From Lichina pygmaea (Eukaryota; Ascomycota; Lichinomycetes; Lichinales; Lichinaceae), in contig OY730170.1 in assembly GCA_963422465.1 (NCBI GenBank), positions 5,395,171 through 5,459,170 on the forward strand: DNA of 64,000 nucleotides, given 5' to 3'. Shown here piece by piece: positions 1 to 64,000 of this stretch (positions are counted from its first letter, which is position 1; each line of letters begins with the position of its first letter). A program made the position numbers and the translations under genes. The notes beneath the pieces are model-generated. The model made no database searches. It worked only from the letters and a program-made list of their open reading frames with translations, and was not told where the DNA came from.

Positions 1-2405
1 GCGCGGGGCGCTTTCCACTCCAATCTCCCGCTGCTGTGTCCTCCACTCCCATCGTACGAGGCGGACGTCCGCATCGTACTTGCGGGGCAAGGTCCGCAGG
101 AGTTTGGGGCGCAACCCTCGACGCCTTGCCGCTGCTCCACTCGAGTACATCTCGGCGAGGGAGCGATGCAACAGGCTCCGTTGCGTCCGTGCTCGAGCTG
201 TCTACGTTTGACCGTTGACATGCGCTGTCCGATGATGTTGCGGTGGTAGGGTGAACGGCAAGTCGCGCCGAGACTCCGCTACTCCACCTCGAAACATGCC
301 GTCCTGTCTTGGTCCTCTCGTCTCGAGGCAGCGCTGCTGCTTGTTGTTGCTCGAGAGCCACCACGTTCGTTTGCGGGGACGCGCTCGAGTTTCGGCCGAT
401 CCGGTCCGTCAGTGTCCTTGCAAGGCACAGCCTTTTTCCACCTTCTCAGGGCTGAGCCGCTTCGTCTCCGGCATCGAGGCCGATCTTCCTCTCAGCTGAG
501 CCGCGCACATGGCACTAACCGCCGGGGCGGCCGACGAGCTGGTACATGCGTACAGTACGGCGCGAGAACAGCGCTGAACGTCGTACGTATGTACTGTACG
601 TTACGTACTGTACCCATACGTATCTGTCGCCTCGCGACACGACACCTTCAGCCCCATCTCGTCTCGACTCGAAGCGCGGCGAAGAAGTTAGCTTCAGCCC
701 CCTCGAACGTGCGTCTCAATCGGCATTGGCAACGTGTCGACAGGGTCTGGTTGCCACGATGTCGTAAGAATCGGTCGCGCGAGCGTCAGCATAGTCGTCC
801 TTGTCGTCGCGTGTCGGTGGTGGTGGTGGTGGTGGTGTCCGTCGTCGATGCAAGTCGTCGGCTCAGCTAGCCGAAGAGGAACAGGGCCAACAGGCACGAT
901 CAGGGTCTCGGCCGATGCGCCTCAGCTTGCTTACACATCGGTTGCAACACGCTGACACCGTGTCGACCGGCAGACGGGCAGACGTCGAAGCACCTGTCCT
1001 TTTTCGGGGCTCTGTCCAGATGATCTTGCGCCAGACAGCTATTCTCTACCGCAGATGCCGAAACAGGGCGTTGAACGGCTTCTTCTGGCGGTAAGTCAAA
1101 CACACCTCGAAATCCTTTTCTTCTCAAAACTCTGGCAATGTTTCCGCCAAACGACCCCTATCGAATTTCTTCGCTCTGGCCGGACTCAACAGCCCTGTTG
1201 AAGCCGGCCTCGATCTACGAGGCCCCCGCACAGCCTCTGGTCTCTGGGTCGGCCGCCCGTCTCTTGTCCTCGGCACAGGACTCTTGTCTTTAGCACAGGG
1301 CTCTCGTCTCCAGCACAAGGCCATCTGTGATCAAGTAACGTGAGCAAGAGGTCTGAGCTCAGAGTCTTGACCAGATCACGTTGCACGACCACCTGTCCTT
1401 CCATCACCTTTTTACATCGCCGTCTTGAATACACTGTGCTTTGCAGTTCCCCCCCCCCCCCCCCCCCTGCACTCTTAATTTTCAGGTCTGTTGTACGTCC
1501 CAGGGCAGACCGTCGGGTCTTTCGGGCCAGTAGGTCCTTTAGACCTCGATAGGTCAATGCTAAACGTGTCCAGCTACGGCAGTTGCCGACATCAACACCA
1601 ACGCCAACTTGCGCCGGAGTGCACAAATACAATTGATGCCCCCCCCAACGATATCCAGCTGACCTCCACGCACATCACTCATATCGACAGTCTACACCAC
1701 CCTACTGGTCTATAACACATATCCACAGCTCATTTCACAGGCGGCATCCCATCAAGCTCCCCGCTACACAAACATATGACACTCAGATGTAGCTCACACA
1801 AAAAGTCAGCTGTACGGTATAGCTTGCACTGTACGGGTAGTTCAGAGCACACGCCCGCTTGATCAGCACCTACAGATTCATCAGTCTTCTGCAACACTTT
1901 CCCATGCTATGAAGGGTTGCTGATGATATCAATCCGTTGCAGCCGATTAGGCTGAAGTACACGGCAAGTTGATTACCGTACCTAACATGCCTGATTGACC
2001 TTGGTGAGGTCGAATGGCTCATCGCGCAACTCGAGAATGGTAACGAGTGATGGTATTCTAGGTTGTGGCAAGAACTTGGGCGATCTTGGTCCATGAGTTG
2101 GGGAAAGATGTCTTGGCTGGGGAGTGACTTGAGGAAGAAGTGGTGCTGGTGGAATCAAGCTCTTGATAAAAAGCTATTTCTATTTGTGAGGTGACAGTTT
2201 TTCTAAAACTTTGGGATGGGCGTGACAAGAGGAGGCATTGGATCTTCTCTTGAGGAAGCCATTAAGATCTGTGCTCTTTTTCGTCTTTTGATCCCTCGTG
2301 GCTCGTCACAGTCAAGGATGGTCTCATCCACCAGTCCTGACTCAGCTTTACTTTCGCAATCTCCTGATATCCTGGGGCTCTGCGCTGACAATGAATTGGT
2401 GGATA
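1..2405. other. No convincing gene (left edge of window)
   Basis: I see no protein with recognisable motifs or a consistent exon structure here. All open frames are short, arginine/serine-rich and overlap one another on both strands, as expected from GC-rich noncoding DNA. The stretch holds palindromic GTAC-rich runs near 575-625, a GGT microsatellite at about 817-838 and a run of 19 C at 1449-1467. A 5' leader or non-coding RNA of a gene lying to the left cannot be excluded. Confidence 0.5.
1449..1467. repeat. Poly-C homopolymer (C19)
   Basis: Nineteen consecutive C on the + strand. It resembles the poly-C/poly-G runs at 7540-7559 and 31448-31466. Length is probably polymorphic and prone to sequencing error. 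Confidence 0.9.
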
Positions 2406-3883
2406 TCAGAGAGCTGGATGAGCCGATTTTGACAGGACGGTAGGCCGAGGCTCTCGAGAAACGTCGTCCATGACTCTCTCCAACCGCTCGACGGCCTCGT
2501 CCGAGGTCTCTGAAGTCACGGTCAGCACGCGCTTCGGGATTCCACTCGAACACCACCAAAGGAACGAGAATGAACTGATGGCGACATGTCGGAACTTGAC
2601 ATACGATAATGCACGACGAGACGAGGACCGGCAACGCTGAGTCCGGCGGCTGCTGCGAGACGTGTAAATGCCTCCTCGCTGACCCCTAGCGACCCAAAAT
2701 CAAGCCAGACCATGTTCGTATCGACCGGAACGGCCAGCTTGCCTCCCAACGAGCACCATCTCGCGCCAAGTCGATTGGCCTTCTCGTGCGACCGCCTCAG
2801 CTTACCATCTTCCCCTGTCATGGTCGTCCCAAACGTCTCGTCCACGGCCACACGCGCTGCCGCCGTGAGCACGCCCGCTTGCCGCAGGCCACCGCCGACG
2901 GACTTGCGAACCCAGCGTGCCCTCTCGACGAACGAGCGGCGGCCCACGAGGATGCTACCGACCGGCGCACCGAGTCCCTTTGAGAAGCACAGGCTGACAC
3001 TATCGAAGAGGCTCGTGAACGACGCTAGAGCTCCCGCACCTGCTGCCACGGCTTCCCACAGTCTCGCTCCGTCGAGGTGTAAGACGATCTCGTGCTGACG
3101 TGCAAACTGTGCGATGCGCCTCGTCTCGGCCAGAGGCATGATGGTGCCGCCCAGCGTGTTCTCCAAACCGATGACCTTTGTAGGCGCCGAATGGACTTCG
3201 TTCCCGAGGATCGCATGCTTCCTCACGTCTTCCAGCGTCAGATATAGCCCATTGCTCGGCGAGATAGGGGTCAGCAGCGCGCCGCTCAGAGACGCAACGC
3301 CCCCAGCCTCCGAGTCGTATATATGAGCCCTACGATCGCAGAGCACCGAGTGCGGTGGCTGTGCCAGGTGCGATCGAAGCGCCACTTGATTGCCCATGGT
3401 GCCAGAGACCACGAACAGGCCAGCTTCGTGCTTCGTCGCTGCGGCGACGTAATCCTCCAGCGATGTCGTCGTCGGATCCTCACGGAAGACATCGTCGAGA
3501 AGAGTTGCGCTCGACATCGCAGACAGCATCGACGCCGTCGGAGTCGTCACGACGTCGCCTGCGCTCTCGGCGCTCCAATCAGATCGGGACTAGCAGCAGC
3601 AAACGCAGCGGTATGGCCCTCGCCCTGTATCCGAAGCGTCCAACCACTTACTACGGAAGTCATACGAAGCGGGGCCTGGTGGCTCCCGAGCAACGTACAC
3701 CGAGCACTTGTAGCTGGCATGACTTGCGACTGTTGTCCGGGTGACTCCAGCCTTGGAGCAAGTGAGGATGGTCGCTGCGGTGATAGTAGTTCCAAGACTA
3801 CTACCATTCCATCCTCTTGGCTTCGCGCGACGTAGCAGTGTCCTGGGAGCATGTGCTCGAAGACACGAACAAGCGGGCATCAC
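2406..3883 (-). CDS. L-threonine (low-specificity/allo) aldolase, PLP-dependent
   Basis: Fold-type I PLP enzyme that cleaves threonine or allo-threonine to glycine and acetaldehyde, in the cytosol. Spliced model complement(join(2406..2509, 2605..3558, 3652..3883)), 429 aa. Exon 1 ends in PGPASYDFRS; removing a 93-nt intron (GTAAGT donor at 3651) restores DFRSDVVTTPT, the family's N-terminal signature. The PLP lysine lies in CFSKGLGAPVGS (about residue 271) and the cofactor-contacting Asp in LHLDGARLW (about 240). A second intron (2510-2604, GTATGT) splits the end; the last exon continues VVHYQTSDEAV to a stop at 2406. The start at 3883 is the first ATG of the open frame. The family is usually nearer 380 aa, so the true start may lie further in. 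Divergent from REX1 across 390 bp. Confidence 0.88.
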
Positions 3884-4273
3884 CGTTGCTCACGCATATA
3901 CATTTGACCTGTACGGAAGTACGGAGTACAGAGCATTGGAGATGGTGGATCTGTACTCGTACTGGCTTCCGCTGTTTATTATCAGATCAGTTTCGAGGGG
4001 TCTGTGGAGACTCGAGAACCACGCCCTGTGCATACGTACATACGAGTACGGTAAGTGCACATGGTGCCTTATCACGTACTGTACTACGTAGCACTCGTAC
4101 TGCGGTTGTGGAGCTGCTGCTGTACCGTAAGTCACGTGAACGCGGCCAAGTGACTGCGGGTGACAGAATTATTGACAACAGCAGCGTAAGGCCTTTGGGA
4201 CGGCGGCAGCCTTGTGGCAGGCCAACGTCGCCGCCACCACCACCATTGCCGCTGCCACATCAGAGCGGTGAGA
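3884..4273. promoter_or_regulatory. Shared upstream region of a divergent gene pair
   Basis: This 390-bp gap lies between the threonine aldolase start and the REX1 start, so it must hold both promoters. It contains several GTACGNAGTAC-like palindromes (about 3910-3930 and 4035-4090). I see no clear TATA box. Confidence 0.5.
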
Positions 4274-6571
4274 ATGGGTCGCAACAGGAAGCGCAAGCGT
4301 GTCACTCAATCCCTGGCATCGGCTGAAATGACTCCTCAAATTGTAGAGCAGCCAGGAAATCCAATTACACCGAGGTTTGATGTCTTGGCTCCCGACGATG
4401 GCTCGGACAAAGAGTCATGTGAGGCCCGAAGACCGCCGGATCTAGTCCCAGACCAGGTGGCACCGGCCGAACAGGAATGGAGCACCGTCCCAGTCAAACC
4501 TCCAAACAAGAAGCGCAAGAAGCTACCCAAGAAAGACTCTCCAAACTACCCATCCATATCATACTCAAGCCGCTCGAGGCTACAGTCGGCCATCAAAATC
4601 AGCGACTTGCAATCTTTGGTGCTGTACATCCTCGCAAACGGCGTATCTCCGCAATGGGTGTCTGTCCGGCACTTCACCGCGATCCGAAAGGTCGTCGTCG
4701 TCATGGTACCGGGCTTTGAGAGACGCATGTTCCACAACGAAGTCAAGGCGGACGATGAGGACCGCTCGTTGCTTGAACAAGCAGAATCTCGTCTGAGGAC
4801 AGAGACCGGCTTGACCGCGACCGAGGATGAGGATGCCCTGCCGCTCAATGGATATCGACCTCTGGAGCTGTCCAAGGACGCGCTCCAGGAGCCCCTGCGG
4901 CCTCTGGCGGACGTATTCGAACACGTCTGGCCGGTGCTGTCACCGGGGGACGGGAAAGGTAGCCAGCTCCACTCGCCCATCGCGGCGATGCTGCAGAGCC
5001 CGCTGCCAAAGGCGCAGGACAAGAAGGCTCCCGGCGCCCAGCTACCCAGGGAAGCGCACGCCTGGGAGGACAAGCCTACCACCGTTCGTCACATGATCGC
5101 CAGCGTGGAGCAGCTGCGGGAGAACGACTTCGCCATTCATCCGGTGCTCCTAGAAACGGACGAACAGAAGCTCGCCGAGAGCTGCAGGCGGCAAAAGCTG
5201 CAAGGGACGACCGGCCGCGAGTGGGTCGAGACGGAGGTCGGCAGCTCCGATGCCGTGCAGTCACCAAGCGGCGGCGAAGGCGAACCGGATGATCCAACCG
5301 CTGGCCGGGAGGTCCTGGCCATGGACTGTGAGATGTGCAAGACCTCCGACGGCGAACTTGCCCTGACCAGGATCGGCGTCGTTGGGTGGGACGGCAGCGT
5401 CGTCATGGACGAGCTGGTCAAGCCCGAGAGGCCGATCACCGATTATCTTACGCCGTGGGTGACCGCGATCCGCGCGGAACGGCCGCGTTGTAGTAGCGGC
5501 AGTCGTCGTCGTCGTTGTCGTCCTCGCTAACGCGGGTCCAGGTACTCCGGGATCACCAAGGCCATGCTGGAGCCCGTCACGACCACGCTGGAGGACGTCC
5601 AATCGCGCCTGTTGCGCCTACTCCATGCGCGAGCTGTCGTCGTGGGTCACTCGCTCAACGCCGACCTGGCCGCGCTTTGGATGAGTCACCCATACATCGT
5701 CGACACGTCCATCCTGTACCCCCATCCGCGTGGCTCACCGCTGAAGTCTTCGCTGAAGTGGCTAGCGCAGAAATACTTGGGGCGGGAGATTCAGAAGGGC
5801 CACGGCAGCTCGGGCCATAGCCCGATCGAAGACGCCCTGGCCTGCCTGGACCTCGTCAAGCAGAAATGTAAGCGAGGTCTGTCGTGGGGGACGCGAGAGG
5901 CGTCGGCCGAGAGCATCTACAAGCGTATCGCCAGGACTCCGATCCCGGCCAAGTTCTCGAGCCACCCGAACACGGGATCGGGACGGACCGGTGCCGTCGT
6001 GGACTGTGGCCGTCCGGACAAAGGGCTGGGCGCGGCAGCGACGTTCTGCATCGGCTGCCAGAGCGACGACGAAGTGGTGCAGGGAATCAAGAGCGCCGTC
6101 AACGGGGACCAAGGCGGCAAACTCGTGCCGGCTGGCGGGGTCGATTTCGTGTGGGCCCGACTCCGGGAGCTGGCTTTTGTGAAAGGCTGGTGGAACGACA
6201 ACGGCACCAAAGAAAACAGCAACGGCGACGAGAAGACGCCCACGGACAGCGACCACGATGGACATGGCGTCGAGAGCTCCGTGCACGGCCGTGACAGCGG
6301 GAGAGTTCGAGATGCGCTGACGGAAAGCGTCCGCCGGGTCGTGGACATCTACGACAGCCTGCCACCCTGTACGGCATTCATCGTCTACTCGGGCTCTGGG
6401 GACCCTCGAAACATGGCACGGTTGCAGGCCCTGCATCAGCAGTATCGACGGGAGTTTGCCACCCGGAAGTGGGATGACCTCAGCGTCCAATGGACGGATG
6501 TCGAAGTGCAAAGCCTACGACAGGCGACCAAGAAGGCGCGTGAAAGCATCGCCATGCTCGTGGTCAAGTGA
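4274..6571 (+). CDS. REX1: RNA exonuclease REX1-like (DEDDh 3'-5' exonuclease)
   Basis: Nuclear 3'-5' exoribonuclease of the Rex1/Rnh70 group, which trims 3' ends of 5S rRNA, tRNA and other small RNAs. Model join(4274..5454, 5542..6571), 736 aa. The ATG at 4274 gives a basic N-terminus (GRNRKRKR), a likely nuclear signal. The exonuclease core begins near residue 349 with AMDCEMC (the D-x-E pair), continues with GHSLNADL (second Asp, about 428) and ends with HSPIEDALACLDL (His and last Asp, about 485). The 87-nt intron (donor GTGGGT, CTAAC branch, CAG acceptor) falls inside the core; splicing restores TDYLTPYSGIT, the usual family sequence. About 240 residues follow the core, with an acidic linker. 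All DEDDh residues are present, so it should be active. Confidence 0.9.
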
Positions 6572-7260
6572 TGCTCTCAAGGCGTGGCAACAGTCGTTGA
6601 AGGGTCGACCGTCATTATCATGTCTCGAAGGCAATTTATTTCCCTAGACAGCTGCCTGCGAGCGACGTGCAGGCCTCGATCTCCGTATCCGCTCGACCAT
6701 ACACTCTGCTCCGAGAGTATTGGAAGTGAAACAACACTCGAGCAAGAGAGGAAAGACCATCGCTCCCTTCTAGCTATCGACCAGGACGTAGTCGCCTACT
6801 CAAGAGCTTTATGGGCCACCTGATGGGGTCTTTCTGTCCAGCTCGGAAAGATATCGATGGTTCTACACAAGGGTGCCTTGCCTTGCACAGGCAGGACGTG
6901 TGATTTGTTGAGGTAGCGATGCAAAGAATGTTGATGAAACTTGAATCCACATGACAATTCTTTCGGAGACTTCTTTCCAGAGACTACTCATGTGGAGGTC
7001 TTGTGTCAAGTGCTGAGTAGGTAGGCCAAATCAACAAGCTGTGGATGTCCAACATTGACCAGTGTGGCCAGATGATCTCAGACCAGTACAGTATGTATAA
7101 GCTCAGCTCAAGACTCTTGTTTTAGCTGTATTTTAAGCTGTTTGTAGCATAACTTTTACAAGTACATACAAGTGTCACAAAAAAGATAGCAACCACCAGC
7201 TTTGTAGATGAAGTGCTTGTTCTTCACTCAGAGCTACAGAAGTACATAGAGTGTTAGGAT
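6572..7260. other. Intergenic, nothing recognised
   Basis: This is the 3' flank of REX1 down to the edge of the repeat island. No open frame with protein-like composition was seen on either strand. The AT-richer tail near 7080-7200 is unremarkable. Confidence 0.5.
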
Positions 7261-7539
7261 CCCGGCCACCTAGCGGAGTCTGGGCGGTATCCTATCAAGG
7301 GTTCTAGCCAGCAGTGTGGCGGCAGAGGAACAGAGGAGATCCTTCGGGCCCTGGAGAGTCTCTAGTAGAGCGGTGGGACCGAGTCGGGGCAGGGCCGTCA
7401 GGCGCCTGCAGGTGGATGCGTAGATTGATCGCCGAGGATCCTAATCCTCAGCGAGAAGTGCGCTATGTAGGAGCTGCTAGCTAAGCAGCTGACTAAGCGC
7501 GGTCAGGTGACAGGGGTAGCTCGGTTGCTCCTGACACTA

Positions 7540-7559
7540 CCCCCCCCCCCCCCCCCCCC
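7540..7559. repeat. Poly-C homopolymer (C20)
   Basis: Twenty consecutive C just after the motif TGCTCCTGACACTA. Confidence 0.9.
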
Positions 7560-7829
7560 TTAACCAACGTCGCTCCGACGTTGCAGTAGTCCACTGCTAT
7601 AGCCTTGCTATAGCTCCTAGTAGGTTGGTCCTACCCCTGCCCGCCTAACTAGAGTTCACCTCTAGCTAGACTATTCTTCGTGCAGATCACTGTGAGAGTT
7701 ATAGCTCTCTTTTCAGTTCAAGCACGGCACGCAGTCAGCGACTCAGTCACTTCTGCTAACTAGGTAGTTGCGGCATCCAGCCTAACAACTCCATCTCCGC
7801 GACTAGGCCCCGAAGGCGCCGTGTCAATT

Positions 7830-8820
7830 CCGCCAGGTAAGTCTCAGCCTTTAGCTTTTGACCTCCTGTTGTAGCTAATAGGGCAGTCTTCGGCATATAG
7901 CCTATCGACTCCTTTTCGCAGTTCCAGAGCCCCGAAGGCGCTCCACAGACAGCTCGGTGAGTCCTTGGCCAGTAGCCTTGTGACCTCCTTCTGCAGCCCA
8001 GCTACCAGCTGACTGCTTTCTAGGCAATCTCCAGCAGCGAGCTGTTGATCCCTCTCTCCACGGCTGGGTCCTCGAAGGTGCCACACAGCCGACTGCCAGC
8101 AGGAGTCTTTGGCCTCTGGCCTACCGACCCCCTTGTTGCAGATCAGTAGCTAACTGATTGCTTTCTAGGTGATCTCCAGCAGCAAGCTGTCGATCCCTCT
8201 CTCCGCGGCTGGGGCCTTGAAGGCACCACACAGCCGGCTGCCAGCAGGAGAGTCTTCAGCCTCTGGCCTCCCGACCCCCCTGTTGCAGATCAGTAGCTAA
8301 CTGACTGCTTTCTAGGCAATCTCCAGCAGTGAGCTGTTGATCCCTCTCTCCGTGGATGGGGCCTCGAAGGCGCCACGCAACCGGTGGCCAGCAGGAGAGT
8401 CTTCGGCCTCTGGCCTCCTGACCCCCCTGTTGCAGATCAGTCGCTAGCTGATCTTATAGGCAGTCTCCGGCTTGCAGCTGTCAACTCCTCCCTCTGTGAC
8501 TGGGGCTCCAAGAGCACCGCACAGTCAGTCTTTGGCAGGTGAGCTTTCAGCCTCTGGCCTAGCGACCCCCTCCCTGCAGATCAGCTACTAACTGATCTGT
8601 TAGGCAATCTTCAGCTTGCAGCTGTTGACTCCTCTCTCAGCGCGACTGTGTCCCGGAGGCACACAGCCAGCTCTGCGGTAAGTCCTTGGCCTTTGGCCTA
8701 GCGACCCCCTGATGCAGATCAGTGGTTAACTGACTGCTTTCTTAGGTGATCTCCAGCTTGCAGCTGTCAATCCCTCTTGTGCGACTGGGGCCTTGGAGGC
8801 ACACAACAGCTGACTTCCCA
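7830..8820. repeat. Tandem array, unit about 146 bp, roughly 7 copies
   Basis: The marker GCTTTCTAGG...ATCTCCAGCAG recurs at about 8014, 8160 and 8307 (spacing 146-147). Diverged copies lie near 7870, 8450, 8595 and 8735. Each unit carries GATCCCTCTCTCC, then GGGGCC plus a GAAGGC-type motif, CACACAGCC, AGTCTT, and GGCCTCTGGCCT followed by GACCCCC. Copies differ mostly by transitions. No reading frame runs through the array. Confidence 0.85.
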
Positions 8821-9399
8821 CAGTCAATCAATAGCCTTAGCCTATAGCTAACTTATAGCTAGTACCTGGCACAGGCATTCACCCTCTGTGCTTGGACCTG
8901 TGGCTAGGGTGAGAGCTAGTCTCACCCTCACCCCCCCCCCCCCTCTGCACCCACCTCCTGGTGGGTGGAGAGTGTACTCCCTTTCTCCAACTACTAGCCC
9001 TGCCAGGCCCTCCTTCAGAGTAGCTTGCTAGACTCTGCTAGAGACTTCTCTGGCTAAGAGGTAGTCTCTAGTCTCGCCCTGCTTGCTATTTCCAAATAGT
9101 AGTTGTGGTTGCTGTGGAACTCTGCCAGCAACTTGGTAGCAATAGGGTCGCAGCCCCACTGGTGTTTGCACGGGCTCTTTTAGAGCTTGCTACCCCAAGA
9201 TTCTGTACGTTCTGCAACCTTGCTAGTAAGGTAGTTCAATCCAGCTTAGCACAACCTTGTAGGTCTGCTAGCTAGCTTGAAGCCTCTCTGTAGACTCATC
9301 GCCATGTAGGCCGACTCTGCAGCATGGCACCTAGGCCCTGCAGGTCACTATGCGCTGCATCACACTATAGTTCTGGAAGTCCGCCTGCTTTGCAGCACA

Positions 9400-11200
9400 G
9401 CTTCTGCACATCACCCACACATCAGTGGTGTGCACTCAGGCTGCGCCCTCCTTCTAGGAGACGCTCAAGCCTATGAGCTCACCTGCCTTGCCCCCACAGA
9501 GTGCAAAAGCAGCTCCTTTGACATCTGCGTACCCACGCACCCACAGTGCGCAGTCAGGCTGGGGCTTCTCAAAGTCAACTGTGCTCTAGGAGTTCAACCA
9601 CCTCACCCCCGCCGGGTGTGAAGTGGCTCCTTGACATCTGTGTACCCACACACCCACAGTGCACAGTCAGGCCGGAGCTTCTCAAATTCAACCACACCCT
9701 AGGAGTTCAACCACCTCACCCCCACCAGGCATGAAGTGGCTCCTTCAATGCACCTGCACACCTGCAGCACACAGTCAGGCCGGGGCTTCTCAAAGTCAAC
9801 CACACCCTAGGAGTTCAACCACCTCACCCCCACCAGGCATGAAGTGGCTCCTTCAATGCACCTGCACACCTGCAGCACACAATCAGGCTGGGGCTTCTCA
9901 AAGTCAACTGCACCCTAGGAGTTCACCCACCTCACCCCCACTGGGTGTGAAGCAGCTTCTTCAAGGTACCCACACACCCTGCAGCCACAGCATGTGGTCA
10001 GGCTGGAGCTTATTAGAGCCACCTAAGCTCTTGGAGTCTGCCACCTTTGCAGCATGGCTTCTGCACGTCACCCACACATCAGTGGTGTGAAATCAGACTG
10101 CGCCCTCCTTCTAGGAGGCGCTCTAGCCTAGGAGTTCACCCACCTCACCCCTGCAGGGTGCAAGCAGCTTCTTCAGAGTACCCACACACCTGCAGTGCAG
10201 CTTCTGCACATCACCCACACATCAGTGGCATGCAATCAGGCTGCGCCCTCCTTCTAGGAGGTGCTCTAGCCTAGGAGTTTGCCCACCCCACCCTGCAGGG
10301 CATGGAGCAGCTCCTTCACATCTGCGTACCCACGCGCCTGCAGCGTGCGGTTGGGCTGGGGCTTCTCAAAGTCAACCGTGCCCTAGGAGTTCAACCACCT
10401 TGCCCCCACCAGGCACAAAGCGGCTCCTTGACAGCGTACCCACGTGCCTGCAGCGCGCGGTCAGGCTGGGACTTCTCAAAGTCAACCACACTCTAGGAGT
10501 TCACCCACCTCACCACTGCCAGGTGTGAGGCAGCTCCTTCAAGGCACCTGTGCACCTGTGGCACACTGTCAGGCAGGGGACTCCTCAGTGTCACACAAGC
10601 TCTAGGGGCCTGTGTGCTTCACAGTGTGGTGTTGGGCAGAGGGCTCCTCAGTGCCACACAAGCCCTTGTCCACCTGCTTCACAGTGCAGCCTCTTGCACA
10701 GTGCCCACACAGCCACAGTGTGTGTTCAGACTAGGCCCTCCTGCTAGGAGGTGCCCTAGCCTGAGAGCCTGCCTGCCTCACCCCCGCAGGGTGTGAGAGC
10801 AGCTCCTTCAAGACACCAACACGCCTGTGGTGCACTGTCAGGCAGGGGGCTTCTCAGTGCCACACAAGCCCTAGGGGCCTGCCTGCTTCACAGCACAGCC
10901 CCTGCACAGTGCCCACACAGCCGCGGCATGTGTTCAGACTAGGCCCTCCTGCTAGAAGGCACCCTAGCCTAGGAGCCTGCCTGCCTCACCCCCACAGAGT
11001 GTGAGAGCAGCTCCATCAAGACTCTTGCACATCTGCGCACCCACACGGCACTGCTGGGCTGGGGCTCCTCAGAGCCACACAAGCTCTAGAGGCCTGACTG
11101 CTTCACAGCACGGTGTCAGGCAGAGGGCTCCTCAGTGCCACACAAGCTCTTGTCTGCCTGCTTTGCAGTGTGGCCCCTGCACAGTGCCCACACAGTGGTG
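9400..11200. repeat. Tandem array, unit about 110 bp, about 15 diverged copies
   Basis: GAAGTGGCTCCTT recurs at about 9620, 9732 and 9841 (109-112 bp apart). Each unit continues with CACCCACAGTGC-like sequence, CAGTCAGGC..GGGGCTTCTCA, CCTAGGAGTTCA and CCACCTCACCCC. Variant units extend leftward to about 9400 and rightward to about 11200, where CCACACAAGC and GCAGCTCCTTCA are still recognisable. Short frames across it are repeats of one motif and not credible proteins. Confidence 0.85.
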
Positions 11201-11558
11201 GTGTGTGGTGCTGGTGCTCATCTTGCTTCAGTTTGTTTTGGGTACACATTCAGCTTAGCATATTCATCAAGATTGCAGTGTTTGCAGTGGGTGCTCAGTG
11301 CAGTTTTGGTGTGCTTTTGCAGTGGCTTTGGTGCACCTTTGTGGTGGCTTTTGTTGAGGCATCATGGTGATTTCTGTAGAAGGCCTTTTGGTAGACTGCT
11401 TCTCTGCACCTTTGTGGTGGCCCTGGGATGCCAGTGCACTTTGGCTAGTAGCCATCTCTCTGAGAACTTGCAATAGCATCTTGTTAGCCTAGTGCATCTG
11501 CAATCAGAATCACTATAGAGTGATAGTTCTCTTCTCCTCTTTTCTCCCACCAGACTGC

Positions 11559-12232
11559 TGTTACGACCCAGGAGGAACACAGTCTTTATATACTCACAGA
11601 AAGCAGCAGACAGGATACTGGACGGAAGTACCAGACAGCGTGACACGGGAACCAGTCACGTGACCGGCGAGACAAACCAGGGGGTGCTCGCCGCAGCATG
11701 CATATGCGTGAGCAGAGTGAGCAGAGCTCACCCAGCTCGCCGCAGCGTGCATGAACAGTGAGCAAAGTGAGCAGAGCTCACCCAGCTCGCTGCAGCGTGC
11801 ATGAACAAGTGAGCAAAGTGAGCAGAGCTCACCCAGCTCGCCGCAGCGTGCATGAACAAGTGAGCAAAGTGAGCAGAGCTCACCCAGCTCGCCGCAGCGT
11901 GCATGAAGAGTGAGCAAAGTGAGCAGAGCTCACCGATCTCACCGAGTGAGCAAAGTGAGCAGAGCTCACTGTGCTCACGAACTGAGCACTATATAGTCCG
12001 GCGATAGTTCCCTTATGGAACAATCATCTTCAACTCATGTTGTGATCCAGACAACTAGATCTACTTCAATACAATCCTTTTGTACGAAGCCATTGATCAG
12101 GTGTCACCACCACCACGTTCCACCAAACCCCTTCACGCTCCTTGACACTCCTCTCCTGCGAGAACCAACCTGCCTTCCACCTCTCGCCCTAATCCTATAC
12201 TCAGTTAGGACAGTACGGTACGGACCGCAACA
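11559..12232 (+). repeat. 5' LTR of chromovirus (674 bp) with internal tandem repeats
   Basis: Starts TGTTACGACCC and ends GGACCGCAACA. The middle (about 11690-11960) holds about five copies of a ~51-bp unit containing GTGAGCAAAGTGAGCAGAGC and CAGCTCGCCGCAGCGTGCAT. The last ~230 bp (from GATAGTTCCCTTATGGAAC) match the 3' LTR closely, but the first ~430 bp do not. Confidence 0.9.
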
Positions 12233-12250
12233 CTTTGAAGACTCTCAAGG

Positions 12251-13750
12251 ATGAGTACCTCAGGAGCAACCAACCCCAACTTCCCAGATGGAAAGATTAG
12301 CGTCGCCAAGCCAGACCTGTTCTACGGCGAAAGAAACAAGGTCAACGACTGGCTCATGCAACTCCAAGTCTACTTTCAATTCCAACCAGAGACAAAGCTG
12401 CCTAAGGAAAAGTGGCCCCTCTTTGCAACCACTTACATGAGAGGTAATGCTTATCGATGGATCAAGCTCTACGTCAACAAACATCTCTCAGGAAACAGAG
12501 ACCACTACAGCACGACAGAATGGATGACGAAATAGACACGATTCAAGGACAAGATCAAAAGGATCCTTGGACTATCTAACAAAGACAAAGTGGCTATATG
12601 AATGATCCAGCACATCAAACAACAACGCTCAGCCGCAGAGTACACCACGCAGTTCAAACAATATTCAGTACTGACTGACTGGGACGACGACGCCCTGATG
12701 GTCATGTACTGACGTGGACTCAAGGAAAACATGAAGGATGAGATCACCTTCGACAGACGAGCAGTCGACACACTGGATGAACTCATCGCACAAGCAATCA
12801 ACATCGACGACAAATTATTCGAGCGAGCGATGGAGAAACACCACGACAGAGGATACAGCCGCCCTGCATGGCATGTGAGCAACCACTACAAGCCGCCTAA
12901 CAAGGCACCGCCACATGACCCATATGGCTATGCACCCATGGAACTGGATGCAGTCCACCACAAGGGAAGGTTCACGAAGGGAAGGAACAACAAGAAGGGG
13001 AAAGCACTGAAGTGCTATGCCTGTGGCAAGCTAGGCCACATGGTGAGAGACTGTTGTTCAAAGAACAAGGTGCACTGACAGCAACTAAATACGCTCGACG
13101 GAGACTGGAATGTCATCAAGCCAGAGGACCCACCAGGAGAGGCTCAGCTATCCCTCAAACAATAGGACAACTACGATCAGATATTGGAAGCAGCCCACCA
13201 ACTGGCAACATCAGGAGGCAAGGACCTACCAGAACAGACAGGTCAGGACAAGGGACAGGAGCTCTTAACCACCTCTGATGGGGACCGAGACAAACCCACA
13301 TCTATCAAAGAAGAAATACCACAAGGAAGCTATGCTTACAGCATAGACCCACGAAACCTACGGCACGGTGAACTACAGTGGAGGTTTTGCACAAAGCACT
13401 ACTGCACCTACCACGAACAACTACGAAGGTACGGAGGACATTCACTCTACTGCGCCACCTGCCACAAGCATTGGGTCAATTGCAAGAAGGATGTGTGTGA
13501 GATCCATCTCTGGGACAAACGCCAACACACCGCATTCCCCGGGCACACACATGATTGGCACGAACACCTCATGTTCCTACAGCAAGGCAACAACCATAAC
13601 TGCTACATCAACAATTGGCAGTACTGCCTCAAGCCTGGATGTGACAAGCATCAGCAAGACAAATTCATGAACAGATTCCTCAGAACTGATGGGAATGGCT
13701 GGACCTATTGCCCAGTCAGTGGAAAAACACTTCGATCAGGAAAAGACTGA
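12251..13750 (+). pseudogene. gag: gag of chromovirus (capsid, zinc knuckle, Cys/His-rich tail)
   Basis: Structural polyprotein in the frame of the ATG at 12251. The retrotransposon-gag region has the PDLFYGERNKVNDWLMQLQ-type start. A CCHC knuckle CYACGKLGHMVRDC follows at about 13013-13054. The same frame then runs through a Cys/His-rich region (13388-13711) with three C-x4-C-x2-H units: CTKHYCTYH, CKKDVCEIH and CLKPGCDKH. Stops in the frame include TAG at 12533, TGA at 13076 and TAG near 13163, so no full-length protein can be made. The frame ends at 13750, overlapping the pro-pol frame by about 40 nt. Confidence 0.85.
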
Positions 13751-16700
13751 ACTCCCTTGTCAAGGGGCGACATCGGGAGCTCAACAACATGACCCCTAGC
13801 AACACAAAGCACCTGCGATTGCCTGTGTCACTACACACCAACACGCCAGTACAGACATACGCACTTGTTGACTCTGGAGCCAGTGGAAACTACATTTCGA
13901 GACAACTTTACAACACCCTCAGCACTGGAAGGAGACGCAAGCAGCAGCCCTATCAGCTCGCGATGGCAAATAGACAGACAGAGCTAGTCTGCCATAAGAC
14001 ACAGCCAATGGAAATAGTTACCGGACACCATGCTGAAAGGATCCACCTTGATATTGTCGAGTTGGCCACTCAGGATATCTATTTGGGGATGCCTTGGCTA
14101 AAGAAGCACAACCCAGTTGTTAACTGGAGGACAGGAGTACTCACGTTTAGGAACTGCACTAACAACACAGCTCGGACCTGTTACCAGCCGTAGAAGGCGT
14201 GGACAGATGAGGGAAGGAGTCCTCAGTGGAACCTCACCGACAGAAAGGATGACTCTCAAGAGAAGAGGTCTGCCTTGACAGGCACACCCCGGAACCAGGT
14301 GGCCAAACAGTCAGAGATGAAGAGAGAGGAAGTTGTTAACTCTCTGGAGATCCCTGAAGAGTACTGACCTGGGTATGATAACCTCTTTCAGGAAGAGACA
14401 ACAACAGCAGTGTTGCCTAAGCACCAACCTTGGGATCATGAGATCAAGTTGCAACCAGGGACAGAGCCAGGATTTGGACCAATTTACCAGTTATCAGAGA
14501 AAGAGCTCTAAGTACTTCGCGAGTACCTGGAGGAAAACCTGAAAAAGGGTTTCATTCGAGAATCTCAATTGCCAGCAGGATACCCGATACTATTTGCACC
14601 AAAGAAAGACAGAAGTCTTCGACTTTGTGTGGATTACAGGAAACTCAACAACATTACCATCAAGAACTGATATCCGTTGCCAAATGCGAACGAATTGCGA
14701 GACAGGATCAGCCAAGCTACAATCTTCACCAAGCTGGACTTGAAAGGAGTATACAACCTGATACGCATGAAAGAAGGAGAAGAATGGAAGACAGCCTTCA
14801 GAACCCGATACGGACACTACAAGTATCTGGTTATGCTATTCGGACTCACGAACACACCAGCAACATGTCAAGCCTTGATCAACAATATTATCAGAGCACA
14901 CCTGGATCAAACAGCTATCACCTACTTGGACAACATTCTTGTCTACTCAAACACACAACAGGAACATACCAAACATGTGAAGGATGTTCTACAATACTTA
15001 CAAGAGGTAGGGCTCAAGCTCAACCTGAAGAAATACAAGTTCAACAAACTAGAAGTTGAATTCCTCAGATACATCATAGAGATTGAAGAGATCAAGATTG
15101 ACTCTGAGAAAATCAAAGCAATTCAGCAATAGCCAACACTAACATCAGTCAAGGAAGTACAAGTCTTCCTAGGATTTGCCAACTTCAACTGACAGTTTAT
15201 TAAGAACTACTCACAGATGGCAACACCACTGACAGAACTCATGAAGAAGAATATGGAGTACTGGTGGACAGAGAGATAACAAAAAGTATTCTAACAGCTC
15301 AAGGATGCTTACACCAAGGAACCAGTTCTCCTCAACTTCAAGACAGGCCAGCCAACACAAATCAAAACAGACGCTTCAGACTAAGTGGTGGGAGCATGTC
15401 TATGCCAACAGGCAGATAGCAAGTGGCACCCAGTTGCTTACTACTCACATAAAATGTCACAAGTGGAACAAAACTATGATATCCACAACAAAGAACTACT
15501 GGCAGTTATCAACACACTTGAACATTGGAGAGTGTATACAGAAAGTAGTTCTGAACTCACTATTCTCACAGACCACAAGAATCTGATAATGTTCACAACA
15601 ACAAAGAAGCTGAACAGATGACAAGTCAGATAGGCTGAACTTCTAGGGCAACACAAGTTCAAGATCTTGTACACCCCCAGACAAGACAATAGGAGAGCAG
15701 ACACACTAAGCTGACAAAAAGACCACATGGAAGATGATGAACACCAAGGAACAATCTTACAGCAGGACCAGCAAGGAAACCTGGTGCCTCAACCACAGAT
15801 CAACAAGCTCACAGCAGAAGACACTGAAGAACTAATAAGGAACTACCACGATAATCCAGTACATAGTCACCCAGAAATCACCAAAACCACAGACTTTATC
15901 CAACAGGCAGAGAACAATGTCATCAACCTCTGACAACATGTTACAAGCTACATCAGCAAGTGTCTACTATGCCAGAAAAACAAACATGGAAGATATAAGC
16001 TATACAGAGAGAGATACCCAAACATAATACCAAGAGGCTCTTGGGAAGACATGTTAATAGACTTCATCACAAAGCTACCCAAGTCCAAAGACCCAGTCAC
16101 AGGAATCACCTACAACTCAATTATGGTGATTGTGGACAGATTCACAAAATACCTAATAGTGGTACTATTCAAGGAAACCCACACAGTAGAGCAGTTGGGA
16201 CACCTCCTACTGGACAGATTGGTCAGGGACTACAGAGTTCCAATCACAGTCATTACTGACAGAGACAAACTCTTCACATCTAACTACTGGAAAATAATCA
16301 GTGCAGCCATGGGAACAAAACCCAAAATGTCTACAGCCTATCACCCACAAACTGACAGCCAGACAGAGCAAGCAAACCAAGTCCTGGAGACTTATTTACA
16401 GCATTACATCAACCAGACCCACAGCAATTAGGTACAATTACTACCAGTGGCACAGCTGGCAATCAACCAGCACAGATCAGACTTAACAAAGGAATCACTA
16501 TTCTTTGCTAATTTTAGACAACACGCAAACATCAGAATGCCAAGCAGAGCTTCACCAAACATGGAGAAAGCACTCCAACATGACAAGCTTCTACAACAAA
16601 CACACACAATGATAAGGTATTACCTTCAAGAGACCTCAGAAAAGATGCAACACCAAATAGACAAAAAATTGAAAATGGTACCTCAGCTGAAGAAGGGGGA

Positions 16701-17067
16701 TAAAGTCTACCTCCTCACAAAAAATTGGAAAGTCAAGAAACTAAGAACAAAGAAACTGGACTATGTCAAGGTCAGACTATTTTCAGTTGAAGAAAGAACC
16801 AGACCAGTCAATGTCAGACTGCGACTACTGAGAGATGCTCGGGTACACCCAAACTTTCACATCTCAATGATTGAATTAGCTGACCAGAGTACACCCTTGC
16901 AGGAAACATTTCATTACTAACCAGAGGAAGAACAGGAATTTAAGGTTGAACAGATCTTGAAGAGAAAAGGTCAGCGATACCTTGTCAAGTGGAAAAACTA
17001 CCCAGACTTGGAAAATACCTGGGAACTACTCAGGAACTTCGCGAACTGCCAGCTCCTCCTGCAGTAG
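13708..17067 (+). pseudogene. pol: pro-pol of chromovirus (PR-RT-RH-IN-chromodomain)
   Basis: One reading frame (the -1 frame relative to gag) carries all enzymes. The aspartic protease has ALVDSGASGNYIS near 13860. Reverse transcriptase (about 14550-15130) has its active site as YLDNILVYS at 14923, where active enzymes have YLDD, so a catalytic Asp is lost. RNase H lies at about 15370-15621. Integrase (about 15790-16700) has the zinc-binding part ending CLLCQKNKHG and core residues in DFITKLPKSKD and VITDRDKLF. A C-terminal chromodomain has [15 protein letters not shown] (about 16921-17060). The frame is interrupted by many TGA/TAG codons; every segment stays in the same frame, so damage is by point mutation. 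Confidence 0.88.
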
Positions 17068-17407
17068 TTCTGGCAGAAGCAGGACTGAACAGCTCAGCCT
17101 GCAGTGCGGACATGTCAATGACTATCACTGACAAGTCTTCACCATCCACCTCCATTTTAGCAACAAGGCACTGGAGCTTCTTCTTTGCTTGACCCTCAGC
17201 ACCCTCAAGAACCTTTCACTTTCAGGACACACAAGTCTGCAGCTCGGCAAGCTGCTCAACAAGAGTATCCCACTTGGCCTCATCAACAGCCAAATCCTCA
17301 CGAAGGCTATCTTGGGTCATGTTCAGCGACTCCTAAGAAAGTGACACACAGGACTTCCCACAACAAGTGTATTCAGCACACTTCAACTTATTGTTGTTGT
17401 CAGATAT
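17030..17407 (-). pseudogene. Antisense ORF in the 3' part of the chromovirus (copy 1)
   Basis: Read against the element, a 126-codon frame runs from ATA (in place of ATG) at 17407 to TGA at 17030. It matches the antisense frame of the telomeric copy (62150-62518). It carries a Cys-rich start (KLKCAEYTCCGKSC) and a Leu/Glu/Lys-rich, coiled-coil-like second half (DTLVEQLAELQ, GQAKKKLQCLV). It is broken by TAG at a former Trp codon and by two TGA codons shared with the other copy. No function is recognised. Confidence 0.45.
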
Positions 17408-17558
17408 TTGGAAGCAGAGCTTGTGGTTCAAAACACAGAAGTCACACAGAGCAAGTGACACAAAGTTATGATCACAGATCTGGGCTGCCAGTTGTTTTCA
17501 GTAAGCAGAGGCATGTGATTTTGCAGACATACTCAAGAATTCATCAGGATGATGAATA

Positions 17559-17574
17559 AAGAAGAGGAGGGTAG
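17559..17574 (+). promoter_or_regulatory. Polypurine tract before 3' LTR
   Basis: AAAGAAGAGGAGGG followed by TAG lies directly before the LTR TG at 17575. This is the expected plus-strand primer site. The other copy has AGAGGAGGGTAG at the same place. Confidence 0.75.
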
Positions 17575-18168
17575 TGTTACAACCCCTGGGATAGGAGCCA
17601 CTTATTTATAGGCAATCAGGCCGCGGGCCAGGTAAGAGGATACTATGGAAGTCAAGTGACCAACCAACAAGGGGTCACGTGACTGTCAAGACATGGGTGG
17701 CTTGACGCAGCATGCATGAAGTATCAAGACAATCTTACCAGTCTTGATGCAGGATGCAGGAAGCATCAAGACAGTCTTACCAGTCTTGACGCAGTGTGCA
17801 TGAAGTATCGAGACAATCTCACCAGTCTTGACGCAGGGTGTATAATATGGTGGGACTGTCAAGACAATCTCACCTGTCTTGACGTCAAGACTGTCAAGAT
17901 AATCTCAATTGTCTCGACAGGCCAGCACTATATAGTCCGGTGATAGTTCCCTTATGGAACGATCGTCTTCAACTCATGTTGTGATCCAGACAACTAGATC
18001 TACTTCAATACAATCTTGTACGAAGCCACTGATCAGGTGTCATCACCACCACGTTCTACTAAACCCCTTCATGCTCCTTGACACTTCTCTCCTGCGAGAA
18101 CCAACCTGCCTTCCACCTCTCGCTCTAATCCTATACTCGGATAGGACAGTACGGTACAGACTGCAACA
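17575..18168 (+). repeat. 3' LTR of chromovirus (594 bp), different U3 from the 5' LTR
   Basis: Starts TGTTACAACCC and ends GACTGCAACA. Its middle repeat (about 17690-17900, unit about 45 bp) is built on ATCAAGACAATCTTACCAG and GTCTTGACGCAG, unrelated to the 51-bp unit of the 5' LTR. It does match the telomeric copy's LTR (61331-61982). From GATAGTTCCCTTATGGAAC to the end it matches the 5' LTR. Confidence 0.9.
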
Positions 18169-20770
18169 TGCATCTCTGAGTCTCTCTGAGCTTCTGCTTA
18201 GCTCAGCTGTTTTATGTTTTTCCCTCCTGGTAGAGACTGAGAGAGAGGGAAAGACATAACTGGGAGGGGTTGTAGAGCTGGAACAGAAGTAGCTGTTGGG
18301 ATCTCATATTTTCCTGGGCGTGTGTTCCATGCTTCTCTTGCCTTCTTGGCTGCTTCCTGGCGTACTGGACAGACACTGGCCCAGGCTGGGTGAGCTCCTC
18401 TGCAGTTGCAGCATTTTGGCTTGAGAAGCTGTTCAGGAACTTGGCAGGCTCTCCTTTCATGCTGGCCTCCACAGGCACCACACACAGCTTTGTTCTTGCA
18501 GAGGCGTGCTTGGTGCCCATAGCCAAAGCACTTGAAACATTGTGCAATAACTGTGTCTGCCAGGAAAGGTTCTGCTTCATGCATCCTGTGCCCCAGCACT
18601 AGCCCACTCTCAATCAAAAGATTGGCTTGTTCAGGGGTAGCCAGATCCAGGTGGAGAGAGGTAACTGGCTTCTTTTGGGCTATAGCCTTCTTAGACCAGT
18701 AGGCTCTCAGGATGGTGATTTGCTTACTCAGAGATGGGTTGCTGCTCTGGATTATCTGGCAGGTTTTCTCCAGATCTTCAGGTTGGATATCTTCTGTTCT
18801 GACTCCATGGATCAGAACTGGAAATCTCTTGGGCTGGATGGTTGCTTTCTTTGTGAAGATAGCTGATATCCAGGCAGGGTTTTTCTCTAGGAAGACTTTA
18901 GTCTCTTGGCTTTCTGTGTTAATAAGGATATCCTCTGAAGGAAGTTTCCTTACTGCTCTGACCTGCTTGTTGTAGGGGCTGGGTAGTCTGTCTTGAAGAG
19001 CCTGGAAAAGCTGGATGTGAGTTCTATTAGCTATGTCAGGTGGCTGGATACCAGGATGTACAAGAACTTCTTTGAGAATTCTTGCAGGTAGAGGGATTTG
19101 TGCTGGAATAGATTTTTGGACAGCCTGGGCATATGATGGCTTGGCTTCTTGTTTGTCCAGCCGCTTGTTGATATTCTCCAGCTCCTGGAAGATTCTGTTG
19201 GTGAGGCCAGTCCACAGTCGTACTATGCCAGAACATAGTGTAGAGTTGGCACCCCCCCACAGGGTCTCTACCACGCTTTCCCACAGTCCCGAGATCTCTT
19301 GCACTCCGCCGTACGTGCTCACCCCTGGGATCCTGCTTCGGAGCGCTGGGTCACCAGCCCAGAGCCCACACTCCAACTGTAGTTTGCTCCCTGAGCTTGT
19401 TGTTTGCAGCCTAAGCCTGCACTCCGTACGAACCGGCATGCGCATCTGTCCTCTCGGGCTATATAGACAGTCTTGTCGTAGGCCCAGGCCCTACCCTCAT
19501 CACTGCCATTATATGCCACACCTCGCAGTTGTTAACTGTTTCACGTTACCTTCGCAGATCTCTCGTACAAAGGCCGACCATGCCTCGCAGGCCTTACGGA
19601 TCCTGCAGGCTGTGCCAGCACCTGCAGGGCTGCCTTTCCAGCCCACTAACCAAGTAGGGAGGAGTTCTCCTTGGTCTGCTGTCGCCTGTGGGGCCCCGGT
19701 TGCACCTGTTGGCCCACTGGATAACCCAGTCCCCTGACCCCAGATTGTGGATTGTACGAAGAGACTTTGTGGCAAGGCCTTAGGCAAAACCATCAAGCCA
19801 GCACTTTGGCTATCACACAGCCCTTAGGCACTGGAGCGGTGATGTCTCCTCGTACGACCACTCTCCTTCTTTAACAGGTGGTCCCTGTTTGATTAACAAC
19901 GCCACGGTGCCAAGGCCACTCCCCCCCTAGCAGATCCTCACGCGTTAGCTGGAGACTCTGCTAGGAGGGTGACATGACGAGAACTCCTCTCGACTACTCC
20001 AGAGGTGCCCTATCAGACGCCTAGACTTCACATCCACCAGCTGTGGGGCTGGCTTCGGGCTGTAGCGTACACGGTAGTCGTCTGTCAGGTGGTTTTCCCC
20101 TCCCAAGCTTGGTCGCAGTTCTCTGTTCTGCTGTAGCTGTTTCACGGGGGCATCCAGGGTGCCTGCGCGACACCTCCGGTGGCCCGTCACTCCGCAACAC
20201 CAGCAGCTCAACCGGTGACTCGATTAGCTCTCGGTGCAGCGACTACGAGCAGCCTGGGAAGCCGCCCGCCATCGACTGCCTCGAGGTTCCCAGCCTGCAC
20301 CACGTGGAGGTTCGAGTCGTTGCAGGCCCACTTACTGCAAGTAGTGTACATACTAGCTTGAAGTCTGCTGCCCAGTCACAGTGTAGCCACACAAGATCAG
20401 CAGGTCACAAGTGAGTAAGCAAGCTCTGTTCACCTATCACAAGCCTCTAAGGTACATACCACTAACAGGTTTCCAAGCTGTAGTTGTACAAACCTTGTCA
20501 GCACCAAGTACCAGCCCAAGTCAAACTTATGACTGAACTATCACCAGTCTATATTACTCAAGGGGTGGGGTACTGACTAAGCCCAGACATACTGTCACAC
20601 ACTGCCATACAGAGTAGGCTAGAGTGGAACCAAGCCAAAAGACTACTATGTCTGGGCTTAGTGCCCAACATCTCTGTACTAGCGATAGATAAGTGTGGCT
20701 GCACCCGCCTGCTTAGTCAGGTGACGAGGCTGACTAAGCGCCCGGTCGGGTGACTAGCTCCTGACACTAG
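18169..20770 (-). mobile_element. LINE (Tad1-like), copy A: 5' region plus ORF1, cut off by the chromovirus
   Basis: Non-LTR retrotransposon read on the minus strand. It has a GC-rich 5' region of about 1.3 kb (19446-20770) and an ORF1. The sequence stops at the chromovirus LTR edge (18168/18169) just after ORF1. No ORF2 (endonuclease/reverse transcriptase) follows, nor is it found beyond the other LTR. Part of its 5' region (about 20165-20325) recurs at 61163-61330. The outer (5') boundary is approximate. A 17-bp inverted repeat (AAGCCCAGACATA at about 20580 and 20647) lies in the outer part. Confidence 0.75.
18198..19445 (-). CDS. LINE ORF1 protein (Gag-like, three CCHC-type knuckles)
   Basis: 415-codon open frame from ATG at 19445. 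This is the nucleic-acid-binding ORF1 protein of a Tad-type LINE, with a coiled-coil-like stretch (FQELENINKRLDKQE), an RRM-like middle (QPKRFPVLIHGVRT region) and a C-terminal run of zinc knuckles: CFKCFGYGHQARLC, CGACGGQHERRAC and CCNCRGAHPAWASVC. Copy B at 58.2-59.5 kb encodes the same protein with many stops. In copy B the frame continues through CAA where copy A has TAA (18198), so the stop here is probably a C-to-T change and ORF1 once ran on. Expression is doubtful because ORF2 is missing. Confidence 0.8.
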   Translation of the reverse strand: MRMPVRTECRLRLQTTSSGSKLQLECGLWAGDPALRSRIPGVSTYGGVQEISGLWESVVETLWGGANSTLCSGIVRLWTGLTNRIFQELENINKRLDKQEAKPSYAQAVQKSIPAQIPLPARILKEVLVHPGIQPPDIANRTHIQLFQALQDRLPSPYNKQVRAVRKLPSEDILINTESQETKVFLEKNPAWISAIFTKKATIQPKRFPVLIHGVRTEDIQPEDLEKTCQIIQSSNPSLSKQITILRAYWSKKAIAQKKPVTSLHLDLATPEQANLLIESGLVLGHRMHEAEPFLADTVIAQCFKCFGYGHQARLCKNKAVCGACGGQHERRACQVPEQLLKPKCCNCRGAHPAWASVCPVRQEAAKKAREAWNTRPGKYEIPTATSVPALQPLPVMSFPLSQSLPGGKNIKQLS

Positions 20771-21323
20771 ATACTTACTATATACATATGTACTGTGGTA
20801 TGTACAGAGTACAGACATACATGAGGTTAAGCTACAGAATTCTTGGAGAGAGCTGGACTGGCAAAAACATAAAGCTGAGAAGAACTTTTGTCAGATTATC
20901 AAAAAAAGCAGTGAATTCTACAAAAGAAACAAGACTTTCTAAAGTAGTTGCCACTCCACTACTCTGAGAATTCTGCAGCCAAACTTCATACATCACAGCT
21001 GTCAAGTACTGCAAGTACTCTGTACGTACCTGTACGTACCTGTACAAGTACTGGCACAACAGGGTACGTAGGGCTAACCAGCAGAAGACTCTCTACTCTG
21101 TATACCCAATCAAGGCTAGCGGTTCGCATTTTTGATCCACCCAGTCCTCCGCCAAAGAAATTTTTTGTCCTCTTGAGCTCAGTCCTCCCTTCACCATCCC
21201 CACAAGTTCCATTACTACGAGCAGCTATAGAGAGTTGTTCTGATACTGTGCGCAATACTCCATTCGGCTTGCTGATCGCTTCAACTTCTTGCGTCTCTGT
21301 AGAACAGTTCCACTCGCCATACA
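20771..21323. other. Intergenic upstream of the RRM gene
   Basis: Contains GTACGTACCTGTAC-type runs at about 21020-21070 and A/T tracts. It must hold the promoter and 5' UTR of the gene starting at 21324. No gene seen. Confidence 0.5.
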
Positions 21324-22426
21324 ATGTACGTCTCTCCGTTACCCACGCCTTTCGAGAATCCTTCGGTCTCGGCGTCGGATAGCTCGTCCTGTTCTGACCA
21401 GTAGGCTACTATACAGGCTCCTCCGAAATACAGCCGTGCGAGTTCTCTCGGCGGGTTCCAGGCGGACCTCGTCGAGCGCCGGAATCCGATCAAGTCCTCA
21501 TCTGGCATACTCCCGGCAGCCTCGCAATGTCTCGGCCGCTGGTTCGTTCTATCAGAAGCGTTTCAACTGGGCAGGCGGTTCTCCAGCGGACGACGCGGCA
21601 GAGGACCATTCGATGGGTACCGACGACATGGAGTCTGGTTCGGGCTGGAAGCGTCCCGGAAACCCCGTCCAGCGCTCTGTCGACCGCAATGCCTTCCCAC
21701 CAAGCAACCAGCTCTACATTGCCAATCTTCTATTCGACTTGACGGAGCAAGATCTCAGCGATAACATGTCTCGTTTCGGACCCATTCAGAGGGTGAAGAT
21801 ACTGTACGATGGGAGCGGCTTGAGCAGAGGGTGCGTACCGTGCTCTCTTTCCCTGTCAACCTGTCCCGAGCCACTTGACAAGTCGGTTCCCCACCACCGA
21901 AACAGCAAGGCAGGAGGGTACAGTTTCCTATAGGCTAAGTTTCACTCGCTCACATGGCTCCGGCAGCACGGGATTCGTCACGTTCGCGGACGTCGAGTCG
22001 GCCACTCGGGCCAAAACCGACATGGACGGTAAACAGTGGCAAGGTCGAACCATCAACGTGCAGTACGCTCGCAGCGACCCTGGTCGCCAAACCAGAACTC
22101 CTCCGGTGCGCTCGCCAACGAGCACCTTATTCATCGGTAACCTCTCCTACGAAATGACCGATTCAGATGTTCACGAACTACTCCAAGGTGTGAACGGCGT
22201 CCGAGAACTTCGTCTGTCGGCCGATCGCCAAACCGGAAAGCTTAGAGGATTCTGCCACGTCGACTTTGAGGACGTCCAGCCCGCACAAGAGGCCTTCAAA
22301 AAGCTGCAAGGTCGAGTCGTCTTCGGCCGGGAAGTCCGTCTCGACTTTTCGGACGCTATGAGCGGACGGAGACGAAACGTCTCGCGCGGAGAGCGAGAGG
22401 CCAACGCAGATGTGTATGGGGAATGA
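21324..22426 (+). CDS. Two-RRM RNA-binding protein, probably mitochondrial
   Basis: Model join(21324..21325, 21417..21830, 21967..22426), 291 aa. The first exon contributes only AT of the start codon: a 91-nt intron (GTACGT donor at 21326, CAG acceptor at 21416) joins AT to G. This gives MLLRNTAVRVLSAGSRRTSS, an Arg/Ser-rich, acid-free N-terminus typical of mitochondrial import. The long frame in exon 2 has no suitable upstream ATG. RRM1 (about 99-175) has LYIANLLF and, after intron 2 (21831-21966), SRGTGFVTF; the splice rebuilds this RNP1 motif. RRM2 (about 190-262) has LFIGNLSY and LRGFCHVDF. The tail is basic. The likely role is mitochondrial RNA binding, inferred from the presequence. Confidence 0.82.
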
Positions 22427-25400
22427 GACACGTCAAGGCAGCGTTGAGAGTGGTCCTGACCAGGTCAGGCTTTCGTGAGAAGGTCTGCCCATGGTGGGAG
22501 AGACTGATCGGGTAGGACGAAAGGCCCACGGGCGTCGCGTCTTTACTCGCATACTTCAGAAGCTATCATCCCGACCCGCGATCCCAACCAGCCCGCCCAC
22601 TACGTCACCGCTGTCTCGCCGTTGCTCGGAGCTGTAATCAATCCCTCTACTCTTACCATGTTCTGTCGACGCTCATCTGAGTCCAATTCCCAAGTGAAAG
22701 AGTGTGCGACTCATGACGGCGAGACCCGTCGTTCTCCGATTCTGCTCCCCCCCAGATCACCACTCTCGAACTCTTTCCGTCTCCCCTGACTTCCCTGCTA
22801 CCCCATGAGAAGTATTCTAGTGGCGTGTATTATTCATTGTCCTCCCATTGGGTTCCCCACCACTGGCATCTCCTTGTGTTAATCTCAGTGCTACGGTCTC
22901 GACTCTGTTGTGTCCTCAGGTGGATCTCTGCTCGCAGCTTGGAAGAGTAAGGAGATGGCTTGTTTGCACCTGTAAGAGGGTGCTGATGAGCGTGAAGAAA
23001 AATCAGGATCAGCTATTGCTCAATCGCACCCAGTGATTTTTGTAGATCATCACATGTCCCGCAGGGAAGTGCAAAAGCACTGTCCGACCCCGCTCTGTTC
23101 AGACTTGCTTTCAGATACGATTTTCCTACTTAAGTGTATAGGATAGTCTATCAACCGAGCTATCTTCACCTTGGCATCATAGATTCAGGCGAGAACACGG
23201 GGTGATACTGGAAGAGTATTGTTGTTCTTCCTATCTACAAAAGGGTCTGCCGACATAGACAGTCAGGCGCTTGGATCTACTAAAAAACAGACCGATCTAG
23301 AAATATCTCTCAGGCCGGACAAGACCCCTTGCAGTCCGTTCCTGGAGCTCGTGGGGCTACCTGCTCTTGTGGCTGCCGGTCTATCTTGTCCGGACCGCTA
23401 CTCTTAAGATCACGGCCGGTCGACACATTGAAAGACAAGATAAAACTCTCTTATCTTGCCGGATATTCAGTCTAATCGTTCCAAATCGATTAGGGCCTCC
23501 GCTCTGGAGAGCGTCGTCTACGTGTCGCTGGATTGTTGGATGGCCTTGTTCACAGAAGACCAGAAGAATCTACCTCAATTCAGTCTTTGAGGTAGTGGAC
23601 TTGTTCACCCCAACATGCTTGATAGCATTATGTGGACCATGGCTTCGACAGACTACCCGCAGATCCTCTCAACCAGAATTACTCTGAATACCGTACGGTA
23701 TTGTGAAATCAAAAGGCCAGGGTTTCTCCCAATCCAAAGCCAGATGATACCGGTATCTTCTTTTCAAGTCATCACACTTGTCTAGCAGAGTTGAAAGAGT
23801 GATTGGGTTGATGTGAAATCCTCACCAGAACTACTGTGGGAGCACACTCGACAGGCTACTTGACCTATGGGCAGTGTAATATCCTCTTGAACCAGACCTG
23901 CAGCAACAGTCATGTTGGCCTTGAGAACATCTCCGTCAATATCTCTGATCTTCATTGCAGTGAGACAATTCAGCGAAGATACTGTATCATACAGCTGTTT
24001 TTACTACGAATATACAAATTCGCAGCCAGGCGTGGTACTTGACAAGTATCCCAAACAACTACGGAACATGTTTATGCCCTGGCCAACAGGGTCCGAATGC
24101 CGCATATAACGCAGGAGATGACATGGTCGTGGCCTTGGAGATTCACTGCCTCTGGACATGATGACTGTCTTCTGTAAATGGTCATCATACCTTGGCAGTC
24201 TTTCACTTAACCAGTCGGCCTCTTGGACTTGATCTGTCCTCAAGTATCGCCTCAAGGGCAGATTGTTCAACGTTCATATCAGGAAGAGACCTTGACAAAA
24301 GAGAACAGTCTCGTCAACAAGGACCCCGTCTTAATAGAAGACTTTCACCAAGAGAGGTGAAGAGCTATGTCCGACAAGCAGTGCCAGATCTACAATGTGG
24401 ATGCAGCATCTGTCAATCTTGATGGTTTTACAAGCGCCAGAGCATGACACTGCCATGACTGCCAGGCGCTTCTCTACCGTACTGTTGATCTTGTCCAGCA
24501 TTCCATCTTCTGTGATTAAATACAACTGTTTGTGGAAACAGATGTACATACGTACAGTATTTCGCAGCAACGACTACGTACGTATGTACGTAAGTACCTC
24601 TGTGACTGATGTATTCAAATCCACTTACAACTACGTACGAGTATGTACTTCCGTACCGATATGACATACGGTACTGTACATGCAGTACCGGTACAGTACA
24701 TCTGTAGCGGTAGGCCTACAAGGGCACAGCGGAAGCGTCTCAATGCGTGTGTACGGAAGTAGCTAAGAGCTATCTAGCAAGCTATATGGGAGTCCAAGGG
24801 TCACGTGGCAGCAGAGGACACGATCGTGTCAACATCTGTCTCCTGAAAATTCCAAATCAACAGCCATGGCGTCTCGGCTCTTACTATCCATCGATCCTCC
24901 CACACCTCCGTAACTCCGTACGGCACGGAGTACGTACGTACGTACATGAAGCACCGTCACCCAGCTCAGCCAACAGTCCCAGCGAGCCACCCAAAAAGCA
25001 AGTCCACCACTGCCTCGCGATCTTTGCTGTGACCTCGGGTAAGAAGAGCGCTACAAACGTACGGTCGGAAGGGTTGTTTCAGGTAACATGTTATCCTTGC
25101 AGTGTTTAGCCGGACCGGTGTTGGTCGCATCGGAGGCTTGCACTCTACAGTACCCGTACTGTAAGATACCTTACGTATCGTGGTGACTTAGGAAGACAGT
25201 GAAAAGTGGACCCCCGCGCGTGCCCCCTCACGGCAGCAAGGTACGGTTACGGTACGGTACCGAGTACCGTAGCCTACCGACAGCCGACGTCTCAGAAAGG
25301 ACTCAAACATCGAGGGACGTGCTGCCTCCACTCCTCGTCATCGAGGTCGAGTACACTACTTAACGTGACGGCGGTCAAGTGCAGTACGGAGTATTTCCTG

Positions 25401-28071
25401 GGGGGAACGTATGTACTGTGCCTCACTGATCTCAGCGGCACGAGGGCATCGGCGGTTCAATGACTACCTTTAGTTGATGACAACTCTGTTGGATGACTTG
25501 CAGAGAGCCTGAAAAGCACGAGAGGCTACGGAACCGTGAGGGGTATAGTGGTATGATCCCTGCTGGCTTCCCGCTTGCGTCGATGTTTCAAGAAATGTGC
25601 CGTGGTGCTTGGCGTATCTGACCCCACCACACCCGAGCCCATTCTACGATTTTGCCATCGCCTCTCGACGCCACCACACTGCAGTACGTACGTACACCAC
25701 GCCGCGGGCCACGCTATGGCGTAGGTGCTCAAGCCCTCGATCGCTGCTGGGCTCGCTGTACGTATGGTAGACCACGTAGCTGGTCTTACGGCCAAGCCGG
25801 AAGACGGGCCGGGCTCTGGGTGATTGGCTCGATGACCACGACATACGGTCAACGAAGCACGGCCGGACCGGCGCAGACGAGGTGGACTTTGTGCGCCTGG
25901 GCCGGCGCGTTGTCCATTGTGCTTCCCACCTCCAGAGTCAGCTGCGTTGCCCGCCGGAGAGTACATGTGGCACCGCGCTGTTCATACCCCGCACCAGAGT
26001 CTTGCAGTTGATAAAAGTCCCTTCCCTCTCCGAGGGACCGGAAGCATGCTATACCACTACCTGACGAGGAAGTCAAGGGTCGTTCCCAAGGGTCCTAATC
26101 CGGCCACAGAGGAAAAAGGACGAGAGAGAGAAAAGAGAGAGAGAGAGAGAGATCAAGACAGAAACTTGAACCGAGGATGCGCTCCGACGCTTAAATTAAG
26201 ATCAGCAGGAATACAAGCCTACAAGGCTCGCCAAATATCCCCCGAATACGGCCGTCGTGGATCTTGCAGGTATAAAACCTGGCACCGGGTTGCAACGACA
26301 GCCGTCGACGACCACGTCGGGAGCCTGCGTCGGCTGCTGCGTTGCGGCACTCACTTATAGTGAACGGCATCCAAGCGCTCCACACAGTATCTCGGAAGCG
26401 TATCACCACCTCGAAAGGCTCCGGCGCAGAGGCCAGATGATGAACCCAGCCTCGTGCAACGAAACGCCCTGGCCCTTATATGAGTGGGACCATCCTGTCC
26501 GCAGAGTAGATATATCTGCCCGGTCCGTCTGGCTCTTCTCGCGCGCTCATATTCGTGCGTCCATCTCGGTTCACGGCGCAGCAACTTCGCAACCCAACTC
26601 GTCGTGTGCTTCTGGACTTCTCGACTAAGCAATACCGCCGGGGCGCTCACATCGGTGTTCGGATGCTGGCACGAGCCTGAGGATATCATTCCATTCGTTC
26701 TCACATTGGCCTGAACCCTCGGGGCTTGGCAGTTGAGAGACGAGCCCGATAACCCATCGGAGCCCCATACCGGCGAGGTGCAGAGCTCATCAGACCGTCT
26801 TGACGGTTCACACGCATCGACCGAGCCGGTATAACCCCTCGGAGGGATCAACACAGACGCCCTCCTCTGACCGAGCCAGGATGGCGCTCACTGTCTCGGG
26901 CAACCAGATCTGGACGACATATCTCCCCATTTCGAGTCCGGATACGGACGCCATCGAAAGTCTCCCGACAGCCCTCCTGACAGCAACGAAGCCCTTCCCG
27001 AGTGATCGAGGCTCCACCGGGTCACCGGCAGGTCCACCTTCAACACTTGAGACGATGGCCAGCGGCGCCAGTTCAAACGTGCCCCTTTTGCGGCCCAGCA
27101 ACTCGCCGAGCACCCCATCCAGCTCGAGACAGAATATGGCTACCAGGACGTCGGACCTGGCGGCCGCAAACACCGATTCGGCCGGCAGACGGCTTGTCCC
27201 CAGGCCTTCCGTGGCCTTCGCCGTCGGCGTTCTCCTCCTGAGACTCCTGTGGATCTAGTCGTGTGAATCTTGTGGGGTCCACGTGCGAGCTGGACGGATA
27301 GTGGAGGGAGAGGAAGAGGCGTTTGTGGCGTTTACTCTCCGGCTTCCGCATCTCAGACGCCAGTGCTCCACATGGCACACAACGATACCCAATAGACCTG
27401 CAATATAGCCCTTTGTGATATCAAATCCGCCCAAAGTCCAAAATCCCGTTGTGCTCTTGCTCAGTTGGGGACGTACAATCACGTCATGGCACATGCGAGT
27501 AGCTCGTTTGCTCTTTGCGGTAGGGTCCATGGTCGACCGATCAAGTTGGCTTTCGATGCCAGTCTGAAATCAACCATAAAGACGTCGATGCGCCAACGCT
27601 AGATGCTCCTTGCCTTAGCGTTCAAAGAAGGCCGGATATCCCGTGGCAGTGGAGAACATGCTGTTCAGCTTCGCGCAATCAACCCTCAAGTCCAAGAGCT
27701 CCAGAGACTTCCATGATACGAGATCCATCGCTTCGTGGTTCTGAAACTCGCGTGCGGGAGTTTGTGGAGCAAGATTTCACGACGGCTGATCCATGATTTT
27801 CTTGGGTTGAAATGGCCCTCGACCGTGGGTCAGAGTATGACGTCGACATTCCGACGCAGCCCTGCTGCTGCTGCTGATCGTTCCTAGAGCGGCTGGTGTT
27901 TGATCAACCAAGTTCGCTTCAGGGCAAGATTCGAGCGTGGAATCGAATCATCTCGAGACCCCCTCCCCCCACCAGAACCAAGAAAGGCGCGGCGCGCGGA
28001 TTGCATGTCTCGGAGCGTTTCTGCGCGGGCGACCACAGCAGGGGGGCCTTCTGTCGTCACACCTCCGCTAA
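22427..28071. other. Long gene-poor stretch
   Basis: About 5.6 kb without a gene I can support. 22440-24500 has only short unrelated frames. 24540-25460 is rich in GTAC palindromes (for example 24570-24720, 24920-24950, 25230-25280). A purine tract (GAGA repeats) lies at 26115-26150. Overlapping frames on both strands at 26.8-27.5 kb look equally good or bad. Unrecognised fast-evolving genes or long UTRs may hide here. Confidence 0.4.
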
Positions 28072-30935
28072 TCACCACTCGTCTTGGTCCAAAGGAATCG
28101 TGTAGAGGCCATTCTTCTTCTTCTCCATTGTCCATTTCTCGATCCATGACTTCATCTTCTCTCGACTCTTGGCCGACCCGACGTTGACCGTCGGGATGAT
28201 CTTGTCGATGCGCAGCGCGCAACAGAACATGGTCAGCTCCCGGAAACTGCTGTGCTCGCTGTAGGGAACACCGAAGCATCTGGCCTCGCGTGTGCTGCCG
28301 CGCTGAGGCACCAGGTCGGCCATGGCGTAGGAGGATTTCCAGCTCGAGGACTGGAGCACCGTCTGGACGGCTGGTGACTCGACGAAGCGGCCGTTCGGCG
28401 GTCGGTAGTTCCACCCGGATGGTCGAAATCCAACCACACGCGCGAAGTGAGGTTTGTAGGCGTTGAGGTAGTCCTGCAGCGTCTCGGCCCGGATCTCGAA
28501 GAGAGGAGTCATATGAACTTGAGCTTCGTGCGGGTCGGACGTCAGGCGACCAGTCAGCTCGGCGTCCTCGAGACAGGCGCAGATGCGCTGCTTCGCCGGG
28601 CCCGCGAAGATCTTGCAGTCGAGTGCTTGCGCGATGCCGAGGCAGATTCGCTCCTTGCCGATGCTGTACGTTCCTACCACGACCAGCAGCCGACCCCGGC
28701 TTCTGCCACCCGATCGGGAGCGGACTGCCATGCCGTCGACGTGGTCATCGGCCGTGGCTCTGCCGACGGATTGAGGATTGGCGTCGATGAACCTGACCAT
28801 GCCGCCACCAGCACGGTCTCGCTTCATCTTCTCCCACCCGTCGTTCTCGTCCGTAAACTCCTTGGCCACGCTGACGCACATATCCGCGCAAGCCGCGATG
28901 ACCTGCTCTTGGCTAGGAAACGCGTACTTCGGATTCAAGTAGGTCGTATCCAGGTAGCACACATCGATCTTCTGCTGGCCGACGACCCTGGCAGTAGGAG
29001 AATTGTCACGCAGATCCGGCCGAAGCAGCGGATGGCGAACGTGAGCGGGACAGGCTCTGAAGTCTCCGCAGTGCAGGACCCGGAGTACCTTGGGACGCCT
29101 CCCGTCGCCAACGGTCTTCTCGAACAGGAACAGCGAGCTGCCGGGGCAGTGATTGGCAGGTATCATGGTCACTTGCGCACCTGAGGTCCCGGGTACGTCG
29201 ACCGTCCGTTCGAACTCGAGATCGACGACGAACCGCGGGTCGACGCGGAGCTGCTGGCGGACGAGGTTGCCGGTGATGCGGCTGCAGTATATCGGCCCGT
29301 GGGCCCACGACGACGTCAATCCGACATAATGATCACTGTGGAAATGGCTGAGAAAATAGGCTTGACAGCCTTCGACGGCGCCGTACCGAAAGGCATCGAC
29401 GCAGATCGAGAAGCCCGGCAGTATCTTGTAGAAGGGGCATGTCCGCTGGAACGCTGGCTTACCGCGCGCCGCGTGCTCGGCCGCGGCTGCCGTGGCCCAC
29501 GCGGCGTCCTCAGTGTGGGACGACATCAGCTTCGAGAAGGCCGACGGGGCTGAGCCTTTTCCGGACCCGACGACGAAAGGATTTGCCTGTCCCGGCTTGG
29601 CGGGCCGGGTCGGGCGCTGGAACCGATTGGCATTGAGCGTGCGGTTCTGTCTCTCTGGATGATGCTGGGGGGCCTTGGGCAAGGGCAGCGGTGTGCCATC
29701 TAAACAATGATTGACATGGAGTTGTGCGTCCTCGTTTGGAAGTCAGACCACGAGCAATAACTGCCGGAGATGCCCAAACCTACGTGATCATTCAATCCTA
29801 CCAAGCTTCCGTTACATATCGGACAGGCCTCAGCAACCCGATGTAGCTCGCCAGCATTGCGGTCAGCTGCACCTCCGTGGTTGTCTCCGTCTAGTGTGGG
29901 CTGCTGCGTTGATCGATACGACGACGAGATCAGCTCGGTCACTTCCTCCTCGTCAACACCACTCTCGGCCATCTCGGCTCGGAGTTCTTCTTCCGCCATC
30001 TGCCTTTCCAGGAGCTCTTCTCCTTCTCCGAATTCGGCGTCCTCGAAGTCCACGGTGCCCCACTCGTCGTCATCGAAGGCTGCTGCTGTTTCTCTCCCCT
30101 CGGCCTGGTGGTTGGGTACGTCATCACCATGGACTAGGCCCCCGTTGGCAGAGCAGCCGTGCTCTAGCCCGTCTTCGGTGGAGGCCTTCCTTTCCACGTC
30201 GTCCGTCCTGCTGGCGAGGGCCACTTCGGCTTCAAGGGGACCATCGACCTCCGGTTCATTGGTGGAAGGAGTGAGCTGGGCTGGCACCGGTGATACCTTT
30301 CCTTCATCACGCCTAGGCGCAACATCCTCTTGATACATATCGTCAACACCCAGCTCTATCCTCGGCTCTCCCTGGACCGACGCATGAGAAGGGAGTGCAA
30401 TCTTTGGCGGAGAAGAGCAGTCTTTATCGACGTTGGCTGAAATCCGCCCCCTTAAGAATCCCAACGCTCCAAGTCCTGACCCATCCAACGCCTCGACCAG
30501 ATCAGGCTGATCCTGCAAGCCATGGCCTACGCGACTCCATCCGTCTTCATAGTCCGACGGCCGTGATACACCTTCTCCGCATCGGCGCTTCGAGGATCTG
30601 GTATCGGTATCGAACAGAGGCTCGATGTTCCAGGTAGGTTCCGTTCCTGCTCGGTCGATTGCATCAAGAGCTGTTTCGTTTGAGCGCGAGTGAGGCGGAA
30701 CCTGGGCAGCGGACCGCTGTAGATCTCGACGTGGAGCTCCATCCCCGCAATCTTGAACAAACAGGCCTTGCTGTTCCGTGGCGATCGATTCAAGATCGGA
30801 GGAAGCGGCCGTATGGCGGTTGTTCTTTGACGGCTCCGCCTTCCGGAAGAAATCAAGGATGCTGCCGTTAGGCTTGATATTCGATCTTGTCCGCTTGAGC
30901 TGTGCGGGTGTTCGAGCGGTAGTGGCGCCGGTCAT
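28072..30935 (-). CDS. PSO2: DNA interstrand cross-link repair nuclease (PSO2/SNM1 family)
   Basis: Nuclear 5'-exonuclease of the metallo-beta-lactamase/beta-CASP group that processes interstrand cross-links. Model complement(join(28072..29730, 29784..30935)), 936 aa, from ATG at 30935. The N-terminal ~380 residues are disordered and acidic, with GSILDFFRKA resembling a PCNA-binding box. A UBZ4-type finger begins CPICNGSLVGLNDH and ends HVNHCLDG; a 53-nt intron (29731-29783) cuts through it and splicing restores the C-x2-C...H-x3-C pattern. The catalytic core (from about residue 430) has SHFHSDHY (metal-binding HxHxDH), ANHCPGSS, LHCGDFR and YLDTTYLNP; the beta-CASP part ends with VPYSEHSSF, carrying the last His. 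All key residues are present. Confidence 0.92.
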
Positions 30936-31850
30936 CGTAGGCACCGGGGTCTTTGAAGATGTGATGCAATTTCCACCAGGATGGCTTGGTGTGACACTTC
31001 GAGTTCTACTATTCCGGGGATGGAGCTGGTCCAGGAGCAATGAGTTGACGACACAGCCTTGAGAATATTTCAAGCTGGTTGCGTCATCTTGTGAATCACA
31101 TCGGAGTGAGTAACGACACGTCCAAAAGCTGTCTGGACCACACGGCCACACCTACTCAGGTAAACTACTCGTAGACGACCATACAAAGTGGCAGGGGGCA
31201 CTTGGGACCTCGGAATCGTGGACTACATGCGGTTAAGAACAGTCCATGAGCAGTTCCTAGTCTCCTCAACGTTTGAACCTGAATTGCTGGTCTCACGTGA
31301 TCTAGACACTAGTTTCAACCTTATACCAGAACGGTCGAGGCACGGACGTACTGTACGTACCTTCGTACGTACGGGACATACGTACGAGGACACAGAGTCA
31401 TCAGAGTGAAGCGGTACGTTAAGTACATACTGTAAATCTAGGTTTGAGGGGGGGGGGGGGGGGGGGTAGCCAGAGCATGTCTCTGGTCTGTGATCTTCCT
31501 GTGCCTCCTCCTTTCTGGAATGGCTTGCATCCTGCAGCCAAACCTCATTCAGATGACCTTCCCCAGTGCGACGAAGTCCCGGAAATTCAGCCTTGCTACT
31601 TGAACCATGGTGAGGATCGGTGAGCGACGCATGTTCAGCCTTGCAACTTGAGCCATGGTCCGGAGTAGTGAGTGAGCATATAAGTCTTCCCGATCCCAGC
31701 GTTGATCAAGACCAGATCCTGAACCTCAGAAGCTTGCACACACACTCATGCTAGCACCTTTAGCAGACATCTAGAATCGATACAGTAGGTTTCTCAGTGA
31801 TATCCTTGACAATAGCACTTGCTAATCATTGCAGATTCAAGCTTTACATC
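30936..31850. other. Intergenic between PSO2 and a membrane-protein gene
   Basis: Divergent upstream regions. Contains GTAC palindromes at about 31345-31440 and a G19 run at 31448-31466. No gene seen. Confidence 0.5.
31448..31466. repeat. Poly-G homopolymer (G19)
   Basis: Nineteen consecutive G on the + strand, in a promoter-proximal position about 400 bp before the membrane-protein gene. Confidence 0.9.
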
Positions 31851-33118
31851 ATGACATTCAAGACCACACTTCTCTGGACTCTGGTCCTTCTCTTTGCTCG
31901 TGTCATCGCACAAGTCAGGAGCACGGATCAGTTTCAGTCCTGGTATCCTGAATACAGGGGTATCTTTCAGAAAGTCCTGCGCGAGAACTGTAGCGACGAA
32001 TATGCCTACTACCTCGCCGGCCAAACCAACTCGAGTCGGCTCGACCAAGACAAATGGAATGGAGCAGGAACAACAAATCAACTGGCCTTTCCGCCTGCTA
32101 GTTGTATCCTCAACAATGTTTCGGAATGGGTGAAGTTCAACATGGCTAGTGCGGCAGGATTGCTTGGTCTTACACCATCCATCCTCGCTGCGCTTGGACC
32201 TTCAGTCGAGGAGGTGACATCGCTCTTCATCCTTGCCCGACGCCCTCTTCCTGGGATGTCTCGCCGCTGGAACACCTTCTTTGTTCTCATTCCGAACCGT
32301 CAACCCTCACAAGACGTTGGAGAACATAAAGGAACAGAACTCTCATGGGCCTCCGATAAAGGTTCCTCGTGATCTCCGACATCTACCAATGATCGTCGAA
32401 TTTGTCCTCTCCGCAGGGGCCATCGTAAACAACGCACACAACAGCTACCAGCTGGGCATACTTGGTGTTGTGGTGCTGTTTCGATGACCGCAAGGGTCTG
32501 CGACAGAGATGCAGAGATTTCAATCTCAAGATTCTATGGAAAGGAGTCAAAGTTTGGTTCATAACTCAGTTTACCCCCTCAGCGGAAGTTGAGCTGCTTG
32601 CATCCACGTCAGGCGACGGGAATTTCAAGTCACTTCTCATCTCTTGGATTGTCTTGGTTCACATCACTTGTCATATCATTGGGGGGACCCTTACTTTCTC
32701 TAGCCTGATCTTTATCACTGTCAGGGATGCAGTCACTGTTATTAGTCGTTATCTGGCATCTCTTTCGGTTTGTCAAGTGATTCTCACGTATGAGCTTGCT
32801 GTTCTGAGGGACAAATACCGGAAGAAGGACGAAGGCCAGCGAAAGGATGGATACTGGGCAAAGGATAAATACCGGGCGAGAACATCTACGCAACGGGGAT
32901 CAGACGGAGAGCTTCAGGCTTTGCGCATGACAAGTCACCATTCTTTTGCTGAGACGGAATATGGGTACAAGGGTGAGGTCTCGGAACCCAGGGGATTCAG
33001 AGCGAGGTTCAGCCAGTTGAAACCTGGATACGCACGTTTATTACAGCTCCCTCTTGTTCAAATAGCTTGTGGCCAGGCAAATGGATCCATTGGCAGCCGA
33101 TCGTCAGTTCACAAGTAG
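31851..33118 (+). pseudogene. Polytopic membrane protein of unknown function, frameshifted
   Basis: ATG at 31851 opens a signal peptide (TFKTTLLWTLVLLFARVIAQ) followed by a Cys-bearing extracellular part and a first membrane segment (MASAAGLLGLTPSILAALG). This layout resembles a family of uncharacterised polytopic membrane proteins common in Pezizomycotina. The protein continues in three frames. At about 32235-32250 ARRPL passes to FLGCLAAGTPSLFSF one frame over, and at about 32470-32490 GVVVLFR passes to a frame that runs to 33118 with more membrane segments (LLISWIVLVHITCHIIGGT, VTVISRYLASLSVCQVILTYE). The protein reads smoothly across the first break, so it is an indel and not an intron; the second could be either. 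It is either a pseudogene or two sequence errors. Confidence 0.6.
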
Positions 33119-34294
33119 CGCCCAGGCCAGTTCAGTGGCGACAAGTACATTATCGCGGTGTTCAATGTGGGCAAAGACTTGGTCTGAGTGATTGGGAAGA
33201 AGAAGGACGATGTTGAGCACATGAATGACTGTTGCACAGTGGTTCCCGCTGGCGGTGTCACTAGCGACAGCAACAGAATTAGAATCCTAACCTGGCAGAA
33301 CGATGCGGCAAGGAATGGCTGTAGAGCTTCTTCAGGTGTGCAGTCGACTATTACGACTAGTCGAGCTCCTGCCCCAAGCCAGTACAGGCAGTAATGAATG
33401 ACCAAGCCTTTGATCCAAGAGATAGTTGTTAAGACATCCATCACAGCCACGACCACAACGACAATGAAGAAGGATGCGACAGACAGCGAAGATGAAGTCC
33501 TGGCAAAGGCGATCATTGGGACACTGCCGGGTGCAGCTGCTAGAGCGGCGGTGACATATGCCACGATGAGGGCTGATGTGGGCGATGAAGAGGACCGCGA
33601 GGGGGTGGCGGTGCCAGCACATCCGAGACATCTAGACTGTTTCATAGTCGACGGAGAATTCAGCATGTGGGTGTGTCCACTTCAGGCTGTGTTGTTTCCA
33701 GTGTCTTCAGGGAGTCATTATTAGAACATGTCACAAGAACGAGGACATGGGAAGATGGAACGTGGCAATGGACCGAAGCCTTTTAGGTTGAAAACGACAA
33801 ATTGGGTCGATGGCAGAAAGGAGACAGGCCTAAAGTCGTCGTCAAAGTCGAGTTGCGTCCGAAACCCCCCCTCGATAGTCGCTAGCAATCATAATGCGGT
33901 ATCTGAATCTGATACCGGAGACATTGATCTCACGACTCGTTACCAGACCGCCATTTGCATCATGAAGGTGCTGCAGGCTACGGTCGGGGTAGCGGAACTA
34001 CCTTCAATCGCTGCTGCTTTCGAGTGGCTTCAGCGCCCGTGTCAATAAGTAAATGTCCGTATTGATGTTGATTCGGCAGCAAGCGTCCGGAACCTCGAGA
34101 GCCAGCATCAGAGGCTGGCTTGCGTCTCATGGCCGAGCAAAGCAGGAAAAGAACGTTGCTCGTTAGGCGAGAGATCCCGGGCACTTATCTGGCAGCGTCT
34201 CGAGCCACCTTCTGGACCCTCACACTGCTATCTCTATCATATCGATAGCCTCTCCGTATATCATCCAAAGAGCACTAGCAAATTCGTCGTGCCT
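33119..34294. other. Downstream region, no gene supported
   Basis: Several medium frames on both strands (for example a hydrophobic minus-strand frame at 33109-33666), none with a recognisable family. It may include remains of the C-terminus of the broken membrane-protein gene: YIIAVFNVGKDLV then a stop near 33186 is protein-like. Confidence 0.35.
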
Positions 34295-34840
34295 TCACTT
34301 CGCCTTCGACGATTGCTGCATGGCGTCTGTAGAACAGTGATCGTCAGCGGAAGAGCCCCACTCGGAGCACCCAGAGGGAGTCCGAGGGTCTCTGTCAGGA
34401 GCCCCGGGCGACGAACCTCTTCTTGTTGCGTCTTCCAGAAGTGCCGTGTCGACCGCAGCAGCAGGCAAGTGGACATAACGCACGACGCTGCCTCGGATGA
34501 AGATATTCCTGACGGACGACTGCAGGTACAGCGATGTCCCAAGGTTAGCCAGTGATCTCGAATCCGAGAAAGTCTTCTGAGTCGTCGAGACAAGCATAGT
34601 CCGTACCAGATGCGGGTACTTCAGCTCCTCGACAACCTGGATGTCATCGAGTTTGATATTGAGGTACTGGTCCACCGACTTGAGTGTGCCGCGGATTGCG
34701 ACGTCATTTTTCAGCTCCACGGTCACCTCTTGATCCACCAGGGTCTTGAAGAAGCTGCATCATTCCGTCTATCAGCAAGTAGACCGGACCCATGTCATTA
34801 CCACGCTGGGAGTACAGCCAACGAACCTGAAGAATAGCAT
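34295..34840 (-). CDS. LSM2: U6 snRNA-associated Sm-like protein LSm2
   Basis: Subunit of the Lsm2-8 (nuclear, U6 snRNA) and Lsm1-7 (cytoplasmic, mRNA decay) rings. Model complement(join(34295..34326, 34417..34519, 34607..34754, 34827..34840)), 98 aa, close to the family's usual ~95. The 14-nt first exon encodes MLFF plus part of a Ser codon, continuing FFKTLVDQEVTVELKND. The Sm1 motif is GTLKSVDQYLNIKLDDI and Sm2 is IFIRGSVVRYV. Introns are 72, 87 and 90 nt. Introns 2 and 3 are multiples of three with no stop, so unspliced RNA stays open. The C-terminus is short and basic (SSKAK). Confidence 0.93.
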
Positions 34841-35687
34841 TGTTTCAAGGCCGAGGCGTGACCAGTTCTAGCTCCGAGAGTGTTCGTGGGGGCTGGAAGG
34901 GCGAGTAATTCACGTGATATGTCGACTGCGAGCCTGTGGTGCTGCGCTTCCCGTACGGAGTACTTGCTTGGCCCATCGACAATAATCTGACATGGATGGT
35001 TTCTGGCAGGACTGTGTTGAGTGCACTTTTTTTATGCTACTGTGAAACACGACTACGAAATAAGAGTGCAGAGTTGAAACTTGCAGCTCACAGACCAAGC
35101 ACAGATGTGTTTTGCGTCCCTGACTGCCGTCCCAAGATTACAGACCTCGAGCTTGCAGTGAAGGGCAGCATCAGCAGTTGCGGACAATCGATCAGATGGT
35201 TGATCCGAAAGGACGTCTGTCTTGCTACTACTGGTGGTAGCCAGCCTCATTAGCTTGATTGCAATCGAGACGTAGGAGCTTGGAGGGTCTTTCTATTGTA
35301 GAAGGTAGGTGACGAGAAGGTTCACGGCTGTGCTTCCAGATCTCAGAAAAGATTTCAGATCAAAGTACGGAAGTACGAGGTCACATGTCACTTCGAGCAT
35401 GGTCTTCATGAGACGGTGCGCCTCGTAGCTTTGACGAATTTGAATATAGATAAGCTAGCTTTAAATATCCCACTTCACGTAACGGAGGTTAAGCTAAGGA
35501 GGGAGTTAGATTGTGATTTTACAAGCGCACATGGGCATCTGACGGGATATCGATAAATGAGATCAAGCACCTGGCCGGCGCTGGAATCCAAAAGAGGAAA
35601 CGAAAAAGGAGGAGTGTCGTCCAAGATGTACAGTGGGCGATCCTGCGTACGGTACTGCCGTCGGGCAGCCACCATCCGAGGCCTCCT
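34841..35687. other. Intergenic, nothing recognised
   Basis: Upstream of LSM2 and downstream of the methyltransferase gene. Short frames only; a few GTACGGAGTAC-like motifs (about 34953). Confidence 0.5.
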
Positions 35688-38426
35688 TCAAGGCATTGGC
35701 TTCCTGGCGAAGCCGCTCAAGCATTTCCATCCGGCCCGGCCCTTGCGATTTTCCACGACGACGTCGACGATCCCAGGGAATGGAACCACGTCCGGGCTGA
35801 TCTCGGTCTGAAGCAGCAGCATCCATTGCTCCCACGCTCGAAGCCCGACGAGTCCGGTGACGGCGTCGACGTTGATCGGCCGCGCGCGCTTGTCGTCGAC
35901 CCCGGCCCCGGCCCCATTTGCCTTTGTTTCGCTGGCGGTGGCATAGGCGACGCCCATCGGCAAGAAGGTCCACATGCGGTTCACGTCCACGAATCCGGCC
36001 TTTTCTATCCGTTGTAGCCACGACCTCGTCGGCGACGGGTCGTAGCCGCGAGTCCTGAGCTTAAAACCAAACTCGACGGACATGGCCGTTCCTCGAGGAC
36101 CGGCGTCGAGGAGTTCCGAGTCTAACACGGAAAACTCGAGACAACCGCCAGGTCGGAGACAGCGCAGGCACTCTCGGAGGCAGAGGTCGTACTCGTCGAG
36201 CTCCTCGCCCACAGGCTTCTCTGCCTTGAGGTGCATGTACACCGAACGGGCCGATATGACGTCGAAGTGTTCATCCGGGAAAGGTAGCGCCCACATCCGA
36301 GGCGCCGTGGCAACGAAGTGGTTGCGGGGCCCTCGGAAGTCCGGGTGCGTGTTCGGAGGAAGAGCCGAGGCCGGCAGGGTATGGATCTCGACCGTGGGAT
36401 GATCGTGGGCGCACTGCCACGCCCAGTCGGCCACCGGAACGCCGCCGAGGTCGAGCAGCCTCGGCGGGGCAGCGCCAATCCGCAGCGGTTCAGACGGTGC
36501 GCGCAGCATGCGGGCGCCGACGGTCGTCAGCAGCCGGCCGCCGTTGAGATACCTGATCGCCATGATGTGCCAGTGGGAGGCGGCAAGCAGCCGCGCCACT
36601 TTCCGCTCCAGCTCCAGCTTCGCCGCCTCTCGGGCGGCCGTGTCGGGCTCGTCGTCGAAGACGTCCTTGACGGGTCTGACGGAGGGCATCACAAACCGGC
36701 CCGTGAGACCATCGTAAAATCCGGGATCGGCGACGACGCGCTTCGAGAAGAGCGAGTCATACCGTTCCTGCCGATGGACGAAGACGTCTCGGTCATGACT
36801 GACCCGGAACAGCGCCGAGAAAACGCGCCAAAAGGTCGAGTCGCTGAGCTCGGAGACGCCCTTGGCCGGGCCCTGCAACTGTGTCTCTGGGAGCACTACC
36901 GCCTTGTTCCAGTCTTCCGGCTCGGCCCTGTGCGCTTGGTGCCGCGGCTCCGATGTCGAGCCGTGGGGGACGTCCAACATGAAAGGTACCGCCAATTCTC
37001 CGACCGAAGGCGCGTCGGGCTGCTGCTGCTGGGTCGACAGCCATGATGCGATGCGGTCTTTCGCGGGAGACAAGACGTCGAGAACTTCCTTGTTGCGATG
37101 CTCCCCGGCGCCGTCGGGAGCATCGTCGTCGTCATCGTCGTTGTCTTCGACGGTGTTCATATCGTCATTGTCGACGGCGGCGACCGCTTCCACCTCCTCG
37201 ACCGATGCCGAGGGTTCGAGAGAAGCATGCGGAATGCGCCGGGCGGTCTCGGGTTCGTCTGGCTTCAGATCGTCTAATACCAGGACCCTCTCGCTGGTCC
37301 GAACGGCATGGTCTTCCCATGGGCAGGTGTAGAATCGCTCGGCCGTGGTCGAGGACAGCGGATTTGCCGAATTCGGACACCATGTACGCCTTGTTCCGGC
37401 CCCGAGCGACGGAAAGAAGCCTCCAGGCGAGGGGATGTCCAGCTGTACGACGCTCGCTCGAAAGCGGCCCGAGGATTGCGAACGCGAGCCATATGTGTGA
37501 CGTCGTGACGATGCGGAAACCGACGGCGTAAGCTCCGATTCGAGCTTAATGTCCGGCTCGGGTTCGGATTCTACCTCCGAGTTGTACGGATGCGGCGGCT
37601 CGACGTTCGACTCTGGCATCGGCGGCTGATCTCCGTCGGAGATTGCGTGCAGGGTGGCCAGAGCCTCATCGTTCAGCTGTACGCCCTGACCCCATGTCGG
37701 CGAGGCGTCGTCGGGCGTGCCGACGGACGGCGTCAGCGGCGCGTCCGAGCCCGCTAGCTGCTCCGAAGTCAGACTCCCGTCCAGCGAGGGCGGCGCCGAC
37801 GGGCCGGGCCGGCTCTCCATCAGAAGCGACAGCATGGCGGGCGACAGGGGAATCTTCGGCGGCGGCGTAGGAGGAACGACCAAATCATTCTTGAAGCCAC
37901 CCCTAGCACGCAACGAATGGGCCGACGGAATGAGCAGGGATGGGTATCTTGGCTTCTGTGCGGGCGGGGCGGGAGTTGGCTCGGGCACGGCCTCCCCATC
38001 GGCGCCCACGACGGGGTCACCGACGAAGACGACCTTGATTATATCCTCGCCATCATCAGCTTCGCGGCCCATCGCATCGGCAAGGTCATCGATATCGGTG
38101 CTCGTGTCGATGGTCGATCCCGTCGCAGTCGACATCCAGGTCAGCGAGCGAGAATCGACCGTCGAAGACGTCAGCGAGGAGCAAGTGGAAGAGACGGACA
38201 CGCGAAAGCCTGGAACCGGATCGGCGTACGCTGCTGGAGCTCGGCGGTGCGAAGGTACGGCCAGCTGCTGCGTTGTCCTATCGTCGGCCTTGTCCGATCG
38301 GGTCGGCGCCGGGGGCGGGGTGCCTTCGCCCACTTGACTTTCTTCCACTATCGTATTAAGCGCTCGCCTTGGGGCCGGCCCAGGCGAGGGTTTATAGACG
38401 GTCGCAGGAAGGATATCCAGCTCCAT
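35688..38426 (-). CDS. Large protein with C-terminal SAM-dependent methyltransferase domain
   Basis: Single-exon frame of 912 aa from ATG at 38426 (MELDILPATVYKPSP). The first ~650 residues are low-complexity and disordered: many Pro/Ser/Asp stretches, an acidic run around residue 434 (seven Asp), and repeated PSVGTP/PPTPPP-like segments. The last ~260 residues form a class I methyltransferase: motif I is RLLDLGG (about 655), followed by a long insert, MWALPFPDEHFDVISARSVY and CLRPGGCLEFSVLDSE. The overall design resembles fungal UMTA/LaeA-like methyltransferases. The substrate is unknown and could be protein or small molecule. Nothing nearby suggests a biosynthetic cluster. Confidence 0.8.
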   Translation of the reverse strand: MELDILPATVYKPSPGPAPRRALNTIVEESQVGEGTPPPAPTRSDKADDRTTQQLAVPSHRRAPAAYADPVPGFRVSVSSTCSSLTSSTVDSRSLTWMSTATGSTIDTSTDIDDLADAMGREADDGEDIIKVVFVGDPVVGADGEAVPEPTPAPPAQKPRYPSLLIPSAHSLRARGGFKNDLVVPPTPPPKIPLSPAMLSLLMESRPGPSAPPSLDGSLTSEQLAGSDAPLTPSVGTPDDASPTWGQGVQLNDEALATLHAISDGDQPPMPESNVEPPHPYNSEVESEPEPDIKLESELTPSVSASSRRHTYGSRSQSSGRFRASVVQLDIPSPGGFFPSLGAGTRRTWCPNSANPLSSTTAERFYTCPWEDHAVRTSERVLVLDDLKPDEPETARRIPHASLEPSASVEEVEAVAAVDNDDMNTVEDNDDDDDDAPDGAGEHRNKEVLDVLSPAKDRIASWLSTQQQQPDAPSVGELAVPFMLDVPHGSTSEPRHQAHRAEPEDWNKAVVLPETQLQGPAKGVSELSDSTFWRVFSALFRVSHDRDVFVHRQERYDSLFSKRVVADPGFYDGLTGRFVMPSVRPVKDVFDDEPDTAAREAAKLELERKVARLLAASHWHIMAIRYLNGGRLLTTVGARMLRAPSEPLRIGAAPPRLLDLGGVPVADWAWQCAHDHPTVEIHTLPASALPPNTHPDFRGPRNHFVATAPRMWALPFPDEHFDVISARSVYMHLKAEKPVGEELDEYDLCLRECLRCLRPGGCLEFSVLDSELLDAGPRGTAMSVEFGFKLRTRGYDPSPTRSWLQRIEKAGFVDVNRMWTFLPMGVAYATASETKANGAGAGVDDKRARPINVDAVTGLVGLRAWEQWMLLLQTEISPDVVPFPGIVDVVVENRKGRAGWKCLSGFARKPMP

Positions 38427-39529
38427 CGGTGCAATCGTCACAATCTTCAAGGTCAGGATGTTCCGCCCTCACATACAACAAACAGGCTGTCCAAAAATGC
38501 CCTTGCGACGGTCGATCCGGAGTCCAAAGCGATTGTTGATTCGTCAGCGACGCTCTCACGACCAGCGCGGTTATGCAGATACTTCGTTTCTGCGAAGAAG
38601 GAGAAAGCGGTCGAACTGTTGCGTAAGAGAGAAAGACAGTGAATTACGTCCTTCGATCAACGAAGTGACGTGAGGGATAGGCAGAGCAAAGACGATGGGG
38701 TTGAAGGAGGTGTTGGAGGGGAAGAGCGGGCTTTAAACAAGCGCCTGATTAGTGTCTATAAATAGATAGACGCTCTACTCGTACGTGACGCCCTCCGGCG
38801 CCTCGAACTCGGACCTCGGCCGTGATCCGCAACTAGGTACGTAGTAATACGTACGTAAGTACTGTTCGATGCAAAACTAACGCACAAACTTTCGGTACTG
38901 AAACCGTGTCCGGCCCTGAAGATACTACGGGGCCAGGTTTAAGCTACGGCGAAGATACCATTGTCTTTTGCAAAGTATATGTAGATTCTCATGTCTCTTC
39001 GCCTTCGGCAAGGCACAGCGGCTATAACGTACTGTACTTCGTACTTACGTAACGTACGTTACTGTAGAACAGAAACGACCAATGGATGTCTGACTAAGCT
39101 ACAATTGCCGCCCGAGATCGGCGCCTACGGTCCGTAAGGAGGTGCGGGAGGCCAATCCAATCCACACTTTTATCATGACGTCACCTGTACGGAAGTACGT
39201 CCCATACGTACAGTACCTATACGTACCGTACGGAGGAAGCACGGCAACCGAATGCCTCATTGCGATGTCTGATGAATTCTGTCAGTCTTGGCTTTCGTCT
39301 GCTGTAAGCAAGAGTTTGTATTGTACTCGTACCTCCGTACCACTGCGTTAGTGACGACAGTGTGAACAATCTCATGATTCATGCCCCAGATTTTGCCTCC
39401 CTCTCGCGGACGTAATGTACTTGGGCAGTCGCGGGACGACGAGGGAGGTATACGGTCTCATCAGACCAAGTTCGAAATCTTGACATTTGAACGCAGCCTC
39501 CATAAGTTCCGCTCGCACGGACTTCGAAG
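38427..39529. other. Intergenic, GTAC-palindrome rich
   Basis: Upstream of the methyltransferase gene. It holds dense GTACGTA/TACGTAC runs at about 38835-38870, 39028-39066 and 39183-39235. No gene seen. Confidence 0.5.
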
Positions 39530-40301
39530 CTAGCGCCGACGACGCGTGGGGTCTCTGTTGAGAAAGACGTCAAGATACGTCTCTTGGTATGCCACAGGAC
39601 CCGGCGTATTATCGCGAAAGAGCCATGGATAGACACACAACGACAGCAGAGGTACGACGGTGCCTGGGAAGTCTATGATCCCGGTGATTTTGAAGTCATC
39701 GTCAACCTGGAAACATCAACTTGATTCAATTCCCTTTTGTGAAGGCTGCGCTTACCAGGATGTTCTGGATCGTTAGGTCATCATGATGAATCACAAACGG
39801 ATCATTGTTGAAACAATCAACGATGAGATGTGGGGCGATTTCACGAAGCTGTTGATATAACAGCACCTCGTCCTTTTCTTGCTCATCCTCATCATCACTG
39901 TCAGGCGGTTCGTTGGCGTATAACTCGTTGAGGTCGCACCGGTAATGTGGTGTGCGTCTTCAGGTACTTCAATGTGGCGGCGTAGGACAGAGTTATTTCT
40001 TCTGGCTGATGGCAACTCGTGGCCAAAGGGATACGTGCAAGCCAGCGGACCTGATTTTCGAAAGTCACCTCAAAGATGGTGTTGAAGCCTTACATTTTAG
40101 CAGTGGCGCTTGACTTTGCTGGGCTTATACAGACGGTACCTCCAAGTTGTTCAGAATGAAGGCTGCATGATAGTCCCCCTCTGATAGAGGACGCCACCTC
40201 ACACAGCCTTTTCCCTTTCCTGGCTGGGAAGTTTGTGACTGATAACTCTTCCATCGTTGCAGTGATGGTGGAAGCAAGAAACCTCTTGAAAGTGACTGCA
40301 T
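39530..40301 (-). pseudogene. APH/choline-kinase-like phosphotransferase gene, broken
   Basis: Remains of a fungal aminoglycoside-phosphotransferase-family protein. The putative first part contains SEGDYHAAFILNNLE (upstream of a 51-nt intron, 40089-40139). The next exon (39756-40088) reads GFNTIFEVTFENQVRWLARI, the N-lobe, then the catalytic FVIHHDDLTIQNIL (HxDL...N). After a 49-nt intron (39707-39755) comes VDDDFKITGIIDFPGTV with the metal-binding IDF motif, ending at 39530. Between KYLKTHTT and HYRCDLNELY (about 39948) the frame shifts by one base. The 5' end also changes frame. Length (about 230 aa) is short for the family. Probably a pseudogene. Confidence 0.6.
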
Positions 40302-40913
40302 CAGTTTTCCATGATAGATCTCATACAGTAAGATCATGTGACATTGTTAGGATTGCAACACTGCCAAGGTCCAATCTCGGGAAGGACACGGCGGGCTGCA
40401 GAATAGAGGCTGAATAGGGAACTGAACAGGGGTTGGATTCGTGTATATAGCGAGTGCTTTTCTCCTAAAGAAATTGATAACGGCTCTTCCCTGCCTCCCA
40501 GCTCCAACAATTTCCGGGCCTGCCACGTTGCCTAGAGGGCTGGCCATGGGCTGAGCTCTGCAAAGCCAAAAATGTGGGTCGCCCATTTAACTAGCTCCTC
40601 ACCTCTTCCAACTAGCCCCACATACTGATTGAACTACGTATGTACATCACCCACGTATTCGGAACCCTTCGGTCCTGCTGGAGCTAAAAGGCAATGGCCT
40701 GCTCTGAGAGGGGAGAAGATTGACGCCCTCTCGGACCTGAGGGCTACGTAGTTGACCCCCTATCTAGCTGACTAACACTACGGTAAGGTACTGACTAAGC
40801 CAGGCTCAGCCCTGGCCCTGCGGCCGCAATAGGTCCTCTGTGCCTGACACTCTCAGAACTGTTCCTAGCAATTTCAGATCTTGACTTCCTGAACAAGAGA
40901 ACATCCACTAACT
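40302..40913. other. Intergenic, no gene seen
   Basis: Contains the motif GTACTGACTAAGCCAGGC (about 40788), similar to a motif at the outer part of LINE A (about 20570). That hints at transposon remains. No coding frame is supported. Confidence 0.4.
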
Positions 40914-41120
40914 GTGGTACAGGCATCTCATCATTGCAGTGCTTGCAACAAGAATGCCAAACCTTCCTGTCTCGATAAAGGCCACGTTGCCTTTTGTGAG
41001 ATGCGAAAGATACGGTACCATCAGACCTGGGACCGCGGCAGCACATGTAAAGCGATGGAAAAACTTGCCGCAGCTTGCACGGCAAAGGAAGTAGCAGCGA
41101 GCAAGAAAAATAATAAATAA
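40914..41120 (+). CDS. Possible small Cys/His-rich protein or exon
   Basis: 68-codon open frame without an early ATG; it may be an exon or a remnant. It carries regularly spaced metal-type ligands: HHCSACNKNAKPSC, GHVAFC, then YHQTW and C later, followed by a Lys/Ala-rich tail. This spacing reminds me of small Cys/His-rich hypothetical proteins of ascomycetes, but I cannot name a family. The frame has no stop between 40914 and 41120; the upstream TGA is at 40890. Confidence 0.3.
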   Translation: MVQASHHCSACNKNAKPSCLDKGHVAFCEMRKIRYHQTWDRGSTCKAMEKLAAACTAKEVAASKKNNK

Positions 41121-41575
41121 GCAAGTCAGTATATGTCATTGTAGTAACTTGAGGGGACTCAAGACATTCTCACTGGCTTGACAGGAGCACCTCACACTAT
41201 GAGATCATACTGTACTGTACAGTACGGTACTCTACCAGAGTTGTCGAGATCTTGTCCTCTACCGTACACCAAAGAGTCCAGGAAGATTGTTTTTCTACAG
41301 AGTCATCCATAGGCCACTGAAGATAATGGATTCCATCTTTGGATAAGGGTGGTAGTCGAGAAGGCAAAAGGTAATCTTTTGGCGAGACATAGTAGATGAA
41401 GTCTGGGCCCACACTGATTGTGGCAGTCTACGGCGGATGATGACCGAAACTGCGCCAATACCGGACCGTGTCCTACTCCCCTACGATAAAGATGGCATAC
41501 GTGGACAAGTAGCATGATCCCTAATTGATATCACTCAACCGCTCACTTTTCCAATCGATTCTCATGAAGGTAATC

Positions 41576-42252
41576 TCAACGAAACCCAGCATATGTCGGT
41601 GTGAAACGTCGTGGTGGAGGTTGAGGCCCACTTCCGATACGGAAACTCTTACGTGCAGCCCCGGCCACATTTCGCCCGACTCCAGCAACCATGTCATAAA
41701 CATCTCGTACATCAATCATTAACGGAGACTTTGGTTTCTTCGGCTTTGGTTTTCTGGGAGTGCCTCGACCTCTGCCAGGGTTTCCGCTCTCTCCGTCCTC
41801 ATCATCGCGCCCTGAATCTCTGGAGGGACTGGAGATCTGTTGATCAGGCCACAGGCCCGTCTCGATGCGAGCGTCGCATGCTTCGGCAAGGCGGATGTGA
41901 TACGCTTCATCCGTCTCGCCCAACCGGCGCACTATGTCGGATCTCTTTCGAGCAAGTCAGCCGTTGATCGCTCGACCATATCCGACGGAAAGATTCGGCC
42001 TGGGCTGGGTACCGCAGCTTCGATGCATTCCGCCTTGATACGTTGACGCCGCATGCGTTGGCGAATGACACGTTGTCCCAACCAAAGGGAACCCCCGGCG
42101 ACGGTCCAAAAGCCGACCCCCTTTGCCAAAGCGTAGCGATCGGGCTCTTCTACTACCTCAATGCCATCGTGCCGGGAACCCTTCCCACGTCGAGGAGTGG
42201 GAATCGCCGTTGCTAAAACGAAGAGGAAGGTGACGCCAAGAAGGATCCTCAT
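41576..42252 (-). CDS. Predicted secreted protein of unknown function
   Basis: Model complement(join(41576..41931, 42042..42252)), 188 aa. It starts with a clear signal peptide (MRILLGVTFLFVLATAIPTP) followed by a possible dibasic processing site (RRGKG). Two open frames overlap by one base at 41932. A 110-nt intron with donor GTATCA, branch GGCTGAC and acceptor CATAG keeps the frame and removes the first frame's stop. The mature part has a weakly hydrophobic stretch (GFWTVAGGSLWLG), an Arg-rich segment, then RRLGETDEAYHIRLAEACDA and a Pro/Lys-rich low-complexity tail. No family recognised. The intron choice is inference; a one-base frameshift would also join the frames. Confidence 0.5.
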
Positions 42253-43198
42253 CGCGAGATGGATCGAACGATAGCCATGCTGAAGGCGAGGGTGAGAAGT
42301 GATGGAAGTTGATATACTGAGACTTCTGCCTACCCCACATTCTCCAGCAGATTGTCATAGTGGTGGGGTGAATGGGCCTGTAGAAATCACGCAGTACAAT
42401 TATAACATGGTGGAATCGCCAGCTCGCCCGAGTACGAGCGCACGGATATAGGGATCTCGTCTTTCCACAGGCTGTGATTGATGTTCATTGGGCATGTTGT
42501 GTTTGATGTGGCGCGGACCCCGTCGGAGCGCTTCAACCGAGCTCGTCTACTTACGCACATCCGTACGGAGTACACGACAGTCAGACACGGCGTTGTTCAA
42601 GACTGCGCCCCACGCAGTAAAAGCACAGCTGCCACGTGCTGCTTTTGAGAAGCTGGTTGGAAGGATTGCTTTTCAACTCCAACATCCGCTAGTAATCTGT
42701 TGGGAGAAGGTGGCCTCACGTACCATCGCAACCCCTACCGGTGTCACATTCTGGTAGACCGCCGCTGTCGAAGAACAATTCACGAAGTCGGCCCCGAGAA
42801 GCCTGACAGCGTACGGTGCTGGATCGGCAACTACAAGTCGTCACCATTTGCCACAATCAACCGTTTCGCGGCGAGAGTGACGGGGATGTGGTGGGCTACG
42901 TGCAAAAGTTTCCCATTGATGTCGTGTACTCGCTGGTCCAGTGTGATTTCGGACCTCTGCGGCCTGGGTCCGTGAGGACGATTAGCGGGCAATACGGGGT
43001 AGGGCTACTGCAGACTCCAGATCTAAGTTCTTGGACTCGACTTGCTCTACTGAGACAAATCAAGCTTGGAAGCAAGCTTTGTGCTCCGTACTGTAGGATG
43101 AAGGCTCGGAGTGGTGGAAAAACAGCAGAGGAAAGTCGACGAGGTAAAACTTGCTCTTGTGCCGACCTTGTCATGATGCCCGATCTGATCCAATCCTA
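42253..43198. other. Intergenic, no gene supported
   Basis: One 142-codon + frame (42816-43244) runs into the inverted-repeat element and has no recognisable motif. Otherwise nothing seen. Confidence 0.4.
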
Positions 43199-43384
43199 CC
43201 GTACCCGATCACATGACGGTCGATATCAGATAGCGAGCAGTTGAGGGGCCCCCTTGATGAAATTTTGTATAAGTCCACTATCCTTGGTTGGAATCATCTC
43301 AAATTTTTATATTGGGTAGAGAATCATATAGAGAAGAGATATCGAGCAATAGAGCTCTAGTATACAAAGCATGACTGTTTTCTC
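43199..43384 (+). repeat. Left arm of the inverted-repeat element
   Basis: Includes TTGATGAAATTTTGTATAAG, CCACTATCCTTGGTTGGA and TATCGAGCAATAGAGCTCTA, all found inverted in the right arm. Confidence 0.85.
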
Positions 43385-43757
43385 AGAACTCAACTTTATT
43401 ACTTAGTCCTTGCGACCTCCTTGTCTTCCCACCGGTCATCTTCATCATTGACATCAGCAGAAGACCCCAGGAAGTAAAGCTAGTGGAGCGTGTTGGTGCC
43501 CTTAGCATCCAGGAATAGTCTATGACTCCCCAGACTGTCTAGGATCTTGCAGAGCGTATTGTTGGGAAGTCTTGTTTCAAGTGCAGAACACAGCACCTTG
43601 TAGAAGCAGGCAGAGAAGGAGGAAAAAGATCAGAAGGCTGTAACAACTGCAAGAAAGACTCATTCACCAGTCAAAACAGTCTTCTTCTGATGTTGATGAT
43701 GTAGATGACAGGTGGGAAGATTAGGAGGCCCCAGAACTAATTAACATCATTGAGTCC

Positions 43758-43944
43758 TGAGAAAGCAATCACGCTTTGTATACTAGAGCTCTATTGCTCG
43801 ATATCTCTTCTCTATATGATTCTCCACCCGATATAAAAATTTGAGAGAACTCCAACCAAGGATAGTGGACTTATACAAAATTTCATCAAGGGGGCCTCTT
43901 AACTGCTCGTTATCTGATATCGACCGTCATGTGATCGGGTACGG
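43758..43944 (-). repeat. Right arm of the inverted-repeat element
   Basis: Reverse complement of the left arm. Sample differences between arms: ATAGCGAGC versus ATAACGAGC, TATTGGGTAG versus TATCGGGTGG and GCATGACTG versus GCGTGATTG; these are transitions, consistent with C-to-T decay. Confidence 0.85.
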
Positions 43945-44546
43945 TACATGTTGACATTCTTTGTGGACAGTCTCGAAGTCGGACCAGCAGCTTCAGAATC
44001 ACAAGTGACGTGATGCTATTGACCAGAGGGGTGGCCTCTCCGGACCGCAGTTGAAGGAGGGACCATCAAATAGACAACTCCTCGATCAACTTACTAGGTG
44101 TACGGTACCTATAGTATGCGACATCTCCACTGTTCGGAAGGTTTGTTTTGAGGAATAGATGTGCAAGTCCATCCTTGAGTCTCTGTCACTGCACTGAGTC
44201 TTGGTTTACCAGATCTGCAGAGGACGTCAACGAGGATTTTTTGATTTTGATTTGATTCTTACACTGATTTGGCTGTTAAGCCATGCAGAACTTCTTGAAG
44301 GATTTTTGTCTCTGGTAGACTTGACTCGGGGACCTCACGCATTTACCGTACACCCCGTGGTTTGTAGTGTACGTACTGTGGGAAAACCCCAAACCCCGTA
44401 GGGGAAATAGGAAAACCACAGTAATGAGGGTTTTGTGGATCTTGACGGATATTGGGTGAGCTATTTCTTGGGGGTTTTCATACATCTTGCGAGGAGTACA
44501 TCTTAGACAAGTTCTATGAATCTCGGGGGTTTTTGTGGCAGAATGT

Positions 44547-44674
44547 GGGGTGGGTCAGATTCGAACTGACGACTAGTTTAGTCAGGTTCTCCAGGCCTGA
44601 CACCACTGGTTCCGGGTCATGGGTGCCACGTAGTGGGAAACTCTCACCAGCTTCCCGCTACACCATGCCGCCCC
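44547..44674 (-). ncRNA. tRNA-like locus (A box, B box, variable-arm hairpin), unresolved
   Basis: Read on the minus strand, it begins GGGGCGG and ends CCACCCC (six of seven pairs). It has an A-box match TGGTGTAGCGG and a T-arm GTCAG-TTCGAAT-CTGAC (B box). Just before that lies a GACTA/TAGTC hairpin like the variable arm of Ser/Leu tRNAs. A loop CTGGAGA within CAGGC...ACCTG would give anticodon GGA. However, about 45 nt too many lie between the A box and the anticodon arm, including a second hairpin GTAG-C-GGGAA/TTCCC-A-CTAC. It could be a degenerate tRNA, an intron-containing tRNA or a tRNA-derived SINE head. Confidence 0.35.
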
Positions 44675-44679
44675 TTCAA

Positions 44680-45592
44680 CGAGGATTAGATGGTGCGCAT
44701 CCGTCAGCTTGATTTCCACTCCAAGGTGTTGCTCCTATGCTGTACATACATACTTCCGTACTCGTACTCTACTTACCTTCCTAAAGAGTACGGAACGTAC
44801 GTACACTATGTAGAAACTTCACTATCGTGTCTGATGGGGACTACTTACGAGTAGTTGCAACGTCTACTTGCTAGATCTGTAGGACCGCTTGCCAAGTCGT
44901 ACGAGTAAGTTACGTCTGGGGTACTCCCTATTGGAGCCGAAATACTAGTATGCGCAAAGTACCGTACGGTACCCAATCCGATGAACGTCCTCGACAATCA
45001 GCGCCCAGTTTCTCGACCCGCCAAGTCCCGTCGAGCTGGACGTGACCGACTGGGTTGCTGATATGAAGGCCGAGATACTTCCTGGCATAAGGTAGAGTAG
45101 GGAGACAAAATCTACGCACAACCCCCCCTCCCCCGCCACCCGGGTCATAGACACTTGGTCGCTCAGCTCCCTGGCAATAGTAATGCGATCGAGAAAAGGG
45201 CTGACGGTTGTCCAGTGGTCAAGCTACAGTACTGCTGCTAGTGAGCTGCGCAATCAGGTATATTCGACCGGAGGGGATGCGTCGACTTTTGTCGTACCGT
45301 ATTACATTAATCTCCCGTCGCCCCAATGTATCGTTCCTTAACGTTCCGTACGAGGCATACGTATGTACGGAACGTATGGAGGATTATGTTTGGCGAGATG
45401 TCTCAAGTTGACAAGGTGCAAGGTTTTCCTTCGAAAACGAGTCTCAGTCCATAACAGCTACGATACATATGTACCAACGGTCCAAGAGCATGTGGAACCG
45501 CAAGTTCCCAATGCCGTTGTGCCTGAACTTCCGATCATCACTGTAATAGAACACTTGCAAAGCCGTCATCTGAGGTTTTGTTGCCTTCTGAC
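44680..45592. other. Intergenic, no gene supported
   Basis: GTAC-rich runs at 44750-44815 and 45340-45375. Short frames only. Confidence 0.45.
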
Positions 45593-46579
45593 ATGATGAG
45601 GTGCTGGATTATGACTTTGCTTGGTCTCATGACACTAGGCCGTGCGGCTTTACCCGGTTGGTTTGATAATTATCAGAGATGGCTCGACGACTACGTTGCC
45701 AAAGTCCGCCTAAAGCACTGCAGGAATTGCATGGAGCAATGCATGTGGGAGGCCGGTTCCACCAGGATCGCAGGACCTGAGCGGTCGAGCGAGGTCGGAC
45801 GCTTCCGACGACAGAATCGCGACTTGTTCCTAGATGCCAAGCTGACCTTTGATCTTCTTGTAGTACGACTTCCCCGGTTGGTACGACACTTCGGGGTGTC
45901 CCCAACTCTGCACCTCGTGGCTCCAAGCCAAGGCTATGCCGACAGAGCTTGACAACATCATGGACTTATTCGTAATAGCGGCAGGCGACGGGGCGAATGA
46001 GATCGACGGGCTCAAAGATTATCTCGGGGACATAACAAATATTCATTATAAGTCTTGCTCGATAAAAGACTATGGTGTTCAAGAGGACCATCCGACAGAA
46101 TTCTACGCGGACTCCGGGAAGCCAGCTTCCCAGAGGAATTGGGATGAGCTATGGCGGAATCGACCGCGAGGCGACTCGGACTCCACGGGGCCACCCTTGT
46201 ACGTGACAGGTGACGGGCGAAGGAGCGATGTTGGTCAACCTGGTCCCATGAGCTACGACAGATCAGCGCCTGTGGGCCCATGCATCAACTTTGTGACGGC
46301 CCACTTCAAGGTCAGTGTCCGGACACAATTCCAGTGAAACCGAGTATGTCGCTGGCTTGACTGCATCGATGCATGCTCACCAGTTGACAGGACGAACGGA
46401 GACGACGAAAATTGACCAAGCAATGCGAGTCCTTCCGCCTCCCGAACTTCAAAGACGTTCTCAATCCGCGCGTCCTCTTCGGTCGTTTCTTCCAATCTGA
46501 CAAGAGCCAACATCCCAACAGCCATGGCGTCAGTCGGAAGCCGTTTACGCCAAAGCCGGGAAGAGGTGGCCTGCTCTAG
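45593..46579 (+). CDS. Predicted secreted Cys-containing protein, unknown function
   Basis: Model join(45593..45793, 45864..46310, 46391..46579), 278 aa. ATG at 45593 gives a signal peptide (MMRCWIMTLLGLMTLGRAAL). Exon 1 carries HCRNCMEQCMWEAG. A 70-nt intron with branch GCTGAC and acceptor TTGTAG leads to YDFPGWYDTSGCPQLCTSW, and the second intron (GTCAGT donor, CAG acceptor at 46390) leads to a basic DERRRRKLTKQC segment. All three exons keep phase 0. Cysteines are even in spacing (C-x2-C-x3-C, C-x3-C), suggesting disulfides in an extracellular protein. No family recognised; it could be an effector-like secreted protein or an extracellular enzyme. The first donor (GTCGGA) is weak. Confidence 0.55.
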
Positions 46580-47176
46580 CGTTCAGGCTCGGGTCCCTTG
46601 TACTGTCTGCCGGGACACCCCACTGTGCCAAATGGGAGCCTGATGACTGGCTTGGCAAACATGCAAAGCTCGAGCATATTTCGTGGTCCGAAACCTCTAT
46701 ACTGATAAGGGCGGCACCGCCAATTGGTGGATAGAGACAGCCTTACTTAATTCATTCGAGCAATAGCATCAAATCCAGGTCAAAGGAGCAGTAATGGAAA
46801 TATTATCAGCCGAACCAAGAGAAAGCTGCCCTGTCGTGCCTGTGTTCTGATGTCATCACATGTGACTGAAACTGCGATGCTGCCGCGATTACGTAACTTA
46901 GAAGGTTGTATAGGCTGGCTGCCGCTAATCACATAACCACGTACAGTACAGTAGAATTTCGCTCGATCAGCAAGGGCCACCGGCGTCAGCGTTCGCCGGA
47001 CTCGATCGTCTTGATGGCGGGCACACGATCTCGAGAGATTTCCCGGCATTGGTAGCCCCAGGCTCACAGGCTTGTCGACGGCGCAAATCTGATTGCAACT
47101 GGCGGTCGGCCGCGAGACCACCGCTCGACATTGGCTCAAGACATCAAGCGGTCCCCGTCCGCAACGGTGGCCCTCG
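46580..47176. other. Intergenic upstream of the lipase gene
   Basis: No gene recognised. Must contain the lipase promoter. Confidence 0.5.
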
Positions 47177-49443
47177 ATGGCGGACGCGACGCAGACCCAG
47201 ACGAGGAGCAAGGCTCTCGCGGCCATGGCATACTCGCGACAGGCTGAACGGCTGTCGTACGTGAGCTCGGACGAGAAGAACAACGCGAGCCCAGGGACGA
47301 TGGCGGTCGAGGCCAAGTTTGTCACGGCGCACGATCCTGTTGTCGTCACCGCCAGCGGCGGGAGGCTCCCGCTGGTGCCTGTTGACGAGGCCAAGAAGCT
47401 GAACCGGCTGAAAAAGGAACTCGACGGCGTCGGCGACGGACGAGAAGACCCGCCTCTCGTTGCGGATGATGCGTCGACACCCACCGGCAGAGGCGGTAGA
47501 AAGAGATTTCTGGAGGGTGAGAAACCGGTGGATGATGGAATGTCATCTCGAGATGCCAGCGGAGATGTCGCTCAGGCCGGTACGGCGACGTCGGGTGGAG
47601 CTTCGGCGCCGTTGCGCGATGCCGTCCCACCGTCTCGCACGACTCCGTTGTTTCCACCGATTCCGCTGTACGGCCCGCCTGGCTTTCTTCTGCACATCCA
47701 GAGCCTCACGTTCCGCGTCGTTTCGTTCCTGTTGTCCTTCGCCTTCTTGACCATCGTCATCCTCGGCGCCATCTTTACGAGCCTTCCGACCTTGGCCGGC
47801 GTCGGCTTGATGCACATCGTACGCCTCGACCCTGATAAGAGACGGCCCTTTTACGACGAGGAAGTGCGGCGAAGGAAGGTCAGGGAGGAGCTTGACCGCG
47901 TATGGCAGGCCAGACCCCGGTCCGGACGCGGCCGCGAGGAAGCCGCCGATGGCGATGACAACCCTCGGACCGATGATACCGAGTTCGAGCCGACCGAGGG
48001 CGGGCCCGATCCGATCGTTTGCGACATTGGCTACTATGCTCGCCGCGTCGGCCTTGACGCCGAGGAGTATGAAGTCCAGACGGAGGATGGCTTCATCATC
48101 AGCCTCTGGCATATCTACAATCCCAAAGAACATCGGCCAGCCCCGGCGGAACGCAGACGTCACCGCAGCCCGGAGGTTTTTTCCGGGGGCTCATCGTCGA
48201 CGCTTTGGGGTTTGCAGGAGTCAGCCGATGCCAACGCACACGGGCGCAAGCCAAAGTATCCCATATTGTTGATGCACGGACTCCTCCAGAGCTCTGGCGC
48301 CTATTGTGCCAATGACGATGACAGCTTCGCGTTCTTCCTCTGCAAGACGTAAGCTACGGCCTCTTTCTCTTTCTTTCTCTCTGCCTTGATGCCACTCGCA
48401 GCAATCGTTGACTTGTCGATAGCGGTTACGACGTCTGGTTAGGCGACAACCGTTGCGGGTTTGAGCCACGCCATACGATCCTAACTTATTCAGAGCCGCG
48501 TATGTGGGCTTGGAATATCCGGCAGATGGGCGTTCTCGACCTCCCCGCATTCGTGTCGCGTGTTCTGGCCGAGACTGGGTTCGATAAGCTGGCCTTGATC
48601 AGCCATTCCCAAGGTACCACGCAAGCCTTCGTGGCGCTGGCCAAGGAGCAGCGACCCGAGATCGGTCGCAAGATCAGCGTCTTCTGCGCCCTTGCACCCG
48701 CCGTCTACGCCGGCCCGCTTATCGGCAAGGCGTACTTTAAGTTCATGCGCATCATCTCTCCGGCCGTCTTCCGCCTCATGTTCGGCATCCACGCCTTCAT
48801 CCCGCTGATGCCGACCATGCATGCAATCATGCCTTCGAGACTCTATGGTGCTCTCGGCTATCGCGTCTTCTCCTTCCTCTTCGACTGGACCGACGTCCGG
48901 TGGGAGCGAGACATCCGGGATCGGCTGTTTCAGTTCGCGCCGACGTACGTCAGCGCAGAGAGTATGCGGTGGTGGCTCGGGAAGGACTGCTTTGCGAAGC
49001 ACAAATGCATCTTGGCCACCCGCGACGAGCGAAAGCTCGAGGAGCAAGAGGACGAGAAAGCGGACCGGATGCAGCAGAATGGTGACCTCGGCCCCGAGCA
49101 ACCTAGCCAAGCCACTCCCACCGACAGTCCGCCGCCGAGCGGCCTGTCGGCGTGGTACGACGACCAGGTACCGCCGTTCGCCTTGTGGGTGGCCGGTTCG
49201 GATGGTCTGGTCGACGGCCGGAAGCTCCTCCGACGGTTCGAGCGTGGGCGAGAGCCAAATGTCCGGGTCGTGCACGCCAAGGTGATCGACGAGTATGAGC
49301 ACCTGGACGTCATCTGGGCCATGGACGCCATCGAGAAGGTCGGACACGAACTGCGCGACGTTGTCTGGCAGACCGTGCCCGACCGATATCGAGGCTTGTG
49401 TCGTGTTCCTCACGGCTGCTCCACCAAGACTATCGACCGCTGA
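47177..49443 (+). CDS. Membrane-anchored acid-lipase/steryl ester hydrolase family protein
   Basis: Alpha/beta-hydrolase of the TGL1/YEH (lysosomal-acid-lipase-like) type, which cleaves steryl esters or acylglycerols at lipid droplets or membranes. Model join(47177..48348, 48423..49443), 730 aa. The N-terminus is disordered, followed by a membrane segment (about 171-201; VVSFLLSFAFLTIVILGAIF). The lipase N-domain has EYEVQTEDGFIISLWHIYNP (about 290) and the oxyanion motif LLMHGLLQSS (about 363). After a 74-nt intron comes GYDVWLGDNRCG, then the nucleophile elbow SHSQG (Ser about 451; the family usually has GHSQG). The acid is in GSDGLVD (about 649) and the His in YEHLDVIW (about 682). An acidic insert with EEQEDEKAD precedes the last part. 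The triad is complete. Confidence 0.87.
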
Positions 49444-51299
49444 GCAGAGTGTCATGTCATACTACTACGCCTGGGTCTTGTCCGCCATACTTCCTCCCCA
49501 TCCGGTGGAGTATCGATCTATCATCACTATCACCATGACAAGGATAATCAGCAACATCAGCTCATGTGATCTCTGCATCTACCTCTGCATCTAAGACTAC
49601 AGGATAGAGTTGTCCCAAAACTAGTTGGATATAGCTACAGCGCTCATCTCTCTGGTTCTGATTGAACCTACTCCAAACATATAAGCCACCAACATCATTG
49701 TCATGAGTATGCCACCTACCCCAATCGATAGAAGCTCTTACAACTCCTTTGCACGTCTATAAGATAAGTCTTTCTTTTTTGTATCGGAATTGAACTTGCC
49801 TTTGATCATCTAGCATAGTCCAGTCTGTTTTATATACGTACTATTTACAAGTCTCATGAGTGGTGAGGCAGGGAGCTTAGTTTCTTAGAGCTGAATGCAT
49901 GATGAGACTAGGTATGGTAACATTGTATACCCCGTCAGGCAATCAGAGACTGGGCACCCCAGACATAGCGTCACTTCTCCTGTTGTTGTGACACTATGTA
50001 TCGTGTGTGGACAGACTGTACAGAGTACTTCACCTGAAGCAAGAGCACAACATACACTGGTCTAGAGTTAAAATAGGACAAAATTATACAAACCAACATC
50101 TTGATGCCCCGTACTCGTAAACCTTCCAACTTTTGGCACATGATGGTTGGTAGCGATACTCTCGTAGTGTCCAGCGCCTTACCAAGCGTTGTTGCTTATG
50201 GCTAGTGTCTATGCTGGTATTGAGGCTCGTATTATCGTGTCCAGATCACCTTCCAAGCCTATCCTGTTCTCATGAAACCTTGCGGTAGCTGACACATGAC
50301 AGTGGCATCTTGCTCTTATCATCTGGGGCTCCCCTCTCCGCAATTGTCCCATCATCGCTCCGCCGCGTGGGATTGTTTGTAGACACTCCTCGCCGTTTGA
50401 GATGGAGCTTCTTCGGCTTATGCTATGGATGATGTATCTCAATGTTCACATTGGCCGGACGATACCAGTATCAAGTTCTCATAGCGCCCATCTCCTCCAA
50501 CGACGACACGGCGGACGCTATTCGCTCCCCACGTACGAGGAAGCGTACGAGGCCTGCTTCGGAGATTGTTTGCTCAAATGGACTGTAAGATTTCTCGGTC
50601 ATGTCGTCAGGAGAGCCTTGAAATAGATCATGTTCTTTGTTGGACGGCACTATGAATTGCTGACAAGTCTTTCCTCTCTCGCGACCAGGTACATCAAAAA
50701 GGGAAGTCAGCCGGAACACGCTGGAGCCAATGGCCAAAAATATGCTCGCGATTGTGTCATGAGGTAGCCCTGATGGATTCGGGCATGAGGGAACCCACAC
50801 ATCCGGTGGAGGACTTGAAGAACGACAGCCCTGGGCGCCGACTGAGCTTTGAAAAGATTCCAGACGATCTTCAAGCCAGGCTTTTGCGGCAGCTGCCTCT
50901 CCTCTTCAACGGCCCCCTCAGAAGACAGCCCCTTGGAAGACTGCGGCCTCGTTAGCTTACTGTCGGTTTCATGGGACTCCTCCTTCATCTCATATTACTA
51001 GAACAGGTGAACTGCGTGACAATTCCAAAGCGTACATTGACCTTGAAGTCCAGAAAGCTGTACGAGATCGGAACACAAAGATCCTCGGCCGCCTAACGCT
51101 GGCGAATTATCCATGTCATCAGGTAATTGCCATCAGCTGTCACCTCTTCCCCGAGAAATCAAGGTGATCGAAACAAGTTGTATTAGCCGCCCCGACATGC
51201 CGAAATCCCCACACTCCGACTTCGTAGCGATTCGCTGATCTACCCGTTCATTTGTTGATTGTCCTAGACTCAGTAGTGTATCATCTCCCTGAAAGCTCA
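49444..51299. other. Intergenic, no gene supported
   Basis: About 1.9 kb. A 74-codon + frame at 50402-50626 begins with a weakly signal-like MELLRLMLWMMYL and has two Cys, but nothing else supports it. The rest is AT-richer and empty. Confidence 0.4.
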
Positions 51300-53205
51300 C
51301 TACCACAGAGTCTTGTTCGAGACAAGAGAGTCTTCGCCTCCCCCTGTTGAGGCAACGCCATGAAACCAGTCTTTGATACTGTTGATTTTGGCAATAACAG
51401 ATTTCCACACTCGCTCGAGCTTGCTCCCGCTCTCGCTGCTTTCATCATCAATCACCGGTCGATTGGGCGAAACGTCGGGCGAGGTCACCTCTAAAGAGTG
51501 GGATTCAGAAGTGGAAGAAGTAGCAGAAGGAATGGTAGGCTCCGCCGGCGCTGTGACTGCGGTCCCATCAGATTCAGAATGGAGTCCAAGAGGCTTCAAA
51601 GGGAGCCGAAGGGTGCCGCTATTAGCTGCAGGCTCGATCGATAGGGAGTCGCAAACGAGGTTGTACACCTCGATGTTTTCTGTACAAAAGTCAGCGATGT
51701 AGACCTTACTCTGGCTATCCTACGGACAGGAGGGGAGCAGGTTGCCTCACGAAATACCTCGAGTCTGCTATTCGGCTGGTGCGGAAAGGCAGGCCCTCTC
51801 GCCACAAATATAGCGCGCATAAGTGGATCTTCGTGATCATAGCCATGCAAACCTCGGGGGCGATATGCCTCGCCATGCTGCTTAGCCAACCCCACATCAA
51901 AGTCCTTCTTTTCCACGACAGCCCAGCCAGCCTTTGGGACAATCCATAGTGGCGCGATCCGATCATTGCGAGAGAAATGATACCGTTCTGGCATGTCTTT
52001 GTCACGCAGGTAGACATCGAAGGTGGATGTTTCGGAGGCTCTGCTGGAGAGTTGTTTGTACAAGCCCAGCAGGTCTGCCGATCTTTTTGGCCGTAGACCG
52101 TACAAAGGCCAGCCATCCACATGCTCGATCAGGTCCATGTTCACAAGATCATCAAGCTGAATCAGTCGGTCGGTTGAGGTGGTCGCCATGCCATGGTCCG
52201 AGACCACGATCACATTGACGATCGTTGTCAGATTACGCTCTTCTAGCCCCATAAACAGATCGTGAAGCATCTTGTCCACGCGCTTGATGGTTTCCTGGAT
52301 CTCAGTACTGTTCGGGCCATACTTGTGGCCGTCCGTGTCGACGTCGGGCACATAGGCTGCAATCAGCTGCGGTCTCTGCTCAGGCGTGTTGGAAGCCTGT
52401 TCCACGGGCCCGGGGAGATCGAGAAGCTCAAGTATGCGGTCGATCTTACGAGACAGAAGCTCGGATCCATTGAACGCATCGACATAAGTAGGCTCTACAG
52501 CGTCGATGTGAGCCTCCGACCCAGGCCACATGTGGATTCCAGTCTTCACGCCCTGTTTTTCGGCTGTGATCCAGAGAGGTTCACCACCCCACCACTTTGC
52601 TTGCATGCTGCTAGATCGATTTGTGTAGTAGAACTCCTCTTCGAATTTCGGATCCCAGAAAGAATTGCCCACAATGCCATGACTCTCGGGGAAGAGACCG
52701 GTCACCAGGGTGTAGTGATTCGGAAAGGTGACGCTCGGGAAACTTGGCAGCAGATAGGGCGGTGAAACACCTTGAGACACAAACGACTTCAAAGTCGGCG
52801 TCAGGCCCCGGCTCAGAAAGTCGGCTCGAAAACCGTCCAGGGAGACCAATATAGTGGTTTGCCGGAAAGACGCAGTGCCATTCGACGATAATCTGGCGTG
52901 TTGGTGGGCCAGAAAGTGCGAGGGGATTTGAGCGGCTGCATATAGAAGGACAAAGAACAGCACAGTCACAGGCACGAAAATAGCAACAAGCTTGTAATAT
53001 CTGGACGAGGGTGCCTGATCCTTACGTTTAGCATGCTATCGCATTTAAGTCCCGAGAAAGTGAATACCTTGCCATCCTGAATACTTGCTGACAACAGTGT
53101 GCTGTCCTCGAAGGACTTCTCGGAGGAGCTTGATCGAGCTTCCGCTAGCAGACCATCCTCGTCGATCTCATGCACCAGCCGATACTTCTTGATGCGCCGC
53201 GCCAT
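51300..53205 (-). CDS. Membrane nucleotide pyrophosphatase/phosphodiesterase (NPP/alkaline phosphodiesterase)
   Basis: Type II membrane protein of the ENPP family (like yeast Npp1/Npp2), which hydrolyses nucleotide phosphodiesters in the secretory pathway or outside the cell. Model complement(join(51300..51679, 51751..52990, 53068..53205)), 585 aa. A 46-residue cytoplasmic tail is joined by a 77-nt intron (branch GCTAAAC) to the membrane anchor LVAIFVPVTVLFFVLLYAAA. Two-metal site: LVSLDGFRAD (first Asp, about 95), the catalytic Thr in SVTFPNHYT (about 138), YVPDVDTDGHKYG, VVSDHGM (about 310) and HGYDHED (about 429). The last intron (71 nt) restores VFQNIEVYNLVCDSL. The C-terminal ~90 residues are Ser/Thr/Glu-rich and variable. 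Several N-glycosylation sequons are present. Confidence 0.9.
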
Positions 53206-53391
53206 GACCTTGATGTGATTTTGGGGATGGGGGAGATAACAGGGTCCGAATACTGCAGCCAGATTTCCCGTTGTCAGGGCATCAGACCCGACCGTGCTGT
53301 ATGTAGAGTCACGTGTCTATGGTCGACTATGCCCCACTTTAACTTGTTGGGATGCATCTGCCACCAGGAAGGCACAACCCCACAATCCGAT
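53206..53391. promoter_or_regulatory. Short bidirectional promoter region
   Basis: Only 186 bp separate the divergent starts of the NPP gene and the SH3BGR-like gene, so the two promoters must overlap. No motif is certain. Confidence 0.5.
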
Positions 53392-54097
53392 ATGGCTGGC
53401 TCAACCCCCAGATCCTACTCGACCGATCCTACGCTATATCTCTACACTTCGCTGACAGCTGGCTCATCACACATCATCACGACCACAGCCCGACTGGAGA
53501 CTATCCTGAAGGCGAACAAAGTCGACTATCAAGCTCTTGATGTCGCGACAGATGACCAGGCTCGAATGTTATGGGGTCGGCGCGCCGGAAGTAGACAACT
53601 GCCTGGTCTTGTGAAGCAAGGATTGATCCTTGGTGTATGTTGTCTGTATTGAAGTCAGGTCTTGTTTGATCCTTGCTAATCCTCTATCTTGAAACTGATA
53701 GGATGTCAACGAGGTTGAAGAATGGAATGAGTACGGCGAAGTGAAGGAACATCTCGCCGACAGTACTATACCAGCCTCGACCAGTACCCCTCGGGCAACA
53801 ACGACTGATACACCTTGTGTTCATACACTATCGCAACCATCTGTGTTCAAGCGATCTGAGGAAGAAATATCTTCGCCCCCGAAAGTGCCTGTGTCAGCTC
53901 TGTTGACGGAGGCCTTGCGGAAGGTCGGGGAAGAGGCAGCAACCCAGGCGAAAGTGAACAAAAGAGAGCCTGCCCGGAATACTAGATCTTCTGTTTCTGA
54001 ACCGGCGATCTCAGAGGTTGACGAGATGTTGCAGGAAGCCGGAGTTCCATCCATGTCCCCTGACTACAGAAAGTTTGAAAGCTCCAAAGATCTGTGA
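53392..54097 (+). CDS. SH3BGR/glutaredoxin-fold protein
   Basis: Model join(53392..53634, 53702..54097), 212 aa. The N-terminal ~95 residues match the fungal SH3-binding glutamic-acid-rich-like group: LYLYTSLTAGSSHIITTT, then LETILKANKVDYQALDVATD, WGRRAG, LPGLVKQGLILG and, after a 67-nt intron (GTATGT donor, GCTAAT branch), DVNEVEEWNEYGE. This is a thioredoxin/glutaredoxin fold lacking the CxxC redox site. The C-terminal half is low-complexity Ser/Thr/Pro and charged, ending in a possible short helix (AISEVDEMLQEAG). The likely role is a regulatory or adaptor protein of unknown partner. Confidence 0.85.
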
Positions 54098-54343
54098 GGA
54101 TTCCGTGGATTTGAGGAACAAGCTAGCGATAGTGTAGTTGATAGGCTATGAAAAATTCAGCACTGTACTACCCGTGCCTTGGAGGTACTTCGTACCTCCC
54201 CTCCCCTCGCTAGCTCGGTCGGGACACCCTTACTCCGTAAGGGTGTCCGACAGTGCAACAGTGTGGACAGTGCAACAGTCCCCACACAAAATTGAAGTAA
54301 ATTGGCATCGGCCACCTTCAAATCACCATAACTTCTCAACAAC
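54098..54343. other. Boundary of the subtelomeric transposon block
   Basis: Holds two perfect hairpins (GGAGGTAC-TTC-GTACCTCC near 54180-54199; GGACACCCTTA...TAAGGGTGTCC near 54221-54249) and a direct repeat GACAGTGCAACAGT (about 54250 and 54268). These probably belong to the left end of the Fot1-like element that follows. Confidence 0.5.
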
Positions 54344-55470
54344 ATGCCCAAATTGTACGCTGAAGTTGAGGATCGGATCCAGGAAGCTCTTGGATCAATT
54401 CTTCCTGACACGGAAGTTTCAATTCCAGAATTAGCTGCTAGATTCAACATTCCTGCGCGACACCTTGAAAATCACCTAAAGAGAACTCCGTCTCAAAATG
54501 CCCAGGTTGCAGCCAGCAGGAAGCTCTCTCCAGCTGAGGAAGTTGCTGTCTGTTGTTATATTGACAGACTTGATCAGCTAGGATTATGTGCTAGACCACC
54601 AATACTACGTAACTGTGCTAATGTCATTCTAGCCCGGAACCACAACAGCAATAGTCCCCCACCTACTGTCAGCTCTTGATAGTCTCAGAGATTCCTGGAT
54701 TGCCATCCTGAGTACTCTGTACACAAACAGAAAGTAACAGACCCAAGATGAAAAGTTGTGAACAATGCTAAGTCAATAGAAGCATGGTTCAAGAATTTCC
54801 ATGCCATGTACCTGGAAAAGAGGATCCAGTCTGGTGATTGCTGGAACATGGACAAGTCTGGATTCCAGATAGGTCTGGGAAGAAACCAGAAGATCATCAC
54901 CAAGAACATTTGTAGTCCTATATTGGAAGTGCCAGTAATCATGAGCTAGTTACAGTTGTTAAGGCTATCAGTGGTGGAGGAAAAGTAATCCCTCCACAGG
55001 TGAGTAGATAATAAACAATCCAAAAATACTCAATAGATAGTAATGAAATTATCTATATCTAGGTTATCTTATCAGGAAAAATCCATCAGGAGTGGTGGTA
55101 CACTTGTACAAGCCTTGAAGACAACACTCTTGTCTCTGTGTCAGAAAGTGGCTTCTCAAATAATCAGCTCAGCTATGAGTGGATCAAGCACTTTGAGGAA
55201 CACAGTGCCAAGTCCCAGACTGGTGCTTATCAGCTTCTGTTGCTTGATGGCTACAGGTCCCACTGCATGTATAAGTTCCTGGACCACTGTGAGAAGAATA
55301 AGATTGTACTGTTCTGTCTCCCACCTCATGCCACCTATCTTCTCCAGTCTCTGGACATTGTTGTTTTCCAGCTCTATAAGCATTGCATGCTGAGGCTGTT
55401 GACACTACTGCTTGTACAGTGTAAGGCCTGTTTCAACACAGGCTTACAACAGGGGCTCACAAAGTAGTCA
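54344..55470 (+). pseudogene. Fot1/pogo-family DDE transposase, broken
   Basis: Tc1/mariner-superfamily (pogo/Fot1) transposase remains. The first frame (54344-54679, ATG) is the DNA-binding part with helix-turn-helix features (SIPELAARFNIPARHLENHL) and KLSPAEEVAVCCYIDRL. The catalytic core follows in other frames: GDCWNMDKSGFQIGLG (first Asp; the family has MDETGF), ISGGGKVIPPQVILSGK, then LLLLDGYRSHCMYKFL (second Asp), LPPHATYLLQSLDIVVFQ (third Asp). Stops and shifts occur near 54680, 54760 and 54947. Element ends are not resolved. Confidence 0.75.
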
Positions 55471-55689
55471 CCTGACCAGGCATGGCACAAGAGCTACATA
55501 AAGCTGTGCACAGATCTTCAAAGACTGTCATGTGCCACAGATTGACCAGATAAGAGCTGCACCATGATAGCTGACTGACATCAGCTTGACTCCTGAACAG
55601 GAGGCTGACTCACAGAGAAGAGAGCTTATGGCTGTGGTTGGGGACATCAGCTAGAGCTATAAGAGAAAGGTAGCTGGCCTCTCTAGAAG

Positions 55690-57800
55690 GCCAGTGAACA
55701 ATTCAATTATTGTTCAAATGTTTATCTTGACACACTGCTGGAGCAAGACCTGCTCTTACAGTTTTGTTCACTTGCTTTTTATTATAAGAAGCAGTCTATC
55801 AAAGATAATCACAGATGTAGTTGAACTGCTGGCCAATTCAGGCCAAGAACTGACAAACACTGTCAAAAGTGTAGGAGGACCTGGAAGTGTGATAGTGGAA
55901 AACCAGCCACACAAAGACATGGATGTTGACAAGAGACCAGCTGACAAGCTTGCTGATACTATTGAGAAAGAGGTCTTAGACCTCAAAAAGCAGGAACAGA
56001 AGCTGTGAAAGAAGCTGGACATCATCAAGTGGTGTGAGTGCATCAAGGTTCTGCAGTGCAAAGTTGAGAAAGCAGTGATCAAGCTGGAAGGTGGAGACTC
56101 ACTGAAAGAACCTATCTATAAGCTCTCAGAGAAGAAGCTCAGTGTTCTCAAGGAGCACCTGGACAAATACCTGTGAAAAGGTTGGATCTGTTGTTTGACA
56201 GCACCAGTGCTGGTGTATTTTGACTCTGACAAACTGATACAAGTTGAAACTGACACATCTGGGTACATGATTGGAGGTGTTTTGACCCAACCAGCTGGGG
56301 GCAAGTCTGAAGAACAACATTGCTATTCAAGTGTCTTCTTTTCACAGAAGATGACAGCAGCAGAACAGAATTACAAGATCCACAACAGCAAACTGCTGGC
56401 TATTGTTATGGTGTTCAAGAAGTGGTATCATTATCTGGACAGGAGCTGATTCCCTATCATGGTCTTGACAGACTATGCAAATCTGTGTTATTTCATGACA
56501 ACAAAGACACTGACTGGGAGACAGGCATGATAGGCCAAGTGGCTATCCAGGTTTGACTTCATTATTAATTACAAGCTGGGGAGTAAAAACTCTGCTGACA
56601 GATTGTCACAGAGATCCGACCTGGACAACAGTCAGGATAGCACTTCTCTATTGTTGCCTACACTCCAGCACAAACTTCAAAATATTGTTTGACAAAAAAA
56701 AGCTATCAACAACCAGCTGGAGGCTGGTGTTGACCAGATCATCACAGAAGTGACTTGTGATTAGGAAAGTAATCTTCCAGAAGGTGAGGCACTCTTTAGA
56801 GTAGTCTGGACATTCACTGCTATAAGGCAACAGATGTGAGGGGACACAACACAGAGTGAACCAGTATCACAAAAAGTCTCTGAGAAGGTTGTCCAGGAAA
56901 GGACAGATGATGTCAGTGGTAAAGAAACATCTATCATCAAGCAGCTGGCTGACTTCAGGCAAGTTGATGGCCAGGGTGAGGCAGATAGGTACCTGGCACT
57001 CACTGGTGCAGGTGGGCTAGAACATCTTGTGCCACAGTTCTTTGCAAGCCAGAGTGCAGAGGCCAAAACAGTGTACACTGAGAGAGCTCCAGCCCTAGTG
57101 GAGCTTGAACCACACTGGTAGCTGGCAAGAGAATAGTATATAATAGCAGATAGTGGTTGAACAGCAAGAGACTGCTGTTGTACAACAATACTGTGTATGT
57201 ACTTCAAGGTACTGCAGTGAGAAATAAGATATTACTCCAAAATCATGATGATCCACTTGCAGGACATTTTGGCAGCAAGAAGATGTTGCAAGTGGTGCAG
57301 TGCAAATAGTATTAGCTAGAGATAGCTAAGGACATGAAGAACTACATCAAAACCTGCATAGTGTGTCAACACTTGAAGGTGCATAAACACAAGCTATATG
57401 GAGAGCTATCATCACTCCCAATCCCAACTTGACCAGAGACCACTATTATGATAGATGTTATCATCAAACTGCCACTGAGTGCTAGCCACAGGCAGGTGTA
57501 TAACAGTGTACTGGTAGTGGTCAATCAAAGCACAAGAGCTGGCAGATCTATTGGTGGCAAGAATCATCACTCAATACAGGTCACCAGAGTCTATTGTCTC
57601 CGACAGGGGTGGACTATTCACAAGTGAGTACTGGAGTATATTTTACTACTCACTGATGATACACAACCACAGTATACTATCCACAAACTGACAATCAAGA
57701 GAACGCTCTTCCAGATACTTATAGACTATAACCAACCAACTCTTTCCAGAACTACACTATCCAAGGACTATCACTTTTGGTAAAGACAGCAATTTGTCAT
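55690..57800 (+). mobile_element. Second, unrelated gypsy retroelement relic with RT deleted
   Basis: Frames with many stops. A Gag-pol linker (VLKEHLDKYL then a stop) passes straight into RNase H (ETDTSGYMIGGVLTQP, SQKMTAAEQNYKIHNSKLLA, about 56200-56440), so the reverse transcriptase has been deleted. Further on come a linker (FDFIINYKLGSKNSADRLSQ), the zinc-binding part of integrase (CIVCQHLKVHKHKLYG, about 57350) and weak core remnants to about 57700. The sequence differs clearly from the 11.6-kb element. No LTRs recognised. Confidence 0.7.
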
Positions 57801-58238
57801 ATATTCTAGAAAACAGCTGACATCCTGTCCTAACCCACCCAAACCTTAAGGTGAAAACCCATCACCTTTGAGAATCACACCTGATTGTCAAAAGTTGTGA
57901 TCTTGAGATCTATGATCTGTTTCTTCAACAACCAGCAATCCAGCCACAACCAGAGAGAGAGAGTCTCAGGATAAGAGGAATAGTTAGAGTCTGACTGACT
58001 CTGGAGCTAGCAGAGTTCTTGACTCAAGGAAAGTCTAGATAGGGAGTCTGGTCCCTAGTCTAGGCAAATACTCCTAGCTTTACCCAGAGCTTAGTTGGAA
58101 TAAGCTGCCCAGGAAAGTCTAGTCTTGGGGTCTGGTCCCAGGACTAGATTATTACTGCTGGGAAACCAGGTGACTCCTCTCTCTCTGGCACTACTTCACA
58201 GACTGGAAACAGTTGACCTGTGCCAAGCAAGCTCCACT

Positions 58239-59515
58239 ATGGCACTAAAAAAGAAAAAACCCACTTCTTTAGAAACCAATCCCAGAGCACCACTAGCCAC
58301 ACCAGCTTCCAGTCTTGCTAACACTCAAGCCAGTCCTCCCACCACTGAAAGCACTATACAGAAAGACTGGGAACTTCTTAACTTCTAGCTGAAAACCCAA
58401 ACAGTTCCAGAACTAGTCAGAAAAAGCTGGGAGAACCTTAAGCAAAAACTCTCTGCAGAGCTGCAGACTAGTACTGTCCAACCTCTACCCTCTGGCATTA
58501 CCAACAAGATTATCCAGAAGCTTGAAAACCTCAACAAACATCTAGATAGATAAGAGGTAAAACTATTTTATGCACAGGCAGCTGCAAAAACTTCCTTTAC
58601 TCAAATTCCACTAGCTTCCAGAATTCTCAGAGGTTCTGGTACACCCTGGGCACCAGACTCCAGACATAGCTAACAGAACCTATGTCTAGCTCTTCCAAGC
58701 TCTCCAAGACAGACTCCCAAGCTTTTATAACAAACAGATTAGGGCAGTAAGAAAACTCCTATCAGGGGATATTCTTATTCACACAGAGAGCCAGGAAACC
58801 AAGCTTTTTCTGGAAAAGAATTCTTCCTGGACTGTAACTATCTTCAACACAAAGGTAATAGTCTAGCCCAAGAGATTCCCAGTTCTGGTTCATAGAGTCA
58901 GAACAGCAGATATCCAGCCAGAGAATCTGGAGGACACCTGCAAAAAAATCCAGACTAGCAACCCTTCTCTTGGCAAACAGATCACTATTCTGAGAGTATA
59001 TTAGTCCAAGAAATCTATAGCTCAAAAGAAACAGGTCACCTCTCTCCACCTGGATCTCTCTACTCCCCAACAGACCAATCTTCTTATTAAGAATAGACTA
59101 GTGCTGGGACACAGACTACATGAAGTGGAACTCTTCCTGGCAAACACAGTTATTGCACAATACTTCAAGTGCTTTGGCTATAGCCACCAAGCTTATGCCT
59201 GCAGGAACAGAACTGCCTGTGGAGTATGTGGTGGACAATATGAGAGGAGAGCATACCCAATTCCTGAAAACTTGCTGAAACCAAAATACTGCAATTGCCA
59301 GAGATCTCACCCAGCCTGGGCTAGCACATGCCCAGTACACCAGGAAGCAGCCAAGAAAGCCAGGGAAGCTTGGATTTCACACCCAGGGAAGCTTGGATTT
59401 CACACCCAGGGAAGTATGAGATCCCAATCTCTACATCTCTGACACCAGTACCCTAATCTCCAGCTACATCTTTCTCTTTCTTCCAGCCACTCCCAGGGGG
59501 GAAAAACATAAAACA
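58239..59515 (+). pseudogene. LINE ORF1 (copy B)
   Basis: Homologous to ORF1 of copy A: NKIIQKLENLNKHLDR, YAQAAAKTSFTQIPLASRIL, then a last part YFKCFGYSHQAYAC, CGVCGGQYERRAY, CNCQRSHPAWASTC (zinc knuckles, one Cys changed to Tyr) and GGKNIKQLSQPEAQ. Numerous TAG/TAA/TGA codons and at least one frame change. A 21-bp direct duplication near 59370-59410 repeats the GGGAAGCTTGGATTTCACAC segment. Confidence 0.7.
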
Positions 59516-59649
59516 GCTGAGCCAACCAGAAGCTCAGAGAGAATCAGGGGAAGCTGTCCAGAAGTTTAAATTCTTGGGGCAAGATAAACAAATAATAAGA
59601 GAAAAGTATCAGCCAACTCTTTCAAGATCTTTGAAGATAAGATGTCTAC

Positions 59650-61162
59650 ATGAAAGACTCAAAGCTCACACTTCTCCAGTATAATGTGCAAAAAAGCTAA
59701 TCAGTCCAAGAGCTACTTCTAACAATCTCAGCTCTTCAAGAGGTGGACATTATTCTACTTCAAGAACTCTGGAAAAACTCTCACCTAGAGACAAGCACCT
59801 CTACTGTTTTCTTTTCTTTTCTTTCTTTTTACTGTTCAGAGATTGGTAGAACACTTTTTCTTATTAACAAAAACCTGAAACTTTTTTCTCTTCATCCTAC
59901 TTTCTGGAGTAAAGACTTTATTTCTCTTGAAATCTACTTGGAAAACTCTTCTACTTCTCTTTGGGTGCATAATCTTTACTTTACCCCATCAAGTCAAGAA
60001 AACTATACAGAGGTATCAGAAGCTCTTCTCTGTTTACTTCAAAATACTTTACAAGTACAAGGACAATATATTCTTCTCACAGATTCAAACCTCCACTACC
60101 CAGACTAGTCAAAGAAAAGAAGACTGTACTCTGATACTGTAAACAAGTTCCAAGGTCTAATGAAAGATTTAAATCTGGATTTAGCTATTACACTTTTTAC
60201 TCCCACCAGAGCAAGATCTCTTTCAGAAAAACCATGTTCTGCAATTGATCTGTCTTTTATTTCTTCTTCTCTTTCTAACTCCCTGATTTTCTCTAAAGTA
60301 GCTCTCCAGTTCTTTCATGGGTCTGACTACAGACCTATACTAACTAGCCTAGACCTAGATTCTCCAAGGAAAACCTGGAAGCCAGAAAAGAACTGGAAGA
60401 CACTAGACTCAAGCCTTGCAAGAGTAGAGTGTGAGAAGCTACAGCTACTTTCCCACTTTCAAGATAAAGATAAAGTGAATAAGTACTTGGAGTATCTGGA
60501 CAACTTTCTCCAAGAAGTGGCAAGCAAATATACACAGCTCCAGAAGCAATCTGGTCACTCAGTTCCCTGGTGGAACCAAGACATCTAAAACAAGGTTAGA
60601 GAGAAAAGAAAAGTAAGAAGACAAGTTCTCAGAGAACAGGCATTCCAAGAAGACCTTGAGCAAGCAACTAAGAATAAGAAAAAAACAGTCAGAGAGGGAA
60701 AGCAGACTACCTTCAGACAACAAGTCTATAAGCTAGCCAGTTCTTCAAAATTCTGGAAGCTTGCAAAGTGGGGAAAAACAAAAGCCAACAGGACTCCTGA
60801 TCTTTCTCTAGTCCCAGATTTGGAAACTCAAGAAGGACTAGCTAAAACCTTTGAGGAGAAGATAAAAGTATTCTCAGCCTAGTTCTTCTCCAAAGCACAT
60901 ATTCCAGAACCAAGTACAGAGAGTTCCCAGAGTACTCCAGAGATCTAGCTCTCTCAGGAAGTTACTGCTGAAGAAGTGGAACAAATCCTAAACAAAAAGA
61001 AATCTTTCACACCAGGGGGAAAAGATAAGCTGCCAAATAGATTTCTGAAAGCTCTGGGTTCCAAGTTGTGCCAAGCTATAGCTGTTCTCACATCAACATA
61101 CTGGAGACTGGAATACTTTCCAGAGAGATTCAAGAATGTAAAAACAGTCTGTCTAAGAAAAC
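59650..61162 (+). pseudogene. LINE ORF2 (endonuclease and start of reverse transcriptase)
   Basis: APE-type endonuclease remains: VDIILLQELW, LWVHNLYFTPS, QYILLTDSNLHY, CSAIDLSF and the final motif GSDYRPILTSL (normally SDHRP). A connector follows, then the beginning of reverse transcriptase (VEQILNKKKSFTPGGKDKLP, RFKNVKTVCLRKPG). Truncated there. The RT active-site YxDD is absent. Confidence 0.7.
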
Positions 61163-61330
61163 CTGGTGGCCTGCAACAACTCGAACCTCCATGTGGTGCA
61201 GGCTGGGAACCTTGGGGCAGTTGATAGTGGGCAGCTTCCCAGACTGCTTGTAGTTGCTGCACCAAGAGCTAATCAAGTCACCAGTCAAGCTGCTGGTGTT
61301 GCGGAGTGACAGGCCACCGGAGGTGTCACG
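61163..61330 (+). mobile_element. Fragment of LINE 5' region
   Basis: 168 bp matching the reverse complement of about 20165-20325: CCTGCAACAACTCGAACCTC versus CCTGCAACGACTCGAACCTC, and CCACCGGAGGTGTC shared. It is wedged between LINE copy B and the chromovirus LTR, marking a recombination or insertion junction. Confidence 0.8.
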
Positions 61331-61982
61331 TGTTGCGGTCTGTACCGTACCATCCTATCCGAGTATAGGATTAGGGTGAGAGGTGGAAGGCGGGTTGGTT
61401 CTTGCAGGAGAGGAGTGTCAAGAAGTGCAAAGGGGTTTGGTGGAACGTGGTGGTGGTGACACCTGATCAATGGCTTCGTACAAAAGGATTGTATTGAAGT
61501 AGATCTAGTTGTCTGGATCACAACATAAGTTGAAGATGATTGTTCCATAAGGGAACTATCACCGGACTATATAGTGCTGGCCTGTCAAGACAATCAAGAT
61601 TGTCTTGACAGTCTTGACGTCAAGACAGGTGAGATTGTCTTGACAGTCCCACCATGTTATGCACCCTGCGTCAAGACAGGTGAGATTGTCTCAACAGTCC
61701 CACTATGTTATGCACCCTGTGTCAAGACTGGTGAGATTGTCTTGATGCTTCATGCATCCTATGTTGAGACTGGTGAGATTGTCTTGATGCTTCATGCATC
61801 CTGCGTCAAGACTGGTGAGATTGTCTCAATACTTCATGCATGCTGTGTCGAGACTCCTGTGTATGTCTCGACAGTCACGTGACCCCTTGTTGGTTGGTCA
61901 CTTGACTTCCATAGTGTCCTCTTGCCTGGCCTGCGGCCTGATTGCCTATAAATAAGTGGCTCCTATCCCCTGGGTTGTAACA
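61331..61982 (-). repeat. LTR of the telomeric chromovirus copy (652 bp)
   Basis: Read on the minus strand: TGTTACAACCCAGGGGATAG...CAACA. The internal tandem repeats built on TCAAGACAATCTCACC and CTTGACGCAGG match the 17575-18168 LTR and not the 11559-12232 one. Confidence 0.9.
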
Positions 61983-62149
61983 CTACCCTCCTCTACTTCA
62001 TTCATTGTCCTGATGAATTCTTGAGTATGTCTGCAAAATCATGTGCCTCTGCTTACTGAAACCAACTGGCAGCCCAGATCTGTGATCATAACTTTGTGTC
62101 ACTTGCTCTGTGTGACTTCTGTGTTTTGAACCACAAGCCCTGCTTCTGA

Positions 62150-62518
62150 ATGTCTGACAACAACGATAAATTGAAGTGCGCTGAATGCACTCATTGTGGG
62201 AAGTCCTGTGTGTCACTTTCTTGGGAGTTGCTGAACATGACTCAGGATAACCTTCACAAGGATTTGGCTGTTGATGAGGCCAAGCGGGATGCTCTTGTTG
62301 AGCAGCTTGCCAAGCTGCAGGCTTGTGTGTCCTGAAAGTGAAAGGTTCTTGAAGGTGCTGAAGGTCAAGCAAAGAAGAAGCTCCAGTGCCTTGTTGCCAA
62401 AATAGAGGCAGATGGTGAAGACTTGTCAGTGACAGTCATTGACATGTCCACGCTGCAGGCTGAGCTGTTCGGTCCTACCTCTGCCGGAACTGCTGCAGGA
62501 GGAGCTGGCAGTTCGTGA
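62150..62518 (+). pseudogene. Antisense ORF in the 3' part of the chromovirus (copy 2)
   Basis: Opposite to pol, from ATG at 62150 to TGA at 62516-62518. The first 61 codons are open: SDNNDKLKCAECTHCGKSC gives a C-x2-C-x2-C-x3-C cluster, followed by DEAKRDALVEQLAKLQ. After two TGA codons (VS-stop-K-stop-K) the frame continues VLEGAEGQAKKKLQCLVAK, EADGEDLSVTVIDMSTLQAE and a Gly/Ala-rich end. The composition is protein-like, with a possible zinc cluster plus coiled coil. It overlaps the last codons of pol. Function unknown. Confidence 0.5.
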
Positions 62519-63831
62519 GGTTCCTGAGTGGTTCCCAGGTATTTTCTGAGTCTGGGTAGTTTTTCCACTTGACAAGGTATTGCTGACCTTTTCTCTTCAG
62601 GATCTGTTCAGCCTTGAATTCCTGTTCTTCCTCTGGTTGGTAATGAAATGTTTCCTGCAAGGGTGTGCTCTGGTCAGCTAATTCAATCATTGAGATGTGA
62701 AAGTTTAGGTGTACTCAAGTGTCTCTCGGTAGTCGCAGTCTGATGTTGACTGGTCTGGTTTTTTCTTCGACTGAAAATAGTCCAACCTTGACATAGTCCA
62801 GTTTCTTTGTTCTTGGTTTCTTTGTTTTCCAATTTCTTGTGAGAAGGTAGACTTTATCCCCCTTCTTTAGCTGAGGTGCCATTTTTGATTTCTTGTCTAT
62901 TTGACGTTGCATTCTTTCTGAGGTCTCTTGAAGGTAGTGCCTCATCATCTTGTGTGTTTGTCGTAGGAGCTTGTCATGTTGGAGTGCTTTCTCCGTGTTT
63001 GGTGAAGCTCTGCTTGGTATCCCGATGTTCACATGTTGTCCAAAATTGGCAAAAAATGGTGATTCCTTTGTTGAGTCTGATCTGTGCTGGTTGATTGCCA
63101 GCTGTGCCACCGGTAATAACTGTACCCAATTGCTGTGGGTCTGGTTGATGTAATACTGTAAGTAAGTCTCCAGGACTTGGTTTGCTCACTCTGTCTGGCC
63201 ATCAGTTTGTGGGTGATAGACTGTAGACATTTTGGGTTTTGTTCCCATGGCTGCACTGATTGTCTTCCAGTAGTTGGATGTGAAGAGTTTGTCTCTGTCT
63301 GTAATGATCATGATCAGAACTCCGTGGTCTCTGACCAATCTGTCCAGTAAGAGGTGTCCCAACTGTTCTGCTGTGTGGGTCTCCTTGAATAGTACTGCTA
63401 TTAGATATTTTGTGAATCTGTCCACTATCACCATAATCAAGTCGTAGGTGATTCCTGTGACTGGGTCTTTGGACTTGGGTAGCTTTGTGATGAAGTCCAT
63501 TGACATGTCTTCCCACAGGCCTCTTGGTATCGTGTTCAGATGTCCTTCTCCATATGGCTTATGTCTTCCATGTTTGTTTTTCTGGCATAGTAGACACTTG
63601 CTGATGTAGTTTGTGACATGTTGTCGGAGGTTAATGATATTGTTCCCTGCCCGTTGGATAAGGTCTGTGGTCTTGGAGATTCCTGGGTGACTATGTGCTG
63701 GATTATCGTGGTAGTTCCTTATTAGTTCTTCAGTGTCTTCTGCCGTGATCTTGTTGATCTGTGGTTGAGGCACCAGGTTTCCTTGCTGGTCCTACTGTAA
63801 GATTGTTCCTTGGCGTTCATCATCTTCCATG
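62475..63831 (-). pseudogene. pol: Integrase plus chromodomain, copy 2
   Basis: Same frame as copy 1. It has the zinc-binding part (HSHPGISKTTDLIQ...CLLCQKNKHG), core (DFITKLPKSKDPVTG, IITDRDKLF), linker (KKGDKVYLLTRNWK) and chromodomain ([17 protein letters not shown]) ending LLLQQFRQR. Stops include TGA at 63186-63188 and at least one more between 62690 and 62715. Segments remain in one frame. It is better preserved than copy 1 at several sites. Confidence 0.88.
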
Positions 63832-64000
63832 GTTAGGGTTAGGGTTAGGGTTAGGGTTAGGGTTAGGGTTAGGGTTAGGGTTAGGGTTAGGGTTAGGGTT
63901 AGGGTTAGGGTTAGGGTTAGGGTTAGGGTTAGGGTTAGGGTTAGGGTTAGGGTTAGGGTTAGGGTTAGGGTTAGGGTTAGGGTTAGGGTTAGGGTTAGGG
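63832..64000 (+). repeat. Telomere, (TTAGGG)n
   Basis: About 28 perfect TTAGGG units to the end of the window, in the orientation expected at a right chromosome end. They start immediately after CTTCCATG of the integrase gene, with no subtelomeric spacer. Confidence 0.98.

Follow-up and report, generated by a model that had tools for sequence, protein, structure and literature searches.

The window analysed here comprises 64 kb of the Lichina pygmaea genome and forms the right end of contig C2 (end C2R), its last letter being the final base of that contig (5459170). The genome consists of 32,469,017 bases in eight contigs, seven of which (5.82 to 3.23 Mb) are capped by telomere repeats at both ends. 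Contig C8 (47,955 bp) is the sole contig without telomere repeats, no repeat match being left once the 14 chromosome ends are counted, and is probably the mitochondrial genome. The terminal part of the window is occupied by a truncated retrotransposon and the telomere that abuts it, and the features on which the analysis turns are the following.

11985..18168, plus strand: copy 1, an interior chromovirus flanked by LTRs at 11985-12233 and 17924-18168, recognised by sequence comparison and used as the local reference for the part missing from copy 2
59867..61167, plus strand: LINE fragment with 94% identity to the last 1.3 kb of end C3R; the telomere there sits on the same element (endonuclease domain)
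61330..61578, minus strand: proximal LTR (3' LTR) of copy 2, about 249 bp; identity to the LTRs of copy 1 is 94% (5') and 90% (3')
61578..63831, minus strand: internal 3' part of a chromovirus (Ty3/Gypsy) copy, copy 2, cut on its 5' side by the telomere, recognised by sequence comparison
63210..63437 (about), minus strand: rve integrase core, 31.7 bits, just below the Pfam cut-off of 32.6; coordinates derived from the distance to the telomere
63570..63740 (about), minus strand: H2C2 integrase zinc-binding domain, 45.8 bits against a cut-off of 25.5, about 90 bp from the junction; coordinates derived
63792..63794, minus strand: in-frame stop codon, between the junction and the integrase domain, read from the sequence
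63831..64000, plus strand: telomere array closing the contig, 170 nt long and made of perfect TTAGGG in phase (GGTTAG...), from TRF and the sequence; the G at 63831 is common to array and element

Copy 2 carries the hallmarks of a chromovirus: LTRs, the H2C2 and rve domains in the C2R open frame (rve just under its cut-off), and a C-terminal chromodomain, the last scored in the same-family copy at end C4L (Chromo, 54.1 bits) and not in the C2R copy. In Ty3/Gypsy elements gag, protease, reverse transcriptase, and RNase H are encoded ahead of integrase; by this usual gene order, the C2R copy has lost all four and has kept the recognised integrase domains. The original prediction placed the telomere inside the integrase gene. 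The break does lie in pol, but the recognised integrase domains are intact and the junction falls approximately 90 bp upstream of them. The copy is nonetheless decayed, since it is interrupted by the in-frame stop at 63792-63794.

The two LTRs of copy 1 are identical at 231 of 249 aligned columns; the C2R copy retains one LTR. Copy 1 (15726-17694) and copy 2 (61863-63831) form an inverted pair of 1,969 nt that is 91% complementary. A base-by-base match between them had been proposed, and it is exact over the last stretch before the junction, but over approximately 2,160 bp copy 2 is only 90.7% identical to copy 1; over the same length it is 93.8-95.1% identical to nine other copies (one further locus, L024, having been excluded from this comparison by a 2-kb length filter). 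A genome search with positions 62501-63831 returned C2R itself and at least 39 further matches at 95-96%, distributed over C1-C7, with 40 of 627 candidates scored.

The prediction that the telomere starts at 63831 with no intervening sequence is borne out. The chromovirus fragment extends up to that base and is followed, with no filler, by perfect TTAGGG, which TRF reports as a single array from 63831 to 64000 (period 6, 28.3 copies, 100% matches, zero indels). Among the compared loci, 19 homologues reach the C2R junction, and in all 19 a G follows CATCTTCCAT and the next base is out of telomere phase. Because every one of them departs from phase at that base, the overlap between element and telomere, without filler, is a single base (G, 63831), and the GG earlier suggested as the priming microhomology is one base too long. 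Taken by itself, a one-base overlap proves nothing.

The same structure is found at every chromosome end. All 14 bear perfect TTAGGG arrays of 152-175 bp with no degenerate units, so that the regularity of the repeats remarked on at C2R, though real, is nothing special to it. In BLAST comparisons among the tips and with other loci, all 14 telomeres begin flush within dispersed repeats, the starting points all differing and belonging to several element families, and the last 150 bp at each end has homologues elsewhere that run on past the break, the best copy being approximately 86-99% alike. The tips were sampled as 10 kb from each of the 14 ends (C1L-C7L and C1R-C7R); junction-reaching homologues for C1L, C3R, C5R, and C6R come only from the 10-kb tips of other chromosomes, and those for C3L and C4R from loci recovered by genome search, which also covered C5L. 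Joins are clean and free of filler at 12 of the 14 junctions, the exceptions being C6L, where the last bases depend on the alignment, and C3L, where one base is a misfit. No junction is common to two ends, and the arrays are homogeneous from the first unit, with no donor subtelomere.

Seven ends fall within the chromovirus family (C2L, C4L, C6L, C7L, C1R, C2R, and C7R); at five of them the element meets the telomere with its 5' side and at two with its 3' side. Other ends are situated in or near LINE-like elements, as indicated by an endonuclease domain at C3R and by reverse transcriptase at C4R and C6R, and other Ty3/Gypsy-like elements are represented by an integrase zinc domain at C1L and a protease near C3L; element typing thus covers the ends other than C5L and C5R. 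A flush telomere on a transposon is thus the normal architecture of this genome and not a single accident, and C2R is not exceptional, because all 14 ends share its structure.

Repeats cover at least 0.89 of the last 10 kb at 11 of the 14 tips, and 0.59 at C2R, 0.31 at C2L, and 0.11 at C7R; these values are lower bounds, as cover was scored from the compared loci only. At C7R the telomere is separated from DNA unmatched among the compared loci by only about 1.1 kb of repeats, of which about 0.7 kb is chromovirus. With so short a stretch of repeats there, even a small element can carry the junction.

The overlap between element and telomere was scored at each junction as the number of bases common to both, giving 3, 3, 1, 3, 0, 1, and 1 nt for C1L to C7L and 1, 1, 1, 2, 3, 3, and 2 nt for C1R to C7R. 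Overlaps of 1-3 nt occur at 13 of 14 junctions, five of them being of 3 nt, and the sum is 25, against a chance expectation of 0.66 nt per junction and about 9 in total. With a null in which break point and phase were drawn at random within the terminal 3 kb of each real tip, the probability of a sum of 25 is 1.5 × 10^-4 in 20,000 simulated sets (1.3 × 10^-4 in 40,000), that of 13 of 14 junctions overlapping by 1 nt or more is 5 × 10^-5, and that of five of 14 overlapping by 3 nt is 3.5 × 10^-4. The 12-nt homologue continuations used for scoring were picked by hand; automatic choice of the homologue with the best identity gave the same values and the same sum.

The junctions are not all equally clear. 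C5L has zero overlap; at C3L one base fits neither element nor telomere cleanly; at C6L the overlap varies with the alignment. At C6R the 3-nt overlap comes from a single homologue, the remaining homologues aligning at least 2 bp short of the junction and not showing it, and at C5R one of three homologues gives an overlap of 0. Setting C3L and C6L to 0 lowers the sum to 23 (P = 5 × 10^-4), with 11 of 14 junctions overlapping (P = 0.009); setting C6R to 0 as well gives 20 (P = 0.004). Under the harshest scoring, with C5R also at 0, the sum is 17 (P = 0.024) and the nine overlapping junctions of 14 are no longer significant (P = 0.10). The excess is clear under ordinary scoring and weak under the harshest, and it is the mark that telomerase would be expected to leave when pairing its RNA template with a short 3' seed.

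No interstitial telomere tracts were found. The 17-mer TTAGGGTTAGGGTTAGG has 350 matches in the genome (177 + 173), all within the 14 terminal arrays and none elsewhere, and the 335 genome matches of (TTAGGG)4 are likewise all accounted for by these arrays. No (TTAGGG)2 or longer tract was found outside the arrays in the 14 10-kb tips. Since any perfect tract of at least 22 nt would contain TTAGGGTTAGGGTTAGG, the genome holds no interior array of that length or more that could be captured. A telomerase is predicted to be encoded, on the evidence of a telomerase RNA-binding domain (TERT) at C1:5666815-5667287, which lies in open frames without stops and scores 94.3 and 51.6 bits against a cut-off of 25.

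We consider that these ends probably arose as broken or eroded chromosome termini healed by telomerase from short seeds, which is the best explanation of the data. In this scheme, the right end of C2 would have broken, or worn back, into a subterminal chromovirus copy, with loss of the 5' part of the element and of everything distal to it; telomerase would then have added TTAGGG straight onto the exposed 3' end, aligned by the one-base seed (G), and the remaining 13 ends would have formed likewise at other places. The tips are mostly transposons, and terminal loss there would probably be cheap. We infer the agent (telomerase, not capture of a pre-made telomere), the distal loss, and the order of events from the form of the junctions. 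The original prediction of a broken chromosome healed by new telomere addition therefore stands as the best explanation, with its seeds supported by the 14 ends jointly, but not as a description of something peculiar to C2R. The repeat cover, high at most tips and low at C7R and C2L, is compatible both with breaks that favour transposons and with tips that simply consist of them.

An extension of this scheme, which we put forward as rather unlikely, would make the transposon blocks the working subtelomere: ends would recede and be recapped by telomerase repeatedly, every present end being a healed transposon stump, either because breaks or healing are drawn to the elements (for example through the elements' own nuclease activity) or because only ends that stop in a transposon survive selection. 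Programmed chromosome breakage at a fixed signal was also considered and rejected, as the 14 junctions, compared by eye, have no common position or motif beyond the telomere seed.

Among the alternatives to healing by telomerase, the one that survives best, though we judge it unlikely, is capture of a telomere: a TTAGGG array would have been copied from a different chromosome end and attached to the broken element through microhomology-mediated end joining or break-induced replication. Flush junctions overlapping by 1-3 nt are expected here too, microhomology-mediated joining to an existing telomere leaving the same scar, and strand invasion could be helped by the repeats close to the ends. 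Capture by recombination usually brings donor subtelomeric sequence along. The observed arrays, at all 14 ends, are bare TTAGGG set on different element positions, with no junction common to two ends, and an interior donor array was not found in the genome; a bare array captured from another chromosome end would nevertheless look alike.

We regard it as improbable that the junctions are assembly artefacts, produced by attachment or collapse of telomere repeats onto unfinished contig ends that stop in repeats. Repeats are where assemblers usually break off, and all 14 ends do stop in them. The overlap excess counts against an assembler having pasted arrays onto contig ends, however, as appending would not phase so many arrays with the bases of the elements (P about 10^-4, or 0.004-0.02 under harsher scoring); the arrays, moreover, vary in length, from 152 to 175 bp, and all seven chromosomes are capped at both ends.

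Endonuclease-deficient Penelope-like elements extend bare chromosome ends. Telomere-targeted retrotransposition, by insertion into telomere repeats in the manner of MoTeRs and FoTeRs or by such extension, has a fungal precedent in the FoTeRs as reported (PMC12857005) and would account for retroelements at or near the telomere wherever the element type of an end was recognised, but we reject it as barely credible here, and disfavour the retroelement tail joined to an existing telomere that the original prediction offered as its alternative, given the mixed orientation (5 versus 2 among the seven chromovirus ends), a truncation point that differs at every end, the absence of (TTAGGG)2 from the 10-kb tips outside the arrays and of TTAGGGTTAGGGTTAGG from the rest of the genome, and the other copies of the C2R segment on C1-C7 (at least 39), which are not restricted to ends.

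The mechanism and the general architecture are already known, and this genome illustrates them cleanly without representing a new kind. In Pyricularia (Magnaporthe) oryzae, TTAGGG likewise follows truncated elements or repeats directly, in most cases from a short seed and often at private junctions (PMC7367193; PMC8381367): of 24 telomeres formed de novo on rDNA, 19 are reported to have seeds of 1-4 nt, and of 23 truncated MoTeRs, 17 to have seeds of 1-7 nt (PMC7367193), and among 516 telomere-adjacent sequences 38 are given as private and 471 as lineage-specific (PMC8381367). The truncations described there arose in passaged cultures and involve telomere-targeted MoTeRs together with interstitial tracts, whereas the present telomeres sit on dispersed chromoviruses and LINEs, interstitial tracts were not found in the searches above, and all 14 ends are affected.

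The published description of Neurospora crassa (PMC2596135) records TTAGGG arrays that are similarly short, at about 200 bp, the lack of any repeat class common to all telomeres, and a Pogo relic abutting the VR telomere, but also AT-rich tips with the hallmarks of RIP; here, by contrast, the last 150 bp is about 86-99% alike to the best copy and the chromovirus copies are without the classic CpA-type RIP signature. Human neotelomeres, in the cases reported, also carry repeats directly on the break with 0-5 nt of microhomology, the breaks often falling in repeats (PMC3136441; PMC4427916). Terminal deletions of 22q had 1-5 nt of microhomology at 14 breakpoints (PMC3136441), and in another series 1-3 nt were present at five of six junctions, the authors judging microhomology not essential (PMC4427916). 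Those are single events in patients, whereas here every end of a genome is concerned. MoTeRs and FoTeRs resemble the present elements in being retroelements that adjoin fungal telomeres and, as described, differ in inserting at or in telomere repeats, with FoTeRs confined to ends (PMC12857005), neither of which holds here. Our literature search found no paper that could be tied to the ends of this genome, which is a weak negative.

The notable part is the universality of the structure within one genome, on elements of which other copies run past the break. The 14 base-resolved telomere junctions, with unbroken copies of the elements still present, offer naturally occurring material on how fungal telomerase may select its starting point. 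They also argue against taking a telomere flush on a transposon, without further evidence, as a mark of recent damage or misassembly, and suggest that the absence of a common subtelomere can be normal in such genomes.

The base directly before the telomere phase is C at nine of the 14 ends, against 4.0 expected (P = 0.006, a post hoc and exploratory value). A similar tendency toward a preceding C is seen in the seedless truncated MoTeRs reported from Pyricularia, of which five of six ended in C (PMC7367193).

Differences among the chromovirus copies are mostly transitions. The ratio of observed to expected CpG is 0.18-0.56 in these copies (copy 2, copy 1, C1R, and the interior loci L025-L031), compared with 1.01 in the gene region at 24-52 kb, and their RIP indices are 0.49-0.79 for TpA/ApT and 1.28-1.45 for (CpA+TpG)/(ApC+GpT). 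Judged by the thresholds that define classic RIP indices, these values are not of the classic type, and classic RIP was rejected as the source of the divergence. The CpG depletion and the transitions hint instead at cytosine methylation and deamination. Dating of the break from the divergence of the copies was likewise set aside, as divergence dates the element and not the break.

Other features of the window lie further from the telomere. An ENPP-like protein is 71% identical to a protein of Peltula (Lichinomycetes), with several other lichen-type ascomycetes about equally close, and 91% identical to an ENA protein. An inverted repeat of 214 nt (43197-43410 and 43733-43946; 92% complementary, spacing 322 nt), in surroundings that are unmatched among the compared loci, is possibly a small DNA transposon. 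Degenerate repeats with periods of approximately 108-147 nt, as arrays and dispersed copies, occupy 8009-11035, beside copy 1.
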